IMG/VR virus record: IMGVR_UViG_3300020473_000025
Location: 16,293 to 80,292 of that record
Direction: 5' to 3' (one strand)
Source of the DNA: a virus
Length of the DNA: 64,000 bases
The notes under the pieces were generated by a model, which made no database searches, had not been told where the DNA came from, and was given only the letters and a program-made list of their open reading frames with translations. Shown one piece after another: positions 1 through 64,000 of this stretch (its first letter is position 1; each line of letters opens with the position of its first letter). The translations under genes were made by a program, and so were the position numbers.

Positions 1-441
1 TTTGAATTGCTTCAATCGATTCTTTAAACGCTCCTGCATGTCTTCACCGCGCGAGGCGAGTTTCAAGACCCAGATGACTACAGTTGCAACAGCCATTTCA
101 ATGGCTTTCTTAATCGTTTTGTAGATACGTTCAATGGTTTCAGTGACCTTATTTTCAGTCGACACGTCTAGTGCCTCTAATCCAACTTGACTAGCAAGAC
201 CGGTCAACGCAGTTTTAGTTAGAGGTTCGTGGTATTGGGCAGGGTCAGTACAGGCCGCATGAATGGCTTCTAAACCTTTAGCTACACCTAGTAATGTGTC
301 AGCGTCTTCAAGATGCTGTTCAAATTCCATATCGATAATTTGCTCGTTGATTTCTTCAACATCGTAAGAGACAGTGGATTCTTGACTTACAGTAGGGGCC
401 GGGGTGTTAATGGATAAAAGTGATGAGGTGCGCGTAGACAT
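1..441 (-). CDS. Inner-body-like paralog, N-terminal part (runs off the window)
   Basis: Open frame from an ATG at 441-439 on the minus strand to the window edge, 147 codons visible. The start has a GGAGAA ribosome site just upstream. The visible part has a short Ser/Thr-rich leader with a Ser-Gln-Glu, an acidic helical stretch, then a basic amphipathic segment starting with a T-E-T-I-E-R-I-like sequence. The same arrangement occurs in the proteins at 451, 55883 and 62569, so it belongs to the same paralog family. In phiKZ relatives comparable families (gp93/gp95 type) are packaged with DNA as inner-body proteins and trimmed by the prohead protease after Ser/Ala/Gly-X-Glu. The family link is seen; the virion role is inferred. 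Confidence 0.6.
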   Translation of the reverse strand, partial: MSTRTSSLLSINTPAPTVSQESTVSYDVEEINEQIIDMEFEQHLEDADTLLGVAKGLEAIHAACTDPAQYHEPLTKTALTGLASQVGLEALDVSTENKVTETIERIYKTIKKAIEMAVATVVIWVLKLASRGEDMQERLKNRLKQFK

Positions 442-450
442 GTATTTCTC

Positions 451-1497
451 CTACTTCTTGTCTGGACTTTGGCGAGTTAGAATATCCAACAGTGACTCCA
501 ACTCTAAAATAGTTGTAGTAAAGTAGCCAATGATGGTTCTAGGTGGTTTCTGAAGCATAGCGGCGATAGGTGCAGCCATCTTCAATAATTCAGTAGTGAC
601 GTCACGATTGCCAGACATAATGTCAAAGTCAGTCTTCATTAACTTATCAACCTGACCAGCAAACTCTTGAACGTTCTTTGTCATTTTCAGCACATTTTCT
701 AAATCTAATAGATCAATAGCATCGGCGACATCTTTTGCCTTAAACGTCATTTCCTTTACTTCAACGCCTTCTGTTTGCAGAAAGGCAAAGTTAGGCACAG
801 GGTGGGTGAGGTCCATGACAATACGGCGGTTACCAGGATAAACATCTTTAGAGGTATAAACATGTTTCTTACCTTCAAGCTTGTAATGCTTGAGTATGTA
901 ATCCATCAAGTCGTCTGATAATGTAGTCAACGCGTTAACGTCACCCATGCGTTTTGCATTATTAAACTTGTAGATTATCTTTTCGCTTGATGCTTTGATA
1001 GAAGGCAGTGGTGCTACTACAGATTGTAGACGCTTAACAACTTTATCAAGATCAACGGTATCCCCAATGGCCAATGATGTTAACTGAGTACCGTAAGGAA
1101 TAGTGATATCTACTTCTTCTTTTTCTTTAAGTTCTTTGTTGGTTTTCCGAAGTCTGCCCTTTAGCCCACGCAAGCGATCTAAGACTATTTCAGTCCAACG
1201 TACAATAACTTCATAAGCACGTTTAAAGGTAGCTTTAATGGCTTTAATGATACGCTCTATGGTATCTGTCACTTTATCTTCTAAAGACACACCGTATGTG
1301 GCTATACCTAAAGATTCTATCTGGTGCTCAATAGCTATTTTAGCGACAGGTGAATTCCAGTCATCATGTTCTTTACACAGTGACGATATTTGTTCAAGTT
1401 GAATGCCTATGTTAAATAACGACTGTAGATCGTTATCTAGTGATTCTAACGTGAGTGTTAAAAAAACCATTTCACGCGATACCTTAGTCTCTAACAT
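451..1497 (-). CDS. Inner-body-like paralog (348 aa)
   Basis: Predicted helical protein of 348 residues. Residues about 70-120 hold a basic amphipathic stretch (D-T-I-E-R-I-I-K-A-I-K-A-T-F-K-R, then R-L-R-G-L-K-G-R-L-R-K) which matches in position and character the basic segments of the proteins encoded at 1-441, 55883-57181 and 62569-63951. The C-terminal half has a conserved-looking layout of a short beta segment followed by helices. It lies 9 bases upstream of its paralog on the same strand, suggesting tandem duplication and one transcript. No enzyme motif is visible. By comparison with phiKZ, the likely role is a packaged inner-body or head protein; this is inference from paralogy and context. 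Confidence 0.55.
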   Translation of the reverse strand: MLETKVSREMVFLTLTLESLDNDLQSLFNIGIQLEQISSLCKEHDDWNSPVAKIAIEHQIESLGIATYGVSLEDKVTDTIERIIKAIKATFKRAYEVIVRWTEIVLDRLRGLKGRLRKTNKELKEKEEVDITIPYGTQLTSLAIGDTVDLDKVVKRLQSVVAPLPSIKASSEKIIYKFNNAKRMGDVNALTTLSDDLMDYILKHYKLEGKKHVYTSKDVYPGNRRIVMDLTHPVPNFAFLQTEGVEVKEMTFKAKDVADAIDLLDLENVLKMTKNVQEFAGQVDKLMKTDFDIMSGNRDVTTELLKMAAPIAAMLQKPPRTIIGYFTTTILELESLLDILTRQSPDKK

Positions 1498-1616
1498 GAC
1501 TATTTCTTCCTTAGGTCTATGGTGCTTGAGATCATAGATTATTAAGTCTGGCGTGTCGTATTAGACACTTACCATCAACCATTATGACTAACCTTTTTAA
1601 CCAGTAAGTAACGAAT

Positions 1617-3761
1617 ATGATCAACTTCTTATCAGATTATAAAAAATATAAGAATTCTATAGTAGATTTAAATACTACTAATGAGTCGTTTCTTAGACTT
1701 GCCACTGTATATAAAAAGATGGGAATCGAAAACAACGTCTTTCATCTAACGTTACTACAGCCTGAGCTACAGGGTATCGATCCATTTTCAGAAGAGCTAA
1801 GCCAAGAGCAGAAAGTAATGATCACCATGGAGTGTAAATATAACCCATGGTACTTTTTAAGAGAAGTGGTACGCATACCACCCCAATCAGGCAACACGCC
1901 CGTATCTTATATTGCCAATAGAGGTAACATTGCATTAACGTGGTCATTTTTCAACCATATTGATTTTGGTCTCATACAGCCACGTCAAACGGGTAAATCG
2001 GTCTCTACTGACTGTTTGATGACAAACCTAATATACCTATCCATGTTATCATCGCGTATCAACATGATAACTAAAGATGCTAACCTGCGCTCTGCTAACG
2101 TCGAACGTCTTAAACGTATCCGCGATCTATTGCCTCCTTATCTTATCGTTAAAGATAAGAGTGATGCTAATAACCAACATCTACTTACGTATAACACACT
2201 AGATAACACGTACAGTACAGCGGTTGCTCAGTCGTCAGAGGCGGCTGCAATTAACGTAGGTCGTGGAACAACCGCACCTATCACTCAAGTGGATGAGGGG
2301 CCGTTTATTCGTTTTATTGGTTCACTTATACCTGCAGCGTTAGCGGCCGGTACAGCAGCACGTGAAGAAGCTAAACGCAATAACCAACCATACGGTAACA
2401 TCTTTACAACAACCTCTGGTAAGAAAGATGACCGTGATGGTAAATACATGTACGACATGTTAACTGGTGGCGCGGTGTGGAATGAGGTCTTCCTAGACGC
2501 CGTAAATATAGAAGATTTCCATCGTCTAGTCAGAATGAACTGTACTAACCATAAAGTTATTATTAACGGTACATTCTCACATCGTCAATTAGGTAAGAGT
2601 GACGACTGGCTATACCGCGCTATTGCCAACGCCAACGCCAAAGGTGAGGAAGCTGACCGTGATTTCTTTAACCGTTGGACTAGTGGCACGCAGCGTTCAC
2701 CACTTACTACTAAACAGAATAACACCATATTTGAGTCAGAACGTGAACCAGATCATACTGAAGTTACAGATGAAGGCTACATGATACGCTGGTACATACC
2801 TGAGTATCAAATAAACCAACGCATGGCGACAGGCAAATACGTAGCCGGTATGGATACTTCAGAGGGTGTGGGTCGAGACTCGATTACCATGGTGTTAGTG
2901 GATGTTAGAGATTTATCTGTTGTTGCCGCAATGGATATTAACGAAGCTAACATTATCCGCTTTAGTAAATGGGTAAGTTCATTCCTTATCGCTTATGAAA
3001 ATGTAACCTTGGTTATTGAGCGTAAATCAACCGGGGTTGTCATTATAGATGCGTTGATGATTGAACTACCATCAGTCGGTATTGATCCCTTCAAGCGTTT
3101 GTATAACACCATTGTCCAACACCATCTGGAACGTAAGACGGATTACGAGCGTATACTTAAAGATACACGCTATCGTGATGAATCGTTCTATATCAGCCAT
3201 AAGACAGACTTTGGGTTCTCTACTAACGCAAAGAGCCGTGAGTTGTTATTTGGTAACGTGTTGCAAAACGCAGCAACCAATGCGGGACACCTTGTAAAAG
3301 ACACTACATTATCGAGTCAATTGCGTGGTCTGGTAGAGAAGAATGGTCGAATAGACCACGAAGCATCGGGTAATGATGATTTGGTTATTGCTTGGCTATT
3401 GTCTGTCTGGTTCGTTACATTCGGTAATCACCTTGACTTCTACACTATCGATCCAGGTCAGTGTATGATATTAGTAGGTGAACGTTCTGGCAATGGCGAT
3501 TATGATCGTGCTATTGCTGAAAAGAACAACCGTACCCGTAGCCGTATTGATCATGTGTTAGAAGAGATAACCCTCTGTCAGTCAGGCTTTAAACTTGCCC
3601 GTCTGGAAGCGGAACTTAAACAACTTACCTATCAGACTAAATCTGACGGGGGTGATATACTTAGCTTTGATGCGCTAATGAAACAAGCCAATGACCGCAA
3701 GAAAGCTAAGCGTTCGCAAACTAAGAACACCAGCAAATCTAGGGAACTACTATTTTGGTAG
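1617..3761 (+). CDS. terL: Terminase large subunit (DNA packaging ATPase and nuclease)
   Basis: The motor that pumps phage DNA into the prohead and cuts it. The 714-residue protein shows an N-terminal ATPase with Walker A Q-P-R-Q-T-G-K-S at about 121-128, Walker B ending V-D-E at 225-227, and a T-T-T-S-G coupling motif at 264-268. The C-terminal RNase H-like nuclease shows its first acidic residue in A-G-M-D-T-S (D413), a second in L-V-I-E-R-K (E468) and a third in the G-N-D-D-L-V segment near residue 583. The length fits phiKZ-like terminases (gp25 of phiKZ). It is transcribed away from the inner-body pair across a 119-base divergent gap. No intron or intein interrupts it. Confidence 0.93.
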   Translation: MINFLSDYKKYKNSIVDLNTTNESFLRLATVYKKMGIENNVFHLTLLQPELQGIDPFSEELSQEQKVMITMECKYNPWYFLREVVRIPPQSGNTPVSYIANRGNIALTWSFFNHIDFGLIQPRQTGKSVSTDCLMTNLIYLSMLSSRINMITKDANLRSANVERLKRIRDLLPPYLIVKDKSDANNQHLLTYNTLDNTYSTAVAQSSEAAAINVGRGTTAPITQVDEGPFIRFIGSLIPAALAAGTAAREEAKRNNQPYGNIFTTTSGKKDDRDGKYMYDMLTGGAVWNEVFLDAVNIEDFHRLVRMNCTNHKVIINGTFSHRQLGKSDDWLYRAIANANAKGEEADRDFFNRWTSGTQRSPLTTKQNNTIFESEREPDHTEVTDEGYMIRWYIPEYQINQRMATGKYVAGMDTSEGVGRDSITMVLVDVRDLSVVAAMDINEANIIRFSKWVSSFLIAYENVTLVIERKSTGVVIIDALMIELPSVGIDPFKRLYNTIVQHHLERKTDYERILKDTRYRDESFYISHKTDFGFSTNAKSRELLFGNVLQNAATNAGHLVKDTTLSSQLRGLVEKNGRIDHEASGNDDLVIAWLLSVWFVTFGNHLDFYTIDPGQCMILVGERSGNGDYDRAIAEKNNRTRSRIDHVLEEITLCQSGFKLARLEAELKQLTYQTKSDGGDILSFDALMKQANDRKKAKRSQTKNTSKSRELLFW

Positions 3762-3811
3762 TCCCTACCAACATTTAAACCTTTACCAAGTTAAACAAAA
3801 AAAGGATAACC

Positions 3812-4849
3812 ATGAGCTTACTTAACGAAGTACGTATTACCATCGACCGCAATCGAGAAGAGACCGTTGATATCTGTAAGAAAGAAGCTATCTATAAACC
3901 GCATTTGCGCTTACTGGTGTTAATGCGTCAAGAGCAGGGTATCATTGAAGATCCATCGATGAGTGACATTGACCAGTGTCTAGTGATGGATAAGATGTTC
4001 TTTGAACGTCATCTTAAAGACATCAAGATCAATTCAGATCGCATCCTAACACATCTAGCAGAAGTCCACAAGTCCAAGTGGTACCTTCGCCTACCTAGTT
4101 GGTTAGATATCCCTAGAATGCTTGTCGTAGCCGATAAAGAGTATAACGACCAGGTACGCATGGACGTTCAAACTCCTTACTTTGAGTTAGAACAAATCCC
4201 AAGCCTATCTACCGTCATCTCACACGTTCAACCGTCTAATTACCATGTTGAAGATGTATTGACACCGTTTGGTGAAGTAAAGACTACAGTTAAGATTACA
4301 CCACCTCTTGACCTTAGCCAGATCTTGTCTATCTTCCATACAGTGTCGACGCTTAAATGCGAGTATACGAAAGAGCCAATTGGAAACCAGGGTTTATCTC
4401 TATCTCAGGAAGAGCTTAACTTTATTCAAGATGGCACACTGCCAGAAAACATTAGCGTATTACGTGAACTAGCTACAATAGCTACATCGGCAACACCTTA
4501 TACAGCAAGTTTATATTTCTTCCTACGTCGCTTTAAAGCACTAGATGATATAGACGCATACCAGCTTATTAGCTATAAGAGCCAGTGTATGGATAAAGAC
4601 GCTAAAGCGGCAATCATGGTGCGCGAGAAGAATAAGACATTCCTTACATCGCGTCAAATTAAGAATGCGCTTAAGAAGCTGTGTTCACACTACGCCTTTG
4701 CAGCAGATATCGATCAAAAGGCGCTATATGCTCAGGACTACGAAATGTTTAATACACTTCGTTTTCACAACAAACCCTACGAAGCATTGTTAGAGTATCA
4801 CCGCGAGACTGATTACCTAACTGAAGCTTTAAAACGACAAGCAGCATAA
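3812..4849 (+). CDS. Hypothetical protein downstream of terminase (345 aa)
   Basis: Soluble 345-residue protein with no recognised domain. It begins 50 bases after terL with an AAAGGA ribosome site, so the two are probably co-transcribed and end at the shared hairpin at 4861. The sequence is rich in charged helices with a central acidic/aromatic part (about 110-150) and a Cys-poor C-terminus. The conserved position next to terL suggests a late or packaging-related role, but nothing in the sequence proves it. Confidence 0.6.
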   Translation: MSLLNEVRITIDRNREETVDICKKEAIYKPHLRLLVLMRQEQGIIEDPSMSDIDQCLVMDKMFFERHLKDIKINSDRILTHLAEVHKSKWYLRLPSWLDIPRMLVVADKEYNDQVRMDVQTPYFELEQIPSLSTVISHVQPSNYHVEDVLTPFGEVKTTVKITPPLDLSQILSIFHTVSTLKCEYTKEPIGNQGLSLSQEELNFIQDGTLPENISVLRELATIATSATPYTASLYFFLRRFKALDDIDAYQLISYKSQCMDKDAKAAIMVREKNKTFLTSRQIKNALKKLCSHYAFAADIDQKALYAQDYEMFNTLRFHNKPYEALLEYHRETDYLTEALKRQAA

Positions 4850-4852
4850 CAA

Positions 4853-4903
4853 CGGCATAACCTACCTCTACCCGTCAAAAGGTAGAGGTAGGGTCTCTAT
4901 GCC
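4853..4903. terminator. Bidirectional hairpin between convergent genes
   Basis: Perfect 12-bp stem (4861-4872 with 4881-4892) and loop GTCAAAA, framed by GGCATA at 4854 and TATGCC at 4898 that can pair as an outer stem. It separates the plus-strand gene ending at 4849 from the minus-strand gene ending at 4904. The 33-base core recurs exactly at 60534-60566. Confidence 0.8.
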
Positions 4904-5401
4904 TTATTGGTCAAATATCTTTTTAAAGTACTCCACATAGACCGAGTCGTAGCGGGTACCGGTTATTTGATTTTCTAATCGCTCGTACGCGTTTTGTTGT
5001 TGGGGGGTTAACGTACGATAAGTTAATGCCTGAATAATATCTTTATCGTTTATAAGACGACGAAGGTATACAGACACGAACTGTCTTCTTAACGGATCAT
5101 GCAGAGGTAGTGTGTAGAGCGCGCCGATAAACTCCATCAACGTCTCATCGTCAAGTAGTTGGATTGTCTCATAGGGAATTTTAATTCCCTGGTGCAGCCA
5201 CTCAACGAGTTTAACAAACGGGACCTGCTCCCCGTAATAATGAAGGATCTTATCTTGTAGCGCGTCTAAACCTTCAAGGTAGGTTCTAGGTGGTTGTTTA
5301 AATGTTTTGTTCTTATACAACCTATACACATCACTAGCATAAACCGTTATAAGTACATGTAGACTATACATGGTGACGACCCCTGGTGGGCTGTTGAACA
5401 T
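4904..5401 (-). CDS. Hypothetical protein (165 aa)
   Basis: Helical 165-residue protein with no recognised domain. It starts 3 bases after the stop of the upstream gene (5405-6616), so translation is probably coupled. The first ATG (5401) has no good ribosome site; an ATG at 5371 (residue 11, M-Y-S-L-H) is preceded by AGGGG and could be the true start. The gene ends in the bidirectional hairpin at 4861. Confidence 0.5.
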   Translation of the reverse strand: MFNSPPGVVTMYSLHVLITVYASDVYRLYKNKTFKQPPRTYLEGLDALQDKILHYYGEQVPFVKLVEWLHQGIKIPYETIQLLDDETLMEFIGALYTLPLHDPLRRQFVSVYLRRLINDKDIIQALTYRTLTPQQQNAYERLENQITGTRYDSVYVEYFKKIFDQ

Positions 5402-5404
5402 ATG

Positions 5405-6616
5405 CTAGTCGTAATGCTTCATGGTCAAAGATCTAAGAACAAGATAAAGCAGGATACCTGTTCTAACACTTGCCTTTACTGACGCGTTACGCGAATCAAC
5501 CGAATCTTCAGCAATCTCACCAGCCAATTCACGGATCTCCATAAGGTCATCTTGTACACTACGTGAAGACATGTAAATGGCCCGCATCTTAACTAACACT
5601 AGTGGTAGATTGGTAATGTCCACCTTATTCTGTTGTAGATAGTGAAACGCGTGAATGATGGTTTTATCCAGTAACGGCGTAATGACCTTATCTTTACTAT
5701 CTGAAACATTGTCACTCATATAACGCAAACTATTAACCAGTTGCTCAGGTGGCATTGTGTGGATAGCTTTAGCAATGATGTCTACTAGCTCTTGTTTAAT
5801 GAACGTCTCATCATCACTTACTATGCGGTGTAAGTATTGTCTAAAACGCGTATAGTCGTTACGCTTGTCTTTTACAATACTCTCGCCATCGATATCTACA
5901 GAAGAAGAAACCGTAGTGATCTTAGCATCTTGTTCTCTAACTTTGTGGAATACCTCAACAACCGCTTTAAATACCTCACGTATACGTGACTGTATATCGT
6001 TAACCATGTACACCACGGCATCGTCAGGCGCAAACGTACGGTAAGTGTTATAGTGGATGCCTGTCTTAGCCAAGATGCTCTCAGAACGGTCTTTAACCAA
6101 CGCACCCCACGAACCATGAACTTTTAATGAGAATTTCTTAGACAAACTTGCATATGTCATCATCGCTACACTCTTATCAGCAGGGTAGCGGAAATAGTGA
6201 CTCATTAAAGAACTCAGGAACTTATAATGAAGCATGCTTAGCAACGCAATTTGAACTTGTTCTTTCTCTTTACTACTTACATCACTTTCTTCAAAACGAT
6301 GCAAGCACCAGATAATAGACAAGTTAACCAGGTCGCTACTTACCTTAAAGCTAGTGTCAATAGAATCTAATGAGTAGACATCTGCTTTAAGCGCTACTTC
6401 ATCAATCTGTAATACTTCGTCAAACCACGTAATTTTGTCATCATTGGTATAGCGGATAGGGTAGACGCCAATTAGCGCATCCCCAAAGAAATTAATCGAA
6501 TCGTCTGTCTTAGTTACAAACCCATTGACATAGCCGATGATACGTCTAACCAGACCGCGATTAAAGACGACGTCTTGACCGATGTCATTAAAGACGGTTT
6601 TAAGTGTACCTGTCAT
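5405..6616 (-). CDS. Hypothetical protein (403 aa)
   Basis: A 403-residue protein, predicted mostly helical, with no catalytic motif, signal peptide or membrane segment that I can see. It starts at 6616 with a GGAT-type site and heads a two-gene minus-strand unit with the 165-residue gene. Its position next to the terminase module in a phiKZ-like layout suggests a structural or assembly role, but no family is recognised. Confidence 0.55.
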   Translation of the reverse strand: MTGTLKTVFNDIGQDVVFNRGLVRRIIGYVNGFVTKTDDSINFFGDALIGVYPIRYTNDDKITWFDEVLQIDEVALKADVYSLDSIDTSFKVSSDLVNLSIIWCLHRFEESDVSSKEKEQVQIALLSMLHYKFLSSLMSHYFRYPADKSVAMMTYASLSKKFSLKVHGSWGALVKDRSESILAKTGIHYNTYRTFAPDDAVVYMVNDIQSRIREVFKAVVEVFHKVREQDAKITTVSSSVDIDGESIVKDKRNDYTRFRQYLHRIVSDDETFIKQELVDIIAKAIHTMPPEQLVNSLRYMSDNVSDSKDKVITPLLDKTIIHAFHYLQQNKVDITNLPLVLVKMRAIYMSSRSVQDDLMEIRELAGEIAEDSVDSRNASVKASVRTGILLYLVLRSLTMKHYD

Positions 6617-6738
6617 ACGGGTATCCTTTAATTATTTAATAGAAATATACGGAGTAATCATAAAAATACACCTTCAACGTATATCTATAGGGTAGTTAAC
6701 GCTATCTAGTGTTGAGGAAATTTGATACAGGAAGAAAT

Positions 6739-7065
6739 ATGTCAGACCCAGTAGAACGTATACATAAAGCGCTAAAAATAGTTGAAAAGCAAACGGCAAT
6801 TGTACCACAAGAAGATATTACGCTTGCGATACTTCGTAACGTGGATAGTAAGTTTCACGACCACGTGTTGGAATCACAATTAGGACTAGGTTCGGGTGTG
6901 GGTATTAGAAACCAAGAACGACTTGAACAAGCCGGTTGGATTTTTGAAGATTTTAAGATCATCACTACAAAAGGTAAAGTCAATATACCTTACTTAGTAG
7001 GTAAAAAACGTAAACAAATCAAGAAGTTATTAGCTTCTGTTGATGACGATCCAAAATTAGTTTAG
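6739..7065 (+). CDS. Small basic protein, possible winged helix (108 aa)
   Basis: I place the start at the ATG at 6739, which has AGGAAG just upstream; the frame is open to a GTG at 6709 (10 more residues) without a better site. The 108-residue product has three N-terminal helices, a G-L-G-S-G-V-G turn near the middle, an aromatic pair (G-W-I-F) and a lysine-rich C-terminus, an arrangement compatible with a small DNA-binding winged helix. The 137-residue protein at 27250 has a loosely similar plan. Function unknown. Confidence 0.5.
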   Translation: MSDPVERIHKALKIVEKQTAIVPQEDITLAILRNVDSKFHDHVLESQLGLGSGVGIRNQERLEQAGWIFEDFKIITTKGKVNIPYLVGKKRKQIKKLLASVDDDPKLV

Positions 7066-7093
7066 CGGTCAATTTAGACAAATACTATACCCC

Positions 7094-7112
7094 GGGGTTT
7101 TAAAAAACCCCC
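7094..7112 (+). terminator. Weak GC/AT hairpin
   Basis: GGGGTTT at 7094-7100 can pair with AAACCCC at 7106-7112, followed by a T-rich run. It lies between the gene ending at 7065 and the Ntn-hydrolase gene starting at 7139. Confidence 0.4.
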
Positions 7113-7138
7113 TGTAGTTTTTGGTGTGGAGAGGACGC

Positions 7139-7675
7139 ATGACGACGATAGTCTGGGATGGACAGCAGTTGGCTAGTGATAGCCAGTTGACTGTGAATTG
7201 GAATGTAATATCACAAGAACCTTTTATCAAGCTACAACTCTTAAAAGGGACCTTTATTAATCCGGAGACTAAGGAAGAAGATGCCTTAGTGGGGATGGGT
7301 TTTTCAGGCGACGCCGCCCAAATCTATCCATTTAGAGACTGGCTATTAGCTGGTTGCAAGCGAGAAGAATACGCGGAAGAATTTAAAGAATGCTGCGTCA
7401 TTCTAGTATGCCGTAATTCAGTATGGCAATTTCACTACAGTCCCGACCCGCTACCGGTCAGGAACACTGTAGCAGTTGGATCAGGTTGCGATTTTGCAAC
7501 ATCTGCATTATCATTAGGTAAAACAGCGCCAGAGGCTGTAAGGCACGCTATCAAACATGATGTTTATAGTAGTGGGCCAGTGGTATGTTTAAGTATTGAC
7601 GAAGCAGGAAACCCTTTCCTCCATCATTGCAACGATGATGTTTCGTTAGAAGCCGCCGCCTCTTTAGAGTGGTAG
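7139..7675 (+). CDS. HslV-like Ntn-hydrolase (proteasome-type peptidase)
   Basis: The start is the ATG at 7139, preceded by GGAGAGGA; removal of Met would expose Thr, as in HslV. The mature N-terminus reads T-T-I-V-W-D-G, matching the T-T-I-V start of HslV/20S beta subunits. Further family hallmarks are A-S-D-S-Q (D14, the position of HslV Asp17), a lysine in P-F-I-K-L (K31, position of Lys33), V-G-M-G-F-S-G-D in the next strands and A-V-G-S-G-C-D-F-A, equivalent to the A-I-G-S-G segment before the long helix. At 178 residues it has HslV size. No HslU ATPase partner is seen nearby. Possible roles are maturation of phage proteins or attack on host proteins. The fold call is strong; the substrate is unknown. 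Confidence 0.75.
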   Translation: MTTIVWDGQQLASDSQLTVNWNVISQEPFIKLQLLKGTFINPETKEEDALVGMGFSGDAAQIYPFRDWLLAGCKREEYAEEFKECCVILVCRNSVWQFHYSPDPLPVRNTVAVGSGCDFATSALSLGKTAPEAVRHAIKHDVYSSGPVVCLSIDEAGNPFLHHCNDDVSLEAAASLEW

Positions 7676-7718
7676 ATCCAATCTTTTTCTCATTAAAATT
7701 ATAAAACGGTAGCCGATT

Positions 7719-8321
7719 ATGCAACTTAATACGTTAATCAGTCAGGAAGTCAGAGTATGTCACACCCCAGAATCAGTAGATGTGTTTCAGGGGGAGGGGT
7801 TGAGTGTAAAGCACCTTATGCATTTAAACAAGACGGATAGCTACGTAGACCATGCAATTATGGTCTTAGTTTATGTGCAGGGTAGTATTGTACCAATGTA
7901 CGTCACAATGTTTAACCACCCAACACACAACGTTTTTGAAGAGAAGTATCAATTCAATAACTTAGTCGAGCATATCAATCAGGGTTATAAGCAGAGTCAT
8001 GATCTGCTTGTTATGTTAACGACCACGGAGCCTTTAAAGGTTATTACACAGGGAAGCCAGCTTAAAGTTAAGTCTGGCGATGTCGATGTTGCTATCTTCA
8101 CTAATAGCCCAGTGGATACCCAGGACCCAGTAAATATACCTAACGTCAAGGGTGCATTTTATCTTGCTAACTTGTTCTTTGACAAATGCGGTTTAGATGA
8201 CCATATCAGACAACAGTTTCTAACTACACTGTTAGAGATGTTATCGTTTGATAGAACGGGGCGTCTAGATCGCCATGCTAATAGCGTTAGACCTCTATCA
8301 GGTACTATTAGATTACATTGA
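7719..8321 (+). CDS. Hypothetical protein (200 aa)
   Basis: A 200-residue protein downstream of the Ntn-hydrolase, probably in the same transcript, ending at the hairpin at 8331. Mixed alpha/beta composition, no motif recognised. It could be a partner of the peptidase, judged only by adjacency. Confidence 0.5.
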   Translation: MQLNTLISQEVRVCHTPESVDVFQGEGLSVKHLMHLNKTDSYVDHAIMVLVYVQGSIVPMYVTMFNHPTHNVFEEKYQFNNLVEHINQGYKQSHDLLVMLTTTEPLKVITQGSQLKVKSGDVDVAIFTNSPVDTQDPVNIPNVKGAFYLANLFFDKCGLDDHIRQQFLTTLLEMLSFDRTGRLDRHANSVRPLSGTIRLH

Positions 8322-8330
8322 TGCAATTTA

Positions 8331-8394
8331 GACCACGTGGCATCTAGCACGTGGTCTTATGCCGTCACGGCATAGAGTAGGCCCGAAGACCTAC
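8331..8394. terminator. Tandem hairpins between convergent genes
   Basis: The first stem GACCACGTG/CACGTGGTC (8331-8339 with 8348-8356) is followed by TATGCCGTCACGGCATA, itself a small palindrome, and then by a second stem GTAGG/CCTAC (8377-8394). The arrangement gives each strand a hairpin followed by TATGCC and fits termination from both sides. Confidence 0.7.
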
Positions 8395-8402
8395 CCTAGA
8401 AA

Positions 8403-9188
8403 TTAAACACCTGAAGATGTTAGTTTGATATGGCGATGATAACTTTCTTTATCATCGCAGAACAGTATCTTTTTCATCTTCGTATCGCGATATTCGGTAT
8501 ATAGTTCTTCAGCATCAGCATAACCTTCTACAATATCACGGTAAATGCCCAATGACATTCCACCATGTAGCCTGGCAGTATCAATACTAATAATAGACTG
8601 ATTGTAGATGTAGCTCTTTACTGCAAACTCTACTAGTTTAGTAAACGCGGGAATGGTACGTGGGTTGAGGTTTTGCATATCAGGGTCGTTACTTACCACA
8701 CAACGCAAGACAGCATTATTACTTAAAACACTTTCGGCTTCAACATGAATAGTGTTCTCATCAATTAGCGTTACAGATGATGTACTATTTGTCTCATAAC
8801 CGTTAGCAGCGTCGATGATGTTAAGTGATTCTCTAATCATAGACGAACTAGTAGCATACGTACTAGTTGCTTCGTTCTCATTAAACCCAAGACTCATCAC
8901 TGAGATAATGCTACGGCCTTGTGTGGCCGTTTTAGGAATAACGTAGACCTGGTGGCTTCCGTCATCGTAAGTCTTCTTAGCAGAGCGTAGAGAGAGCTCT
9001 ATCTGTATACCACCTACTAGATTACAATCTACAAGAACGCGAGGTTTAACTACCTTAGCGATAATCTGAGATTCGACGGATACCGGATAGTTGATAGTAT
9101 TAAAACGTTTGTCTATAAAGACCTGACGTAGTATTTCCGCTGGGATTTTAAATGTGCAGTCCTGTACGGCTTTTTGAATGGGGCTCAT
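8403..9188 (-). CDS. Hypothetical protein (261 aa)
   Basis: A 261-residue protein with alternating strands and helices and no recognised motif. It is transcribed divergently from the PhuZ gene; the 183-base gap between them must hold promoters for both but shows no clear early-promoter motif. It ends in the tandem hairpins at 8331. Confidence 0.5.
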   Translation of the reverse strand: MSPIQKAVQDCTFKIPAEILRQVFIDKRFNTINYPVSVESQIIAKVVKPRVLVDCNLVGGIQIELSLRSAKKTYDDGSHQVYVIPKTATQGRSIISVMSLGFNENEATSTYATSSSMIRESLNIIDAANGYETNSTSSVTLIDENTIHVEAESVLSNNAVLRCVVSNDPDMQNLNPRTIPAFTKLVEFAVKSYIYNQSIISIDTARLHGGMSLGIYRDIVEGYADAEELYTEYRDTKMKKILFCDDKESYHRHIKLTSSGV

Positions 9189-9371
9189 GGTTATATCCCG
9201 TTAGCTGTAGATGACATATGAGTTAATTAATACATTTTCCGTTTATTTATGAAGACCTAGTACTGTGGTAAGCATTAAACTAAAAAATGTATATCTCATA
9301 GTCGAGGGGGTTATTAAATTTGTATTCACTTCATACTTTATCGAACAATCTAGGAATAAGAGGCGATTTTA

Positions 9372-10337
9372 ATGAGTAAACACACCTTAAGAATCTACGC
9401 GGCAGGCGGCTGCGCGACTAACTTAGCGAAGCCCTTTGTTGGTTTAGAATCGTCTGACATCTACGCTGATATCGATCCTGTTTTTGTAGACACTAGCATG
9501 TCTAACATCGAAGGACCTATCACTGAAGAAATGTGCTACATCCTACCTGACGTAGATGGCTCAGGTAAGGTACGTCGTGAAAACCACCAACGTATCTCTG
9601 ATTCGATCAAAGACATTGTGTCAATTCACCCTCCAGGTGACTTTAACATTGTTATGTTTTCAGCCGCAGGCGGTTCAGGTTCAGTAGCTGGACCATTGAT
9701 TGCTCGTCATCTTCTTGAAATTGAAGCACCATTGATCTGTATTGTAGTGGGTTCTACAGACTCTGCTATCACGTGTACTAACACACTTAATACACTGAAA
9801 TCATTAGATAGCATCTCACAAGCTGCAGAGCTACCTATCACGCTGTTCTACGAAGAGAACGGTGCTGGTGTTAAACGTTCAGAAATTGACAAGCGTGTTA
9901 AAGGCGCTATCGGTTCTATCAGCGCGTTGGTATCTGGTAACAACCGTGAGCTGGATACTAAAGACATTTCAACATGGGTGTATTACAACCGTGCGTCTAA
10001 AGTTGAACCACAACTAAGCCAGTTAGCTATTCTTCGTGACAACACAGCAGTAGAAGGTCTTAATGAACCTATCTCTATTGCTTCATTGTTAGCGGACCCT
10101 GACACGGTGATGCCTGAGGCCGCGCCCGATTATCAATGTATCGGTTATCATCGTGATCAGTCTGGTGAGATCCCTGACATGCACCTTGTGATTTCCGTGA
10201 ACGGCATTGAGCGTATCTACGAAGGTATTGCTAAAGCGCATGGTACTTACGAGAAGTCTACGTCTAAGCGTTCTCTAGACAGAAAGACTTTCGTCGGTGG
10301 TGGCGATCAAGTAACTAAAGATGGCATGGTGCTCTAA
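9372..10337 (+). CDS. phuZ: PhuZ-type phage tubulin
   Basis: Tubulin/FtsZ-family GTPase that forms the filament spindle centring the phage nucleus and carrying capsids in phiKZ relatives. The N-terminus has A-A-G-G-C-A-T-N, the first nucleotide-binding loop of the family. The glycine-rich T4 signature appears as S-A-A-G-G-S-G-S-V-A-G-P at about 97-108, a variant of G-G-G-T-G-S-G as in other PhuZ proteins. The length, 321 residues, is close to the phiKZ and 201phi2-1 proteins. The C-terminus is charged and flexible, as needed for the lateral contacts of PhuZ filaments. The gene stands alone between a divergent gap and a terminator at 10354. Confidence 0.85.
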   Translation: MSKHTLRIYAAGGCATNLAKPFVGLESSDIYADIDPVFVDTSMSNIEGPITEEMCYILPDVDGSGKVRRENHQRISDSIKDIVSIHPPGDFNIVMFSAAGGSGSVAGPLIARHLLEIEAPLICIVVGSTDSAITCTNTLNTLKSLDSISQAAELPITLFYEENGAGVKRSEIDKRVKGAIGSISALVSGNNRELDTKDISTWVYYNRASKVEPQLSQLAILRDNTAVEGLNEPISIASLLADPDTVMPEAAPDYQCIGYHRDQSGEIPDMHLVISVNGIERIYEGIAKAHGTYEKSTSKRSLDRKTFVGGGDQVTKDGMVL

Positions 10338-10353
10338 GTACCCATCCAGAACG

Positions 10354-10388
10354 CATACCGCCTCCCTGATAGGGAGGCGTCTATGCCG
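10354..10388 (+). terminator. Terminator after phuZ
   Basis: Stem CGCCTCCCT/AGGGAGGCG (10359-10367 with 10371-10379), framed by GCATA before and TCTATGCCG after, the genome's recurrent terminator signature. Confidence 0.8.
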
Positions 10389-10406
10389 CTTGTCAGTATT
10401 TTTCAG

Positions 10407-10417
10407 ACCTACATTAC
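10407..10417 (+). promoter_or_regulatory. Early-promoter-like motif ACCTACATTAC
   Basis: Lies 41 bases before the ATG at 10458, directly after the phuZ terminator. It is one of six copies of ACCTAYATTAY in this window and resembles the TATATTAC early-promoter core of phiKZ. It would start the 4-kb small-gene array. Confidence 0.65.
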
Positions 10418-10457
10418 TAGAGCAGTATAAGTAATATTACAGTGTGGAGATCGTACA

Positions 10458-10805
10458 ATGACAGTGCCTAACTACTTCCTGTTCGATATAACAACAGCCC
10501 GTGAAATCGCAAAGCCCTTTATTATAGATTTACAAAAACATCTAAGCGGTAGACCAGAAGTTAATATTGACAAAGTATTAAATCAGTGGTTTGCCGAACG
10601 CCTAGTAATAATGGGCGTATTGCATCATGACAACCCAATTGAAACTGACATGCCCCTAGGTGTGATCCTTTTCCTTAATAGCCTACCTGACGTTATTAAA
10701 GGTTCAGTTGATCAACAGCTCTTTCGTGCCGTAAGTAATCACTGGCATCCGGACACATCAGTTAAAACGTATATTAAAGACCAGACGTTGGTCATTAATG
10801 CCTAA
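10458..10805 (+). CDS. Small array protein 1 (115 aa)
   Basis: First of nine consecutive small genes sharing a plan: N-terminal hydrophobic beta strand (here Y-F-L-F-D-I), a helical middle and a C-terminal beta hairpin (here K-D-Q-T-L-V-I-N-A). No family recognised. It follows an early-promoter motif and has the ribosome site GTGGAG. Members have very little residue identity, so paralogy rests on architecture, size and order. Confidence 0.6.
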   Translation: MTVPNYFLFDITTAREIAKPFIIDLQKHLSGRPEVNIDKVLNQWFAERLVIMGVLHHDNPIETDMPLGVILFLNSLPDVIKGSVDQQLFRAVSNHWHPDTSVKTYIKDQTLVINA

Positions 10806-10820
10806 AAGGACCTACCCCCT

Positions 10821-11423
10821 ATGGCGATAAGTATAATACTCCCTTTACATGAATTTATAGATAACGTAGTACTACGTTCATCGCTATTCTTCTATAACGT
10901 TGATCGCCCTAACCCGGTCAAACGTAATCACGCTAAAGCTATTGTTCATCAGCTAGTTGACGATGCGTTAAGTCACTCGTTCGCATGGGCACCGAGCGTT
11001 GATAAAACATCGAGTCTATTAGAGGAATTTTACCCGTGGATGACAACGCATCCTGTTTTTGGATCACGTTTCTATCAGCAATGCATAGACCCGGTTGATG
11101 CTAGATTAACTGAGATCTTAGGTACTTATGTAACTTACAACACACCTGATGTATGGAGCGTAAGAAAGGATGGCGATAGTATCGTTCTAGAAAACCTAGG
11201 TTCCCATATGAACAACGCTGCTCAAGGTTTTGCTGATAAGTTACAAAGCCTACTTCAAGAAGAATACGCGACGCGTTTAGGTTCATTACCAATACATCGC
11301 AATAATGCAACTACGGGTGATGATCTTAAACATCAAGTAGACTCTACATATGGTGGCCTGACAAACACCGTATTGCGTTTAATGGTTGACAAAGATCTTA
11401 ATTTGACAGGACAGCCCCAGTGA
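10821..11423 (+). CDS. Small array protein 2 (200 aa)
   Basis: Begins with the strand A-I-S-I-I-L-P-L followed by helices, then a Y-V-T-Y...I-V-L-E strand pair near 115-130, where the other array members end. About 70 further helical residues follow, making it the longest of the series. It ends in a GTGA overlap with the next gene, which implies coupled translation. Function unknown. Confidence 0.6.
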   Translation: MAISIILPLHEFIDNVVLRSSLFFYNVDRPNPVKRNHAKAIVHQLVDDALSHSFAWAPSVDKTSSLLEEFYPWMTTHPVFGSRFYQQCIDPVDARLTEILGTYVTYNTPDVWSVRKDGDSIVLENLGSHMNNAAQGFADKLQSLLQEEYATRLGSLPIHRNNATTGDDLKHQVDSTYGGLTNTVLRLMVDKDLNLTGQPQ

Positions 11424-11884
11424 GCCAGATCTCTATCATAGTTAGTTTTGATGATGTGCATTCGTTGTGTTTTAAATACTTAGAACCTATTATAGGTGGT
11501 GCGTATTTGCAGTGTATGGACTATACACTGGTATTGGATTATGAAGTAGAGGTGTTTTTGCTTGGTGAAGATAACCGCTATATGGTTGGTGAAGATGTGA
11601 CCGAGTCGTGGTTAGAAGAACTATGTCCAATGCCTGATATTCGCAGTGCATTAAAGAAAGATATACGACGCTCTATACAAGGCATTATTACCCGTACCCT
11701 AGGCGGCGATAAAATTAACAACCACCATTACGAGTATCAGCGTCTAGGTGATCAGTTTGAATATCTCATTGTAGATAAAGGCGATGTCAGAGATGCCGAG
11801 CTTGCAATGTTGCGACGTTCAAATAACGACCTTAAACAGAGAATACAGAATATGGAGGAAGGTTGGTGGGTCCAAGATACCTAA
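11420..11884 (+). CDS. Small array protein 3 (154 aa)
   Basis: GTG start overlapping the previous stop by four bases. It opens with the strand Q-I-S-I-I-V-S-F-D, has a helical middle with a basic R-S-A-L-K-K-D-I-R-R helix, then a C-terminal strand F-E-Y-L-I-V-D and a short coiled helix (A-M-L-R-R-S-N-N-D-L-K). Same overall plan as its neighbours. Function unknown. Confidence 0.58.
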   Translation: MSQISIIVSFDDVHSLCFKYLEPIIGGAYLQCMDYTLVLDYEVEVFLLGEDNRYMVGEDVTESWLEELCPMPDIRSALKKDIRRSIQGIITRTLGGDKINNHHYEYQRLGDQFEYLIVDKGDVRDAELAMLRRSNNDLKQRIQNMEEGWWVQDT

Positions 11885-12246
11885 TATTAAATATCTCGCA
11901 TGCGCGTGCTACTGAGAATCATTTAAACGGCTCCCTTGCAACTTACAAACTTAAATTCACAGATTTACTAACAATGACAATTGAGGCATTGACTAACCTT
12001 GAAGACTATTATACTAGCGATGAAAAGATCACCGATTACGGATTGATGTATCGGTGTCTTAATCAATACAACGACAGACATCGTAAGGAATACACCTTTG
12101 AGGATATTCATGACATCTGCACGATAGCGCTTAGAATATACAAGACCATTTACCCGGCCATTGGTACATTCTTCCAGCAATATACGTTCAGTAGACTTAT
12201 TGTCTCACAGTGTCTTGGAGATGATCTATATGTTGAGTGCTGTTGA
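11866..12246 (+). CDS. Small array protein 4 (126 aa)
   Basis: I choose the GTG at 11866 because GGAGG lies 7 bases upstream; a TTG at 11863 is also possible. It overlaps the previous gene by 19 bases. N-terminal strand Y-L-I-L-N-I-S, helical middle with many Tyr/Asp residues, and a C-terminal strand D-D-L-Y-V-E-C-C. Function unknown. Confidence 0.55.
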   Translation: MGPRYLILNISHARATENHLNGSLATYKLKFTDLLTMTIEALTNLEDYYTSDEKITDYGLMYRCLNQYNDRHRKEYTFEDIHDICTIALRIYKTIYPAIGTFFQQYTFSRLIVSQCLGDDLYVECC

Positions 12247-12640
12247 GCCAGAAGATAAATTCTTCATCATTGACGTTAGGCAGTATATGTTAAAGCTTGA
12301 TCAGCAAGACGTTCAAGCACTTAACAGCATCAAGATGAATTATCACGATGTATTGCTGTTAGCAGCGACCAGTGCATTAGCTAGTCAGTTTGATAAAGTC
12401 AAAGTCAAGGATCACGTGGAGGGTGAGCTCTACACATTGCTTGATGAGTATGATGAACAGGGCGTGTCGGCTGATAACTACCGTACGTTTATGCATGTTA
12501 TCAATATCACGCTACAAGTAGCATGGCCTATAACCCAGTCTGTAGATAATCTACAACGTAACATTCCCAACATTGAGTTTGTAGATGTTAATATAGTGGG
12601 TGAAACTACTATTGTTTACACATACCACATGGTAGGATAA
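12230..12640 (+). CDS. Small array protein 5 (136 aa)
   Basis: I place the start at the ATG at 12230 (M-L-S-A-V-E-P), with GGAG upstream and a 17-base overlap with the previous gene; the frame extends further upstream inside that gene without better support. N-terminal strand F-F-I-I-D-V, helical middle, C-terminal strands V-D-V-N-I-V and T-I-V-Y-T-Y-H. Function unknown. Confidence 0.55.
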   Translation: MLSAVEPEDKFFIIDVRQYMLKLDQQDVQALNSIKMNYHDVLLLAATSALASQFDKVKVKDHVEGELYTLLDEYDEQGVSADNYRTFMHVINITLQVAWPITQSVDNLQRNIPNIEFVDVNIVGETTIVYTYHMVG

Positions 12641-12651
12641 GAGAATACACA

Positions 12652-13023
12652 ATGATAGTGATTATCGATTTACCTATGGATAGGCCACCCTATCCTCCTG
12701 ATCCCTCGCTGACAGCCGCAGATATAATTGAAGCGGCTACCGCGTTGTGGGTTAATCAATTCATCGATGATGATAACTTTGATACACGTACGGTTGATCA
12801 GGTTGTTGATCATATCTGTAGTCGTATGGGTTTGAGTAGTGGTAAAAGTGAAGTACAGGAGATGATGTGTCATTATGTTAATGACATTATACTGGAAACC
12901 TACGAAGCGGTGGATAAGTCTCTACGCCGCATCATGACAACCTTTGGTAATCGACCATTGATTGACTACGTAGGTACTAGCTTCCCCACACTGCTTGTCC
13001 AAGTTCATCTAGATGACCGCTAA
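12652..13023 (+). CDS. Small array protein 6 (123 aa)
   Basis: Opens with V-I-I-D-L followed by a proline-rich turn (R-P-P-Y-P-P-D-P), then a helical middle, and ends with L-L-V-Q-V-H-L-D-D. Same plan as its neighbours. It overlaps the next gene by 11 bases. Function unknown. Confidence 0.55.
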   Translation: MIVIIDLPMDRPPYPPDPSLTAADIIEAATALWVNQFIDDDNFDTRTVDQVVDHICSRMGLSSGKSEVQEMMCHYVNDIILETYEAVDKSLRRIMTTFGNRPLIDYVGTSFPTLLVQVHLDDR

Positions 13024-13369
13024 TATACTTCTTTTGGACTGTAGTAATTTACAGTCCATTTATGACGTTATGATACCGATATGGCGTTATGAGACTAGAC
13101 GTCCTATCCCCGCGTCGTTGGATAGTTTAACTTCTGAGATAATTAACTACTATAAAACCTATAGGGTTAAACCCGCTACGAGTTATACATCAGTTGCTAG
13201 TTATCTACAGGAGCAATATGAGTTCCCGGTGATAACTCCTATTGTGGAACCTCACTTTGCGGCCTTCTGTAAAGAACTTTATAAATACCATAAACTGGCA
13301 TTTGTATTGAGCTGCGACTATTACTATATATGTATCAAGCACAATACCATGTATTTAGAATTGGAATAA
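13013..13369 (+). CDS. Small array protein 7 (118 aa)
   Basis: Opens with N-I-L-L-L-D-C, a Tyr-rich helical middle, and closes with a hydrophobic hairpin (Y-Y-Y-I-C-I-K then T-M-Y-L-E-L-E). This is one of the clearest cases of the shared strand-helices-hairpin plan. Function unknown. Confidence 0.55.
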   Translation: MTANILLLDCSNLQSIYDVMIPIWRYETRRPIPASLDSLTSEIINYYKTYRVKPATSYTSVASYLQEQYEFPVITPIVEPHFAAFCKELYKYHKLAFVLSCDYYYICIKHNTMYLELE

Positions 13370-13372
13370 GTT

Positions 13373-13759
13373 ATGGATAATAATCAACAACCCTACCCAC
13401 CTACCAGTCCTGTAGTATATATTGTCTCAGTAGAGCGTGGCGTCAAACGACTGTATGAGGCTATATCGGCTGAGGAAACCGTCGTTGAAGATTTTAAGAG
13501 ACTAGTAGCTATGGCTGTCAACGCCGCCTCGTTATCAGTAAACGATGTGGAAAACGATCGACATAATGCTATAAACGACTACCTACACCCATTAGGTCTA
13601 ACCGTCCGTGAGAGAGAGAACTACATCGCCCATGTGGATATGTTTATTCAGGATCTAATAACGGGCTTTCACCAACTCGGTATACGTGATCTAGGGGGTG
13701 TTGAGTTTGTCGGGTTTGATGGAATGGATATTGTCGTTAATGTCTATGCGCAACAATAA
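13373..13759 (+). CDS. Small array protein 8 (128 aa)
   Basis: A short proline-rich leader precedes the strand V-V-Y-I-V-S-V-E; helical middle; closing hairpin V-E-F-V-G-F-D-G-M-D-I-V-V-N-V. It starts 4 bases after the previous stop. Function unknown. Confidence 0.55.
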   Translation: MDNNQQPYPPTSPVVYIVSVERGVKRLYEAISAEETVVEDFKRLVAMAVNAASLSVNDVENDRHNAINDYLHPLGLTVRERENYIAHVDMFIQDLITGFHQLGIRDLGGVEFVGFDGMDIVVNVYAQQ

Positions 13760-13779
13760 TAACAAAAGGAGCACGTACA

Positions 13780-14124
13780 GTGCTTAAATTTATGATTCTA
13801 ACCCTTGATAGCCTATCAGGGTTAATTGCTAGATACAGTGCAGAGGTGAATCCCGATTCACCTGTCGTTAATAACAAAACGCTGGGTTGGTTAAATTCAG
13901 ACATCGATGATTTGATTCAAGGTGGATTTGAACAGCAGACAGACGTCGTACATGCCACGCTAACGTCAATCATCGATGGTATAAGTCACTACCTTAACAA
14001 ATACAATATTGAAGTAACTGACTTTAGAACGATAGAGATTGTCAGTTGTGACGGTACGATACTAGTTTATTTTGGAGAGTTTAATTATGGTGATATTCCC
14101 AAATCACAATGTAAGCATACGTGA
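13780..14124 (+). CDS. Small array protein 9 (114 aa)
   Basis: GTG start with AAAGGAG upstream. It opens with F-M-I-L-T-L-D-S-L, and its closing hairpin I-E-I-V-S-C-D-G-T-I-L-V-Y-F is close in pattern to that of protein 8 (V-E-F-V-G-F-D-G-M-D-I-V-V), the best pairwise match in the array. It overlaps the next gene by 38 bases. Function unknown. Confidence 0.55.
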   Translation: MLKFMILTLDSLSGLIARYSAEVNPDSPVVNNKTLGWLNSDIDDLIQGGFEQQTDVVHATLTSIIDGISHYLNKYNIEVTDFRTIEIVSCDGTILVYFGEFNYGDIPKSQCKHT

Positions 14125-14497
14125 CGTTGTTAGCTTCTCGCTATATGACAATACCACAATAGGTACTGTCTTTAGCAGGGTGCGTATTATTGGGGTGGTG
14201 GATTACGATACCGCCTCTAACGCCATCGATCCGGTAGCGCTACACGAGGATATCATCACTAACCTACCTGAGGGTAGTATCGATGACCCTACAGCGTATA
14301 GCTACGTAAAGGTGCAGATGGAAAATGGCAGTAAGACGTTCATCGGCATGCCGTGGATTAACATGTCAACCCTTGAACGTGTTGGTAGTAGTAAACTGCA
14401 GCTAACTATCGATGAAGTTAATAGTGACGACGTCCCGCGTATCCTAGCTGCGTTAACCTCAAATGGCTTTACGGTATCAGATACTAAGATCTTATAA
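14087..14497 (+). CDS. Conserved-looking phage protein, different fold from the array (136 aa)
   Basis: I place the start at the ATG at 14087 (GGAG 9 bases upstream); a TTG at 14072 is the alternative. Unlike the preceding array members it is beta-rich, with an N-terminal I-R-D-V-V-S-F stretch, repeated short strands, a D-P-x-A-x-x-Y-x-Y-V-K-V segment and P-W-I-N in the middle. It resembles small conserved phage proteins of unknown function. It shares the array transcript and its 38-base overlap implies co-translation. Confidence 0.5.
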   Translation: MVIFPNHNVSIRDVVSFSLYDNTTIGTVFSRVRIIGVVDYDTASNAIDPVALHEDIITNLPEGSIDDPTAYSYVKVQMENGSKTFIGMPWINMSTLERVGSSKLQLTIDEVNSDDVPRILAALTSNGFTVSDTKIL

Positions 14498-14535
14498 TAC
14501 AAAGGTAAACTTTTACAGACCTTTATTTATATAGT

Positions 14536-14637
14536 ATGAGCGTTGTTGAGTTTGAGACCCTCCTCAGTGTTCTTGATCTTGAGCCAGAAGATCGATCCCT
14601 AAAGGTAGTCACGCACCTTTATATTTGTCAAACGTAG
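14536..14637 (+). CDS. Possible small protein (33 aa)
   Basis: A 34-codon frame starting at the ATG at 14536, acidic and leucine-rich (S-V-V-E-F-E-T-L-L). It lies between a degenerate early-promoter-like sequence (CAGACCTTTATTTATA, about 14516) and the terminator at 14645. It has no strong ribosome site, so coding is uncertain. Confidence 0.3.
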   Translation: MSVVEFETLLSVLDLEPEDRSLKVVTHLYICQT

Positions 14638-14644
14638 TGTTTAC

Positions 14645-14697
14645 CCTTCCTACACCTCTCCTCTAGGGTGTAGGAAGGTTTTATGCCGTCTTTTTTT
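14645..14697 (+). terminator. Strong terminator ending the small-gene array
   Basis: Perfect 12-bp stem CCTTCCTACACC/GGTGTAGGAAGG (14645-14656 with 14667-14678), followed by TATGCCGTC and a seven-T run. Confidence 0.88.
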
Positions 14698-14761
14698 GTT
14701 TTCGTTTTTACACCCTCAACCAATACCATGAGCAGAAGAATTAACTAAGACGAGTGTCAAT

Positions 14762-16897
14762 ATGGAAAACCCATTTGTTCTCCCTACCCAAGAGTATGGT
14801 CGAGATTTGAATGTCCTGGAACGTTACTATCAGGATACCGCAAGATACCTAGCCTTAGAGACAGGTTGTTCACATGACGAGTGTTATCAGTGGGTTAAAG
14901 AAACTACCCACCCTTCAAGTGGTAAGTTACCTTTAAAAGATCCAAAGGTACTAAGCCTTAAACGAGATAAGCCAGGTGAGCGTGATAAGTGGGAAACTAC
15001 ATTCCTTGGCTACCTTCAAAAGGTAAACAACGAGAACTTAATCATCAGCCCTACACTAGCAGCATATAGACACCCCGACCAACACGAGTCTATCCTTGCT
15101 AAGTATATCCGTAAGAATGTAGATAAGCGTAATGCTGTTAAGAAAAAGAAATTCCAGTCTACGATGGCAGGTAATGACGCTGAGGCTGGCTTTTACGACA
15201 TCCTGCAATCTACATTTAAAATCAAGAACAACTCAGTGAGTGGTGGTCATGCATCAGCCTTTACACCGCTTTATAACAAATCAACCCATTCTACGTTGAC
15301 ATCTACCTGCCGTTCGGCTACCGGGTACGCCAACGCCAACAACGAACGCTTCTTATACGGTAACCGTCACTATTACGATGTGGATGTGGCAATCCAGAAC
15401 ATCATCTCAATAATCAACAATAGCGATTATAAGACAATAGCAGAAGCGGTAGAGAAATATAATCTACACATCCCTAGTGTAGAGGAAGTCTGTGAGACGA
15501 TTAAATATTCAACAGACCTTTACTGGCGCAACCTGCAGTGGTCTAGCCGTATCCACAGTCTGATATCTAAACTGTCTGATATGGAACGTGTAGCGTATAC
15601 TTACACGGGTAATTTCTACCATCTACGTGAATTAAACCCAGAGTTCACTAGAACGTTCCTAGATCGGTTTACTACGTGTTCAGACACCACGATAGACAAT
15701 CCGGAAACAGTCATCAGTGAAATGGATGGGGATCTTGAAGCGTATGTGGGTATCCTGCACGCTCACGACTTAAAGAATAAACCTATCTTTAAGATCAAAG
15801 AATCTGAACCTGAGACTTATGCACGCATTGCTAGTTCAGTTAACAATATCTTTGGCTTACTGCGAGAATATACAGTATTGTTTAAAGCGTTCTGGGTGAC
15901 CCTCAACCCGCCTGCATCGGTAGCGGTATTACCCGACGCTATACGTCGTGGTGTATTGGTGTCGGATACAGACTCTACTATCTTCACTGTTCAAGACTGG
16001 ACCATGTGGTATAAGAATGGGGTGGTTGACTTCGACGCTAAAACAACGAGCGTATGGGCGTTTGTTGTATACATCGCTCAGATGACTACCATGCACTTAC
16101 TCGCTCTGTTGTCATCTAACATGGGTGTGGCTAAACCTGACTTGTATAAGTTATCAATGAAGAACGAATACATGATGCCCGCGTTGTCATTGACAAGTCG
16201 TGCTAAACACTACGCCTACTACATTAGTGCGCAGGAAGGTAACGTCTATAAGAAGATGAAAACGGATATCAAGGGGGTTGAGCTTAAATCTACTAAAGCC
16301 CCTAAAGAAATCATTGAAAAACTACACAAGTACATCATGAAGCCGATGGACTGGACGCTGGAAGGTAAGAAAATCCCTATTAAAGAAATGATGCAAGAAG
16401 TTGCTGATCAAGAGCACGCTATCATTGACAGCCTTAATCAGGGTAAGATCGATTATCTAACCACCGCCGGTATTAAAGCGGCTGAATCGTACGCTAACCC
16501 ACAGGGATCTAATTACATCTATTACGACTTTTGGAATACTGTCTTTGGTCCTAAGTATGGTGAGGTGCCACCACCGCCGTATAGTACGGTAAAGGTATCG
16601 TTAAATGCTACCTCTAAGACAAAAGTAGCAGAGTGGATACGTAGTATCAAAGATGTCGAATTAGCAGAGCGTCTTGAAGACTGGATGGGTAAGAATAACA
16701 AGCTAACAGGGATAACGCAGTTCTTAATCCCCATGGATGTTATTAGTACCAAAGGGATGCCTGAGGAAATAATCCAATGTATGGATATACGGAAGATTGT
16801 GTTCACCACCATGGCACCATTCTATCTGGTGTTAGAGACGTATGGGGTGTATATGAAAGATAAGAACATCACTAAGCTTGTTAGCGATATCATGTAG
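14762..16897 (+). CDS. Family B DNA polymerase, C-terminal half (palm motifs B and C, thumb)
   Basis: Part of the phage replicase. The 711-residue product carries K-I-K-N-N-S-V-S-G-G at 153-162, a match to motif B of family B polymerases (Kx3NSxYG), and L-V-S-D-T-D-S-T at 399-406, motif C (YGDTDS) with the two catalytic aspartates D402 and D404. A K-N-E-Y-M-M segment at 467-472 corresponds to the KKRY region that grips the primer. The exonuclease domain and motif A are missing here and are found in a separate minus-strand gene at 60583-62520. Together the halves supply every conserved motif. Motif identification is strong; assembly of the two chains is inferred. Confidence 0.8.
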   Translation: MENPFVLPTQEYGRDLNVLERYYQDTARYLALETGCSHDECYQWVKETTHPSSGKLPLKDPKVLSLKRDKPGERDKWETTFLGYLQKVNNENLIISPTLAAYRHPDQHESILAKYIRKNVDKRNAVKKKKFQSTMAGNDAEAGFYDILQSTFKIKNNSVSGGHASAFTPLYNKSTHSTLTSTCRSATGYANANNERFLYGNRHYYDVDVAIQNIISIINNSDYKTIAEAVEKYNLHIPSVEEVCETIKYSTDLYWRNLQWSSRIHSLISKLSDMERVAYTYTGNFYHLRELNPEFTRTFLDRFTTCSDTTIDNPETVISEMDGDLEAYVGILHAHDLKNKPIFKIKESEPETYARIASSVNNIFGLLREYTVLFKAFWVTLNPPASVAVLPDAIRRGVLVSDTDSTIFTVQDWTMWYKNGVVDFDAKTTSVWAFVVYIAQMTTMHLLALLSSNMGVAKPDLYKLSMKNEYMMPALSLTSRAKHYAYYISAQEGNVYKKMKTDIKGVELKSTKAPKEIIEKLHKYIMKPMDWTLEGKKIPIKEMMQEVADQEHAIIDSLNQGKIDYLTTAGIKAAESYANPQGSNYIYYDFWNTVFGPKYGEVPPPPYSTVKVSLNATSKTKVAEWIRSIKDVELAERLEDWMGKNNKLTGITQFLIPMDVISTKGMPEEIIQCMDIRKIVFTTMAPFYLVLETYGVYMKDKNITKLVSDIM

Positions 16898-16905
16898 GAG
16901 GATGT

Positions 16906-17295
16906 GTGGCAGATAATTTTCTAGCATACCCTAGCCATAGAAAAGGAAGCAGTATCAATAAAGTACTGTCTTCTTTCAAAGAAGGTCAGCGTGTCATTGC
17001 TGTGGTTGATATTACAGAGGGTGAGTTTGACATGCCCTATGCAAAGGCAAATGATGTATTGCGTATTAAAACAATTCATCTAGACGGTAGAGTAAATCCC
17101 ATCGAGGTCTATCACGAACTTGGGGCGGTAGAATATAGAACAGCACTGGAGATACCTAAAGGTTTAGATTATAGCCTTGGGGATAAAGCGTTCTTTGTTA
17201 GCGAGCAAGAGATAGCCGCTACAGTTACCAATCCGTTTATGGATAGACTTCCACCTACAGGCGGTCGATACGTTAACCCAAACTATCGTAAGTAA
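16906..17295 (+). CDS. Hypothetical protein (129 aa)
   Basis: GTG start with AGGAGG directly upstream, 8 bases after the DNA polymerase half, so probably co-expressed. The product has a beta-barrel-like pattern (R-V-I-A-V-V-D-I, V-L-R-I-K-T-I-H) and a flexible C-terminus ending N-P-N-Y-R-K. An SH3/KOW-like small barrel is possible but unproven. The transcript ends at the hairpin at 17308. Confidence 0.5.
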   Translation: MADNFLAYPSHRKGSSINKVLSSFKEGQRVIAVVDITEGEFDMPYAKANDVLRIKTIHLDGRVNPIEVYHELGAVEYRTALEIPKGLDYSLGDKAFFVSEQEIAATVTNPFMDRLPPTGGRYVNPNYRK

Positions 17296-17307
17296 GACAG
17301 CATAACC

Positions 17308-17346
17308 AGGAAGATCTAGCACGATGCTAGATCTTCCTGTATGCCG
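17308..17346. terminator. Bidirectional hairpin between convergent genes
   Basis: Perfect 14-bp stem AGGAAGATCTAGCA/TGCTAGATCTTCCT (17308-17321 with 17325-17338), with GCATA before and TATGCCG after. It sits between the plus gene ending at 17295 and the minus gene ending at 17347. Confidence 0.85.
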
Positions 17347-18435
17347 TTATAAGAGGAGTTTAAGTCCCTCAAGCTCTATCTCTAAAAGATCCCTAATAAC
17401 GCCGTGAGGAGCGACCAGCGTGGTCTTATCGCTACGGGCTCGTCTTAGTTCACGTTTGAGTGCATTTTCAAAGTCTCTGTCCTGACCTTGCTGCGTGGTT
17501 AGATACCACGATGTAGCATGTTTGATCCAAGGTAACCATATCAACCAAAGTATCCAGCTCACCTGTCTGGTGCTAACTAAACGGTTAAATGGTAACGCAT
17601 CTCGCATGCGTTGATCTAATCGCAATGGTACATTGTCTAATACGTCATCTATGGACGCATTCATTCTGATTAGTTCATCAATAACATCAGGGTATTCTTT
17701 ATCAACGCCCCCATCGAAACTAGGAATAGCTAGAATAGGCTTAATCGCACTTTTAGTTTGCGTTTCCCCAAGATAGTGGCGCAAGTAACGGTTCATTAAG
17801 CTAATAGATACCTGATGATTTAACATATTTGCTAGTACGTACTGATAGACAAACTGATTAGTAGAGCCGCGTTGGTCTATGGGCTTAAGATTTTCATAAT
17901 GTGCCCATGTTCTATACTGGACGGCAAGTAATGGAATGTCTATTGCAATAACGCTATAACCTACCTCTTCGTGTTGTTTTTGTCCGTCAGGGAGGTTCAA
18001 GTTTAAGTCACTGCTAGGATGATATAAGACACGCACTGCGTTAGCATTAGACCAATCAGCAAGTAAACCACTACTGGCCCACTGTGGGCGCGTTAACGTT
18101 GTAGCTACCAGGATGTCTACGATGTTACCACCATAGAACTCACCTTCCAAAGGTGGGTAGGTGGATATCTCGGTGCTAATCTGTTGACCATGTGCAATAT
18201 CAGTTTCAATGTCTTCTAGGTAATCGTAGTAGCGCATCATGTTCATAGCGTTCATGGATGGTAGGTTATCTAGAAGCTTAACAAGGGGCTGTGTGTCTTT
18301 TAAACGTCGAGGTGCGCTTATTGCCTTGGCTTTAACACGCTCTAAGGCTTTGTCTAATCCGCGTTGGGCTTGGAAAAGACCCGCAAAAACCTTTTGGTTG
18401 CGGTTAGGGGAATCTGGAGTAAAAAGCCGTTGCAT
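17347..18435 (-). CDS. Hypothetical protein (362 aa)
   Basis: A 362-residue protein with a basic N-terminus (K-A-L-E-R-V-K-A-K) and Trp-rich C-terminal third (W-I-L-W-L-I-W-L-P-W). The Trp cluster is hydrophobic but short and looks more like a buried helix than a membrane anchor. It is divergent from the shell-protein gene; the 229-base gap between them should hold the chmA promoter but shows no copy of the early motif. No family recognised. Confidence 0.5.
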   Translation of the reverse strand: MQRLFTPDSPNRNQKVFAGLFQAQRGLDKALERVKAKAISAPRRLKDTQPLVKLLDNLPSMNAMNMMRYYDYLEDIETDIAHGQQISTEISTYPPLEGEFYGGNIVDILVATTLTRPQWASSGLLADWSNANAVRVLYHPSSDLNLNLPDGQKQHEEVGYSVIAIDIPLLAVQYRTWAHYENLKPIDQRGSTNQFVYQYVLANMLNHQVSISLMNRYLRHYLGETQTKSAIKPILAIPSFDGGVDKEYPDVIDELIRMNASIDDVLDNVPLRLDQRMRDALPFNRLVSTRQVSWILWLIWLPWIKHATSWYLTTQQGQDRDFENALKRELRRARSDKTTLVAPHGVIRDLLEIELEGLKLLL

Positions 18436-18664
18436 GGGTCACCTGTGGATGAGTGAAGTGATGTAAAGTTTTAATGTTTTCGAGTCATACTATAGAGACA
18501 GGTAGCTGTCAGTGTACTTATACTTGGTATAGGTGCCTAACCTGTGTCCCTCTGTGAGGCGATTCAACCTAATTAAACACCTATATCATTCTAGTGGTCT
18601 ATCCGGGAATGGAAGATCTATTAGCTAATTTTAAGTTTGACAACATAATAAAAGGTATACCATT

Positions 18665-20533
18665 ATGGCTGTAAATAAAGATAACAAGTCTACTCCGTCT
18701 AACCCTGCTATGGCAGAAGCAATGAAAGAGTCAGGCGCGCAGCAAAGCCGTTCAACAAACCAAACCCAACCCAGTCGAGGAAGAAACGTGGAAGGTCCAA
18801 AATCCCTAGCCGGTCTTAATTCTTTATTCAGCAACCCAATGACGCGTAGCACTGCAGGCGAAGTCACTGGTGAGCTAACTCAAACGCTTCGTAAGATCCT
18901 ATCTTCAGAGCGCAACAGCGTACTTGAGAAAGTAACGATTGAACCTGTGGACGGCGATAGCCATTCACTAGCCCTTTCTGTAATTGTATTACAGTTCCCA
19001 TTCAACGAGCACGTTGCCTGCTATACCTACATTGTAGAAGGTTCTGGTGACGGTCTTGCAGATCGCGTTCCAACTATTGCCGGACAGCAAGTAAACATCA
19101 AGACTGTTCCTGGTGACGTATACGACGATAACATGTGGGAACAAGTTAACATGTATCTTCGCAGCAAGTACGGTAGTGAACGCAGCTTCATCGATGTTGG
19201 TGCTAACGTAATTCCACGTACAGTTACCGCTGACCATGAGAAAGAAATCCGCAGCCTGTTATACTTCGGTATCACTGCGTGTTACACTACTCTACTTAAA
19301 ATCAATGGCGATGCCAGCAACAGCATTAGCGTAGCTGATATCAACACCGGCGACGTACTAGCAGCGCAACTTCGCTACAATCCAGGCGACACACAAACGG
19401 CTGCTGGTCAAACTGTACGCTCAGATCTATCTATCGCACTACGCGGTATTATGCAGACAGGTGAAGCGGTATCTGCTAAGCAGACCATTCCACTAACCAC
19501 TGTTGATGGTTACATGGATCTAACTTACGTTCCACGTCAGCAACAACAAATGGCGTATGGTCAGCCTGTTGATCACCGTCAATACGTACCGCGTCTAGTA
19601 ATGACTAACGTATCTTCTGGTCTAAGCGTTAACACGCTAGAGCTTGAACTACTAGGTCTTTCTACTACGGTACTAGCAGCCCAGCACCACGCATGGGTTA
19701 AGTGCTTCAAGCCTGTATACGGTGCAAGCAAGAATGACATCCATGACATCGGTGCACTAGGCTTTGAAGTTGATTTCGCAAACAATGGCGAGTACGGTCG
19801 TATCTCTACTAAGAGCGATTCATTCTCAGACCAAAGTCTGTTTGAGCTAGTACAACGCAGCATGTACAACGAAGTACTGTTCTCTTGGGATATCCCTGAG
19901 ACAGGTGACCTAAGCTGGTTACAAGAAACGTTCCTAGCCGCAGCGGCTGGTAACAGCAAAGCAATTAACACTCTGTTCAATGCAGCAGATACGTTAACTG
20001 GTGGTGCGTTTACTCGTAACTACGACGGTGCTCCTCCTCTAATGAGTGAGATTACTCGTGTACATCTTGGTACTTACCTAGATGAAAACAATACTCTACG
20101 TGATCTACGTGATCTTGATTACCTAGCGATGCTAAACATCTACGGTGATAAAGACCTAGGTCTAGTTGAAGCATTTGGTAACACATACGACCAGACTGAT
20201 CGTCCTCAAGAACTACGTCTGGCAGAGCGTGCTAAAATCATCGAAGCTACACTAGGTGATACAGTAACCATCACTGGTTACGCACGTCGTGTTACATTCA
20301 ATCCTAAGTTCATTGAAGCGCTTGCTATGGCTTGTGCAGAAGCTGGACTTAAGATCCGCCCTGAGGGTATCTACGGTAACGACATGGGTGCCATTCGTGG
20401 TAACACGTCAGCTGTTGGTATGGGTATTGGTCAAAACGCCGGTGGTGCTGTCTTCCAACAAGGTGGTGCTAACTGGGGCGGTTCTGGTATGGGTTACGGT
20501 GCTCGTAACTCTGGTGGACTGTGGAACCGCTAA
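18665..20533 (+). CDS. chmA: Probable chimallin, major nuclear-shell protein
   Basis: Candidate for the protein that builds the lattice enclosing replicating phage DNA (phiKZ gp54, 201phi2-1 gp105). The 622-residue length fits. A polar, flexible N-terminal segment (about 1-60, Ser/Gln/Asn-rich) precedes a large globular part, and a Gly/Asn-rich tail (about 575-622) could be the C-terminal segment that ties subunits together. It lies immediately before the RNAP beta'-N gene, as gp54 lies before gp55 in phiKZ. Codon choice is strikingly uniform (GGT, CGT, CTA, AAC), the sign of a very highly expressed gene, and this also produces several empty antisense frames. Identity rests mainly on synteny, size and expression signs. 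Confidence 0.72.
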   Translation: MAVNKDNKSTPSNPAMAEAMKESGAQQSRSTNQTQPSRGRNVEGPKSLAGLNSLFSNPMTRSTAGEVTGELTQTLRKILSSERNSVLEKVTIEPVDGDSHSLALSVIVLQFPFNEHVACYTYIVEGSGDGLADRVPTIAGQQVNIKTVPGDVYDDNMWEQVNMYLRSKYGSERSFIDVGANVIPRTVTADHEKEIRSLLYFGITACYTTLLKINGDASNSISVADINTGDVLAAQLRYNPGDTQTAAGQTVRSDLSIALRGIMQTGEAVSAKQTIPLTTVDGYMDLTYVPRQQQQMAYGQPVDHRQYVPRLVMTNVSSGLSVNTLELELLGLSTTVLAAQHHAWVKCFKPVYGASKNDIHDIGALGFEVDFANNGEYGRISTKSDSFSDQSLFELVQRSMYNEVLFSWDIPETGDLSWLQETFLAAAAGNSKAINTLFNAADTLTGGAFTRNYDGAPPLMSEITRVHLGTYLDENNTLRDLRDLDYLAMLNIYGDKDLGLVEAFGNTYDQTDRPQELRLAERAKIIEATLGDTVTITGYARRVTFNPKFIEALAMACAEAGLKIRPEGIYGNDMGAIRGNTSAVGMGIGQNAGGAVFQQGGANWGGSGMGYGARNSGGLWNR

Positions 20534-20554
20534 GTTAAAATTAGCTAAGTAGTT

Positions 20555-20588
20555 AGAAAGAGGGTCTTCGGATCCTCTTTCTTTTTTA
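20555..20588 (+). terminator. Terminator after chmA
   Basis: Stem AGAAAGAGG/CCTCTTTCT (20555-20563 with 20574-20582) with T-run, then TATGCCC. Confidence 0.8.
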
Positions 20589-20618
20589 TGCCCGTTTATA
20601 ATAAAATAAGGACTTTTC

Positions 20619-21137
20619 GTGGCAAAGCCTATAGTTGAATCAATCTTAACAATAACAACACCTCGCCCATCAGATATCAAAACACTTGAAGAACAGCAAG
20701 GTATTATTCTCAAACCCATTAACGGTTTTAAAGATGCATGGGTTAGTCGATGTGGTAAAATCATCAAACTACACTACCCGCTAATGGGTGATGCGTGTTA
20801 TTACTACGCCACCCTCACGGTGCGCCGTCAAGATCAACGTTTGATGGTAACACTCAAAAGCAGCGCTGGCTCTACCATGCGAACGCTATCTGGTTTAGTC
20901 GCTCGTGCCTATCTAGAAGCGCCTATAGACCCCTCGCGTTTTGATTTAATCAACATTGACGAGGACAGAAGTAATTGTCATGCCGATAACCTAGCATGGC
21001 GGCTTAAATCTCACACTACCAACTACTATTACGAGGTGAAAGATACGCGTGATGGTTCAGTTATGGAGTTTGATACTAAGAAAGATTTTCATGATTGGGT
21101 AAGTAAAACGTTTACGTTTAACAGAAAGAAAAGGTAG
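20619..21137 (+). CDS. Degenerate HNH homing-endonuclease-like protein (172 aa)
   Basis: The C-terminal half has the layout of an HNH_3 domain: L-V-A-R-A-Y helix, then L-I-N-I-D-E-D-R-S-N-C-H-A-D-N-L-A-W, corresponding to the V-N-H-x-D-G-D-K-x-N-N-x-x-x-N-L-x-W motif of the intron gene at 22680. The usual histidine of N-H is replaced (I-N-I), so cutting activity may be lost. It is a free-standing gene between chmA and the intron-bearing RNAP gene, which suggests a past homing event or a relic acting on the neighbouring locus. Start GTG at 20619 with AAGGAC upstream. Confidence 0.65.
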   Translation: MAKPIVESILTITTPRPSDIKTLEEQQGIILKPINGFKDAWVSRCGKIIKLHYPLMGDACYYYATLTVRRQDQRLMVTLKSSAGSTMRTLSGLVARAYLEAPIDPSRFDLINIDEDRSNCHADNLAWRLKSHTTNYYYEVKDTRDGSVMEFDTKKDFHDWVSKTFTFNRKKR

Positions 21138-21191
21138 GTTTTTACAGGGGTGAGTAACATTATGTTTATTATCTAAAGGTAATGTGCTTAG

Positions 21192-21202
21192 ACCTATATT
21201 AC
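21192..21202 (+). promoter_or_regulatory. Early-promoter-like motif ACCTATATTAC
   Basis: Contains TATATTAC, the phiKZ early-promoter core, 44 bases upstream of the RNAP beta'-N start at 21246. It gives the RNAP gene its own promoter despite the genes just upstream. Confidence 0.7.
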
Positions 21203-21245
21203 TAAAAAAGAATAAGCCCTTAACAAATTAAAATAAGGAGAGATC

Positions 21246-22598
21246 ATGCAGGCTGATATCAGTGCGGTAGCTGACCCGACTAACGCACCCATCGATCAAC
21301 TTAAAGGTCCTATTAGTTGGAACTATGACGATCGACAAGGTGGTGTTCATCTGGCGCTAGAAGATCATGATAAGATCTTTAATAACCTGTCCAACCCCCC
21401 TATCATCGTCAATGACGTCAACACGCTGTCTCAGGAAGACAAACAGAAATTCAATGATCTAATATCTACGCGATACGAGGGTGATTCATTATCTATCGTA
21501 CCGTCGTGTGACTGTGGTGAATTATCAGGCGGTTATAACTTAGGTAAGGTTTGCGGTGTCTGTCAGACTGAAGTCCAGCAGTCTACAGAAAAGCGCATCG
21601 AGTCTACGTTATGGATGAAAGCACCGGATGGTGTTCATGGGTTTATTAACCCTAACGTCTGGTTGATGTTTGAGAAATACTTCTCAAGTAAGCAGTTGTG
21701 TCTTGTCGAGTGGTTGTGTAATCCTAACCTACGTTACGACAATGAGAAGAATGAGTCATTAAACCGCTTGAAGCGTTACAACTTTAAACGTGGCTATAAT
21801 AACTTCATTGAAAACTTTGACACAATAATGAATGCACTGTATGACATATTCGCTATACACAAGCGATTAGAGATACAAGACTTTAAAACCACGATGCGTA
21901 AGTATAGACATTGTCTATTTAGTCAATACGTGCCGGTGCCTTCTAAAGTCGCATTCGTAACAGAGAAAAACGATTCAACCGTTACCTCTGATACGCAGAC
22001 ATCGTTAGCGATGGATGCTATACGTACCATGTCGTCTATCAAACAGGCACTACGTCCTCTTATGCCTAAACAGCTAGAGAACCGTACCCTTAAGTGTGTT
22101 AAACAGCTTGCTGTCTATTATGAAGAAACTTACAAGACACGTCTTGCCTCTAAAGATGGTTTCATTCGTAAACACATGATATCAGGTAGATTGCATTATA
22201 CGGCACGTGCTGTTATTGTATCGTTGAGTGAACCCCACGAGTACGATGAGCTACATCTTCCATGGGGGTTATCGGTAGGATTACTACGTACGCACCTGAC
22301 TAATAAGTTGTTAAAGTTAGGGTATACGCCACGTGCTGCTGCTTGTCTATTGCAAGAGTCTATTAGCCGCTATCATCCACTTGTAGATACGCTGTTAAAT
22401 GAACTTATAGACGAGTCCCCGTGTCTATCGGAAATAGCAGAACACGAACTTACCATGCCTAAGAAGAAAGGTCTGTATGTAATCATCCAGCGTAACCCAT
22501 CACTACATAGACTGTCAGCACAGTTCATGCGGGTTACTAAGATCATTAAAGACCCTAGCATCCAGACTATATCAATGTCAGTATTATCATTGACTGGT
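21246..22598 (+). CDS. Non-virion RNA polymerase beta'-N subunit, exon 1
   Basis: First 451 codons of the phiKZ gp55-like N-terminal beta' part. A zinc-ribbon-like N-terminus (C-D-C-G-E-L-S-G-G-Y-N-L-G-K-V-C-G-V-C) is visible near residues 82-101, then the clamp region, then P-S-L-H-R-L near the end, matching the conserved P-x-L-H-R of beta' before the active-site loop. The frame continues 6 codons into the intron before stopping. I place the splice site after GGT at 22598, so that joining to 24322 gives T-G-N-N-A-A-D-F-D-G-D. The exact base is inferred from frame and from the usual U before / G at the end of group I introns. Total product about 520 residues. Confidence 0.85.
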
Positions 22599-22679
22599 CC
22601 CAACAGATTAGTTGCTTAAATAAAATGTAAAGAAAAAAGTACCTTAGCTATAGTATGAGATATAGTTGAGGAACTAAAA

Positions 22680-23915
22680 ATGAGTAAAGAAAATTGGAAA
22701 CCTGTCAAGGGTTTCAGAAATGTAGAATGTTCGTACGACGGTAAGGTTAGGACGTTTAAATTTGATCGATATGCTGGTAGCAAGATCTATCACTATCCGT
22801 CAATTAGAGAAACTCCAACATCTAAAGGTACTTATCTGACGGTGTCGGTGGTACCAGAAGATAAAGAACACTTTGTCACTGCGCTCGTCCATGTCCTCGT
22901 GGCTGAAGCCCACGTTGATAAACCAGATACTGATGAGTTATTAGAAGTTAACCATGAAGATGGGGATAAACATAATAACCACGCAGATAATCTGGAATGG
23001 ATGACACGCTCCGATAACCTTAAACACGCTTATAGGACAGGTCTTAGATCTGACTCTAGAGAAGTTAAGGTAGAAGATCTCGAAACAGGTGAGGTTCAAA
23101 CCTTCTACGCTATTGCTGAGTTTGCAAGAGCGTATGGATTAAGTGAGAACAAAGCATTAACCATCGCTAATGGATCAATGCGTCATCCGTGGAAAGGTCG
23201 TTATCGGATAACGATATCAGGCGACTTTACCGTCAGAAAGCAAAAACATGTTAAAGATCTTGTAGCTAAGGACTATGTAACTGGTGAATTGATAATAGCC
23301 GATTCTAGACTAAGTTTAGGGTTGATGTTAAAGATACATCCAGCTTCTATCACCTATCATCGCACCAGGCGACCTGATCAGCTTCTCGCTGGTTATGTAA
23401 TGCGTGAACTCGAAGAAGATATACAATGGCCTTCTTTTACTAAAGAAGAAGCCATAGCTTCTAGAGACGCGTATATGTGTCGGCCAAAAGCAAAGGATAA
23501 GCAGTTTGGCGTGGTGGTGAAAGACTACATAACTAATTCTGTTACAGAATATAAAGACATGGTGGAAGCAGAGAAAGCAACAGGCGTTAATCGTGGTACT
23601 ATTAGTTTTGTATTGCGTCGTGGATCAGACATGCCCTTTAAAGGTATGGTGTTTCGATATTTAGGTGATGATAAACCATGGCCTGAGTTTCCCGATGATG
23701 TGGTAGAAGTTCTACCTCTTGTCAAGAAACCAGAATACCCATTGGCTTATATTCACGATAAAGAGACAGATGAAACAACCCTGTATGCTTCCATTGCTGA
23801 CTTTGCGAGGCAGAACGGGTTTAATGCTGTCTCGGCGTCTAACGGCTTTAAGCAAAAGGGCGAGTTTAAAAACCGCTATAGCTATACTCCTCTACATTTA
23901 GAAACATTTATTTAA
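22680..23915 (+). CDS. Intron-encoded HNH homing endonuclease (411 aa)
   Basis: Cuts intron-less alleles to spread the intron. The N-terminus W-K-P-V-K-G-F...V-S-Y-D-G-type sequence is a NUMOD4 module. The HNH_3 core is L-V-H-V-L-V-A-E-A-H followed by E-V-N-H-E-D-G-D-K-H-N-N-H-A-D-N-L-E-W at about 98-117, with all key residues present. The remaining 270 residues hold about three NUMOD1-like DNA-reading repeats, each with a F-Y/L-Y-A-I/S-I-A-E/D-F-A-R or related segment (about 135-150, 285-300, 360-375). The extra length is due to these repeats. It has its own site GAGGAA, 8 bases before the ATG. Confidence 0.88.
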   Translation: MSKENWKPVKGFRNVECSYDGKVRTFKFDRYAGSKIYHYPSIRETPTSKGTYLTVSVVPEDKEHFVTALVHVLVAEAHVDKPDTDELLEVNHEDGDKHNNHADNLEWMTRSDNLKHAYRTGLRSDSREVKVEDLETGEVQTFYAIAEFARAYGLSENKALTIANGSMRHPWKGRYRITISGDFTVRKQKHVKDLVAKDYVTGELIIADSRLSLGLMLKIHPASITYHRTRRPDQLLAGYVMRELEEDIQWPSFTKEEAIASRDAYMCRPKAKDKQFGVVVKDYITNSVTEYKDMVEAEKATGVNRGTISFVLRRGSDMPFKGMVFRYLGDDKPWPEFPDDVVEVLPLVKKPEYPLAYIHDKETDETTLYASIADFARQNGFNAVSASNGFKQKGEFKNRYSYTPLHLETFI

Positions 23916-23929
23916 GTAACCACAGTTGC

Positions 23930-24321
23930 GCCTACCAGTAATGGTGGGTCGAGTGACTCTTTGAACTGCTGGTAAATCCTAAAGCTTCTCTTACTACAGC
24001 ATAGCTTGAAAAGGCAAGTGCGAATGTTGATGAAAATCAGAAAGAAAAGAGAAGATGACCTATGGCGAAAGTCTAAGGGTTGCTAACAATGGAAGCTCAG
24101 CATCTAAGACCCTCTATGTTTCAGTGGGTGAAGATCAACGACTATCCCGGTAGCGGGAGTAGGACACCAAGTGGGTCCGAAGTGGAGAGCACCCTACCAG
24201 GTTAAGCTGGGGGTGAAGATATAGTCTAGCCTGTCTGTGAATTGACACAGAATACATGCCAGTATGGATGAAAGTCCCAGCAGCATGTAATGATGCGGGT
24301 AGGTATTAACGACACCTATTG
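23930..24321 (+). ncRNA. Catalytic core of the group I intron
   Basis: This 390-base stretch has no reading frame but is dense in short inverted repeats. Examples are CCCGGTAGCGGG at about 24143 and CACCCTACCAGGTTAAGCTGGGGGTG at about 24190. R-like ACGACTA and S-like AGATATAGTC elements are in the right order and spacing to form P7. A secondary-structure fit would be needed to assign all helices. Confidence 0.75.
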
Positions 24322-24531
24322 AATAACGCGGCCGATTTTGACGGCGACGCTTTGAACATTCTCTTAATCACTGATAAAGAGATGATGCGTAAGATGTACC
24401 GACTGTCACCCCATTATGGTATTTTATCGCTTCAAGAACCATCCAAGGTCTCTGGTTGCGTAGGTATGCCTAAACCGGTGGTAAGTACTATTGATAACTG
24501 GTTGAAGAAAGGTCCTAAAGTTCCAGCTTAA
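24322..24531 (+). CDS. Non-virion RNA polymerase beta'-N subunit, exon 2 (catalytic DFDGD)
   Basis: Last 69 residues of the subunit. It begins N-N-A-A-D-F-D-G-D; the three aspartates (codons at 24334, 24340 and 24346) hold the catalytic magnesium of all multi-subunit RNA polymerases. The usual N-A-D-F-D-G-D reads A-A-D-F-D-G-D. The chain stops 60 residues later, as expected for the split beta' of phiKZ-like phages, whose C-terminal part is encoded here at 41164. A frame start at 24319 (TTG) is only an accident of the intron end. Confidence 0.85.
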   Translation, partial: NNAADFDGDALNILLITDKEMMRKMYRLSPHYGILSLQEPSKVSGCVGMPKPVVSTIDNWLKKGPKVPA

Positions 24532-24636
24532 CCAGAATAAAAGGATTGGCGTGCAGAACGGATCTGCATGCTTTATTAAAACCTAATACGGTAATTGCTC
24601 TCATAGAGAGCTTCGTATTAAACAGGAGTCATTATA

Positions 24637-25071
24637 ATGGCACGTAAGAAAAGTATCTACACCGTAGATCAAAAGAGACAACTCACCACCACACGTATGT
24701 TGATACGTCTAGCCATGCAACGTAAAACTATTTACTATAGTGAGTTAGCTGAGCGTTTAGGGTACAATGTACCGAACATGGCGTTAGGTAAGGTGTTAAG
24801 TCCGACGCTTGAGCGGGTTAACCAGTGGTGTTGGGAGCGACAGCAGCCATGGCTTACCGCGTTGGTCGTTAGAAGCTCAGGGAACCATACAGGGCTTCCT
24901 GGTGAAGGTTTCTTTAATGAGATGCAAGAGCTAGGTGCGTATACCCCTGAAGTTGATACCCACAAGGTACGTCGTGCTTGGGCTGAGCCGTATATTAAAA
25001 GTATATGGGATTTCTGGGGTCCTGATGATAGTGATATTTTGTGTAAGGCACGTGTGCTATCACCAACATAA
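24637..25071 (+). CDS. Winged-helix-like small protein (144 aa)
   Basis: The pattern I-Y-Y-S-E-L-A-E-R-L-G-Y near 30-41, then L-G-K-V-L-S-P, P-W-L-T-A-L-V-V and T-G-L-P-G-E-G-F resembles a conserved domain of bacterial small proteins. That domain has the winged helix of alkyltransferase-like or restriction-associated proteins. No active-site P-C-H-R is present, so methyltransferase activity is not suggested. A DNA-binding or base-recognition role is possible. It follows the RNAP gene and ends at the hairpin at 25090. Confidence 0.5.
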   Translation: MARKKSIYTVDQKRQLTTTRMLIRLAMQRKTIYYSELAERLGYNVPNMALGKVLSPTLERVNQWCWERQQPWLTALVVRSSGNHTGLPGEGFFNEMQELGAYTPEVDTHKVRRAWAEPYIKSIWDFWGPDDSDILCKARVLSPT

Positions 25072-25089
25072 ATAGAAAGTATAAAGATT

Positions 25090-25125
25090 GGGAGCCAGGG
25101 CTCCCATCTATGCCGTATTCTTTTT
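25090..25125 (+). terminator. Terminator with TATGCCGT signature
   Basis: Stem GGGAGCC/GGCTCCC (25090-25096 with 25099-25105), then TATGCCGT and a T-run. Confidence 0.82.
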
Positions 25126-25147
25126 TATCAATTTAACCCGATTACAG

Positions 25148-25158
25148 ACCTATATTAC
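25148..25158 (+). promoter_or_regulatory. Early-promoter-like motif ACCTATATTAC
   Basis: Lies directly after the terminator and 37 bases before the ATG at 25195. Identical in its 11 bases to the copies at 21192 and 59740. Confidence 0.7.
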
Positions 25159-25194
25159 CAACGTGTTAATAAACTATATATAGTGAGAACACCC

Positions 25195-25590
25195 ATGTCT
25201 GTTATTGATAATTTACTTACGACGTTTAAACGCCGCAGCTTTAAACGTAGTGCTCGTACCCACTTACCTGCTATGAGTTACATTGTAAATAGCATCAACT
25301 ATGATGTTAGCAATGTGGTAGGTTATTTTACTATTGATACTGTAGTGTATCTAGGAGACAGCAGTATAAAAGAGACGGTAGATGTCTTTAGTCCAGAAAC
25401 CCTCACATTAGAAAACGACCCCCTAGATACTTATGCGTGGTTAGTAAGTTATCTCCAAGCATACGTTAGACGTGGGTCTACTAACCTGATTGTTATAGAC
25501 AAACTTATGGATCAAGAAAACCATTCTCGGTTTGTTAATCTGTGTAGTGCCTATTCGGTTAAGTTACTTATCCGAAAACCCATCATTTAA
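25195..25590 (+). CDS. Hypothetical protein (131 aa)
   Basis: I prefer the ATG at 25195 to the GTG at 25183. Basic N-terminus (F-K-R-R-S-F-K-R-S-A-R), then an alpha/beta body ending V-K-L-L-I-R-K-P. No domain recognised. The nearby early-promoter motif suggests expression at the start of infection. Confidence 0.5.
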   Translation: MSVIDNLLTTFKRRSFKRSARTHLPAMSYIVNSINYDVSNVVGYFTIDTVVYLGDSSIKETVDVFSPETLTLENDPLDTYAWLVSYLQAYVRRGSTNLIVIDKLMDQENHSRFVNLCSAYSVKLLIRKPII

Positions 25591-25612
25591 AGTAAAATAA
25601 AGGAACCCTTTT

Positions 25613-26020
25613 ATGTTAGATTTATCTCAACCGTGTGTATTGAACATCAGCTTCGCAAGTTTGCTAAAACGTCTTGAGTTTGACACACCTATGGGGTGGA
25701 TAACCCAACCTACCTTTAACATCAACCTACCCTACCCTGTAGACTTTAAAACTATCGGTGTGTATATAGAGCAGACTATACAAAAGGTAGAAGCAGTGCC
25801 GCTAGCTAACGATGCAACATATCAAGAAATAGCAAATCTGGCTAACGAGCGTCTTGAGAAAATGGCGCTTGAGTTTGACCGTGAGGAGCTAGTAAAGAAT
25901 CTTGAAGCCCAGATGGAGTTAGAGTTAAAATCTCTTCGGTTAATATATGAAGTAGATGTTAACCGGACGGGTATGATTATATCAATCGAAATAGCGTCCC
26001 GTGACGATCTAGAACAATAA
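25613..26020 (+). CDS. Small protein with array-like plan (135 aa)
   Basis: Opens with the strand C-V-L-N-I-S-F, has a long charged helical middle (coiled-coil-like, about 70-105) and ends with strands Y-E-V-D-V-N and G-M-I-I-S-I-E-I. This matches the architecture of the 10.4-14.1 kb array, so it may be a detached member. Function unknown; ends at the hairpin at 26029. Confidence 0.5.
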   Translation: MLDLSQPCVLNISFASLLKRLEFDTPMGWITQPTFNINLPYPVDFKTIGVYIEQTIQKVEAVPLANDATYQEIANLANERLEKMALEFDREELVKNLEAQMELELKSLRLIYEVDVNRTGMIISIEIASRDDLEQ

Positions 26021-26028
26021 TCCGTTTA

Positions 26029-26053
26029 AGCTAGGTGGATGATCCACCTAGCT
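26029..26053 (+). terminator. Hairpin terminator
   Basis: Perfect 11-bp stem AGCTAGGTGGA/TCCACCTAGCT (26029-26039 with 26043-26053), followed by a T-rich stretch. This one lacks the TATGCC signature. Confidence 0.75.
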
Positions 26054-26093
26054 CTTTACTATTTATTTTTTTGATATTCTTAAGGTAATTACA

Positions 26094-27179
26094 ATGAAGA
26101 CAGTAGCAGGCGTTCTGCGGAGCGGTATACGTGAAGAAGAAATAAGTGTAGAAACATTCAACGATATTGCTATATCGCAAGAAGTACTACATGAGCACGA
26201 GCTTAATCTATCGGATTTTAACGTCTCAGAAGAAGGATTAGTTGAACGCCTTAAGCTGATTAAAGAAAGCTTAGGTTCAAATATCCGTTTCATGACCGGT
26301 AATCTAACACAGCATATTAAACATGCTAAGAAGTTAGAAGATCGCCTCTCTCTGATTCAAGGAGAAACAAAGGGTGAGATAAAGGCCAAGAGTGAATTGG
26401 GCTTCATTCTACCCAAAGACGGCACTGTTGATAACGTAATTGATCAATTTGCGTACTTAACGAGCCTGGCAGAAGACATTAATACAGTGACGTCATCTTT
26501 CTTAAAGGCCGGTGCTGTTGCAAGTGACAAAGCGCTAGTTAGCAATCTAGCATTAATCTTTGGCGGTTATGGTATTGCTATAAATAAAGCGGTAGTACTT
26601 TCTAAAGGTGACGAGTTAAAAGACTTCCATAAGCTGATAAAGAATATAACAAGTGCTTTGGATTTAAAACCTTTAAAGAAAAACATCACTAAAGAAATGG
26701 AAGTGACTAAGCATGGGGTGGTTGGAGTAGCGCCGCTACTTGCTAGCGATAGAGCGTTGTGTATGAAAGAATATGGTACGTTAGACTCTTTAGAGCTAGT
26801 GCGCTATTTCGTTGGTGTGGCAAACAACCTTAAAGGCTCAGCACCTACAACAATGCCCGCTCTTACCAAAGCAGAATGTCTAACAGTGGTTAAGGCTGTC
26901 AAAGAGAACCAGAAAGACTTAGAGGTTATGATTAACTCACTAAGAGAAGTATCAAAGAATCTGATACCTGCTCTTCACGTCTATGAGAACAATAGTATCT
27001 TGGAAGTGGCGTTATCAGGTATGGTTGACCGCGTTAACGTTAAAGGTGAATCCGGTAGTCTAATTCGCTTCATCTTGAAGGGTTGTCAGGAGCCTGCGTT
27101 GCGCTACGTTAATCTTTATAACCGCATTTCTGGTCTGATGTTGTCTATTGTAGAAAAATCTATAAAAACAGCTCTCTAA
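26094..27179 (+). CDS. Inner-body-like paralog (361 aa)
   Basis: A helical, lysine-rich protein. The C-terminal third contains M-P-A-L-T-K-A-E-C-L-T-V-V followed by long helices, matching the position and pattern of L-P-V-L-T-K-A-A-M-I-D-A in the 62569 protein and D-A-L-T-D-D-Q-V-T-E in the 55883 protein. The N-terminal leader holds S-V-E and S-Q-E, possible prohead-protease sites of the Ser-X-Glu type used by phiKZ. It lacks the strongly basic middle segment of its paralogs. The family assignment is by pattern; a packaged virion role is inferred. Confidence 0.5.
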   Translation: MKTVAGVLRSGIREEEISVETFNDIAISQEVLHEHELNLSDFNVSEEGLVERLKLIKESLGSNIRFMTGNLTQHIKHAKKLEDRLSLIQGETKGEIKAKSELGFILPKDGTVDNVIDQFAYLTSLAEDINTVTSSFLKAGAVASDKALVSNLALIFGGYGIAINKAVVLSKGDELKDFHKLIKNITSALDLKPLKKNITKEMEVTKHGVVGVAPLLASDRALCMKEYGTLDSLELVRYFVGVANNLKGSAPTTMPALTKAECLTVVKAVKENQKDLEVMINSLREVSKNLIPALHVYENNSILEVALSGMVDRVNVKGESGSLIRFILKGCQEPALRYVNLYNRISGLMLSIVEKSIKTAL

Positions 27180-27188
27180 GCGCATGGA

Positions 27189-27217
27189 AGGGCTAGACAG
27201 TAATCTAGCCCTCTTTT
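27189..27217 (+). terminator. Hairpin terminator
   Basis: Stem AGGGCTAGA/TCTAGCCCT (27189-27197 with 27204-27212) then CTTTTA. Confidence 0.75.
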
Positions 27218-27249
27218 ATTACTAAGTTCCAAAATGAGAGGAAGCTTAA

Positions 27250-27663
27250 ATGGACAAGTTCAATATACATGGAATCTTTGAAGCCCTTTGCTTTAACCCG
27301 TCGTATGAAGAGGCAGCTGGTATCACGTATCATGTAGGCTTAATCATGGCGGCTAAAGAAACAACCTTTAGAGGTGCGGAGACGCTACGTAGCGTAGTAC
27401 ATGACGGGCCGTTAGATAGCGAATCAGTACCTAGCAAGGTTGAGCAGGGTTGGTTGCTTGAAAAGGATATGGTAGAGCAAATTTCAGTTGACGGTAAGCA
27501 AGGTTTTCAAAGTGCAACACCTAAAGGTCAGGCCGTTTGTAAAGTCTTAGATGTTGCTAAACACTTAAGTGAAATACGACCTATCGATGTTGTACGTGCG
27601 GTTAATACCTATTTAAAAGAACCATCGTATGTATATACCCCTAATTTAAGTAAGGAATGTTAA
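27250..27663 (+). CDS. Hypothetical protein, possible winged helix (137 aa)
   Basis: Opens with F-N-I-H-G-I-F-E-A-L, has a helix-turn-helix-like centre and a short hairpin near 75-95 (Q-G-F-Q-S-A-T-P-K-G), which could be a wing. It stands before the 272-residue gene with 2 bases between stop and the next start. Function unknown. Confidence 0.45.
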   Translation: MDKFNIHGIFEALCFNPSYEEAAGITYHVGLIMAAKETTFRGAETLRSVVHDGPLDSESVPSKVEQGWLLEKDMVEQISVDGKQGFQSATPKGQAVCKVLDVAKHLSEIRPIDVVRAVNTYLKEPSYVYTPNLSKEC

Positions 27664-27665
27664 CG

Positions 27666-28481
27666 ATGGTTATCCCAGGTAAACTCTCTTTAAAGACACT
27701 AGCAGTTATTGCCTCGGTGGAAGCTAAAGCTGAAAGTAAGTCTTTTTTTAATCGAATCCCTCAGTTCTTAGAACAGTTACGTGAAAAGGTTGCAAGTGAC
27801 ATCACTATGACTAAAGGGGAAAGTCCTAGTGAACAGCTAAACCCGAAAGCATTCACTAAGATGCTTAAGGATGTTAACTACGCGACAATCTCAGAGCTTG
27901 CTGTCTTTAGACCAACCGGTATGCGTGGTGGTTATCAAGACTACGTAGAGATGCTGGCTGAGTTTCAAGAGCAGATTGGTGGAATTGAAGAGCGCTTACT
28001 TACACCATTGAAACGTACCGTTGCTCAAATGCTGGTAGAGCCTAAACGTTTATCTCAGGCATTCCCGGTCAATTATAAAGTGGTTGACATAGAAAAACTT
28101 CAGAAGTTATTTAACAAAGAAGTAGATCTTCAAGACTCAGGTGACAAGATTACCTATAGTGATGCAGTTAACCGCAATAAAGACTGGGAAGGTATTGTAT
28201 CTACAGTAAACCTGTTAGATGATCAATATCAAAGAGAGCCTAATAGCGATATCTTAAAATCAGTAGGTGAGTTAACAGAACACATCAATCTGTTGATCCA
28301 GCGTATTGGCGATCAGCCTGACGTTTATGTAGTTAAAGGTACGACCTTATCTGCACTGGTAGATGCTACCTATCAAGCAGCTAAAGAAGTTGAACTCTAC
28401 GCTGCACATGGCTTTAACCTAGCCACTACCAAGAAAGCATTAGTTGACAGCTATCGTCAAGTTAAAGAAGCTATCGAATAA
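27666..28481 (+). CDS. Helical protein, possibly an internal virion protein (271 aa)
   Basis: I place the start at the ATG at 27666 because AAGGA lies 9 bases upstream; an ATG at 27657 is too close to it. The product is long-helical with a lysine-rich N-terminus containing S-V-E and A-E-S. The region downstream shows similar spacing of helices to the inner-body-like proteins, but no shared motif is firm. Function unknown. Confidence 0.5.
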   Translation: MVIPGKLSLKTLAVIASVEAKAESKSFFNRIPQFLEQLREKVASDITMTKGESPSEQLNPKAFTKMLKDVNYATISELAVFRPTGMRGGYQDYVEMLAEFQEQIGGIEERLLTPLKRTVAQMLVEPKRLSQAFPVNYKVVDIEKLQKLFNKEVDLQDSGDKITYSDAVNRNKDWEGIVSTVNLLDDQYQREPNSDILKSVGELTEHINLLIQRIGDQPDVYVVKGTTLSALVDATYQAAKEVELYAAHGFNLATTKKALVDSYRQVKEAIE

Positions 28482-28488
28482 AGTACTG

Positions 28489-28519
28489 CACCTAGAGTCA
28501 GATGACTCTAGGTGTTATG
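28489..28519 (+). terminator. Terminator with TATGCCGTC signature
   Basis: Perfect 12-bp stem CACCTAGAGTCA/TGACTCTAGGTG (28489-28500 with 28503-28514), followed by TATGCCGTC. Confidence 0.82.
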
Positions 28520-28555
28520 CCGTCGTGTAAATTTATACACCGGAACGAGTATAAT

Positions 28556-28624
28556 ATGACCTACCCTATGACATCACTAAACGCATTACCTGCTCAGACA
28601 AGCATCTATGCCCATATGCCATAG
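28556..28624 (+). CDS. Possible leader peptide (22 aa)
   Basis: A 22-codon frame in the 243-base gap before 28725, starting at the ATG at 28556 within a TATAATATG sequence. No convincing ribosome site. Otherwise the gap holds only the terminator and an AT-rich leader. Confidence 0.15.
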   Translation: MTYPMTSLNALPAQTSIYAHMP

Positions 28625-28724
28625 TGTGGAAAAAGCCATTCAACGTAATTTCAACTATACATTATCTAATGGACTAAACTAACATGCCATCGTCTTAAAC
28701 GAGAACATTACTAAAGAGGTTAAC

Positions 28725-29183
28725 ATGAAAAATACATTTAAACCGATCCTTCAAGATCACAAACAAGTGAGTACTTTACTTTCGTCATTACCTAAAGGTG
28801 ACGACAGTGATGCAATACATATCCAGGCCCTCAACCCTGAAGCAATGAACAGAGGTCCGCAAGATGTTGTTATTATTTGCGATGCAGTAGGTTACACAGA
28901 TGCGTTGATAAATGCATTTAAAGGTTTACATGGATTATTTACTCACCATGTTCCTCTCACCGCACGTGAAGTAATGAGTGAAATCAACAACACCGTTAAT
29001 CCGGGTAAGTTGAACTTCACATTCCTACCTATTGATGCTAAGACCATCACCCAGCAGGAATTCATCGAAGCATTGCATGCTAAAGCCATTGATAGTCAGA
29101 CCAAAGATCTGCAGTTAGTAACTATCGATTACTTAAAACAATTAGACGAAAAAGATATGGCATTCATTTTCAAGAGTGCCTAA
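28725..29183 (+). CDS. Hypothetical protein (152 aa)
   Basis: Alpha/beta protein of 152 residues with strands D-V-V-I-I-C-D and L-N-F-T-F-L-P-I; no recognised motif. It has the ribosome site AGAGG and is followed by a weak hairpin plus TATGCCGT. Confidence 0.5.
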   Translation: MKNTFKPILQDHKQVSTLLSSLPKGDDSDAIHIQALNPEAMNRGPQDVVIICDAVGYTDALINAFKGLHGLFTHHVPLTAREVMSEINNTVNPGKLNFTFLPIDAKTITQQEFIEALHAKAIDSQTKDLQLVTIDYLKQLDEKDMAFIFKSA

Positions 29184-29192
29184 TGGATGGGG

Positions 29193-29219
29193 TGGGGCGA
29201 CCTGCCCTATCTATGCCGT
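29193..29219 (+). terminator. Weak hairpin with TATGCCGT signature
   Basis: TGGGGC at 29193-29198 can pair with GCCCTA at 29204-29209; TATGCCGT follows at 29212. Confidence 0.4.
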
Positions 29220-29296
29220 AAAGGACACGCTATCAAAACTTACATGCTAGTGTTACTTTATGAAACCCTTTAACCTAAATTTCAAGGAGCTAATCT

Positions 29297-29908
29297 ATGC
29301 CTGTGATTATAGAAGGCGGCGACGAAACATTCAGAGCCGTGGCCTATACTCCACCAAGCCCGTCCCTAACCGGGTTCTTATCTCAGCAACTAGATCAGTT
29401 CTCAGCTCAGATTCACCAAGGTGCACAACACTACGTTGATTTAGCACGCCAGACTTTTGACTCATTTAACAGTTCAGAAGCAATGCGTTTAGCTAAAGCG
29501 GTGCGACGTAAAGTAGACAGCCTGTGGACACGTGAGGGTATTTTTGCAATGACTGATATCGGTCAAATACAAAATGCCAACCTGACCATGCAGCGGTGGA
29601 TTATGGCAGAGCCAACTATTCGTAACATGTACCATCAGCAGCGCTGTGAGGGCTTTGCTGATAGCTATATGGATATGCATCCAGGGGATGTAGGTGAGAA
29701 CCATTACGATTACCGCAGGGTGATGGACGGCTTGGTCGTAGAGCAAGAAGATGAGCTAGTAAGTGTCCAATACTTTGATGAGGTCCATGACGGTGACGAG
29801 CTTGATATCGACGAGCAGGTAGCCATCTTACGTACTTGGGATAGTATCAAAAATGCTATTCACGAGAACAAAGAAGATCCTACCAGTCCCTTCAATGCGA
29901 GCCTGTAA
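29297..29908 (+). CDS. Hypothetical phage structural-type protein (203 aa)
   Basis: A 203-residue helical protein with a Gln/His/Tyr-rich centre (A-Q-I-H-Q-G-A-Q-H-Y) and an acidic C-terminus (D-G-D-E-L-D-I-D-E). It has the site AAGGAG. No family recognised; the architecture would suit a virion or assembly protein. Confidence 0.5.
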   Translation: MPVIIEGGDETFRAVAYTPPSPSLTGFLSQQLDQFSAQIHQGAQHYVDLARQTFDSFNSSEAMRLAKAVRRKVDSLWTREGIFAMTDIGQIQNANLTMQRWIMAEPTIRNMYHQQRCEGFADSYMDMHPGDVGENHYDYRRVMDGLVVEQEDELVSVQYFDEVHDGDELDIDEQVAILRTWDSIKNAIHENKEDPTSPFNASL

Positions 29909-29918
29909 TAATAAATCT

Positions 29919-29948
29919 AAAGGTGGGCTTCGGTCCATCTTTTTTTGT
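29919..29948 (+). terminator. Hairpin terminator with T-run
   Basis: AGGTGGGC / GTCCATCT with a TTCG-type loop and a following run of seven T, between the genes ending at 29908 and starting at 29963. Confidence 0.65.
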
Positions 29949-29962
29949 TAAGGATACTAGTA

Positions 29963-30364
29963 ATGTCACAAAAAGTCCTACCTACCCTTACGGTTGATGG
30001 CTTTGTAAAAACAGTCCCTCAAACGTGCGACTACCTGTTGGCTTATTTCTTTTTAAGTCAATACTCACAAAGCAATATGTATTATGGTAAAATATCATCA
30101 CTAGCCTACATTATACAAGAACACGGTCATGACGAGCAAACCATGCTGTTGCGTATTCAAAGTACATTAACAACATTGTTTAATCGTTACTTTGATTCAG
30201 TAGAAGCCTCTGCAAGTATAGACAGAGATAAGGATAACGCTGCGCAGTATGAGATTATAACGAATCTAAATGTACGGCGTGGTAATGTTAGTTATAGCGT
30301 AGGGCGACAAGTTAGTCTAATTAACTCTGTAGTGCAGAAAATCGTGGAATTAAATAATGGATAA
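29963..30364 (+). CDS. Hypothetical protein (133 aa), possible baseplate or tail component
   Basis: The start is the ATG at 29963 with AAGGA 8 bases upstream. The product has an N-terminal L-T-V-D-G-F turn, Tyr/Phe-rich helices and a C-terminal R-R-G-N-V-S-Y-S-V-G-R-Q strand region, a pattern seen in small tail or baseplate proteins of large phages. It overlaps the next gene by 8 bases. Assignment is tentative. Confidence 0.45.
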   Translation: MSQKVLPTLTVDGFVKTVPQTCDYLLAYFFLSQYSQSNMYYGKISSLAYIIQEHGHDEQTMLLRIQSTLTTLFNRYFDSVEASASIDRDKDNAAQYEIITNLNVRRGNVSYSVGRQVSLINSVVQKIVELNNG

Positions 30365-30926
30365 TTCAAAATCAAAACAGCAAGAGATTAATGACAATAT
30401 CTTGCTAAACAGTCATGTACGTGATGCCATGAAGGTGTTGAACGAAGCGGTGGAAGAACACCCTACTATTGAGTTGGATTTGTTTGTTCGTACTTTCTTA
30501 CCCGCCATAGGTCAAGAGCACGATGAAGCGTTAAACATGGGGCCGTGGTTAACAGTAGCAAAAGGCCCTTACAATCCAGTTGATGTTGTTAGTAACGGGC
30601 AAGTGGTCTTTACTGTACCACCGTTATTAAATCGCCGACACACCCGTATCAACGAGCGTAGTCAAGATTCATTAACTACCCTTGCTGTTGTAGCTCAACA
30701 GAAATCAGATGCTCACCCACTTATGGGTCAAACTTATCTACGAAATGGTCTGATGAACTACGTAGGTAAAACACGTGTTAATCCTAACGCATTGGCAGAG
30801 TGGAATCGTGTATTGACTAAATATGGTTACGAGCCAATAGAAACAGAAGCCGTGCCTGAATCAGTCAAACCCGCCTCTGTATCAACTGCATCTCTGTACG
30901 ACCCTGATGATGTGGATGAATTATAA
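30357..30926 (+). CDS. Hypothetical protein (189 aa)
   Basis: A 189-residue protein with a helical N-terminal half, then a beta segment (Q-V-V-F-T-V-P-P-L-L), and a Pro/Ser-rich C-terminus ending D-P-D-D-V-D-E-L. Translationally coupled to the previous gene. No family recognised. Confidence 0.5.
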   Translation: MDNSKSKQQEINDNILLNSHVRDAMKVLNEAVEEHPTIELDLFVRTFLPAIGQEHDEALNMGPWLTVAKGPYNPVDVVSNGQVVFTVPPLLNRRHTRINERSQDSLTTLAVVAQQKSDAHPLMGQTYLRNGLMNYVGKTRVNPNALAEWNRVLTKYGYEPIETEAVPESVKPASVSTASLYDPDDVDEL

Positions 30927-30939
30927 GGATGTATAGCCT

Positions 30940-32085
30940 ATGCGTAGCAAAGGTAAACACTTAGAGATAGCTTGTCTGTCTGATATACACCTAGGGCATG
31001 GTTTAGTCCCTACCAGCGATATTATCAATCGACTGTATAAAGCATTACCTAACAATACTGAGTCTGATAAACTAGACATTATATTCCTTGCAGGTGATGT
31101 TTTTGATAAACTGTTATTTCTACCTGACGCACCAGTATTAGATATTCAGATTTGGATAGCCGATTTGTTTGAGTTGTGTCATCGTCACAACATCGCACTT
31201 CGGGTATTAGAAGGCACGCCTAGTCACGACCGTGGGCAGGGTAAGCAGTTTGAAATGATTTACTTGACGGTAGGGTATGATAGGGATGATAAGTTCGTTG
31301 ACTTTAAATACATTCCTACATTGTCTATTGAATACATTGAGTTATTAGATATCAATGTACTCTACGTGCCAGATGAGTGGGACCACGACCCTGATATAAC
31401 TTGGGAGTCAGTAAAGAACTTGCTGAAAGATCAAGGGTTAGAGCAAGTAGACTTTGCAGTCATGCATGGTAACTTCGAGTATCATCTACCTGACCATCTT
31501 AAAATACCCTGCCATCAGTCAGAACGTTATCTAGAAGTTGTTAAACATTATATCTTTATAGGTCACTTTCATACACACAGCGTGTATGATCGCATCATTA
31601 CACAGGGGTCGTTTGATCGACTAGGGCATGGTGAAGAAGAACCTAAAGGTCACGTGAGGGTCAGGGTTAGCGAAGACGGCAATCACGATCGTGTTGAGTT
31701 TAGAATCAATCATGATGCCACCATGTTTGTTACTATAGATGCAACCGGCATGGATGCAGCTGCGGTAATTAACAAAATCAAAGCACAGGACAACCTACCT
31801 AAGGGTAGTCACGTGCGTATTCAATGTACTAACGATGGTGATGTTAAAAACGCCATTAGTACACTTAGGGAACATTTTCCACACTACACAATGAAACTAA
31901 AAGTTGTCAGTGAGGAGAAAGTCGTTAACAGTGACGTTACAGGGTTAACCGCTAAGTATGAAGCGGTGGAAATATCATCTTCTAACGTCACTAAACTATT
32001 AGAAGAAAAATGCATAACCATGGGGTTAGATACTAACCGTATCGAACAGGTTAAAGCATTATTAGATAGAGTACAAGCCCAATGA
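30940..32085 (+). CDS. SbcD/Mre11-like metallophosphoesterase (381 aa)
   Basis: Nuclease-type calcineurin-like phosphoesterase, probably acting in phage DNA recombination or repair. The five metal-binding motifs are in order: S-D-I-H (D15, H17), A-G-D-V-F-D near 49, G-T-P-S-H-D near 89 (in place of G-N-H-D), V-M-H-G near 172 and G-H-F-H-T-H near 208. The C-terminal 160 residues are a separate beta-rich capping domain as in SbcD/gp47. Downstream the 179- and 266-residue genes overlap it, but no SbcC-like ATPase is visible in this window. The change of N to S in the third motif is unusual and may alter nuclease activity. Confidence 0.78.
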   Translation: MRSKGKHLEIACLSDIHLGHGLVPTSDIINRLYKALPNNTESDKLDIIFLAGDVFDKLLFLPDAPVLDIQIWIADLFELCHRHNIALRVLEGTPSHDRGQGKQFEMIYLTVGYDRDDKFVDFKYIPTLSIEYIELLDINVLYVPDEWDHDPDITWESVKNLLKDQGLEQVDFAVMHGNFEYHLPDHLKIPCHQSERYLEVVKHYIFIGHFHTHSVYDRIITQGSFDRLGHGEEEPKGHVRVRVSEDGNHDRVEFRINHDATMFVTIDATGMDAAAVINKIKAQDNLPKGSHVRIQCTNDGDVKNAISTLREHFPHYTMKLKVVSEEKVVNSDVTGLTAKYEAVEISSSNVTKLLEEKCITMGLDTNRIEQVKALLDRVQAQ

Positions 32086-32621
32086 AACCAGAAACAAGAT
32101 TAAAAATAGCCCTTCACCATACTATCATTACGTGTTCTAATTTCAAAGACAAAGATATTGATAAAATCCTTATCATGTTATCGAATTGGGACCTTGAAGT
32201 GGGTAAACCGGTAGGTGGTGTTTACAGTAAAGTAGATGTCCTTTTCCAAAAGACATTCCCAACCCCTGACTCACTTGTTGAGTTTATGGTGTCGGTAGAA
32301 TACGGATACATTAACCAGCACAATCTAAATCACTACAGAAACATCATTGAGTTCTTAATGAGAACGTATGGTGAGTCTTTAGAAAGCATGACTGAAGTCA
32401 AAACGTTTCTTAAAGCCATTGAGCGTAAAGCAGAAGGGCCAAAAGAAAACTATTGCTGGGATAGTAAAACAATATTACTGGATAAACCTGCTTATAAAAG
32501 CGAGATAGGGTGGTTGTTGTTAGGACCTGGATTTAAATTGCGTCAGGGTCAACTATCTAAAGAAGCAATGCACGCGCGTATAGATGCGTTGCTAGGAGAA
32601 AACAATGGATCTAACACGTGA
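32082..32621 (+). CDS. Hypothetical protein (179 aa) coupled to the phosphoesterase
   Basis: ATGA overlap with the upstream stop indicates coupled translation. Mostly helical, with W-D-L-E-V-G and G-W-L-L-L-G-P-G-F segments, no family recognised. A partner of the phosphoesterase is plausible from the overlap alone. Confidence 0.5.
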   Translation: MKPETRLKIALHHTIITCSNFKDKDIDKILIMLSNWDLEVGKPVGGVYSKVDVLFQKTFPTPDSLVEFMVSVEYGYINQHNLNHYRNIIEFLMRTYGESLESMTEVKTFLKAIERKAEGPKENYCWDSKTILLDKPAYKSEIGWLLLGPGFKLRQGQLSKEAMHARIDALLGENNGSNT

Positions 32622-33405
32622 GTTAGGTGAGTATGGTATTAACATAGGTACGTCAGTTGCTTTAGAAGAAGGGTTCAGTCAATTAGAGACGTTCCCTAAA
32701 ACCTTTTGGGTAAACATACGTACCTTGCTCAGAAACACCTACGGTGCTATCAGCGATAACGTGGGTATTAGCGACATTGCTTTAATTGAAGCGATGTATG
32801 AAGAAATGGAAGGATTGGAAGCTGCTATTGTTGCATTGAGTAAGGAACAGACCTCTGTGATATTCTACCATACCTCACACGCGACAATAGATAAACAGTT
32901 TCCTAAAGCTCAGCTTAAGAAGTTAAAGACACCTGGACAGTTACAGTATCGTGTTATAGAACGTTCAGTGTGTAAGAAACTTCTTTCACAAAACACTAAC
33001 ATCCGCCAGTTTGACGTTGCTGTAAGAGGTGACAGTTCAACAGCCATGATGTTAAGTCATTACCCTATCGACTTGTTATCCCACACTTACTTTGATCGCC
33101 TAAGTCTTATAGAGAGCCACACAGGTGCGATAAAGAAAAAGGACAAATGGAATACCAAGTTGACCGGGGGTAAGCAGTTAACTCACATGCCTTTCAACAG
33201 CATGACCTTACAGGTGTATGGGGATGGTGCAACTAATTTTAATACCATGCCCCACCGTATTAAAGTCACGCTTAATGAGTTAGCTAAGGAGAAACGCTGG
33301 CACGCGTTAACGACCAAAGATAAAATGCTGTATGATATCAACACCTTAACGGATAAGATAGCAGCCAGTTTTTACAAGCAACTGCTGGCTGTGAGTGTCA
33401 GATAA
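32605..33405 (+). CDS. Hypothetical protein (266 aa)
   Basis: Overlaps the previous gene by 17 bases and belongs to the same unit. Contains S-V-I-F-Y-H-T-S-H-A near 95-104 and a basic M-P-H-R-I-K-V-T-L stretch near the C-terminus. No family recognised. Confidence 0.5.
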   Translation: MDLTRELGEYGINIGTSVALEEGFSQLETFPKTFWVNIRTLLRNTYGAISDNVGISDIALIEAMYEEMEGLEAAIVALSKEQTSVIFYHTSHATIDKQFPKAQLKKLKTPGQLQYRVIERSVCKKLLSQNTNIRQFDVAVRGDSSTAMMLSHYPIDLLSHTYFDRLSLIESHTGAIKKKDKWNTKLTGGKQLTHMPFNSMTLQVYGDGATNFNTMPHRIKVTLNELAKEKRWHALTTKDKMLYDINTLTDKIAASFYKQLLAVSVR

Positions 33406-33458
33406 TACATAGACCAGCAATAACATGAAGACAAATTAGCCCATAAAGGAACCCTCTA

Positions 33459-34160
33459 ATGGCCGATAATAACTTTCGCCGTCCACCTCGCAAGAAGAAT
33501 GTGTTGGACGAGACAAAACTACGCCTTAGCGCTGATCCCGTATCTGGCTCTAAGCGTCGCCCTTCTCTTGCGTTTAGTGTGGTAAAGAACAACCCACGCA
33601 TTGACATCTATACCAATGTAGAGGGTGATAAGAACAACGGTAACATCCGTGCAGCAATGGACGCGCCAGTATTCTTTGCTCTAATTGGATTGGTTGAAAA
33701 GGCCATTGAATCAGAGCCAGGTCAGCGTTTTGTAATTCAAAACAAGAACTATAAATGGTTTGGTCAAGGTAAGAAATCTGATACACCGATCAACCTGAGT
33801 GATACCTTAGTAGGTAAGGATGCTGAAGGTCGTATCTTTATCAGCGTTATTGATAAAGAAGATAATAGCCGTCCTAAGATTAAGTTTATCTTTAGTTCAG
33901 GCTACTGGCATGATTTATTCCATGGTGATGGTTCACCATTTAGCGAAGCGGAAGATAGCGTACTGTGTGCTAAGGCATTTGCTGAAATGCTTAAAGGCCT
34001 AGTACCGTTAGTTATGGCTAACGAATATACTCCACCACCACCTCGCGATCAACAAGGTGGATCTGGTTATGGCGGCGGCAATAAAGGCGGCGGTAATAAC
34101 TACAACGGTGGTGGTCAGTCTTCGTCGCCAACCATTGACTTTGATGATGATATCTTTTAA
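33459..34160 (+). CDS. Single-stranded DNA-binding protein candidate (233 aa)
   Basis: The sequence has the layout of bacterial and phage SSBs: an N-terminal basic leader, an OB-like beta core (L-A-F-S-V-V...I-D-I-Y-T-N-V; R-I-F-I-S-V-I; I-K-F-I-F-S), then a Pro patch (P-P-P-P-R) and a long Gly/Asn/Gln linker (about 195-222). It ends D-F-D-D-D-I-F, a close copy of the SSB acidic tip that recruits replication partners. Abundant codons suggest high expression. It sits just before the RNAP-associated gene cluster, near the gp67 slot of phiKZ. The tip is seen; ssDNA binding is inferred. Confidence 0.65.
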   Translation: MADNNFRRPPRKKNVLDETKLRLSADPVSGSKRRPSLAFSVVKNNPRIDIYTNVEGDKNNGNIRAAMDAPVFFALIGLVEKAIESEPGQRFVIQNKNYKWFGQGKKSDTPINLSDTLVGKDAEGRIFISVIDKEDNSRPKIKFIFSSGYWHDLFHGDGSPFSEAEDSVLCAKAFAEMLKGLVPLVMANEYTPPPPRDQQGGSGYGGGNKGGGNNYNGGGQSSSPTIDFDDDIF

Positions 34161-34180
34161 TCATCACGGTTAATTATTTA

Positions 34181-34210
34181 AAAGGTAGGCGCTGGCCTAC
34201 CTTTTATGCC
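34181..34210 (+). terminator. Terminator with TATGCC signature
   Basis: Stem AAAGGTAGGC/GCCTACCTTT (34181-34190 with 34195-34204), then TTATGCC. Confidence 0.82.
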
Positions 34211-34236
34211 CACCAGTGTATGCCAAACAACTTAAC

Positions 34237-34247
34237 ACCTACATTAT
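34237..34247 (+). promoter_or_regulatory. Early-promoter-like motif ACCTACATTAT
   Basis: 40 bases before the gp68-position gene. The 23 bases at 34225-34247 are identical to 39048-39070, upstream of the RNAP beta-C gene, so the two RNAP-linked genes appear to share one promoter type. Confidence 0.68.
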
Positions 34248-34286
34248 TTAATCGAACCTTTCCCCTAACGATCAAAAGAGGTATAT

Positions 34287-35849
34287 ATGAAAATCACTAT
34301 TGCACAGCGCAAGCCAAACGGAATAGCGTCTGTACTGACTAGCCATGGTGATCGTAGTCATGAGTGGGTGTTAAGCCCGTATGAGCGTACGTCCTTTCAA
34401 AACCCTGATAACATTTTCAACAATGCCAATGCGTACTTAGAAAAACTAGATAAAGAAACGCAGCATCGCATTTGGTCAATCTATGACGATATCTATTTAG
34501 CATTTGAAGAGATAGAAAACATAGATGTACTTCAAGAAACAGTAACGGAACTTGTAAACCGGTTATACTCATTTATTGACGTAGATGCACTGCGTTTATG
34601 GTGTAATCTCTACGGTGTGTATAACATGCCGCCTGATCTACAAGATACATATAGCGAGGGCTTTACACGAGAGCTTACCTATTTAAGAAGTGACTATAAA
34701 GGTCTATTATTCTTAACTACTGCATTGCGTTACATGGTGCCTATTTGGGGTGAATACATTAAACGTAATAAGGCAGAGATAGGTACAGCATATAAAGAAT
34801 ACATGGCAACAGCGTTAATAGGTCAGTCTGATTTATACGAGACCCCTGAGATTGCACGACTAATCGAATACATCGAAGCACGTATTGGCAATCAAGATAC
34901 ATTGAAACCTACTACCATACATGGCGGTCTAGGTAGTGTGCAGCAGACAGATTGGTTATTGTCACGTACGCTATTAGGTCGTATCGCTGTAGCAGAAACG
35001 GATAAACCCGATGGGTCTATCATCTCTACTATCTATAACGTTATTACCAATCTCATTGAAAATATGGATAAGACGTTTGGTTCAGGTGGGATGATATTAG
35101 ACATAGATCGTTATCGACCTAAGCGTGGTGAGGAGCGCGAGGATAATGATTCAGTTGCAGAGAACCTGCAAGTATCGCAGCGTGTATCGGATGTACATCC
35201 TATCATAGCCGAGACCTATGTATCCAAGTACGTGGACATGGCTAAGGAGCTGTCTCCGACAGTACCGATACGACTAGTAAAAGAATGTGTAGTACGGTTA
35301 ACCAAGGCGGACGATTTAGACATTGAACCGTTCAGAGTTAACCTGGTGGCGATAATTGCTTCAGAGGCGGTTTCCATACGTTCTCTGCATTCACTACACC
35401 ACCCGGAGTTATTGCGACTAATAGGTGTTGCACAGGCTATATTGATCCATCATGGATTTGATGATCTAGCCCATGTGTTAACAGCCCGTTGCCAGCCGCA
35501 AGATCCAACCATCATTAAGGGTGATGCGTATAGTAACAATACGCGTTCACGACTTACTAAAGACAATGTAGATGCCTTGATGAGACTTTATCCACATTAC
35601 AAGTTAAAGACTCGTCCAGGTGAGCGTAAGAAAACAGATTGCGAGGGTGTTGAATTTATAGAGGGATTCAATAAACATACCCAAGCGTATGATTGGTTTT
35701 ACAATTCACCTGACACATTACTACAAAAGTCTACCCCGCCAGCAGTAAATGGCAAACCGTTATTGATCTCTACAGATATTAGAAACCAACTGGCTAGTAT
35801 GCTTCTAACGTTCTTAGATCACACGGCACAGTCTGAGCAGACTGTTTAA
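34287..35849 (+). CDS. Candidate fifth non-virion RNAP subunit (gp68 position, 520 aa)
   Basis: No motif gives the function away: a helical 520-residue protein with a W-S-I-Y-D-D-I-Y-L-A-F segment, a charged loop near 275-295 and a basic R-P-G-E-R-K-K near 450. The argument is positional. In phiKZ the non-virion RNAP needs a fifth subunit, gp68, whose gene precedes the beta-C and beta'-C genes by a few genes. This gene has about the same length and place, and has a promoter sequence identical over 23 bases to that of the beta-C gene. It should be regarded as a hypothesis until compared with gp68. Confidence 0.5.
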   Translation: MKITIAQRKPNGIASVLTSHGDRSHEWVLSPYERTSFQNPDNIFNNANAYLEKLDKETQHRIWSIYDDIYLAFEEIENIDVLQETVTELVNRLYSFIDVDALRLWCNLYGVYNMPPDLQDTYSEGFTRELTYLRSDYKGLLFLTTALRYMVPIWGEYIKRNKAEIGTAYKEYMATALIGQSDLYETPEIARLIEYIEARIGNQDTLKPTTIHGGLGSVQQTDWLLSRTLLGRIAVAETDKPDGSIISTIYNVITNLIENMDKTFGSGGMILDIDRYRPKRGEEREDNDSVAENLQVSQRVSDVHPIIAETYVSKYVDMAKELSPTVPIRLVKECVVRLTKADDLDIEPFRVNLVAIIASEAVSIRSLHSLHHPELLRLIGVAQAILIHHGFDDLAHVLTARCQPQDPTIIKGDAYSNNTRSRLTKDNVDALMRLYPHYKLKTRPGERKKTDCEGVEFIEGFNKHTQAYDWFYNSPDTLLQKSTPPAVNGKPLLISTDIRNQLASMLLTFLDHTAQSEQTV

Positions 35850-35891
35850 ACCCCCTTTTAAAAAATAACTACGTAAATAGGAAGTGCGAAA

Positions 35892-37382
35892 ATGCTACAA
35901 TCTAACATGACAGTACAACGTTTGATGTTCTTCGAGATGGGCAGCTACCATGCGTTAGCTCTCCGCCCATACCAAACACACACGGATGCTCAGTCTATAG
36001 GTATTTTCAATGACGTGACTAACGGTGGTACTAACTTAAGTACCAATGCAGTAGCGCAAGGTTGTGATGGTTTAGTAAGACCGTCAGCACAAGCTGCTGG
36101 AATGGCAAACATAGCAGGAGGGTGGGATGAGCGTCGCTTTGTATTCCTCATGCATGTCTCTTTTGAGAAAATGGGTGTCACTATTTATCAAGTATTATCT
36201 GGTTATACTGACCGTTTTGATCTTAGCCTAAATGGGACATTGAGTCCTGACATGATGTTGCACTTCAATAACTCTGTTGAAATTAGACAGACTGCTATAT
36301 TAGGTGCAAACGGTCGCCAGATGCAAATGTCAGTACGCGATGCGTCACACATCCTTACAGATAGCGTGGGTGGAGTTAATCGAAATGGATATCCAGGAGG
36401 CTGGGGTGCGAGCACACAGAGCTTGAACTATTCATGCAGCATGCGTCCAATGGATATCTTCCATAGAAGTGGAGTTCCTAGCGTACTTCATGAAAGCTCC
36501 TATACCAGCAACGCTGTTGATGGTCGTGTAAGTTTCCTACAAGGACCTAAGAAGAGCCGACGCTCTAACTCATCAGCCCCTGTATATCTAAGTCGTCTGC
36601 TAACTGCACAGCAAACAGCAGAAAGAAACAGCTTAGACGCAATGGACGATGACCAAACGATCCACAACGCAGCAGCGGGTCAGGTAATTGAGCAAAGCAT
36701 GATGGATGATGGTTTCATCTCAACACTAGATGGTCATAGTCAGATCATGTCAACTGCAGCAATTAGCTACGGTGAGTTATGCTCATTCAACCCTCACGTA
36801 GATGACATCGCTGAAGTTATTAAACGTAAAGCTGGTGCACCAATGCGCCACGGTCGTGATTCAAACCACTGGAACGGTGCTAACAATGAAACACTTATTG
36901 CTACAATCCTAAGTCATTCAGTACCCGCACTGATGCTGGATCTGATGCTATTAGGTGTAGAGTTTACAGCAACTAACAGTACAATAGATAGTGATTACGC
37001 AGTTGCCGTAACTGGTGCTAACAGCTTTGCTGAAGGCATTGACTTACAACCGTACGTAGCACGTTTCATTGACCGTTTGAAGTTTGAGATACTATCGGAT
37101 ATTTCGCGCCGTAACCGCATCTCGTTCGGTATCCACATGCGTTGTGACATAGTGGCAGACACAACCATAGATATCACGTTAGACGGCAATACAGAGCGTT
37201 TTACGATGCCTAGTTTCTGTGACGCACTAGCAACACCTGTATTTACCACACAACGTACCGACCTAGATAACGTTGCTAACGACATCATGTCAATTAGTAA
37301 CAACCTAGAGACCACGGCAGCAATGCACTACGACCATGGTCAATCACCTATAATAACCCCCTTTGACAATCAAGGAGTATAA
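35892..37382 (+). CDS. Abundant unknown protein (496 aa)
   Basis: Starts M-L-Q-S-N-M-T-V-Q-R-L-M-F-F-E-M-G-S-Y-H and is rich in Met, Asn, Ser and Gly, with alternating beta segments and a long central flexible stretch (about 215-265). Uniform codon choice suggests strong expression. It is followed after 2 bases by the next gene. No family recognised; by place it would correspond to phiKZ gp69. A structural or shell-associated role is possible. Confidence 0.5.
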   Translation: MLQSNMTVQRLMFFEMGSYHALALRPYQTHTDAQSIGIFNDVTNGGTNLSTNAVAQGCDGLVRPSAQAAGMANIAGGWDERRFVFLMHVSFEKMGVTIYQVLSGYTDRFDLSLNGTLSPDMMLHFNNSVEIRQTAILGANGRQMQMSVRDASHILTDSVGGVNRNGYPGGWGASTQSLNYSCSMRPMDIFHRSGVPSVLHESSYTSNAVDGRVSFLQGPKKSRRSNSSAPVYLSRLLTAQQTAERNSLDAMDDDQTIHNAAAGQVIEQSMMDDGFISTLDGHSQIMSTAAISYGELCSFNPHVDDIAEVIKRKAGAPMRHGRDSNHWNGANNETLIATILSHSVPALMLDLMLLGVEFTATNSTIDSDYAVAVTGANSFAEGIDLQPYVARFIDRLKFEILSDISRRNRISFGIHMRCDIVADTTIDITLDGNTERFTMPSFCDALATPVFTTQRTDLDNVANDIMSISNNLETTAAMHYDHGQSPIITPFDNQGV

Positions 37383-37384
37383 CC

Positions 37385-38605
37385 ATGAGCCGCCTGATAA
37401 ATCTTTATAAAACCATACTGACCTCGGCGGGTCTTGAGTCTGATGCGCAAGGACGTATCTATCAAAAGTTAGCAGGGGAATCAATACCCTGTACAGTAGG
37501 TGAGAAATTGCTTTTGCTGCCAACCAAAGAAGTATTGAAAGATACTGACTGGACAAGCGCTATTGCATTTCACCCACTTAGTGAGAATGTGGCTCGTGGT
37601 GAGTCACCTATTATCAAGAAGCTTAAAGAGCTACTACTTACACGTGCTACTCGTGTATTAGATGGTTTAGCGTTTCAACTGCTATCAATGGCGGCGAATA
37701 CGCAAACACATGAGAAGTTCTCACCGGCACAACTTGAATACCTGACGTACCTTAAAGATGCTGATGGTAAGATGGTAGATGCTTATCGTAAGATGATAGG
37801 TTCGGTGACCATCGACGGCAAGCACCGTTTGATTAACATGTACCTAAAACGCTCAGGTACACTCAACGACACTAAGTACGCCCGTCTTTGTATTACTAGC
37901 TTACCAATACTGGATAAGTCTGATGAGGGTGAGCGAACGCTGTTTGGCCATAAAGTAAGAAAGCGTGACTTTACCTCTATCCCTCAGCTATTTGAATACA
38001 TCCTACCTGGTGTTAACGAAAACGCATACAGCTACGGTACGCATAATAAAACGGCACCGTTTTTCCATGCGCTAATGCTAAGTTACCTTAACATCGCTAA
38101 ACAACTTAACCAGCGTGTTGAGATGTTTAAAGAGCATCTAGTAGATGTAGATGACTTACTAATCGATGTAAGCTTTGAAGCTGAAATGGGTTGTCTATCA
38201 GACATGCGTGATGAGATCCCACCACTAGAAGGTAATCAGGGTGATGTTGAAAATAAAGCCCCAGATACTACAGCTAACGTGGCTAAACCTGCTAATGCAC
38301 CAGCATCAGCGCCTAAACCAGTAGAACCTAAGCCATCGGCTCCTGCTAAGTCAGGCGGTGCTCGTGAATGGAATACACTATCGGGAAACCGTGGTCATGG
38401 TAACGGCTACCAACCAGCAAACACTGGATGGAGTAATGCGGCGTATGCGCCACCACCAAGTGGTCGCGCTGCAGCAATGCAGAAACAACGCCAGGTTGCT
38501 TACAACAACTCACCTTGGAATCAGGGTCAGAATGCTGGATGGGGTAACCCGCAACCACAGAACACAGGTTGGAACCAAGGTGGTTACAACGGTGGTGGTG
38601 TTTAA
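37385..38605 (+). CDS. Unknown protein with long low-complexity tail (406 aa)
   Basis: Residues 1-280 form a helical globular part. Residues about 290-406 are disordered: first Pro/Ala/Lys-rich, then Gly/Asn/Gln/Trp-rich with repeated N-T-G-W, N-A-G-W and N-Q-G units. Such tails are typical of nucleic-acid-binding or condensate-forming proteins. It lies between the gp68-position gene and the RNAP beta-C gene. The combination brings to mind the RNA-binding, shell-associated ChmC protein of this phage group, but I have no sequence match to support that. Ends at the terminator at 38614. Confidence 0.5.
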   Translation: MSRLINLYKTILTSAGLESDAQGRIYQKLAGESIPCTVGEKLLLLPTKEVLKDTDWTSAIAFHPLSENVARGESPIIKKLKELLLTRATRVLDGLAFQLLSMAANTQTHEKFSPAQLEYLTYLKDADGKMVDAYRKMIGSVTIDGKHRLINMYLKRSGTLNDTKYARLCITSLPILDKSDEGERTLFGHKVRKRDFTSIPQLFEYILPGVNENAYSYGTHNKTAPFFHALMLSYLNIAKQLNQRVEMFKEHLVDVDDLLIDVSFEAEMGCLSDMRDEIPPLEGNQGDVENKAPDTTANVAKPANAPASAPKPVEPKPSAPAKSGGAREWNTLSGNRGHGNGYQPANTGWSNAAYAPPPSGRAAAMQKQRQVAYNNSPWNQGQNAGWGNPQPQNTGWNQGGYNGGGV

Positions 38606-38613
38606 ATAATAAA

Positions 38614-38663
38614 GACGGCATAAGTAGAGGGGTCAATCCCTCTACTTGTCTTTTTTTGCCGTC
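38614..38663 (+). terminator. Terminator with outer GACGGCA/TGCCGTC stem
   Basis: Inner stem AAGTAGAGGG/CCCTCTACTT (38622-38631 with 38638-38647), T-run, and an outer stem GACGGCA (38614) with TGCCGTC (38657). Confidence 0.85.
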
Positions 38664-38699
38664 AGGCTGTCGTTTTTTACATAGTAAACAGATAATATG

Positions 38700-39053
38700 T
38701 TAAACTCTATTAGCTAAATGCATAGACTTTAAACGTTCTATTTCTTCTATAGCAGGCATGATAACCGTGTTCTTGTCTTTATAGTCACTAGGGTGCTCAT
38801 AGCCGTTTACACGTAGCATGATCCAATGATACTTAGTGGCTACATCTAACTCTAACATAAGCCCGTAGAAGTCGGACTCCTGTCTATATACACGGTGTTC
38901 GTCAATCACGGCAGTTTGGGTCTTTTCATGATTACGTAGATGCTTTAAATGCGTTTCAATCATGATGCGAAAATTAGGGTCGTAGTAAACATCAGCGCCA
39001 TTAGTTCGCTGTAGTTCATGAATTTTTAACGTCATCGAGCCTCTCCTAAACAA
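38700..39053 (-). CDS. Hypothetical protein (117 aa)
   Basis: A lone minus-strand gene inside a plus-strand region, with GGAGAG upstream of its ATG. The product is alpha/beta with R-Q-E-S-D-F-Y and a Y-H-W-I-M-L-R-V strand. Its start lies a few bases from the early-promoter motif of the divergent RNAP gene. Function unknown. Confidence 0.5.
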   Translation of the reverse strand: MFRRGSMTLKIHELQRTNGADVYYDPNFRIMIETHLKHLRNHEKTQTAVIDEHRVYRQESDFYGLMLELDVATKYHWIMLRVNGYEHPSDYKDKNTVIMPAIEEIERLKSMHLANRV

Positions 39054-39059
39054 CTTAAC

Positions 39060-39070
39060 ACCTACATTAT
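39060..39070 (+). promoter_or_regulatory. Early-promoter-like motif ACCTACATTAT
   Basis: 47 bases before the RNAP beta-C start. Part of a 23-base exact duplicate of 34225-34247. Confidence 0.68.
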
Positions 39071-39116
39071 CTTAGAGCAACAAATAACATAAGCCCTTTA
39101 CATAGGATAATTAACC

Positions 39117-41177
39117 ATGTCCAATATTAATACATCCGAATTACATCCGGAGTTAATGGGTCTAGGTAATAACTTAGATTCATTTGGTAAACATAACTCA
39201 GCCTCTCGTAGAAAGATGTTCTCATCTCACTTGAGTCAGGCGTTGGTTATTGAGGGTTCGACCCCTAAGCGCATTCAAACAGGTGCTGAGCGTGAGCTTG
39301 GTAAATACACCAAAGCTATAAAGATGCCGGTTGATGCATCTATCATTAAAGTCATTCGGCGCTATCCTCGTCGACCCGGTGCTGATTCTATCAAAGAGAA
39401 TCCAGCCACGGCTATTATCTACGAAGATGTCAATACGCAGGAAGTTGATATCTTGATGGTTGAGAATTATTGCTCCGACCATAATACGTTTGGGTTCCAA
39501 TACTACCCTACAGCGGCAATGGAGAAAATCTACCCAGGAATGCAGGTTCCTAAGGGTACGGTGCTTGCTAAATCCAAGTCGCTTAAGGATGACGGTAACT
39601 ATGCTTATGGCTTAGAAGCAAACGTTGCCTATATGTCTTTACCAGCTACCATTGAGGATGGTTTTATTATCAGTGAGTCTATGGCGGAAAGACTTACTAC
39701 TACCATGACCGGTTCTCGTGTAGCTAGCTGGGGTAAAGAGTATTACCCGCTTAACTTGTACGGTGATGAAAACAATTACAAGCCATTCCCAGACATCGGT
39801 GATAAAATACGTGAAGATGGACTATTGTTCGCTCTGCGTAAATACGATCCAGCGCTTGGGATGGTAGAGATGACGCCTAGGGCGTTGATGACCCCAGACT
39901 ACACGTATGATAAACTAACGTATGTTTCACCTGCTGCAGGTGCGACGGTTTATGACGTCGTGGTTGATATGGATCACAACCTACCCTACAGCATTACACC
40001 TGTAGGGATGAATGCGCAGCCCGATAAGTACATGCGTCTGCGTGATCAGTTTTACGAATATATTTACAATGAATACCGTCGTCTTGCCAAACATCGTGGT
40101 AAGGGTCTTCAATTGTCAGGTAGATTTACTAACTGGGTAACACAGGCGATTGCTAATAAGCCTAATGCCTCGCCCCACAAGGTTACACGCAAGTATCGTT
40201 ACACCCCACTTGACGATCGTCGCGTAGAAATTAAATATGCGAAGAAAGTAAAAGCCACTAAAGGGTTTAAGCTTACTGATAGTTCAGGAAGTAAGGGCGT
40301 TGTAGTAGAAGTATGGGAGGATAGCCGACTACCTGTAGGTCAAAATGGTCTACGTGCAGATGTTATCATGGATCCTATCTCGCCGGTTAAGCGTATTAAC
40401 TTGTCTCAGCTATACGAGCAGTATGTTAATGCAACTAGCCACATGGTGACATGTGTGGTTAGAGATCTGATGAGTAAGGGTGAATACCAGAAAGCATGGG
40501 ATTATTTGAAAGAGTACTACAGTGTAGTATCGCCGCCAATGATTCAAACCATCAACGAGGTGCTAAATAACGATAACCGTATAATTACACACTTACACAC
40601 CATTGCTGCTACGGGTATTTATCTCTACCTTCCTGTGGATAGTATACACATTGGACCTAAATTAATCCAAGACCTCCGCACTAAGTTTCCAGTAGATATA
40701 CAGCCGGTTACTTATTCACCTGATGGTGTTAACCAGGTCACTACAATAGATCCTGTATTAATAGGGTCTAAGTACATGATGTTATTAGAAGCGGCACCAG
40801 ATAACTGGTCATCGGTCTCTACCGCTAAACTACAGCATCATGGCTTACCTGCTAAAGCATCTAAGAGCGACCGCTATGGTTCACCTAACCGTGAGCTACC
40901 TGTGCGTATCATGGGTGAGGATGAAGTTAGACTACTTAATGCTGCCCTAGGATCTGACGTAACTGCCGAACTGTTAGATGCGTCTGCATCGCCGTTAACA
41001 CAGAAAGCTATTATCCGTTCGATCCTTAACGCAGACCAACCGTCTAACATTAATCAAACTGTTAACCGTCGCAAACACCCACTGGGTAGAAGTCGACCAT
41101 TGGAATATGTAAACCACCTATTAAGCTGCGCAGGTGTTAAATTTGTAAGAGGGACGTACGATCATGAGAAAGTTTAA
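39117..41177 (+). CDS. Non-virion RNA polymerase beta-C subunit (686 aa)
   Basis: Corresponds to the C-terminal part of bacterial beta (phiKZ gp71-73). Seen in the sequence are a long hybrid-binding domain and K-G-F-K-L-T-D-S-S-G-S-K-G-V-V near residue 385, the counterpart of the beta G-D-K-x-x-x-R-H-G-N-K-G. It is followed by the segment V-G-Q-N-G-L-R-A-D-V-I-M-D-P-I-S-P-V-K-R-I-N, matching D-G-x-x-x-D-I-V-L-N-P-x-x-x-x-x-R-M-N of beta. R-K-Y-R-Y near 360 lines up with the other catalytic basic part. In phiKZ this gene is intron-split; here it is whole. It overlaps the beta'-C gene by 14 bases, so the two are made together. Confidence 0.88.
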   Translation: MSNINTSELHPELMGLGNNLDSFGKHNSASRRKMFSSHLSQALVIEGSTPKRIQTGAERELGKYTKAIKMPVDASIIKVIRRYPRRPGADSIKENPATAIIYEDVNTQEVDILMVENYCSDHNTFGFQYYPTAAMEKIYPGMQVPKGTVLAKSKSLKDDGNYAYGLEANVAYMSLPATIEDGFIISESMAERLTTTMTGSRVASWGKEYYPLNLYGDENNYKPFPDIGDKIREDGLLFALRKYDPALGMVEMTPRALMTPDYTYDKLTYVSPAAGATVYDVVVDMDHNLPYSITPVGMNAQPDKYMRLRDQFYEYIYNEYRRLAKHRGKGLQLSGRFTNWVTQAIANKPNASPHKVTRKYRYTPLDDRRVEIKYAKKVKATKGFKLTDSSGSKGVVVEVWEDSRLPVGQNGLRADVIMDPISPVKRINLSQLYEQYVNATSHMVTCVVRDLMSKGEYQKAWDYLKEYYSVVSPPMIQTINEVLNNDNRIITHLHTIAATGIYLYLPVDSIHIGPKLIQDLRTKFPVDIQPVTYSPDGVNQVTTIDPVLIGSKYMMLLEAAPDNWSSVSTAKLQHHGLPAKASKSDRYGSPNRELPVRIMGEDEVRLLNAALGSDVTAELLDASASPLTQKAIIRSILNADQPSNINQTVNRRKHPLGRSRPLEYVNHLLSCAGVKFVRGTYDHEKV

Positions 41178-43140
41178 TGTAAGAGAATTACAAAAGCTTA
41201 ACTCTGAAGAAATGTGGGCAATGGATGATGAGATATTTACTATTATCTTTGATGATGGTGAATTAGTTACCTCTACTCGTCCTACTATTCTAAGTCACTA
41301 CTACTGGGAAATGCAGCGTCATTTCCCAAATGCAACTATACTCAAGCGCCATCATATCGGCAACGGTCATTACACCCCTAAGCTTCATGAGGAGATCTTA
41401 AGTAATGTGTTGTTTGATACGTATTATGCGTTAAACGAAGTAGTTGACATCATGCTACTCAGTCGCATTGCTTATGAGATTACTAATAAACTTTACAACG
41501 ACGCGACCAGTCAACTAGCTGGGTTTGTATCAACGGTAAGTATTTTAGATTACATTGAGATACATAACCATCCAATAACCGCAAAAGTTAGGGATGAGTT
41601 TAAACCCAACGAACGGGCCATTGAACGTGGCTATGAACAGATTAAAGATCTACTGTATAAGAAAGAAGAAGAACTACCTAACAACAACGTTGCTGGGTTC
41701 TGTCATTCTAACGTCTTAAGCGTAGGTCAGATTGTTCAGTCGGTCGCAGCCCGTGGATTTGTAACAGATATCGATAGCCATATCCCGCCTAACCCAATCC
41801 CAACTAGCTACACAGAAGGGATGAATACGCTCCATGATTCGATGATTGAATCACGTTCAGGTTCCAAAGCATCGTTAGCACAGAAAGATCCACTGCAGAC
41901 TACGCAGTATTATAACCGCCGCATGCAGTTGGGTTGTGCGATAATACAAAATCTCCATAAAGGGGATTGTGGAACAACACGTACCGTGAAGTTCCGTGTA
42001 TTGCCACAAAGTGTCAAGGTGTTAGTAGGTAAATATTACTACGACAATGACAACGAGCTAAAGGTGTTCACGGGCGATGAAGATCATTTGATCGGTGAGA
42101 CAATTAAACTGCGTTCACCGCTTGCGTGTGAGCATCCAGACCCTTACGGCGTATGTAGTAAGTGTATGGGTACGGTGGCCGCATCGGTTCCACCAGGTGC
42201 TAATCTAGGTCACGTGGCGGCTGTAGAGCTATGTGCGGTTATCTCGCAAAGCGTACTCTCTATTAAACACTTAGAGGTAAGCTCCGTTGCGATTGAGATT
42301 AGTCTAGATGATCACCATCGTCGCTATCTGCGTCTCAATGCTAAAGGCGATAAGGTATTCATTAGAGATCAAGACCGATACGATCGTATGGAGTTGGTGC
42401 TTAATCACAACGATGTTAAACATATTGGTGATATTAACACAATTGAAGATATTACTGATCTATCATCAAGCCGTATTTCATCGTGTCGTGATATTGTACT
42501 TAATGGGTATCGTGGGGATGAGTTTGAAGATGTGTTATTGTCTGTGTCGTCAGGTAAGAACTATTCTTCACTATCGGGTGCAATGTTAAACTACTTGAAA
42601 GAACATGGCTGGTCTCTGAACGAGAAAGGGTTCTATGTTTGTGACCTTAGTCATTGGGACTTCAATGAACCTGCGTTTATTCTTCCAATGAAACACATGA
42701 ACATGTTGGAGTATATGGATGTCATTAAGACATTTATTGAATCATCAAGTTCGCAGGAAGATAAAAGCGCAAGCATGTCTAGCCGTACAACGAAGAAGCC
42801 TAGAGATGATAAGCGTAGCCGTATCGTTAATTGCGATTCATTGTCTCAAGCTTTGATGGACTTACATGTGTTGGTGTCTGAAAAGTTGGGTGTTAACGTG
42901 GTGCATCTGGAAATTATCATCCTGTCAATTTTAGCACGCGACCCTGATCGTATGGATCACCGTCTGCCGCGTCCTCAAGATCAAAAGGTCTTTGGAACGT
43001 ATAAGCAGAATATGGAACTTAGATCGTTAACAGGCCAGGCTGCATGGATGAACCAGGCACAGATGATGATATCACCAACGTCGTTTGCTCTGACTAATCG
43101 ACCTAAGCATCCAATGGATACGGTGTTCATGGGTAAATAA
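41164..43140 (+). CDS. Non-virion RNA polymerase beta'-C subunit (658 aa)
   Basis: C-terminal part of beta' (phiKZ gp74). The bridge-helix and trigger-loop region is visible as E-S-R-S-G-S-K-A-S-L-A-Q-K-D-P near 236, like the S-G-A-R-G-S of beta'. Then follow C-E-H-P-D-P-Y-G-V-C-S-K-C-M-G near 325-340 with a Cys cluster that could bind zinc, and L-C-A-V-I-S-Q-S-V-L-S-I-K-H near 364, equivalent to the G-x-I-A-A-Q-S-I-G-E-P helix of beta'. It pairs with the beta'-N gene at 21246 to complete beta'. The matching beta-N part (gp123 in phiKZ) is not in this window. Confidence 0.88.
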   Translation: MRKFNVRELQKLNSEEMWAMDDEIFTIIFDDGELVTSTRPTILSHYYWEMQRHFPNATILKRHHIGNGHYTPKLHEEILSNVLFDTYYALNEVVDIMLLSRIAYEITNKLYNDATSQLAGFVSTVSILDYIEIHNHPITAKVRDEFKPNERAIERGYEQIKDLLYKKEEELPNNNVAGFCHSNVLSVGQIVQSVAARGFVTDIDSHIPPNPIPTSYTEGMNTLHDSMIESRSGSKASLAQKDPLQTTQYYNRRMQLGCAIIQNLHKGDCGTTRTVKFRVLPQSVKVLVGKYYYDNDNELKVFTGDEDHLIGETIKLRSPLACEHPDPYGVCSKCMGTVAASVPPGANLGHVAAVELCAVISQSVLSIKHLEVSSVAIEISLDDHHRRYLRLNAKGDKVFIRDQDRYDRMELVLNHNDVKHIGDINTIEDITDLSSSRISSCRDIVLNGYRGDEFEDVLLSVSSGKNYSSLSGAMLNYLKEHGWSLNEKGFYVCDLSHWDFNEPAFILPMKHMNMLEYMDVIKTFIESSSSQEDKSASMSSRTTKKPRDDKRSRIVNCDSLSQALMDLHVLVSEKLGVNVVHLEIIILSILARDPDRMDHRLPRPQDQKVFGTYKQNMELRSLTGQAAWMNQAQMMISPTSFALTNRPKHPMDTVFMGK

Positions 43141-43159
43141 AACAATAAAGGAGGGCATC

Positions 43160-45721
43160 GTGCCAACTCAGTATTACGCACATGTGGATGTAAAAAGTCA
43201 CCATGTACGGTTCCACACCATGATGCCAGAGTGTAAACGCGCCCTCTATGATTATTGCGAGCGGTTAATCGATTATGACCAAGGGTACGATCCTCGTACC
43301 CATAGTTACTATAAGATACCTAAGCGTGTCTTTGCCGCATCACCGCATGATCGTAGAGAGCTGCGTTTCCATATTAACCAGTATAAAGATATACTTACAC
43401 ACCTTAACGTAAAGGGAATCAAAACCGAACAATTATTAATCGAGCACTTTACTCCGGTAGAGGGTGATGATGTTACTAGTTTTGTAATAGACGACGACAT
43501 TCAACCCTACGAGTACCAATTGCCAGTTATTGACCATTTCCTTACACCCGGTGTGAGTAAGATAACCAATGCGCCAACGGGTAGTGGTAAGATGCAACCA
43601 TTAGACAGTCTAATTAAGATACCTGGTGGTTGGAAACAAATGGGAGATATACAGGTAGGAGATAAGATCACAGCACCTGACGGTCACGACACTTTTGTAA
43701 ATGGCGTATTCCCTCAAGGGAAAATGCAGATTTATAAAGTTACGTTTGCAGATGGTCGATCAACTGAGGTTGGAGGTGAACATCTTTGGAAAATGTTTAT
43801 TGCTAACTACCATGATGCTGATAAGCGGTGGCGTATCGGTGATACCTTTGAGATGATGCGTGAACTTAAACGCTCACAGCCTAGAGTATATATACCGTTA
43901 ATCCAGCCTGAGCAGGGTGAATACAAAGAACTGCCCATTCATCCATGGACACTCGGTGCTATGTTGGGTGACGGTTGTTTTACTACCACGCCCCCCACAT
44001 TCACTACTACCTATGTAGATATTTTCCATAAGCTATCAACATTGTTACCAGAACACGTCACATTAAGTTGTGGTGCAAACGGGCGAACTATTGGTTTTGG
44101 AAACAGCCATGTGTTTAGAGATTACTTCAAACACTTAGGACTATGGGGCTGTCGTTCCGCTGATAAATTCATCCCTAAGATGTATTTAGAAGCTTCCGTA
44201 GAGCAGCGCTATGCGTTACTCCAGGGTTTAATGGATACCGATGGAGGTATTGATGTTAATTCATCCATGGACTACTCAAGTGTGTCTGAACAACTGGCCA
44301 AGGACGTTCAATACTTAGTCAGAAGTCTAGGGGGGATTGCAAAACTATCTAAGCGTCAAACCCACTATACCTATAAAGGAGAAAGGAAACCTGGCCAACC
44401 TAGCTTTAGAGTTAACATTCGCCATCCTAAACCATCTTCATTGTTTACTGTCCCTCATAAACTCGAAAGAGCCAATGACAACAGTCAGTATGCTAAGGGA
44501 TTGAAGTTAAGAGTGGTGAATGTAGAGCCATCCCGAATGGCAGATGCGCAGTGTATATCGGTTACACACAAGGATCATCTTTACGTAACTGATGATTTTG
44601 TGGTTACTCATAATACCATGATGTCTTTATATTCTACATGGATGATAAAGAAAAGAACCATCCTGGTTGTGCCTGCTAAGTACATCACCGAAGGTAAATG
44701 GATTGGTGATATCACTAAGACATTAAATGTACCTAGGGAAAAACTGTGTGTGGTGAAAGGATCTAAAGCCATGCGGGCGCTTATCGATTTAGGATTAGCA
44801 GATGCCTTGGAATATGATTTTATCATTATATCAGCGACTACCATGTATAACTTCTACAAGGCGTATGAGGAAGGAAAGCTGGAGGAAGAAGGGTATAACT
44901 GCGACCCCGATGAATTGTACACGGTTACTAAAACAGGGCTACGCGTAATAGATGAAGTGCATGAGAACTTCCATCTCAACTTTACGCAGGATCTGTACGG
45001 TCATGTGGCTAAGACGATTTACATGTCAGCGACGTTAGTTTCTGATAATGCTTTCATTAATTCAATGTTAGAAGTTGCCTATCCTGTTGGCGAACGTATA
45101 ACACCGGATTATGATGGCAAATATATCGCCTGTACAGCCCTCACATACCGTTGTAACAAGGTAGAGCTACTATCGCATAAGCGACGTAAGATGTACTCTC
45201 AGATGCTCTTTGAGGCGTCTATATTGAAGAAGAAGTTTCGTAGTGAAGCTTACGCTGAAATGATCTATGATATCGTGCTTAATGAATACATCAGTATCCG
45301 TGAGCCGGGGCAGAAGATGATGATCTTTGCCGATACCATAGAGATGTGTACCTATCTAACATCGTTTATAAAGCCACGTTTGACTGACTTAACTGTCAAT
45401 AGGTTTGTGGGTGAGGATCCAGATGAGTATCTTTATGAATCTGATGTAATCATTACTACACCTAAGTCTGCAGGTACTGCGGTAGATATCAAAGGACTTA
45501 AAGTTACCTTACTGACATCTGCAATTGGCTCACGTCAATTAAACGCGCAGATACTGGGTCGTTTGAGAAAGCTAAGAGGTTTTGAAGATAACGTACCACG
45601 TTTCTTCTACTTAGTTTGCGAGGATATAGATTCTCATGTTAAGTACCATGAAAGAAAACTTGCTACTTTCTCAGATAAAGTTAAAACTCACCGTACGCTG
45701 CAAACTGCGTATGTGCTATAA
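43160..45721 (+). CDS. SF2 helicase interrupted by an intein in Walker A (853 aa precursor)
   Basis: GTG start with AAAGGAGGG. The extein parts form a UvsW-like DNA helicase of about 512 residues. Q-P-Y-E-Y-Q-L-P (Q motif) precedes N-A-P-T-G-S-G-K at 137-144, then the intein (145-485), then T-M-M-S-L-Y to finish Walker A as G-S-G-K-T. Next come R-V-I-D-E-V-H (DEVH Walker B), Y-M-S-A-T-L (motif III), A-G-T-A-V-D-I (motif V) and Q-I-L-G-R-L-R-K-L (motif VI). It would act in branch migration or replication initiation. Splicing is needed for ATP binding, so activity depends on the intein. It follows the RNAP genes by 19 bases. Confidence 0.88.
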   Translation: MPTQYYAHVDVKSHHVRFHTMMPECKRALYDYCERLIDYDQGYDPRTHSYYKIPKRVFAASPHDRRELRFHINQYKDILTHLNVKGIKTEQLLIEHFTPVEGDDVTSFVIDDDIQPYEYQLPVIDHFLTPGVSKITNAPTGSGKMQPLDSLIKIPGGWKQMGDIQVGDKITAPDGHDTFVNGVFPQGKMQIYKVTFADGRSTEVGGEHLWKMFIANYHDADKRWRIGDTFEMMRELKRSQPRVYIPLIQPEQGEYKELPIHPWTLGAMLGDGCFTTTPPTFTTTYVDIFHKLSTLLPEHVTLSCGANGRTIGFGNSHVFRDYFKHLGLWGCRSADKFIPKMYLEASVEQRYALLQGLMDTDGGIDVNSSMDYSSVSEQLAKDVQYLVRSLGGIAKLSKRQTHYTYKGERKPGQPSFRVNIRHPKPSSLFTVPHKLERANDNSQYAKGLKLRVVNVEPSRMADAQCISVTHKDHLYVTDDFVVTHNTMMSLYSTWMIKKRTILVVPAKYITEGKWIGDITKTLNVPREKLCVVKGSKAMRALIDLGLADALEYDFIIISATTMYNFYKAYEEGKLEEEGYNCDPDELYTVTKTGLRVIDEVHENFHLNFTQDLYGHVAKTIYMSATLVSDNAFINSMLEVAYPVGERITPDYDGKYIACTALTYRCNKVELLSHKRRKMYSQMLFEASILKKKFRSEAYAEMIYDIVLNEYISIREPGQKMMIFADTIEMCTYLTSFIKPRLTDLTVNRFVGEDPDEYLYESDVIITTPKSAGTAVDIKGLKVTLLTSAIGSRQLNAQILGRLRKLRGFEDNVPRFFYLVCEDIDSHVKYHERKLATFSDKVKTHRTLQTAYVL
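43592..44614 (+). mobile_element. Intein with class 3 (WCT) features and LAGLIDADG endonuclease
   Basis: 341 residues (145-485 of the precursor) inserted between K144 and T486 of Walker A. It starts Met-Gln-Pro-Leu, so it has no Cys or Ser at position 1. Block A continues I-P-G-G-W-K-Q-M-G-D-I-Q-V-G-D-K. Block B ends G-G-E-H-L-W with Trp210. The endonuclease motifs are L-G-A-M-L-G-D-G and L-L-Q-G-L-M-D-T-D-G-G. Block F reads Q-C-I-S-V-T-H with Cys465, and block G V-V-T-H-N with Thr483 and Asn485; +1 residue is Thr. Trp, Cys and Thr at these places are the WCT set that defines class 3 inteins, which splice through the block F cysteine. Confidence 0.88.
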
Positions 45722-45730
45722 GAAGAGATC

Positions 45731-45835
45731 ATGCCAACAACAGGTAGTAGTAATCGTCCCTATAAGACAGCCTCAAAACAATTAAGTCCCAAGGTGCTAG
45801 CCGTGCTTAACCGTAGACTTAAAAAGTTAAAGTAG
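45731..45835 (+). CDS. Small basic protein (34 aa)
   Basis: A 34-residue frame 9 bases after the helicase gene with AGAAGAGA upstream. Sequence is basic throughout and ends L-N-R-R-L-K-K-L-K. Position, ribosome site and the terminator that follows support translation; function unknown. Confidence 0.5.
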   Translation: MPTTGSSNRPYKTASKQLSPKVLAVLNRRLKKLK

Positions 45836-45843
45836 ACGTATCT

Positions 45844-45871
45844 AGGCTCACCTCCTTTTGGGGGTGAGCCT
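45844..45871 (+). terminator. Hairpin terminator
   Basis: Stem AGGCTCACC/GGTGAGCCT (45844-45852 with 45863-45871). The next gene begins only 20 bases later. Confidence 0.72.
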
Positions 45872-45892
45872 ATGACCTATAAGGAGTTTTTT

Positions 45893-46531
45893 ATGTTGTA
45901 TCATCTTGTTAATGGTGAGCAGGTTTCAGACCCTGAACCGTTCCCAGGTGAAGACATCTGTGTGATGATGATAGACAGCGACGTTTGCAAAATAGAAACC
46001 GTACCCTTTAATTCATTATTTACCATCGATAACTATAACGGCCTCTATACGGTTATAAAAGTAAATGAGGTAGCCGCTATCTCCCAGGTAGAAGGCATTG
46101 CTATACCTGATAAAATTTACGATGTCATGCAGTTAGATGATCTAGTTACTGTACTTTACATGTCAGGTAATGAGATAAGGTATAGAAAACTAATTATAAG
46201 TAACTCATATTCTGAATACACGCTGATTAAAGATGGGCTAGTAGCGTTAAACAACCATCCGTTTCCTACTTTAGAAACAGTAGATAGCGTTAGAGTATAT
46301 AAGCGATTAAATCATGATGGTTTCACATCACAAAACTTTACGTTATCTACTAAAGAACGCATCACCGGTAACCACCCACTACGTCCACGTGGAATAAATT
46401 CAATCACGTCTTATCAAGATGGATGTATGATAGATGTTGAGTTTACCAATGGGGTCAAGGTTTATAGAAGAGAACTGACTATTACCCCTAACCAAAATAC
46501 TAACACCGTAGATGTAGATAGGGGGGAGTAG
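45893..46531 (+). CDS. Hypothetical beta-rich protein (212 aa)
   Basis: I start at the ATG at 45893 because AAGGAG lies 7 bases before it; an ATG at 45872 overlaps the terminator stem. The product is beta-rich with repeated D/N-G-turn units (N-H-D-G-F-T-S-Q-N-F-T-L; N-G-V-K-V-Y-R-R-E-L). It ends at a G6 run. The minus-one frame continues into a stretch with a similar repeat unit (see 46591), so the gene may once have been longer, or be extended by slippage. Function unknown. Confidence 0.5.
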   Translation: MLYHLVNGEQVSDPEPFPGEDICVMMIDSDVCKIETVPFNSLFTIDNYNGLYTVIKVNEVAAISQVEGIAIPDKIYDVMQLDDLVTVLYMSGNEIRYRKLIISNSYSEYTLIKDGLVALNNHPFPTLETVDSVRVYKRLNHDGFTSQNFTLSTKERITGNHPLRPRGINSITSYQDGCMIDVEFTNGVKVYRRELTITPNQNTNTVDVDRGE

Positions 46532-46590
46532 CATCATGGCACTCCGACTACGTATTTAAATCTAATTTAGCCTCTGTTAAAGCACACGGT

Positions 46591-46716
46591 ATGGCGGTGT
46601 TATTTACTTATGTAGATATAGATAAAGATGGTCGTATTAATACTAATTCATTTAGACTAGAATATGTTACTGGTGGTGAAGTATTTGTAAAAGAGTTTAA
46701 TACAGCAACATCTTGA
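46591..46716 (+). CDS. Small protein or detached C-terminal repeat (41 aa)
   Basis: Frame of 41 residues from the ATG at 46591, open upstream to 46522 in the minus-one frame of the preceding gene. It contains F-T-Y-V-D-I-D-K-D-G-R-I-N-T-N-S-F-R-L-E-Y, similar in pattern to the D-G repeats of the 212-residue protein. No clear ribosome site, so it may be reached only by frameshift or be a fragment. Confidence 0.35.
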   Translation: MAVLFTYVDIDKDGRINTNSFRLEYVTGGEVFVKEFNTATS

Positions 46717-46717
46717 C

Positions 46718-46779
46718 GGCATAGAGGAAGAGCTAGCGCTACGCTAGCTCTTCCTAGTTATGCGCTTTCTTTTTTTATT
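46718..46779. terminator. Strong bidirectional hairpin
   Basis: 14-bp stem AGGAAGAGCTAGCG/CGCTAGCTCTTCCT (46725-46738 with 46742-46755), GGCATA at 46718, TATGCG and T-run after. It divides the plus-strand region from the minus-strand block beginning at 46775. Confidence 0.85.
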
Positions 46780-47185
46780 TGAATATCTTACCTAACAGCA
46801 TCTTAATGGCAACCATCAGGATGTTGTTAATTAGATAGCCACTGAAGTGATGGGACATCTCATCTTTCTTCAGCCATTTCAAATAAATATTATCAATGAC
46901 TTCGCCATCATACTCCAACACTAAATGACCAATGTAATCTTTCTCGGTCAAACAACGCCAGAACTTAGCTTTAAACAACAATATGCCTGTCCAAAACTTC
47001 CAGTAGCTCTCCCCGCAGATGTACCACCATACAGTAACTGCAAAATCATCACAGTCACCACGGTAGTGTCCGGTTTCATCCATCTCTAATATACGCCAAC
47101 TGTCAACCTTAGAGTCGTATTTATATTTAAAACGAATGATAAGGTTTTTAATTTTACGTTGCGCTTCTTCACTAATACGCGGCAT
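46775..47185 (-). CDS. Transglutaminase-like cysteine peptidase (136 aa)
   Basis: Contains Y-R-G-D-C-D-D-F-A-V-T near 40-50, the nucleophile motif of bacterial transglutaminase-like cysteine proteinases. G-H-L-V-L-E-Y follows near 86-92 with the histidine, and G-E-V-I-D-N-I near 94-100 with the aspartate, so a full Cys-His-Asp set is present. The C-terminus is hydrophobic (Y-L-I-N-N-I-L-M-V-A-I-K-M-L-L) and could associate with membrane. Comparable small phage proteins are seen as structural-gene neighbours or lysis factors. Substrate unknown. Confidence 0.6.
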   Translation of the reverse strand: MPRISEEAQRKIKNLIIRFKYKYDSKVDSWRILEMDETGHYRGDCDDFAVTVWWYICGESYWKFWTGILLFKAKFWRCLTEKDYIGHLVLEYDGEVIDNIYLKWLKKDEMSHHFSGYLINNILMVAIKMLLGKIFK

Positions 47186-47245
47186 ACTGCTTCCCCTAAA
47201 TTGATTCTATTATTAATTTTCCAATGTATTTATTATTGGATTGCT

Positions 47246-48157
47246 TTACAGCTTGACCCCATCAATTACGAGCGTAACTACTGTATTGATGAGATGGTCA
47301 ATTGGGTTTTCTATTACTACGTCTCCGTGATCTGGTAGGTAGATCGAACAACCCAGCTCGTTTAAATAAAAATGAAAATCAAACAATTCAAATATGTTCG
47401 TGTTAAGTTTATTAGCTTCTTTAAACTTAACAGGTTCATCGATGGCCTCTTGATATAGATCTTCATCGCTATTTGATTCGTCAAATACTTCAAAGTGGGG
47501 CCAGTAGTTTTCGTTCTTATCAAGTTCATTAACTTTTAAGAGTAATTCCTCACAGAACGTTAGAAGTGATAATATATCCCCCCCACCTAATACAATATCC
47601 TCATCATAGTCGCTAACACGAGAATCGATTTGTAATTCTGGACTATATAGGCCGTTAGTTACAACAATACCGCCTACTCGCCCCTTGAAAACAGGCTGGA
47701 TGAGTGATGGATAATATTTATTGAACTTATCTTCAATGTTCTCTTTCAACCAACGATGAACACCTTCTAAGTCGCCTCTGTCCGGGTGTAATATATTCTC
47801 AATAAGTTTTGTGCTCTCTATGACGTCTAACCAATTTTGTTTGATCTTAATCCATTCTTCGCAAAACGCAATATAATCCATATAGCCGCGTTTTAACTTA
47901 TCAAAATCGTTTGTAATTTTACCATCAACGCTCAAAAGCACCGCCCTATCTTTAGGAAAGATAAATTGCTTTTCCTTTACCTTCTCGCGGAACTTCTTGT
48001 TATCAAGTTTTTTGATGAATTTGAGGATCTTAATGTGGGTAGCATTGACACCCTCAATATCATCATACGTCTTTAAAACCTTATCATGGACAAGATCTAT
48101 CAACCAATCTACTATGCTCTCATTAGACGCGCGTGCGGCTTCTCTAATAATATTCAT
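47246..48157 (-). CDS. Hypothetical acidic protein (303 aa)
   Basis: Helical and rich in Lys, Glu, Asp and Ile, unlike the surrounding phage proteins, with F-E-V-F-D-E-S-N-S-D-E-D-L near 220. Its base composition appears more AT-rich and codon use differs, which suggests recent acquisition. It is followed downstream by the transglutaminase-like gene and preceded by a 101-residue gene. Function unknown. Confidence 0.5.
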   Translation of the reverse strand: MNIIREAARASNESIVDWLIDLVHDKVLKTYDDIEGVNATHIKILKFIKKLDNKKFREKVKEKQFIFPKDRAVLLSVDGKITNDFDKLKRGYMDYIAFCEEWIKIKQNWLDVIESTKLIENILHPDRGDLEGVHRWLKENIEDKFNKYYPSLIQPVFKGRVGGIVVTNGLYSPELQIDSRVSDYDEDIVLGGGDILSLLTFCEELLLKVNELDKNENYWPHFEVFDESNSDEDLYQEAIDEPVKFKEANKLNTNIFELFDFHFYLNELGCSIYLPDHGDVVIENPIDHLINTVVTLVIDGVKL

Positions 48158-48173
48158 TATATTCCTTTTATAA

Positions 48174-48479
48174 CTAAATTAATTCTACTGTTAATTCAAC
48201 ATAGATACCCGGCCTATGGCTAGGTATCTGACGTATCCACTTTAATTCAGGTGTTCTTAACATCGTTCCTAAAATAATAGGGTCTTCTGTTAACAACTCT
48301 TTAATTAAGGCACTTATATAGAACTGATCACGTATAACAATCCAGCGTTTAACGTGTAGCTCTATCATGGAACTCAGTTTACCTATAGGGTCGGTTACTA
48401 GTTCATCTTTTTCAAAAAACTGACGGTGGGTGCGTGTTTCCTTAGCACCCTTTAACTCATAATCGAGTTTAACTTTCAT
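48174..48479 (-). CDS. Hypothetical protein (101 aa)
   Basis: A 101-residue protein with an N-terminal K-V-K-L-D-Y-E-L strand and C-terminal I-Y-V-E-L-T-V-E-L-I strand around a helical centre. It lies 13 bases after the SNF2-like helicase gene and 16 before the 303-residue gene, so all are likely one transcript. Function unknown. Confidence 0.5.
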   Translation of the reverse strand: MKVKLDYELKGAKETRTHRQFFEKDELVTDPIGKLSSMIELHVKRWIVIRDQFYISALIKELLTEDPIILGTMLRTPELKWIRQIPSHRPGIYVELTVELI

Positions 48480-48492
48480 TTATCTATTCCAA

Positions 48493-50499
48493 TTACCAAC
48501 TTAACGATGCAGTACCACTATCCTTGCTACTCGATGTTACGAGTGGGATGACCTCGCCCTCAGTTAACGATTCCATGTTAACTTCTAAAGTGTCACCCAT
48601 GAGACGGTCTACTTCCGCTTTTGACCATTTCATTATGTCAAGATTACGTGTACTTAAATTTTGCTTGTCACCCGTGTCTAAAAGAATATTGATAACGTAA
48701 GTTTGCGTGTCCTGTCCAAGGCGATCAACCCGACTCACTGCTTGATTTTTCTCATAATCCCTAAATGGATTGTTAAGAAACACCACCGTATTAGCGCTGA
48801 TGACTGGGATGGCTGTGGAGAGGGATTTAAGTGTAGCTACCAGGGGATTAACTTTAGGGTTATTGTCAAACCTTTCCATAATTTTAACAATGTTCTTGTT
48901 GGTATCACCGTATACGACAGCGGGTTTATAGGTCGGTTTTAAATGTTCAACAGCAATGTCTACGACTTCAACAAAGCTAGAAAAAATAAGTACTTTCTTC
49001 TTACTTGCTTTAATTATACCGTCATAGTCAACGACCTTGGCAATTTCTTTAAAGCACTCTATACGTCTTCTGCCTAAAACTCGACCTAATGCCTCTCCAC
49101 GAATTACCAACTCAACATATTTAACCACCCCTTTGACCCGTTTAAATTCTTTGCGATTTTCAGCAGATAATCTAGGGTATATGACGCTATCCTCGTAAGC
49201 ATTGACATCCCTTATCAATTCAGCTAAAGGACGATAGTCACTGGTGGATTTTAATATGTCTATCTTTTGAAGATAATTATTGAAGTCGGCACGCTCACCA
49301 TCCCAGAGTGTTTGTTCGAACACGGCTAAAATCTCATCAAAGACCTGAAGGTACGAGTTGTAATGTTCCTTGTAGAAAGCAAGTCGTTCGGTGATGAATT
49401 CTAACATTTCCTGTTTGACGTGCTCCAACGTAAAACGATCAGAATCCTTTACTTGAACTTTGATATCTTCTTCAATCGGTTCATCAGTTCTGACTACAGT
49501 TTTATCAACATTGAATACACTCTTACCTATTCTTCGGGCAAGTATGTCATTAGCTCTTGATGAACTTACACCAAAGATACCTTTGAATCGCTTCTCGACT
49601 TCTGGTGTAAACAAGGGATCACAGGCTCGTAAGAAACTAACCATCTCCGTCGCTAGTGCCTTAAATGGCGTGCCTGACGACCAGAGTATATGTTGACATG
49701 CAGTCTGCTTACATAACTCAATAAAAGACAACGTCCGCGCCGAAGTAACTTCATTGAAATGATGGCTCTCGTCAAGGTCAATGAATACGTCTTTTCGCTT
49801 GAAAATGTCGACATTATTTAACAGAACGGGCAAGGCCTCGTAGTGGCAGATATAGTAATCCATACCTTTGGGCGGTGGTGTCCCTGAATCGGACAACCAG
49901 CATTCCTTTTCACCCTTAACGTATTTTTCAATGTTATCTAACCATACCTCACGTATCGCGTTTTTAGGACAGACTATTATCATCGTGTCTAACTCCAACA
50001 ACCCATGGAGTAAAAGACCTGAGAATGTTTTACCCGATCCAGGTGGAGATGCCAAGTAGTAGCCGTTAAGACCCATCTTAACGGTATTGATGGCATAGCT
50101 CTCAATGAAGTTACTTTGATGGTCAAGTGGTTTAAGATTGAAGTTTCTAAGACGTCGATAATTAACAACATCACCCACCTCCACCTCTCTACCAAGCCAG
50201 GTGTTTTCTTTAAGTAATTCCATTATTTTTAGAATAACACCCCTTGACAGATAAGTTTTACTCTGCTCAAATAGTATATCAAGAGCATTGTAAAACTCAT
50301 AGGCAAAGAACGAATCTAGACTTACTTCCGCTGCGCTTTGACTAATAAAAAGATTATTAGGAATTCTAACACTATTCCACATATTTTTCATATCTGAGAC
50401 AACGGCTTTAGTTTTAATACCGGAGACCGTTATCACCCCATCCTTTTCTTCCACACTAATGTGGCCTATAAGTCTCTGTAAAATACTTATCATACCCAT
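48493..50499 (-). CDS. SNF2-like SF2 helicase (668 aa)
   Basis: DNA-dependent ATPase of helicase superfamily 2. Seen in order: D-H-Q-S-N-F at 126-131 (Q-like), Walker A S-P-P-G-S-G-K-T at 151-158, Walker B D-L-D-E-S-H-H at 241-247, S-S-G-T-P at 274-278 (motif III), a second RecA lobe with V-L-I-F-S-S-F-V, and Q-A-V-S-R-V-D-R-L-G-Q as motif VI. The R-x-D-R-x-G-Q form of motif VI is typical of SNF2 proteins. Roughly 120 N-terminal residues are unrelated to the helicase. It probably remodels replication or repair intermediates. It is 5 bases downstream of the virion RNAP gene. Confidence 0.82.
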   Translation of the reverse strand: MGMISILQRLIGHISVEEKDGVITVSGIKTKAVVSDMKNMWNSVRIPNNLFISQSAAEVSLDSFFAYEFYNALDILFEQSKTYLSRGVILKIMELLKENTWLGREVEVGDVVNYRRLRNFNLKPLDHQSNFIESYAINTVKMGLNGYYLASPPGSGKTFSGLLLHGLLELDTMIIVCPKNAIREVWLDNIEKYVKGEKECWLSDSGTPPPKGMDYYICHYEALPVLLNNVDIFKRKDVFIDLDESHHFNEVTSARTLSFIELCKQTACQHILWSSGTPFKALATEMVSFLRACDPLFTPEVEKRFKGIFGVSSSRANDILARRIGKSVFNVDKTVVRTDEPIEEDIKVQVKDSDRFTLEHVKQEMLEFITERLAFYKEHYNSYLQVFDEILAVFEQTLWDGERADFNNYLQKIDILKSTSDYRPLAELIRDVNAYEDSVIYPRLSAENRKEFKRVKGVVKYVELVIRGEALGRVLGRRRIECFKEIAKVVDYDGIIKASKKKVLIFSSFVEVVDIAVEHLKPTYKPAVVYGDTNKNIVKIMERFDNNPKVNPLVATLKSLSTAIPVISANTVVFLNNPFRDYEKNQAVSRVDRLGQDTQTYVINILLDTGDKQNLSTRNLDIMKWSKAEVDRLMGDTLEVNMESLTEGEVIPLVTSSSKDSGTASLSW

Positions 50500-50504
50500 A
50501 TAAC

Positions 50505-51770
50505 CTATTGTATAAAATCTAAACCGATTAACTCCTCGGTCATTAAGTTAGAGGCGTGAAACTTACTCAAAAATAATGAAAGAAAGGCACTACCTGTAGC
50601 AGACGCAAGTAACGACAACGCTTTGTCATTGTCAGCAATAGCATCACCCATACACACTTTACAATAGTCGGTGAAAGGTACCTTACACGCCATAGGGCTT
50701 CTAAGTATAAGTGTTTTACCGATGCTTGCTTTTAATGCAGCTTCACTTAAAGGCTTATCAGGCGCAGACACCAGGCGTCGTCCTATAAATGATTTATAGT
50801 TCATATTGGTAATGGCCATCGGCATACCTACTTTATCTTTACAGTCGTCTTGAGAGATAAAGCTATTTTGGAATACACGAGTGATAGTTTTAACAGCCTC
50901 ACCACCTAGCGCCGTCTGTGTAGAACGCGCGTAAGAGCCGTCACGCAGCGAGTTGATTAATGCAGGTAGATCTTCAACGTTCCACCCATCTTGCAGCGAG
51001 CGAGGGATAACGTCGATCTTAGAGGGGTCTTCAAACGAGGACTCACCACCATGCATTATATACGCTTGCTTACGAGTAACGTTAAAGGCCTTAGCTGATT
51101 TATAGAAGCCTGACGATGGATCATCTTTGATATACTCGCGGTCCATGTCAATGAGTTCTTTCTCAATCTTAGCAATAACTGCGGGGTTATCTAACTCATC
51201 TTTGTGCTGCTTAAGCAATTCATCACGACGTTTAACAATTGCCGGGCTCGTGGTGATAGATTTCTCAGAAGCAGACGGGACCCACAGTGATGTTAACGAT
51301 GAAAGAAAGTACAGCTGTTTAAAATAGACGGAGACTTGTTCAGGTGTAATGATGTCATCTTTAAGCGCTACCGCTACCTGGTCTCCTACCTTGCCTGCTT
51401 TTACTTCCTCGTTGATATAAGGAATCACATCCCCAAAAGGATAGGACAATAGCATAGCGTTGGCTAGCAGTCGACCTACTGTTGTTTCTGTCTTACTCTT
51501 AATGTTTTTAAGGGTATCTTTTTCAACAGTTATTACATCGCTTGCTGTAAATAAAGGTTGATCTTCTTTATAGCCAACTACAGGTCCTGCAATATTACCT
51601 TGTTCATCGATGTAGTGTAAGTCGCCTTCCACATCTAATAACATACCAACGTATTGAGATTCACGTGGTTTAGGTGAGAAGATACCAAATACACTTAAAT
51701 GCCAGTGTTTTTGTATAAAGGCATTGTGTTTGATAGCAAACGCTAAATAGGTGTTTTTATCTATACTCAT
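50505..51770 (-). CDS. Virion RNA polymerase beta'-C subunit (421 aa)
   Basis: Counterpart of phiKZ gp80, part of the RNA polymerase injected with phage DNA to read early genes. Recognisable are I-N-S-L-R-D-G-S-Y-A-R-S-T-Q-T-A-L-G-G-E near 275-294, corresponding to the bridge helix region S-G-A-R-G-S. Then come L-R-S-P-M-A-C-K and Y-C-K-V-C-M-G-D near 350-372 with a Cys pair, and A-S-A-T-G-S-A-F-L-S-L-F-L-S-K-F-H-A-S near 388-406, the equivalent of A-Q-S-I-G-E-P. It resembles the non-virion beta'-C at 41164 in motif order. It overlaps the upstream gene by 4 bases. Confidence 0.8.
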   Translation of the reverse strand: MSIDKNTYLAFAIKHNAFIQKHWHLSVFGIFSPKPRESQYVGMLLDVEGDLHYIDEQGNIAGPVVGYKEDQPLFTASDVITVEKDTLKNIKSKTETTVGRLLANAMLLSYPFGDVIPYINEEVKAGKVGDQVAVALKDDIITPEQVSVYFKQLYFLSSLTSLWVPSASEKSITTSPAIVKRRDELLKQHKDELDNPAVIAKIEKELIDMDREYIKDDPSSGFYKSAKAFNVTRKQAYIMHGGESSFEDPSKIDVIPRSLQDGWNVEDLPALINSLRDGSYARSTQTALGGEAVKTITRVFQNSFISQDDCKDKVGMPMAITNMNYKSFIGRRLVSAPDKPLSEAALKASIGKTLILRSPMACKVPFTDYCKVCMGDAIADNDKALSLLASATGSAFLSLFLSKFHASNLMTEELIGLDFIQ

Positions 51771-52624
51771 TGTATACGTCCCGGATAGATAGTTTGATTA
51801 AGTTCACGCATGATTGCCGCAGCTAACACCTCATCGCCAATCTCTGTATTGACAAGTAATTGTGTAGTCTCTTGAAGTAGATGATCTTCAACATCGCTAA
51901 TCAAGACGCAGCCATAGATAAGTGCGGCGAGGGGAACAATAGCTTTAGATTCTATTAACGTATCTACGGTGCTATCGGCATGTAGCCAGAGCGTGTCTAG
52001 AGGTAGACCGTAATCAATACCACGTTCTAGCATGCCACGTAGCGGGTTAGCTGGATAAGTAGCTACAGGGTGGATCTCGTAGCGCTGTTTAGCGCGTTCT
52101 TTAGTAGCAGTGGTATTTACGATCAAGTTATCAATCTTGCCATCAGCTATCTCTACCAAACGATCCATTAGCGCTTCATCAACATGCGTTACTGCTTGCG
52201 TTACCGTTGACCAGGTGACAACATCACCCTGAGTACTTACAGACTCTACCAACATGGCTAAGGCTTCTATGTTATCTTCACTTCCCGTCAATGTGTCGAT
52301 AATCATTTGCGCATCTTCAATTTGAGGAAGTAGCCACAACGTTTCCAAAATAGCAAGGTAAGTAAAAGAATCTGGCGATTGTTCATCATCCACCACCACA
52401 CCATGGCTGGCTAGTAGGTTGATCAGATACTCATTATACATCAACGTCACTTCATCGATGATATACGTATTCGTTTGTGTGTTGTTTGCCAGTACAAACG
52501 CATCGATAGTTTCAACAAACCCGACCACTTGCATGTCGAAGAATAACTGATTACATCCTATATAGAATGCCTGACGCGGTTCAGGTAGGGTGGATGTCAG
52601 GACATCGGCGTCGGTTATATACAT
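51767..52624 (-). CDS. Hypothetical protein coupled to virion RNAP (285 aa)
   Basis: An acidic, Thr/Val/Leu-rich protein of 285 residues with no RNAP motif. Its stop overlaps the ATG of the virion RNAP beta'-C gene by four bases, so the two are translated together; phiKZ also has an unassigned gene before gp80. A role as polymerase partner or packaging factor is possible. Function not recognised. Confidence 0.55.
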   Translation of the reverse strand: MYITDADVLTSTLPEPRQAFYIGCNQLFFDMQVVGFVETIDAFVLANNTQTNTYIIDEVTLMYNEYLINLLASHGVVVDDEQSPDSFTYLAILETLWLLPQIEDAQMIIDTLTGSEDNIEALAMLVESVSTQGDVVTWSTVTQAVTHVDEALMDRLVEIADGKIDNLIVNTTATKERAKQRYEIHPVATYPANPLRGMLERGIDYGLPLDTLWLHADSTVDTLIESKAIVPLAALIYGCVLISDVEDHLLQETTQLLVNTEIGDEVLAAAIMRELNQTIYPGRIQ

Positions 52625-52725
52625 GGTGTCTACCTTATGTAATGATTGCTACGTTAATTAATACAGCATCCTGTAATTATACAAGACGTGTTATTCATAT
52701 TTTATCAGACAGGAATATAAATAAA

Positions 52726-53292
52726 ATGGCCAAGTCCCCAAAGAAACAACGTAAAAATAAAGCACCAGCGAAGTCTACTGTAAAGAAAACGGACGCATGG
52801 GCTGAGTTAAGATCCTTAAATAGCGCAGCATCAACTATGCTGGCAGCGGCTACTCAGGTATCTCAATTATTTAAAAATCCAGATGCGCTACGTAAGGTAC
52901 AGGATAAGCAAAAGCTTAACGCACTAGGTCGCGTTCTGCTTAATGACCTTACTAACTTCAATACACGTCTTACTGCTATTCGCGATAGACATATTAGCCG
53001 CGAAGCTCCAAAAGATGAGATGGAGGCAAACTTCATTGCAATTGACATCGGTCAAGATTACCAGCAGTGGATGGAAGATTATAACGCCGTTGTACCTATT
53101 ACCACGGCACAGATCTTAGAACTCACCGAAGGGCGTTCGGTAGAGGAAGTCGAAGAAAACGCTAATCAGGCTCGTGCTGAGATTGAGAAGCAGCAAAAAC
53201 AACCAGCGGTCAAACAACGTCGCTTAGGTACTACAGCTACGCCTAAGAAAACGTTAGACCTGATGGCGATGGCTAAAGGAGGTAGAAAGTAA
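52726..53292 (+). CDS. Basic-tailed helical virion-type protein (188 aa)
   Basis: The start is the ATG at 52726 (site CAGGA); the frame extends upstream into the divergent gene without support. Lys-rich N-terminus (M-A-K-S-P-K-K-Q-R-K-N-K) then helices, and a basic C-terminus (K-Q-R-R-L-G). It overlaps the next gene by one base. It starts the structural block that follows the virion RNAP gene in phiKZ. Function unknown. Confidence 0.5.
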   Translation: MAKSPKKQRKNKAPAKSTVKKTDAWAELRSLNSAASTMLAAATQVSQLFKNPDALRKVQDKQKLNALGRVLLNDLTNFNTRLTAIRDRHISREAPKDEMEANFIAIDIGQDYQQWMEDYNAVVPITTAQILELTEGRSVEEVEENANQARAEIEKQQKQPAVKQRRLGTTATPKKTLDLMAMAKGGRK

Positions 53293-54848
53293 TGAGTCAA
53301 GATGAACAAGATCCTCGTGATGTGGATCACGGCGATCAGCCAAGAACACGAGTAAGTGATCACTACGATCAACATGAGTTAGGTCAAGCTGAAGAACCAG
53401 AAGAAACAATAAAGCCTACTTTTACACAAACAGGCGATTACAGTACACCGTTAGATGAATCTAAGAACACCGATGTCCCATTAGCGCTTCCTAGCGCCAA
53501 TATGTCTAACATGTTAGATGTTTTATCCGATATGGCAAAAGTGTCCTTGTCATCTGATTCGGCGCAACTATGGAGCGATACGTTAGAGCTTAGTTTAAGT
53601 GAAGACATCATGCCTTACTCTAAGATGTTCGCTAAACCTTTCTTTGAAGAGAGATTAGCGTCTGAGGGTAGTGACTTTAGACAATACGTTGATAGTGACT
53701 CTGGTCGTTTGTCTGCGGTTAAGCCTAAGATTGGTAAAACAAATCCAGGCGGCACTATCAGTGGTGAAGCGGCGTTATTGAAAGTTAACGCCATGTTGAC
53801 CATGGGTACTTCAGTTCAGATACCTTTATGGCACTCTGGTATGTGGGTGAGTATCAAAGCTCCCTCAGAAGGCGCTTTAATCGAGTTAGACGAACGTATT
53901 GCTCTTGAGAAAGGAAAGCTAGGTAGAAATACACGCGGCACCGCCTTTAGCCACTCAGGCGTTTATATACGCGGTCACCTATTTAACTTTATTATCGATC
54001 ACATTTACGATTGTAATGTTAAAGATTGGAATGAGCAGATGTTACGTGAGAATATCTTGGTAACAGATTACTCACTGCTAATCTGGGGGCTAAGTTGTGC
54101 GGTCTTCCCTAAAGGTTATCCGTTTACTCGTGCATGTATGTCGGATGTTAGCGAATGTCAACATGTTGTTAAAGAAACGCTAAATATCCCTAAGTTGCTG
54201 TGGACGGATAACAGTGTGCTTAGTGAGAAGCAACGTACTCATATGGCGCAACGTAGCAGTAAGGTAACGCTGGAACGTGTTAAGTGGTACCAGGAAGAGT
54301 TTATACATCCTAATGCAAAAGCACTCCGTGTGAATGCAGCGGTGGGTATGGATCTTCGTGTGCCTACTATGCTTGAGACTATCTCATCAGGGGTGCGTTG
54401 GGCGGAAGACATCGAACGTATGACTGAAGAAGGGTTGGGTAAAGACATCAAATATGAGAAACGCGCTCGCTATATGCAGGAACAAAGTAAGTTGATCATG
54501 CTACGTCGTTACTCGCACTGGGTAGGTCGTTTTGTGATAGGTGAGGGCGATGATGCTGCTGTTGTAGCGGGCAACGATCGTGAAACTATTGATAAGCTTT
54601 GTGAACAACTGTCTGCAGATACGGATACTATCAAGGCATTTAGAAACCACATGCAAACTTTCATTGACAACGCAGCATTTAGCATTGTAGGTATTCCTAC
54701 CTATACATGTCCATCGTGTGGCGGTGAGCAAAAAGATGCAATGGGTCGTTCACCTTATCTAATTCCACTTGAGATTGAACAGCTTTTTATTACCCTCGTA
54801 GCGTTCAAACGGAGCAAGAGGATAAACGAGCGCAGCGAGGTAGATTAA
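53292..54848 (+). CDS. Structural or baseplate-assembly protein with C-terminal zinc ribbon (518 aa)
   Basis: Acidic disordered N-terminus (1-60), large helical core, and a C-terminal P-T-Y-T-C-P-S-C-G-G-E with a single C-x-x-C near 478-486, followed by L-I-P-L-E-I-E-Q-L-F-I-T. The CxxC followed by a hydrophobic end recalls T4 gp26/gp51-type baseplate hub assembly proteins, which are short; the long N-terminal part is peculiar to this phage type. Stop codon at 54846; the next gene's frame remains open back to about 54770, so a frameshifted longer form is possible. Confidence 0.5.
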   Translation: MSQDEQDPRDVDHGDQPRTRVSDHYDQHELGQAEEPEETIKPTFTQTGDYSTPLDESKNTDVPLALPSANMSNMLDVLSDMAKVSLSSDSAQLWSDTLELSLSEDIMPYSKMFAKPFFEERLASEGSDFRQYVDSDSGRLSAVKPKIGKTNPGGTISGEAALLKVNAMLTMGTSVQIPLWHSGMWVSIKAPSEGALIELDERIALEKGKLGRNTRGTAFSHSGVYIRGHLFNFIIDHIYDCNVKDWNEQMLRENILVTDYSLLIWGLSCAVFPKGYPFTRACMSDVSECQHVVKETLNIPKLLWTDNSVLSEKQRTHMAQRSSKVTLERVKWYQEEFIHPNAKALRVNAAVGMDLRVPTMLETISSGVRWAEDIERMTEEGLGKDIKYEKRARYMQEQSKLIMLRRYSHWVGRFVIGEGDDAAVVAGNDRETIDKLCEQLSADTDTIKAFRNHMQTFIDNAAFSIVGIPTYTCPSCGGEQKDAMGRSPYLIPLEIEQLFITLVAFKRSKRINERSEVD

Positions 54849-54907
54849 TCTCTCCTCGTTTTGGGCTTGAGCGTGAACAAAACGCTAACTCACCGTTAAA
54901 CCAAGCA

Positions 54908-55324
54908 ATGATGACGTTACCTGCCTTAGATAGTATCGGGGCGCAGATAGCGTTAACAGAGGCTTACGACCACACCTACGGTATTTTCAACTATGATGGC
55001 ATCGATTATAATCCTTTAAGTATTGTAGCCATGCATCCGGTAGAGGATACCCTTAAAGTGGGGTTGAAACCTTTCATGATTAAACGTTTTAGGATGTATG
55101 ACATTCACAAACGTTATGGCTTGTCGTTAACGGAGCTTCTTGCCTTACCTCGTGATACGGTTACTGATATATTTGATGATGCTGCTAAAGCCATTGCTGA
55201 AGAAGAAGAGCAGATGCAGGAGATTCAAAATGAAATGCGTGAAGCTATTAACGAGCAGAAGGCAGCTAAGCGTAAAACCATGCGAGCTCAGAAACAAAAG
55301 AAAGTAAAGAAGGCTGGGAAGTAA
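54908..55324 (+). CDS. Basic coiled-coil-tailed protein, possible frameshift partner (138 aa)
   Basis: First ATG of the frame is at 54908 without a clear ribosome site. The frame is open and coding-like back into the end of the 518-residue gene (E-D-K-R-A-Q-R-G-R-L-I-S-P-R-F-G-L-E-R-E), which is hard to explain unless it is read by frameshift. The product has an alpha/beta body and a C-terminal Glu/Gln then Lys/Arg-rich coil (E-E-E-E-Q-M-Q-E... K-R-K-T-M). Ends at 55324 in a hairpin. Confidence 0.5.
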   Translation: MMTLPALDSIGAQIALTEAYDHTYGIFNYDGIDYNPLSIVAMHPVEDTLKVGLKPFMIKRFRMYDIHKRYGLSLTELLALPRDTVTDIFDDAAKAIAEEEEQMQEIQNEMREAINEQKAAKRKTMRAQKQKKVKKAGK

Positions 55325-55341
55325 TTCCTGGCCTTATGCCG
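55312..55341 (+). terminator. Hairpin overlapping the stop, with TATGCCGT signature
   Basis: GGCTGGGAA at 55312-55320 pairs, with two G-T pairs, with TTCCTGGCC at 55325-55333; TATGCCGT follows. Confidence 0.6.
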
Positions 55342-55401
55342 TTTCGTCTATAATTACGCCGTAGTGTAACTATATAGAGGTAAAGGTGGGATAATAAAAC
55401 A

Positions 55402-55854
55402 ATGCTATTAGAATTTGTACATTCAGATTTATTTCAATTAGAAGCAGACACCATAGTCTGCCCTGTGAACTGTGACGGCATCATGGGGAATGGATTAGCG
55501 TTAGCGTTTAAATGCAAATACCCAGATGATCTGTTTAATCAATACCATTATTTGTGTGGAGAACGTAAACTTAACCCGGGACATAGTTGGCTTTATCGAC
55601 ATCCATATAAGAATGTATTATGTTTCGCAACAAAAGACAGATGGCGTAATGACTCTAAGCTAGAATGGATATCTAGAGGACTTTATGCCTGTTTGGATAA
55701 CCTCCCACGCTTAGGCGTTAAACACATTGGCTTTCCTCTATTAGGATGTGGTAAGGGTAATTTAAACAAACATGAAGTGATCGAGCTATTCAGAGAGGTC
55801 TTTGATCCGGATATAGCAGCAGGGTTCGATTTAAAAGTCACGGTATGTTTATGA
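55402..55854 (+). CDS. DarG/TARG1-like macrodomain (150 aa)
   Basis: Binds or removes ADP-ribose. V-N-C-D-G-I-M-G-N-G-L-A-L-A-F-K at 22-37 is the ADP-ribose loop of DarG/TARG1-type macrodomains. F-A-T-K-D-R-W-R-N-D-S-K-L at 75-87 has the family's catalytic lysine (K78) and the W-R-x-x-S-K-L signature. G-F-P-L-L-G-C-G-K-G-N-L near 118-129 is the second loop. DarG reverses DarT modification of DNA, so an orphan phage copy could protect phage DNA from DarTG defence, or recycle ADP-ribose. It sits between structural genes. Domain is clear; role is inferred. Confidence 0.85.
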   Translation: MLLEFVHSDLFQLEADTIVCPVNCDGIMGNGLALAFKCKYPDDLFNQYHYLCGERKLNPGHSWLYRHPYKNVLCFATKDRWRNDSKLEWISRGLYACLDNLPRLGVKHIGFPLLGCGKGNLNKHEVIELFREVFDPDIAAGFDLKVTVCL

Positions 55855-55882
55855 TCAATTAACAGAATATGAGGAGTACGCT

Positions 55883-57181
55883 GTGTCTACTTTAAACCCA
55901 GCCGTAGCAGCAAGGATGGTAGAGATCGTCAAGTTAGATACTATTATGGTCTCTGTGGAGCGTCTAACGTTAGACGTTGAGGGTTTCTTTAAAACCATTA
56001 CCGATCACTTTGATCGACTTGTCCTATTAGATAGAACGGCTACTGCTTTAGAAGAAAACAATGAAACAACGGTATCGGCAGAACATGTAGAGTATTTTCG
56101 CTCACTAGGTATGGCTGAAGAGGTCGTGAGTGTTGAAAGCATACGTAGTCAGGTTAAGTCGATCTGGAAAAGTATTGTTAAATACATTGTAGAGGGGATG
56201 AAGAAAGTAAAGCTATGGGCTAAGAAAATAGCATTGGCTATACCTAACCTACGTAAGCTGATTGAAGCTGTCAGTAAATTAGACCGTGGTTACCATTACA
56301 ACGAAGTCGTATCTTTACGTGATGAATTAAACTATCTAGGTGGGGATATAATCACCCGTGATCGATTGTTAAAGGACTTCAACAACACCGTTGTTATTAT
56401 GCGTGATTGTTTTAAAGTGGACTTCCCATCTGTACTTAGTAGCGTTGAGAATACTTCTGATATCCTTAAGAACATTCCCATTGTTTTCAATAAAGGTATT
56501 GGCGAGTATGGTGACGCGCAGTATAGTGAATTAAAAGACATGATTAAATCGCTATGGACTACGTGCCATATCGCGCCTGATGTAGGTGAGTCTAACCCAC
56601 CTAATGGAATCTGGCATGAGTCGCTTAAAATACGTGGCATCACCAGCGATAGTCATTTAACTTTCTCACCTAGAACGGTACCCGTAGTAGGGGGACGTTA
56701 TCCTTTAATGCGTTATCCGCGATTTAATAAGGAACAAGCCCATTCTGTAATATTGAAAAACCACCCTACGGTGATCAGTTATTCACGCCTAGGCTCGGCA
56801 CACCTGTCTAACACACATGTAGATGTCTTTAGTAAAACAGCGAATACCTCGGGTGAGGCCGTAGAGATAGATGCGCTTACTGACGATCAAGTAACTGAGG
56901 TGTGTAGAAACTGCCTAGCGATACTGGATTCATTTGAAATCTACTACGAGCAGTTTGATGAGATTGAGAAATGTAAAGAAGATCTCATTAAAACAGGTAA
57001 TAAAGCGGTAGGTATCATTACTGATGAAGAAGATGAAACGCGTCAATCTGTTTCTGAGTTCATTAGGAACGTAGTGAGATTTCAGGCCGTGAGATTAGAC
57101 AAACCGTATGTATCACTTATAGGTCATGGTGTAAGATCCATGTATGCTCTAATGTCATACTGTCAAAAATCATTAGCCTAG
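55883..57181 (+). CDS. Inner-body-like paralog (432 aa)
   Basis: GTG start with GAGGAG upstream. The basic segment S-I-W-K-S-I-V-K-Y-I-V-E-G-M-K-K-V-K-L-W-A-K-K near 92-117 corresponds to those of the genes at 1, 451 and 62569. The C-terminal third matches the 62569 protein in order of elements. The N-terminal leader holds V-S-A-E-H at about 65-69, a possible prohead-protease site (Ser-X-Glu). By analogy with the gp93 family of phiKZ it is probably a packaged inner-body protein that accompanies DNA. Function inferred. Confidence 0.6.
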   Translation: MSTLNPAVAARMVEIVKLDTIMVSVERLTLDVEGFFKTITDHFDRLVLLDRTATALEENNETTVSAEHVEYFRSLGMAEEVVSVESIRSQVKSIWKSIVKYIVEGMKKVKLWAKKIALAIPNLRKLIEAVSKLDRGYHYNEVVSLRDELNYLGGDIITRDRLLKDFNNTVVIMRDCFKVDFPSVLSSVENTSDILKNIPIVFNKGIGEYGDAQYSELKDMIKSLWTTCHIAPDVGESNPPNGIWHESLKIRGITSDSHLTFSPRTVPVVGGRYPLMRYPRFNKEQAHSVILKNHPTVISYSRLGSAHLSNTHVDVFSKTANTSGEAVEIDALTDDQVTEVCRNCLAILDSFEIYYEQFDEIEKCKEDLIKTGNKAVGIITDEEDETRQSVSEFIRNVVRFQAVRLDKPYVSLIGHGVRSMYALMSYCQKSLA

Positions 57182-57204
57182 TTTTAATCTACCGGAGTAC
57201 TATT

Positions 57205-57435
57205 ATGGAAGCGTTTCTATATCCTATTTTGTTTGCTATCAGTAAGAAACTTATAGCAGCGGCGTTGGTGTTGATTTTCTGGTTTACGTCTTTACGTATT
57301 GCAGATAAGTTATTGGACATCAGGTTCAAAGAAGAATGGGACATGATTAAAGATGATAAAGCAAAAGTGAGTTATTGGAATACGCGTATGATTGCGTTTG
57401 CTATTATGTTGCTGGGATGCTTTGCCCTAGTATAG
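57205..57435 (+). CDS. Small two-TM membrane protein (76 aa)
   Basis: Two hydrophobic segments (about 5-30 and 55-76) separated by a charged loop (F-K-E-E-W-D-M-I-K-D-D-K-A-K). Site CGGAG upstream of the ATG. The size, topology and position 9 bases before the lipoprotein transglycosylase suggest a holin-like or inner-membrane partner in lysis or entry. No holin family recognised. Confidence 0.6.
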   Translation: MEAFLYPILFAISKKLIAAALVLIFWFTSLRIADKLLDIRFKEEWDMIKDDKAKVSYWNTRMIAFAIMLLGCFALV

Positions 57436-57444
57436 GAGGTCATC

Positions 57445-58176
57445 ATGCGTTATTTGACCATTATACTTGTTATCTTTCTGTGGGGATGTGGGGAATCTAT
57501 CCCACCCCCTGATACAGATAAGACCGAACCTTTACCTGTGGAGGTAGTTGAAGAGGTAGAGGTTGTTGAGGTTGAAGAGCCTGTTGAAGAGCTTGATCCT
57601 ATTGCAGAAGAAAAGGATGAAATTAAAGAGAACACGTACCAAGTAGTAGAAGCCAGTAAATTAAAAGGCTTGCAATCTATTAAGTACGATCTTTTCTTTA
57701 AATCAGCCATGAGTTGGTATATGCCTCAGATAGACTGGCGCTGGCTCAAAGCTCAGTGTTGGCAGGAAAGTCGTTTCAATCCTAAAGCGGTAAGTCCAGT
57801 TGGGGCTGGTGGCGTGTGTCAGTTTATGCCAGGGACGTTTGACGGGGTGCCTGAATCTGTTAAACAGGGTAGGGATGTGTGGGATGCGCGTACTAACATC
57901 GAAGCTGGTGCGTGGTATATGAATACTCGCTATAACTTCTGGACATCACCCCGCCCTCAGTTAGACAGGATATGGTTAGCCCAGGCATGTTATAATGCTG
58001 GTTGTGGTCATGTGCTTAATGCGCAAAAGGCGTGTGGTAACCCAAGTGGTTACAATGACATCATCAAATGCTTACCGCAGATAACCGGTCATCACTCTAA
58101 AGAGACTATTAGTTATGTAAAATTAATTGATGGCTTTAGAAAAGAATTAGGGGTAGCCGACCCTATCAGTTATTAG
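57445..58176 (+). CDS. Lytic transglycosylase lipoprotein (243 aa)
   Basis: Cleaves peptidoglycan glycan strands. The N-terminus is a short signal with a lipobox (F-L-W-G-C, C15), so it would be lipidated and anchored, probably facing the periplasm. Residues 20-60 are a Glu/Val/Pro stalk of repeated V-E-x-V-E units. The SLT goose-lysozyme domain begins near 98 with W-R-W-L-K-A-Q-C-W-Q-E-S-R-F, catalytic E108, then A-V-S-P-V-G-A-G-G-V-C-Q-F-M-P near 118 and A-C-Y-N-A-G-C-G near 185-192. The extra cysteines may form disulfides. A lipid-anchored transglycosylase is unusual in a phage. Site AGGAGG. Confidence 0.85.
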   Translation: MRYLTIILVIFLWGCGESIPPPDTDKTEPLPVEVVEEVEVVEVEEPVEELDPIAEEKDEIKENTYQVVEASKLKGLQSIKYDLFFKSAMSWYMPQIDWRWLKAQCWQESRFNPKAVSPVGAGGVCQFMPGTFDGVPESVKQGRDVWDARTNIEAGAWYMNTRYNFWTSPRPQLDRIWLAQACYNAGCGHVLNAQKACGNPSGYNDIIKCLPQITGHHSKETISYVKLIDGFRKELGVADPISY

Positions 58177-58202
58177 GAGGCTTCGGCCTCCTTTTATGCC
58201 GT
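58175..58202 (+). terminator. Terminator with UUCG loop and TATGCCGTC
   Basis: AGGAGGC TTCG GCCTCCT (58175-58181 with 58186-58192), a very stable C(UUCG)G tetraloop hairpin, then TATGCCGTC. It overlaps the stop of the transglycosylase gene. Confidence 0.88.
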
Positions 58203-58263
58203 CAGAGAAAACATTATCTCTTAATCACATAGACAATGATAAATAATTACAAAGTAGAATAAC

Positions 58264-58779
58264 ATGATTAAAGACACCATCAACGCATTCATACAAGACT
58301 ATAAACAACTGATGGGTGTGCAGGATAAAACGCTTAGGCATTCTAAACGTCTAGTGGAAGCTATTAGCAGTCACCCAGTAGAAATACAAAGTACATTGGA
58401 ACTTATCAACTCAGGGGATTGTGGATTAGCAGCGTTAGCTATAGGCATACGTCTAAAGCGTGCGGGCTATGACGTGTCGTTCTTTGAAAACTCACAACAC
58501 GCCTATTTTAGCGTAGATGGCTATTACTACGACACACTTATACCAGAAGGGACTGACGACCATAAAAAGATGTATGGCTATACCGTAGATAAGCCCGTTA
58601 AAGAACAAACCGTTAAACAGATGCACATGTCATTTATGCCATATGATAGCCTAGGTGAGGGTATTGTTAATTATTTTTTAGTTAAGCATACACAGATGCG
58701 CTATCCGTATAAGAGTCTAGATGCTAGCGTACAAGCACGTGTTATAGATGGGCGTATTAAAGAGTACCCTGTGGTCTGA
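58264..58779 (+). CDS. Cysteine-peptidase-like protein (171 aa)
   Basis: Shows S-G-D-C-G-L-A-A-L-A-I near 50-60 (nucleophile on a helix N-terminus), N-S-Q-H-A-Y-F near 81-87 (His) and Y-Y-Y-D-T-L near 91-96 (Asp). This order and spacing are those of papain or transglutaminase-like enzymes. It is the second such protein in the window, with no close sequence similarity to the one at 46775. Role unknown; neighbours are lysis and structural genes. Confidence 0.55.
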   Translation: MIKDTINAFIQDYKQLMGVQDKTLRHSKRLVEAISSHPVEIQSTLELINSGDCGLAALAIGIRLKRAGYDVSFFENSQHAYFSVDGYYYDTLIPEGTDDHKKMYGYTVDKPVKEQTVKQMHMSFMPYDSLGEGIVNYFLVKHTQMRYPYKSLDASVQARVIDGRIKEYPVV

Positions 58780-58882
58780 TAGTATGATTGAGTTTAAACC
58801 AACCAAGTCGTGTACGATTAAATGACTTATTGTCTATTCTATGCACAACTTCATCCATCCCATCTAACAAGGTGAAAGAAAT

Positions 58883-59647
58883 ATGACTGACCAAAAAACT
58901 AAGCGCCAATCATCACGCCGTGGCGCTGCTAAGAAGACAACGGCAGCTCCTGCTCCATCTAAGGCAGAACAAGAAAAGGTAGAGACTGCTAAGGAAGCAG
59001 AAGTAACGCAACAACAAGCTGACGACAAGCCAGTCGATCCGGCGGTAGTTGAAGGTTCTACTGAAGTTCAAGGCACACAAACACCAGAGGCTGGTGAGGG
59101 TGAAGAATCTGACGGCGCTGATAAAGGCGAGACTCAACCTGAAGCATCTCAGGAAGACCAAGCTGAAGATCAACAGTCTGAAGACAAAGCTGAAGAAAAA
59201 GCTAGCTTTACTATGCCTGAGGGTCTGTCAGCGCAAGCAGAAGGCGCTGTAGAGACTGTTGTTACCTATGCTGATAAAATGGCTAAGGGTCGACCAATGT
59301 CGGCGCTAGAAGGCTCTCAGCAGCAACTGCTTCTATACCGTGCTATCCAACGCATCTTAAGCTTGGACGGCAAAGAACTGTACGCTAGCCTTAACAGCGT
59401 ACTTGCTATCATCAACGAAAACCGTGATAGCGCGTTCCACGAAAAACGTTTATATCGCTTCATTGACCAAGTTAAACTTTCTGGTCAAGATCGTAAGTGT
59501 TTTGAGCGTCTACTTAACCTTTTCATTACGGTATGTGACCCATCTACCCGTGAACAAGCACTTAAGCAGACTGACCTTGAGCTAGTTGCCTCTACACTTC
59601 GTAACAGCGAAAAAGAGCAGAAGTTGATTGCTTTCTTTGGGAAGTAA
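58883..59647 (+). CDS. Disordered-acidic plus helical domain protein (254 aa)
   Basis: Residues 1-105 are a low-complexity region: a short basic start (K-R-Q-S-S-R-R-G-A-A-K-K), then Glu/Gln/Ala/Asp-rich. Residues 110-254 form a compact helical domain ending L-I-A-F-F-G-K. The uniform codon choice implies high expression. Such a charged flexible arm plus helical body suits a scaffold or virion protein, but no family is recognised. Ends in the terminator at 59675. Confidence 0.55.
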   Translation: MTDQKTKRQSSRRGAAKKTTAAPAPSKAEQEKVETAKEAEVTQQQADDKPVDPAVVEGSTEVQGTQTPEAGEGEESDGADKGETQPEASQEDQAEDQQSEDKAEEKASFTMPEGLSAQAEGAVETVVTYADKMAKGRPMSALEGSQQQLLLYRAIQRILSLDGKELYASLNSVLAIINENRDSAFHEKRLYRFIDQVKLSGQDRKCFERLLNLFITVCDPSTREQALKQTDLELVASTLRNSEKEQKLIAFFGK

Positions 59648-59674
59648 TTAACCTTTGCGCGTATGCGCCCCATT

Positions 59675-59716
59675 CCACGACCGGTCCCTCCAGGCTGGTC
59701 GTGGTTTTTTGCCGTC
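59675..59716 (+). terminator. Terminator with TGCCGTC
   Basis: Stem CCACGACC/GGTCGTGG (59675-59682 with 59697-59704), six T, then TGCCGTC. Confidence 0.85.
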
Positions 59717-59739
59717 TAGGCGATAGTAAAAGTTTATAG

Positions 59740-59750
59740 ACCTATATTAC
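59740..59750 (+). promoter_or_regulatory. Early-promoter-like motif ACCTATATTAC
   Basis: 61 bases before the ATG at 59811 and directly after a terminator. Same core as the copies at 21192 and 25148. Confidence 0.68.
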
Positions 59751-59810
59751 TATTGTGACTCAATGCCCTTATTGAGTAGCGCTAAATAACTAATATAAGA
59801 GAATTAACTA

Positions 59811-60188
59811 ATGAAAAACAAACTAGACCTTTTAAATCAATACCACAACAACTACTGGGTTAAATATAAAATTGGCCAGGCGTTAATTGATGCTGGCGAA
59901 GTCCATTCCATGGTACATACACGTCTTGAAGGTTTACGCGCTATTTTCCAAAGTATAGGTCACCCATACGCTACCCTAGCCATTGCTTTCTTTGACCGCT
60001 ATACTTGTATCCTTAAACGTGGTTTAATCGAGTTAGGTAACCAGCCTGGCGCTGTCACTGAACGCGCGGGTTATATGTCTGATATTGAACAACAGTTAAT
60101 TGATCGCATTGTCCAAGCGGTAAATGAAGGGAATGGAGAACAACAAGCATGCGAATCTATTATCCGTGCTTTATCTTTTAAACAGTAA
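59811..60188 (+). CDS. Hypothetical protein, early unit (125 aa)
   Basis: A helical 125-residue protein with N-terminal L-N-Q-Y-H-N-N-Y-W. It follows an early-promoter motif, which places it among early genes inside an otherwise structural region. Function unknown. Confidence 0.5.
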   Translation: MKNKLDLLNQYHNNYWVKYKIGQALIDAGEVHSMVHTRLEGLRAIFQSIGHPYATLAIAFFDRYTCILKRGLIELGNQPGAVTERAGYMSDIEQQLIDRIVQAVNEGNGEQQACESIIRALSFKQ

Positions 60189-60237
60189 ACTAATAACCTT
60201 TTTGTAACCATGTGTATATATTTGAGGAATCTATAAT

Positions 60238-60498
60238 ATGCCATCAGCGAAAGAAGTAGTAGAACGCGCTAAGCGTTGGAGAAATGCCACCGTCGTCTAT
60301 GATGATGATAATTTTAGTGTGGTAGAAGGCGAGTACCGTCGCGATGACGGTAATTGGTCTAAGACAATGGGTGTGCGGTGGAACGGCGATGCCAATGGTC
60401 CTGGGTATCCAAAGTTGTTTGGAAATGGTGTGTTCATGGTTGTCCCCGATTGGATGACACCTGCCATTAAAGAAGCTTGTGTTGATAAACGACACTAG
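60238..60498 (+). CDS. Hypothetical protein (86 aa)
   Basis: A beta-rich 86-residue protein (A-T-V-V-Y-D-D-D-N-F-S-V-V, then M-G-V-R-W-N-G-D) ending in a short helix. Second gene of the early unit; ends at the hairpin at 60534. Function unknown. Confidence 0.5.
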   Translation: MPSAKEVVERAKRWRNATVVYDDDNFSVVEGEYRRDDGNWSKTMGVRWNGDANGPGYPKLFGNGVFMVVPDWMTPAIKEACVDKRH

Positions 60499-60532
60499 CG
60501 TAAAAGATACAGATTAAAGTAACGCATAAAGA

Positions 60533-60592
60533 CCCTACCTCTACCCGTCAAAAGGTAGAGGTAGGGTATGCCCTTTCTTTTTTTATCTGTTT
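60533..60592. terminator. Bidirectional hairpin, exact copy of the one at 4861
   Basis: Stem CCCTACCTCTACC/GGTAGAGGTAGGG (60533-60545 with 60554-60566), loop CGTCAAAA, then TATGCCC and a T-run. 33 bases (60534-60566) are identical to 4861-4893. It lies between the plus gene ending at 60498 and the minus gene ending at 60583. Confidence 0.85.
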
Positions 60593-62520
60593 ACGGGATG
60601 TTCAATCCCTTTCTCTTTGGTAAACTCAGCAAGCAAAGTGTTCATAGAGGGCATGGATAACACTTCTCTACATACCTCTACTGCATTAGTCTGAGCAGCT
60701 GTCATGTTGATAGCAGCACGTCTATATACATCTTCACTCTTACCTTGTATACGACAAAACTCTAAGATAGTAGTCTCGCGTGAGGCGTTGGTAATGATGC
60801 CGATGTTTGGGTAACCGGCTGCAACGTCTAAGTCAGATACGGCAACGGATAGGCCGGTTTCAATAGACGGGTCTTCTTCTATAAGGTTAAGACCACGTTT
60901 GTGAATCAAATGACTAGGTAGGGTGCAGATCCATCCCTGTAGTGAGGGTAGAAGATGGTCTATTTCAGCTACCATCTCATTACTCGTTGATCCCATTACC
61001 TTGTTCTCTTCTTCCTCGCAGACGAAATGTAAATCATCAGCCAAACGTCTAGGGGTAGATGGAAACTTAATAACATCAGAGTGACCTAACAAGATACGCA
61101 TCTTCTTAATATCAGTTTGGTCTTCATCTAACAACTCAACGGCAATACAGTCAAAGGCGTTATAGATAAGGTATTCAGCAGGGTAGTTAGTCTGCATGAA
61201 CTGGTGCCACTCTAGACCTTTATATGCGTCAGCTTCTTCAAACTTCAACTTAGATAAGTTCAAATGCCTACCTAATATAGCATCTAAGCTATAAGATGGC
61301 TGTTGAGCTTCAGTAACACGTAGTTTCTTATAAAGACACATGGAGTCAATAAAGTAAAAGCTAGCAGGTGCTATGACGCTATGCCATAAGTCTGCAACGT
61401 GCTGTGAGTAGGTCTTACCGTCCGCCTTGGTCTTCTGTAATTGCCCTTCTTTATACTTAAAGTATTTGTACTCAGGTGGAATCTTGGGATCACTGAAGAC
61501 ATATGCAGGATCTTGATTGTGACGCTTACACGACTCTATCATCTTTGGAATATCAAAGTTCATGTTCCATATTAAGATGAAATCAGGACGCCACGCATGG
61601 GCTCTCTCTAATAAAGCCCTGGTTACACCGAAGTCATTATCAACCACTTCAATCTCTAACTTGATTTTGCGTTCTTTCTTATACTTTTCCAAATAAAGAT
61701 CAAACAGCCCATCCACGATAGAAACCGCATCTCCTTGTATTCTTTCAGCGAAGCGTTTAGTCACCGCAATGAACACTTTATCTTTCATGGTCAGTGAACC
61801 GGAAATGATAGGCTGTTCGTAAGGTTTGCGCTCTGTCTGCAGGCTAACAATCTCATCACGTGCTAGCTTTAACTGCTCGCTAATACGTTTAGCCTGTTTA
61901 GCCCCTTTCTTATCTTTATTAGCTTCTTCAAGCTGCATACGCATGAAATCCATACGACGCTGTACTTCACCTATCTTATCGTCATACTTAAGACACATGG
62001 CTTTGTCATCTGGATGTAGATGATCAAAGACAGTATTGGTTTCTAAATCCAGTACCGCGTTGTCAGCGTCATAACGTGCATCGTTATACTCCGGGTAGTC
62101 TTTCATGTATTTGTGTTTTACTAACACAGTAGGCATGATATCCGTACCGTAGACATACGGACTTTGGTTCAACATACCCAGATGTCCCATACCTGGCGTT
62201 CTACCCAACGCCATCGCGACTTTATCAGCTAGCAGTACTTGAGTAGACTCGTAACGCTGGACACGGTTACGCTCTTCCCATTCTTTTTTCTCGTGATGCG
62301 TCTGATAGCCCTCTCGTGTAATATAGAAGGCTTTCTTTACATTAATCTTCGGTACCATGCGCGATATGCGTCTGCCATCTTTTAAATGTACACGTTCTTT
62401 TACCAGCACCAAGTCATCGCGACGTGTGTGTTGATTAACAAAATAATTAGCGTGAATACACTCAATTCCAGCAATATCGTCTTTTGTTATACCCATGGGT
62501 GAAGGCTCCTTAATTAACAC
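60583..62520 (-). CDS. Family B DNA polymerase, N-terminal half (3'-5' exonuclease and motif A)
   Basis: Proofreading exonuclease and first palm part of the replicase. Seen are ExoI L-D-L-E-T at 157-161 (D158, E160), ExoII W-N-M-N-F-D at 318-323 (D323) and ExoIII Y-N-A-F-D at 453-457 (Y453, D457). Polymerase motif A follows as D-L-D-V-A-A-G-Y-P-N at 563-572; D565 aligns with the metal-binding aspartate of D-x-x-S-L-Y-P. The chain ends about 75 residues later, before motifs B and C, which are in the plus-strand gene at 14762. A basic coiled stretch (about 180-230) is an insertion. Motifs are clear; pairing of the halves is inferred. Confidence 0.83.
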   Translation of the reverse strand: MLIKEPSPMGITKDDIAGIECIHANYFVNQHTRRDDLVLVKERVHLKDGRRISRMVPKINVKKAFYITREGYQTHHEKKEWEERNRVQRYESTQVLLADKVAMALGRTPGMGHLGMLNQSPYVYGTDIMPTVLVKHKYMKDYPEYNDARYDADNAVLDLETNTVFDHLHPDDKAMCLKYDDKIGEVQRRMDFMRMQLEEANKDKKGAKQAKRISEQLKLARDEIVSLQTERKPYEQPIISGSLTMKDKVFIAVTKRFAERIQGDAVSIVDGLFDLYLEKYKKERKIKLEIEVVDNDFGVTRALLERAHAWRPDFILIWNMNFDIPKMIESCKRHNQDPAYVFSDPKIPPEYKYFKYKEGQLQKTKADGKTYSQHVADLWHSVIAPASFYFIDSMCLYKKLRVTEAQQPSYSLDAILGRHLNLSKLKFEEADAYKGLEWHQFMQTNYPAEYLIYNAFDCIAVELLDEDQTDIKKMRILLGHSDVIKFPSTPRRLADDLHFVCEEEENKVMGSTSNEMVAEIDHLLPSLQGWICTLPSHLIHKRGLNLIEEDPSIETGLSVAVSDLDVAAGYPNIGIITNASRETTILEFCRIQGKSEDVYRRAAINMTAAQTNAVEVCREVLSMPSMNTLLAEFTKEKGIEHPVNR

Positions 62521-62568
62521 GGCTATACTATTTCTATGACGTGTTATTAATAAAATATAGGATCAACC

Positions 62569-63951
62569 GTGAGAAAAGCACTATTAGATAATTTATTAAA
62601 CGAGCAATCTAACGTTGCCGTTGAGTCCCCGTCTAAGGGTGAGGCACTGGCATTACTATCAGAGGCAGCATTCACCAATGCAGAAGTTGCATACATGGGT
62701 GTGGAGGATAATCAGTTTGATATTGAGAGGCTGGTAGATATCGCTGCAGGGCTTGAATCCATTAATGAGTCTCTCCCTGTAAACGAGATTGACGATGTAG
62801 TGCTGGCAGGTGTAAACGCCGTAGTGGGCGAGGTTGGTCTAGAGGCCAAGAGGGTAGTAGAGGATATAAAAGAAACCATACGCCGAGTATGGCAGGCTAT
62901 GTACCGGGCGGTACAGTATGCGATGCGTCAGGTACGGGTCTGGTTGCGTAAAGTTTTTGATAGCACCAAGAAATTCAAAGAACGTGTTGAGCATACAAGA
63001 CGTAACTTAGAAACTCTGGGCGAGGTGAAGGATGATAAGCCTATAACAGCGCCAGTGATATCTGCAGCTTTGGATATAGAAGGTAGCGTAGATTTAAATC
63101 TAATCAAAGAGCGTATGGCGGGTGTTACTCCACTATTTAATACCAAAATGGTTGGAAGTATTGAAGCTATTACCGTTATGGTTGAAGGCCTGGCAGACAT
63201 TGACGTTAAGAATACGGTTTTTGATAGAAAAACCGTAACCAATTCAGCGTATGAAATATTGAATAAAATACATCAAGTTATAGGTGTAATCGTTCTCAGT
63301 AAAAAGAAACTACCTGTTAAAGACTTAATCGTTAATCAGCTTTTCCCTTATCAACCCGTCGTCCAGGGTTTTATGGAGTTCTTTGCTACCCCCACCCAGA
63401 TACACAGTACTGAAACATTACCGGGAAATAAAGCAGTATATGTATTATCCAGCAACGGGTTGCGTGATAGCAAACGTCTTCAGATTAAGGTAGGTGATTT
63501 AAGTGCTATGGCGAGGTTGGGTAGTTTATCTTTAATTAATCCTAAGTTTAAAATTAAAGAAAATAAACTTCCTGTTCTAACCAAGGCCGCCATGATAGAT
63601 GCCTGTGATTATGTCACAACGCTTGTAGATAATATTATTTATTTTAATGATTATTACAATAAACGTTCAGTCAAAAGTATAGAAAGTATGTTTGACGCGG
63701 TAGATAAGCTTGAACGTGATATCTACGATGATATAGATAAGGATGATCATGACAAGTCATCAGAAGCGTGGTTAGTGTTTAATGCTATTTCAAGTATGAG
63801 CCAAGTTGTCAATAAGGTGAGTAGCGGTTTAGTACTTGATGTGGTACGCCATAGTCTAAATGTTTGCCAGAACATAATTAAATATGTTGAGCTATCTTCA
63901 ACTCGCTATGAAGATGATCTTGATGAAAGCACGCTATTAGAGAGTAAATAA
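62569..63951 (+). CDS. Inner-body-like paralog (460 aa)
   Basis: GTG start with AGGAT upstream. The segment V-V-E-D-I-K-E-T-I-R-R-V-W-Q-A-M then R-Q-V-R-V-W-L-R-K-V-F near 97-128 matches the basic helix pair of the genes at 1, 451 and 55883. L-P-V-L-T-K-A-A-M near 338 matches the 26094 protein. The N-terminal leader contains V-E-S and L-L-S-E-A. Likely packaged inner-body protein. It is divergent from the DNA polymerase half across 48 bases, and another gene follows 1 base after its stop. Confidence 0.6.
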   Translation: MRKALLDNLLNEQSNVAVESPSKGEALALLSEAAFTNAEVAYMGVEDNQFDIERLVDIAAGLESINESLPVNEIDDVVLAGVNAVVGEVGLEAKRVVEDIKETIRRVWQAMYRAVQYAMRQVRVWLRKVFDSTKKFKERVEHTRRNLETLGEVKDDKPITAPVISAALDIEGSVDLNLIKERMAGVTPLFNTKMVGSIEAITVMVEGLADIDVKNTVFDRKTVTNSAYEILNKIHQVIGVIVLSKKKLPVKDLIVNQLFPYQPVVQGFMEFFATPTQIHSTETLPGNKAVYVLSSNGLRDSKRLQIKVGDLSAMARLGSLSLINPKFKIKENKLPVLTKAAMIDACDYVTTLVDNIIYFNDYYNKRSVKSIESMFDAVDKLERDIYDDIDKDDHDKSSEAWLVFNAISSMSQVVNKVSSGLVLDVVRHSLNVCQNIIKYVELSSTRYEDDLDESTLLESK

Positions 63952-63952
63952 C

Positions 63953-64000
63953 ATGAATCGCTTATCCCAGTTTTTTAATGTCTCAAACGAGGCAATCGAC
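63953..64000 (+). CDS. Start of a further gene, possibly another inner-body-like paralog
   Basis: ATG at 63953, one base after the preceding stop. Only 16 residues are visible (M-N-R-L-S-Q-F-F-N-V-S-N-E-A-I-D). The S-N-E would fit the Ser-X-Glu leader pattern of the family, and tandem position supports paralogy, but too little is in the window to be sure. Confidence 0.4.
   Translation, partial: MNRLSQFFNVSNEAID

Follow-up and report, generated by a model that had tools for sequence, protein, structure and literature searches.

Class 3 inteins are defined by a first position that carries no nucleophile, by a Trp at block position B:12, a Cys at F:4 and a Thr at G:5 (the WCT set), and by Ser or Thr at the +1 position of the C-extein (PMC5222942, PMC3196547, PMC5050341). 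The +1 residue is never Cys (PMC5222942). Two members of the class, Mycobacterium smegmatis DnaBi1 (6bs8) and M. chimaera DnaB1 (6rix), have been both solved and tested. The structure paper on 6rix names His65, Trp67, Cys124 and Thr143 as the catalytic set and WCT motif (PMC7664689), and roles of the catalytic residues have also been described elsewhere (PMC6195587). M. smegmatis DnaBi1 is inserted in a P-loop, and its redox switch requires Cys48 (PMC6195587). Both inteins are mini-inteins in DnaB, with Ala at position 1 and Ser at +1. Other class 3 inteins occur in mycobacteriophages (TerL types and the Catera Gp206-type), and these also contain LAGLIDADG motifs.

The locus reported here lies in a stretch of 64,000 nucleotides (the window) taken from an 80,292-base virus contig, IMG/VR record IMGVR_UViG_3300020473_000025. 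Because the window encodes both a nuclear shell protein and a PhuZ tubulin, the phage is, judging by gene content, a nucleus-forming, phiKZ-like jumbo phage. The window also holds two DNA polymerase-type genes, a terminase and several RNA polymerase pieces. The genes relevant to this report are as follows.

9372-10337: PhuZ tubulin (phrog_4733).
18665-20533: nuclear shell protein, ChmA/PhuN type (phrog_4795, 1.9e-102).
22680-23915: HNH endonuclease gene (phrog_59, 3.8e-42), which immediately follows an RNA polymerase piece (21246-22619).
41164..43140, + strand: phage multisubunit RNA polymerase beta'-type subunit, the upstream neighbor of the intein-bearing gene (phrog_3015, 6e-184).

The HNH gene next to the RNA polymerase piece prompted the idea of an intron there, which was dropped: a search with Rfam found no RNA family, and hence no intron, in the window, and homologues of the polymerase piece align over nearly its whole length. 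The HNH gene is probably a free-standing homing-type gene.

The gene of interest is an open reading frame at 43160-45721 (+ strand) that begins with GTG, just 3' of a GGAGGG at 43150-43155, and encodes a precursor of 853 amino acids. A phrog_16 DNA helicase match spans residues 548-834 of the whole frame. An insert of 341 amino acids (residues 145-485, bases 43592-44614) splits the Walker A motif into GSGK and T, such that the precursor reads ITNAPTGSGK / MQPLDSLIKIPGGW ... VVTHN / TMMSLYS. An earlier reading of this DNA, made from the sequence only, had placed a 341-residue insert within the helicase Walker A motif at exactly these coordinates. It had also proposed looking for an intein-free homologue in a sister phage, and contig IMGVR_UViG_3300001106_000002 (L029) supplies one. 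The L029 helicase runs uninterrupted through ITNAQTGSGK-TACSLF, and its C-extein is 83% identical to that of the window. In a BLAST alignment with L029, query residues 1-144 and then 486-853 are matched, with zero residues between them. Since the vacant protein passes directly from Lys to Thr, intein residue 1 is Met and the +1 residue is Thr. The empty allele therefore agrees with the earlier coordinates, confirms that the insert is real and fixes both its borders. It also shows that intein residue 1 is neither Cys nor Ser, either of which the earlier reading had named as grounds for abandoning its class assignment. The features of the gene, all on the + strand, are listed below.

43160..43591, + strand: N-extein, residues 1-144 of an SF2 (UvsW-like) helicase, ending in GSGK, the first half of Walker A (open reading frame; phrog_16; contiguous in L029).
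43592..44614, + strand: class 3 intein of 341 amino acids, Met1 to Asn341 (assigned from alignments, the empty allele and a structure model).
43781..43789, + strand: block B His64 (B:10), Leu65 and Trp66 (B:12) (6rix alignment; invariant or near invariant in alignment A1).
43889..44446, + strand: LAGLIDADG homing endonuclease domain, about residues 100-285 (Pfam LAGLIDADG_3; Foldseek matches to PI-SceI and I-DmoI).
43952..43975, + strand: LAGLIDADG motif 1, LGAMLGDG, with acidic Asp127 (sequence, alignment).
44216..44245, + strand: LAGLIDADG motif 2, LLQGLMDTDG, with acidic Asp217 (sequence, alignment).
44552..44554, + strand: Cys321 (F:4), predicted first nucleophile (6rix Cys124; 155 of 155 related inteins).
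44606..44614, + strand: block G Thr339 (G:5), His340 and Asn341 (6rix Thr143-His144-Asn145; invariant in A1).
44615..44617, + strand: +1 Thr, which serves as C-extein nucleophile and, after splicing, as the Thr of the helicase Walker A motif (+1 Thr or Ser in all relatives).
44615..45721, + strand: C-extein, the remaining SF2 helicase with the DEVH box and later helicase motifs (open reading frame, phrog match).

Homology models detect little of this element. The sole Pfam match above cut-off is LAGLIDADG_3 (2.4e-9), and the intein C-terminal model TIGR01443 scores 15.0 bits against a cut-off of 15.6. With this second model falling 0.6 bit short, HMM libraries alone would nearly overlook the intein.

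Alignment to solved inteins is more informative. With phmmer, the insert aligns to both 6bs8 and 6rix, and the catalytic set is matched residue for residue: His64, Trp66, Cys321 and Thr339 pair with His65, Trp67, Cys124 and Thr143 of 6rix. The residues that the sequence-only reading quoted as Trp210, Cys465 and Thr483 of the open reading frame are intein Trp66, Cys321 and Thr339, and in the alignment to class 3 inteins that it had suggested they do fall on the WCT residues. Its call of a class 3 intein with Met at position 1 is thus correct. Every component of the signature is present: Met1 rather than Cys, Ser or Thr at the border set by L029, His64 at B:10, Trp66 at B:12, Cys321 at F:4, Thr339 at G:5, Asn341 at G:7 and Thr at +1. 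Salmonella phage Ent3 provides a useful contrast. At the equivalent helicase P-loop site it carries a class 1 intein that starts with Cys and has neither the Trp nor the block F Cys, and so the alignment does tell the classes apart. Class 3 inteins are reported to be monophyletic. In a tree, the window intein groups with WCT inteins, the class 1 outgroup being only one very long branch. Its one firm connection is with its own family of four rows; the link to other helicase P-loop inteins is looser.

The earlier reading had seen two LAGLIDADG motifs in the insert and taken them to suggest that it can still home. The motifs do look functional: each retains its acidic residue, and both Pfam and Foldseek recover the LAGLIDADG fold. 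An AlphaFold model built from only six sequences (pLDDT 83, pTM 0.78) was compared with known structures by using Foldseek. TliVMA and PI-SceI match its entire length; 6bs8, 6rix and 6riy match the splicing domain, and I-DmoI matches the endonuclease. The predicted architecture is therefore a Hint domain with a two-motif LAGLIDADG endonuclease.

Compared with the mycobacterial DnaB inteins, the window intein shares the WCT residues, the block B His, the Hint fold and, with DnaBi1, the P-loop location. It differs in its length, in Met1 and Thr+1, in its host protein and in lacking the redox partner Cys48 of DnaBi1. The mycobacteriophage inteins share the signature and LAGLIDADG motifs at about 30-33% identity, but differ in host protein and insertion site. 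A closer counterpart is found in Pseudomonas phage EL (NC_007623 gp040), with the same SF2 helicase, gene order, insertion between Lys and Thr, full WCT set and Thr+1. The EL intein also begins with Met (GFGK / MQPLYAKIKVPGGW). However, it is a mini-intein of 248 amino acids, 44% identical to the window intein, in which the region of the first LAGLIDADG motif is deleted. Phages LucasX, Rebecca, Proteus phage 10, AerS_266, FishSpeaker, JN03 and Kwan have full-length inteins with an endonuclease, WCT and Thr+1 at the same site of the same helicase family; these are 42-47% identical to the window intein and have Ala, Leu or Val at position 1. Most of them are annotated merely as helicase or terminase.

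WCT inteins at this Lys/Thr junction also occur in AhC3_1, PS1, VP4B, KpXa_1 and others. The inteins of EL, AhC3_1, PS1, VP4B and KpXa_1 have a truncated endonuclease part or none, and keep the splicing residues. In these phages, as in the window, the helicase follows an RNA polymerase subunit gene, and this gene order is seen in LucasX, Rebecca, SL2, EL and others. P-loop class 3 inteins thus turn up repeatedly in this helicase among nucleus-forming jumbo phages; the kind is well known, and the site is not unusual. The P-loop was readable in 44 IMG/VR helicases (a count that includes duplicates of one virus); 17 are filled and 27 are empty, all at the same point. Similar sequence outside this helicase occurs in 755 of 50,697 phage records.

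The IMG/VR scan used narrower alignments (A2 and A3) and patterns without the motif W, C and T. Among the 75 loci it covered, Trp was present in 74 of 74, and Cys and Thr each in 75 of 75; Ala predominated at position 1 (59), where Met was rare (3), and +1 was Thr or Ser. Bacterial loci (n = 80, mostly with an SMGK P-loop) carried His, Trp, Cys and Thr in every case, with Ala at position 1 in 76, although the Thr count is not independent because the scan pattern contained THN. By sequence comparison, the WCT triplet is essentially invariant across about 155 relatives. Homologues at the helicase site, from isolated phages as well as contigs, have WCT, the block B His and the penultimate His-Asn too.

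A few relatives have a potential nucleophile at position 1. Contig IMGVR_UViG_3300035661_000011 (L115:3498-4544) has an intein in the same helicase family and P-loop site with the full WCT set plus Cys1 (GMGK / CQPLYS). Because it nests among Ala1 and Leu1 helicase inteins (clade support 98/80), this Cys looks regained, and the intein might splice by either route. L115 is a single contig, and no second full example of Cys1 with WCT was found. Ser1 occurs in WCT inteins of three other IMG/VR contigs (L098, L113 and L159), of a bacterial contig (L245) and of phage phiRU (L040). The phiRU intein (AAGK / SQTLSS...VTHN / S) lies in the RNA polymerase subunit gene that immediately precedes the helicase gene, and such phages can therefore hold two neighboring inteins.

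Annotation of these genes is inconsistent. Public records name the intein-bearing helicase terminase large subunit, DnaB, DarB-like antirestriction protein or homing endonuclease, probably because the intein drives the database match. In Serratia phage 2050HW (L013:1354-3916) the helicase is annotated as two genes split within the intein, and phage Haymo matches the split region in one piece. The split in 2050HW may therefore be genuine or result from a sequencing error.

Several observations bear on whether the element is maintained and mobile. Comparison of the window with three related alleles (L002, L004 and L006) gives a dN/dS of 0.03-0.04 for the endonuclease and of 0.04-0.05 for both the splicing domain and the C-extein, with the L006 comparison near saturation at synonymous sites. 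The intein reading frame is open in four distinct alleles. These low ratios in both domains argue for, and fit, a working element in which both activities are kept. Purifying selection acts on the endonuclease just as it does on the splicing domain, which is expected if the element is mobile. Filled and empty alleles also occur in close relatives: the N- and C-extein DNA of Erwinia phages Rebecca (filled) and Simmy50 (empty) is 98.7% identical, and the two differ by the entire intein. The helicase of phage MadMel is empty as well. The Simmy50 allele has Ser where Rebecca has the +1 Thr; either could serve.

L002 and L004, two alleles from the group to which the window belongs, hardly differ over 6.7 kb outside a single tract: 37 of their 74 differences fall in intein bases 307-654. 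This tract is confined to the endonuclease, and 2000 random placements gave at most 17 differences per 400-base span. The endonuclease part has thus been exchanged on its own. We also considered the higher divergence of the intein as a mark of homing, as dS between the window and L002 or L004 is 0.46-0.51 in the intein and 0.06-0.11 in the exteins. This argument was dropped: equal peaks occur at other genes of the locus (for example, near 40915 and 46465) and indicate general phage mosaicism, so the raised dS carries no weight as evidence of homing.

We conclude that the insert is, with little doubt, a class 3 intein of full length, very probably active, and that it behaves as a selfish mobile element. 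The analysis directly shows its exact borders, its complete catalytic set, the two folds (Hint and LAGLIDADG), purifying selection, the existence of both empty and filled alleles, and regional recombination. By analogy with class 3 inteins that have been studied, we infer that its splicing chemistry, cutting and homing are the same. Cys321 of block F would attack the Lys144-Met145 bond of the 853-residue precursor and hold the N-extein as a branched thioester. Thr+1 would then take over the N-extein from Cys321, Asn341 would cyclize to release the intein, and an acyl shift would leave a continuous GSGKT Walker A in a helicase of 512 amino acids. Once free, the intein would act as a LAGLIDADG endonuclease; where a relative with an intein-less, L029-like helicase allele co-infects, it would cut that allele at the codons for Walker A. 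The L029 allele gives the candidate target site. After cutting, recombination would copy the intein into the empty allele.

The alternative that survives best, though improbable, is that the endonuclease serves the phage as a competition weapon that harms intein-less co-infecting relatives, as the PhiPA3 intron endonuclease does. The window phage is of the nucleus-forming type, with ChmA and PhuZ, and in such a phage an intron homing endonuclease was shown to interfere with a co-infecting relative (PMC11620839, PMC12908238). Purifying selection on the endonuclease and the existence of the empty L029 target are also as expected of a weapon. However, plain homing accounts for the same facts, and mini-inteins without an endonuclease persist at the same site in EL, PS1, VP4B and KpXa_1. 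There is also a slim chance that the unspliced helicase precursor carries the endonuclease through the import gate of the phage nucleus, where splicing would deliver both helicase and homing endonuclease.

Less probable still is that the intein is kept because its splicing is regulated and controls access of ATP to the helicase (conditional protein splicing); the sequence-only reading had suggested that the insertion could gate helicase activity. The insertion does part Lys from Thr of Walker A, and this location makes ATP binding before splicing implausible, as that reading held; the role of Walker A implies as much, as does a precedent in RadA (cited in PMC6195587). Splicing of the M. smegmatis DnaB P-loop class 3 intein is reversibly blocked by oxidation (PMC6195587), and zinc blocks DnaB splicing (PMC7360933). 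Nonetheless, the gating claim itself is unsupported. Occupancy is patchy among close relatives, as the IMG/VR counts, Rebecca versus Simmy50 and MadMel, and the window versus L029 illustrate, and the endonuclease is selected as expected of a mobile element. The disulfide partner Cys48 of DnaBi1 is Tyr48 in the window intein, which has no second Cys able to pair with the catalytic one in the DnaBi1 manner; its others (129, 160 and 187) lie in the endonuclease. Inteins of bacteria, archaea and phages are classically found between the Lys and Thr of P-loops (PMC5050341), and hence the site needs no regulatory reason. Homing into conserved codons accounts for both the patchy occupancy and the preference for P-loops across ATPases.

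Decay to a non-splicing intein in a pseudogene has a precedent in the Arth_1007 intein (PMC3196547), but is very hard to reconcile with complete catalytic residues, four open alleles and dN/dS of 0.03-0.05 in intein and exteins. Splicing by a class 1 or class 2 route is equally improbable: the later steps are common to all Hint domains, but Met1 excludes the class 1 route (the Ent3 class 1 intein has its Cys1), and the full WCT set with Thr+1 is that of class 3, class 2 having been found only in KlbA (PMC3196547).

In nucleus-forming phages, mobile endonucleases have been studied as weapons, and a review makes no mention of inteins (PMC12908238). The PhiPA3 intron endonuclease weapon (PMC11620839, PMC12908238) raises the question of where splicing takes place relative to the phage nucleus. 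If import of the unspliced precursor proved true, the intein would be using its host protein as an entry ticket to the nucleus, and could act against intein-less rivals that share the compartment. Together with its matching empty counterpart on the related phage contig L029, the window intein makes a useful pair for homing tests.

Follow-up and report, generated by a model that had tools for sequence, protein, structure and literature searches.

A standalone DarG-class macrodomain in a nucleus-forming phage as a candidate counter to host DarT

DarTG is widespread as a defence against phages. The phage counters to it named in the literature we searched are AdfA (T4 and RB69) and AdfB (ICP1), neither of which is an eraser of ADP-ribose; AdfB is a 77-aa protein that likely binds DarT directly. 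The DarG macrodomain alone is sufficient as an antitoxin against DarT (PMC5179494). SCO6735 of Streptomyces and human TARG1, each a single-domain hydrolase, take ADP-ribose off thymine and give rescue from DarT, as reported in cells for the homologue SCO6735 (PMC9411070). That giant phages often carry lone macrodomains is established: Iyer et al. found macrodomains in 56% of jumbo phages and took small molecules to be their usual substrate. They also mentioned the ADP-ribosylation of DNA by toxin-antitoxin systems as something these domains might act on (PMC9503650), so the anti-DarT idea has already been published as a conjecture. In a structural survey, viral matches to DarG were confined to the macrodomain. 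No phage macrodomain countering DarT was reported in the literature searched (preprints and many subscription papers lay outside the search). Among nucleus-forming phages, phiKZ gp104, PhiPA3 gp108, Goslar gp83 and the macro proteins of FLC9, Eowyn and agricanviruses are standalone DarG-class domains, and they share 26–37% identity with the protein described here.

That protein, of 150 aa, is encoded at 55402..55854 (+ strand, ATG start) in a stretch of 64,000 nucleotides, hereafter the window, that covers positions 16,293 to 80,292 of the IMG/VR record IMGVR_UViG_3300020473_000025, itself an 80 kb fragment. A homologue of the nuclear shell protein ChmA at 18665..20533 (+) indicates that the phage is nucleus-forming. 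The gene was recognized from the list of open reading frames, family matches and an AlphaFold2 model. Pfam Macro matches the product above its cut-off (3.9e-11), while the PADLOC DarG model (8.8e-35) and the NCBIfam DarG model (1e-32; 113.8 bits, below the full-length cut-off of 250) match it in the macrodomain part only. The best PDB sequence matches are the DarG macrodomains 5m3i (5e-17) and 5m31 (1e-16), and a family profile built from 19 relatives also places these two (8e-48 and 5e-47) ahead of TARG1 (1e-17) and Poa1p (5e-7); MacroD proteins are not detected by the family profile. The AlphaFold2 model (pLDDT 96, with 86 relatives in the alignment) has DarG or DarTG macrodomains at ranks 1–4 among PDB folds, at TM 0.89–0.90, with 28–31% identity to those of Thermus aquaticus (5m3e/5m31) and Mycobacterium tuberculosis (5m3i). 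TARG1 comes next at TM 0.76–0.81, with Poa1p at 0.77 and SCO6735 at 0.70.

In a tree of 175 macrodomains, a branch with 100/100 support separates the DarGs and the phage domains from MacroD, and the deep phage branches are left without resolution. TARG1 was placed within the phage clade, which we dismissed as a long-branch effect (branch length 5.68). Sequence, tree and predicted fold support assignment of the window macrodomain to the DarG class and not to TARG1 or MacroD. The sequence-only reading had called it DarG/TARG1-type and had proposed a phylogeny as the check: the tree set it apart from MacroD, and of the two names only DarG is retained, with G119 at the place of the TARG1 residue Asp125.

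The ADP-ribose loops and the catalytic-lysine motif that had been picked out from the sequence alone were recovered on alignment to DarG. The first loop, P21-V-N23-C-D-G-I-M-G-N30-G-L-A-L-A35, is encoded at 55462..55506 (+; residue roles from PMC5179494), the motif F75-A-T-K78-D-R-W81-R-N-D-S-K-L87 at 55624..55662 (+; K78 codon at 55633-55635) and the second loop, P112-L-L-G115-C-G117-K-G119-N-L121, at 55735..55764 (+). Aligned to the T. aquaticus protein (TaqDarG), K78 corresponds to the catalytic K80, W81 to W83, N23 to N22 and T77 to T79. The equivalents of TaqDarG N22, T79, K80, W83, G117 and G121 are all kept, as are D9 (N8), L10, G115, G117 and G119 (G121) of the window protein. In TaqDarG, K80A abolishes activity (PMC5179494) and K29E reduces it. 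The window protein thus shares with DarG macrodomains the catalytic lysine, the thymine-stacking tryptophan, the ADP-ribose loops and the lack of Asp125. Of the Lys84/Asp125 catalytic pair of TARG1 it keeps the lysine and has glycine for the aspartate, as DarG does; TARG1, unlike the window protein, has the full pair and no tryptophan, and SCO6735 differs in having Gln85 for the lysine. Phage macrodomains gathered mostly by tblastn have the lysine in 14 of 14 cases and the tryptophan in 12 of 14; the invariance of TK..W and VN..G is partly by construction, because relatives were partly gathered with patterns containing those motifs.

Two pocket residues usual in DarG are changed in the window protein, T20 to P21 and K29 to N30, and the protein is weakly acidic (net charge -1, pI 6.6; the DarG median is +3). 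At the site of T20, a threonine that touches ADP-ribose in DarG, proline (window codon 55462-55464) was found in 40 of 68 viral and phage domains without DarT against 2 of 87 DarT-linked ones. We rejected it as an orphan-versus-DarG difference, since at most four independent differing pairs are left once kinship is counted, which is not significant. The substitution may mark a changed substrate, or kinship only.

The claim that this phage has the eraser without the toxin was borne out: a whole-record search found no DarT (PF14487) in the 80 kb record, in the sibling contigs or in any of 39 phage records. On the same search we rejected a toxin gene sited at another place in the phage genome: no DarT was found in any record covered, and the DarT model had positive controls. 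No SIR2 writer was found in the lineage of the window phage or its siblings either. The C-terminal region by which DarGs of about 230–475 aa bind and block DarT is missing from the window protein, which ends at 150 aa. As judged from its sequence and neighbours, the protein is not DarG proper, having neither the DarT-binding C-terminus nor an adjoining darT gene.

For counts across loci, DarT was detected with a model built from annotated DarTs, with positive controls; Pfam agreed on the five cases tested. What is new here is the contrast that these counts show between bacterial and viral loci. The nearest bacterial homologues, which also occur on plasmids, lie no more than 1 kb from DarT at 66 of 80 loci, where they are mostly long proteins of 216–475 aa (one has 172), whereas homologues on viral contigs have DarT within 1 kb in 19 of 80 loci and lack it there in the other 61. 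In 57 of these 61 DarT-less loci the encoded protein has 144–182 aa, and the window gene fits this set of standalone phage macrodomains, with a single domain of about 150 aa and no adjoining writer. The label 'orphan' is therefore apt for the window phage but denotes nothing special, this being how DarG-class macrodomains are usually found in viral contigs. On the best tree of the 175 macrodomains, lone and toxin-linked forms switch at least 14 times, so the lone phage domains probably arose repeatedly, either out of toxin-linked ones or in parallel with them. Whole DarTG modules are present in a minority of viral-classed contigs (L118, L119, L127-L129, L133, L138, L145, L147 and L157-L159, among others).

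The macro gene is followed by a gene for a phiKZ-type internal head protein (55883..57181, +; Pfam phiKZ_IP, 1.3e-11). It is preceded by a member of PHROG 12109 (54908..55324, +) and, one gene further upstream, by a member of PHROG 4585, homologous to phiKZ gp077, that serves as a synteny marker (53292..54848, +). A position between virion genes had been described, which is correct for the downstream side; the two genes upstream fall in families with no assigned function. Orthologues are 93–94% identical in four IMG/VR contigs and 71% and 61% identical in two more, and all six have the gene between the same neighbours. Against a 94% identical orthologue dN/dS is about 0.06, and by this measure the gene is under purifying selection. 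In the window, the siblings and FLC9 the gene just before the macro gene is the PHROG 12109 member, and a short gene stands there in Goslar. Burkholderia phage FLC9, Xanthomonas phage LucasX and Escherichia coli phage Goslar share the neighbourhood of the window, with the macrodomain downstream of a phiKZ-gp077-like gene and a short gene (in LucasX one additional gene intervenes), whereas in phiKZ, PhiPA3 and the agricanviruses the neighbours are different and the macrodomain comes after the gp101-gp102 module or its likely counterpart. Macrodomain records equal ChmA records in number for phages of Pseudomonas (69), Serratia (17) and Klebsiella (9). This agreement, which is one of totals and not record by record, suggests that nearly all ChmA-carrying phages of these hosts carry a macrodomain.

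Macrodomain erasers are labelled 'ADP-ribosyltransferase' or 'phosphatase' in public phage records, for example gp264 of Streptomyces phage Quantum (L017). In Proteus phage 10 (L012:3001-3831) the macrodomain is fused to an extra C-terminal part of about 130 aa, and that of Salmonella phage SA002 is likewise annotated as a fusion.

From sequence and model, we give about an even chance to the explanation that the lone macrodomain is a counter-defence eraser of the thymine-ADP-ribose made by a putative host DarT of the DarTG2 type, and thus a counter to DarTG as AdfA and AdfB are. For this role we infer the substrate, the timing and the benefit: a host DarT would ADP-ribosylate thymines in exposed phage ssDNA during infection, and the phage macrodomain would strip the ADP-ribose from them, so that replication and transcription could continue. 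It would act catalytically on the product, without the toxin-binding C-terminal part of DarG. Given that the DarG macrodomain alone and SCO6735 suffice as antitoxins, a lone domain can do this job. Shielding of phage DNA that leaves the nucleus shell, which the sequence-only reading had suggested, would be a further conceivable effect. The acidic charge of the window protein does not favour DNA binding, and this, with the loss of K29, speaks against a DNA substrate. If standalone DarG-class macrodomains do erase DarT damage, many giant phages would already be catalytically immune to DarT2-type defence, and because relatives occur in the model phages phiKZ and Goslar, the question is directly testable there.

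It is unlikely, in our view, that the protein instead degrades soluble ADP-ribose derivatives (ADP-ribose-1''-phosphate, O-acetyl-ADP-ribose or cyclic ADP-ribose signals) arising from host NAD-based defences or RNA repair. Iyer et al. propose substrates of this sort for phage macrodomains in general (PMC9503650), and database entries frequently call the gene a phosphatase or an Appr-1-p processing enzyme. However, DarG is closest in both fold and sequence, with Poa1p far below, and KptA, which generates ADP-ribose-1''-phosphate, was not found in the window lineage (1 of 15 records was positive), nor was SIR2. The clean-up of ADP-ribose-1''-phosphate in RNA repair was rejected on the absence of KptA. 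A strong gene for KptA (tRNA 2'-phosphotransferase) is present in the agricanvirus Erwinia phage Ea35-70 (L024, 68384-68890), which makes a role of the macrodomain in RNA repair conceivable there, unlike in the window lineage.

Nucleus-forming phages keep their DNA enclosed while their mRNA is exposed in the cytoplasm, and this counts for an eraser of nucleic-acid ADP-ribose whose true substrate is RNA, such as uracil-ADP-ribose on cytoplasmic phage mRNA, directed against an RNA-modifying host toxin. The loss of K29 and the low charge of the window protein could mean a changed substrate of this kind. TaqDarG, SCO6735 and TARG1 all hydrolyse uracil-ADP-ribose in ssRNA, which also counts against a DNA-only reading of the window protein; TaqDarG, however, is much weaker than TARG1 on uracil-ADP-ribose but comparable to it on thymine-ADP-ribose, and the adenine modification of mRNA by CmdT is described as irreversible (PMC13036486). 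With no uracil-modifying bacterial toxin found in the literature searched, we consider an RNA substrate unlikely. Finally, a regulatory or housekeeping infection factor, either reversing a modification by the phage's own ART or binding ADP-ribose without catalysis, would fit the wide occurrence of the macrodomain in nucleus-forming phages and the reduction of ChmA protein on knock-down of phiKZ gp104, in a host not reported to pose a DarTG challenge, but is improbable given that this knock-down brought no substantial change in PFU or CFU (PMC12571901), that sibling phages have no DarT or SIR2 (the two ART families searched) and that the catalytic residues are retained under purifying selection.

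The anti-DarT explanation may extend to a second enzyme. Each of the four sibling contigs long enough to cover 30 kb past the macro gene has a NADAR gene, 29.5–31 kb downstream of it (G001:74009-74437, G002:73103-73531, G004:124997-125425 and G018:168880-169311; L028-L030), and in G004 a thymidylate synthase gene follows the NADAR. The contigs G000, G003 and G017 end before this position, and the contig of the window is among those that stop short of it. FLC9 and Eowyn also carry NADARs; none turned up in phiKZ, PhiPA3, Goslar or the five other complete phages searched. Like the window macrodomain, phage NADARs (T4 gp30.3 type) are erasers of base-linked ADP-ribose without a toxin, but they have an unrelated fold and are specific for guanine: NADARs remove guanine-linked ADP-ribose, DarG the thymine-linked form (PMC11125620, PMC11543638). 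The NADAR of the sibling phages could likewise clear guanine-ADP-ribose made by a DarTG1-type system. We put forward only tentatively, and with some doubt, that the lineage carries a two-enzyme kit which would undo both known DarT modifications of DNA, thymine by the macrodomain and guanine by NADAR, without either toxin, as a general base-de-ADP-ribosylation counter-defence in jumbo phages. One phage NADAR put to the test showed activity in vitro and yet gave cells no protection from DarT1 (PMC11125620), which leaves the pairing a lead and not a proof.

Upstream of the macro gene, a hairpin of 11 bp with a 4-nt loop lies across the stop codon of the preceding gene (55310..55335, +; -17.7 kcal/mol, z -3.3) and is directly followed by a TATGCCGT motif (55335..55342, +), identified by its over-representation and its recurrence after hairpins. 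Two relatives (L115 and L116) have a hairpin at the same place with a different stem sequence and the same TATGCCGT motif. A standard scan for sigma-70 promoters and terminators gave nothing near the macro gene, the hairpin having come from folding. Of the leader after a terminator that the sequence-only reading had described, the upstream hairpin is thus upheld by folding and by its recurrence in relatives, and the standard terminator and promoter scan gave it no backing. The window holds 13 TATGCCGT sites against 2.2 expected, a 6-fold excess, and 12 of the 13 stand directly 3' of a strong hairpin, for the most part where a gene ends, with no need of a U-run. Further sites are found, for example, at 8358, 14682, 17340, 25109, 28516, 29212 and 58195, and on the minus strand at 4852, 8367, 38615 and 46716. 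The motif is also in excess, against a reversed-motif control, in the sibling contigs, FLC9, PhiPA3 and Proteus phage 10. Several sites have no same-strand gene start within 1 kb, which makes a termination signal likelier than a promoter, and the hairpin with TATGCCGT is probably a gene-end signal of the window phage. The late start motif known from phiKZ is TATG, and TATGCCGT may possibly act as a late start as well.
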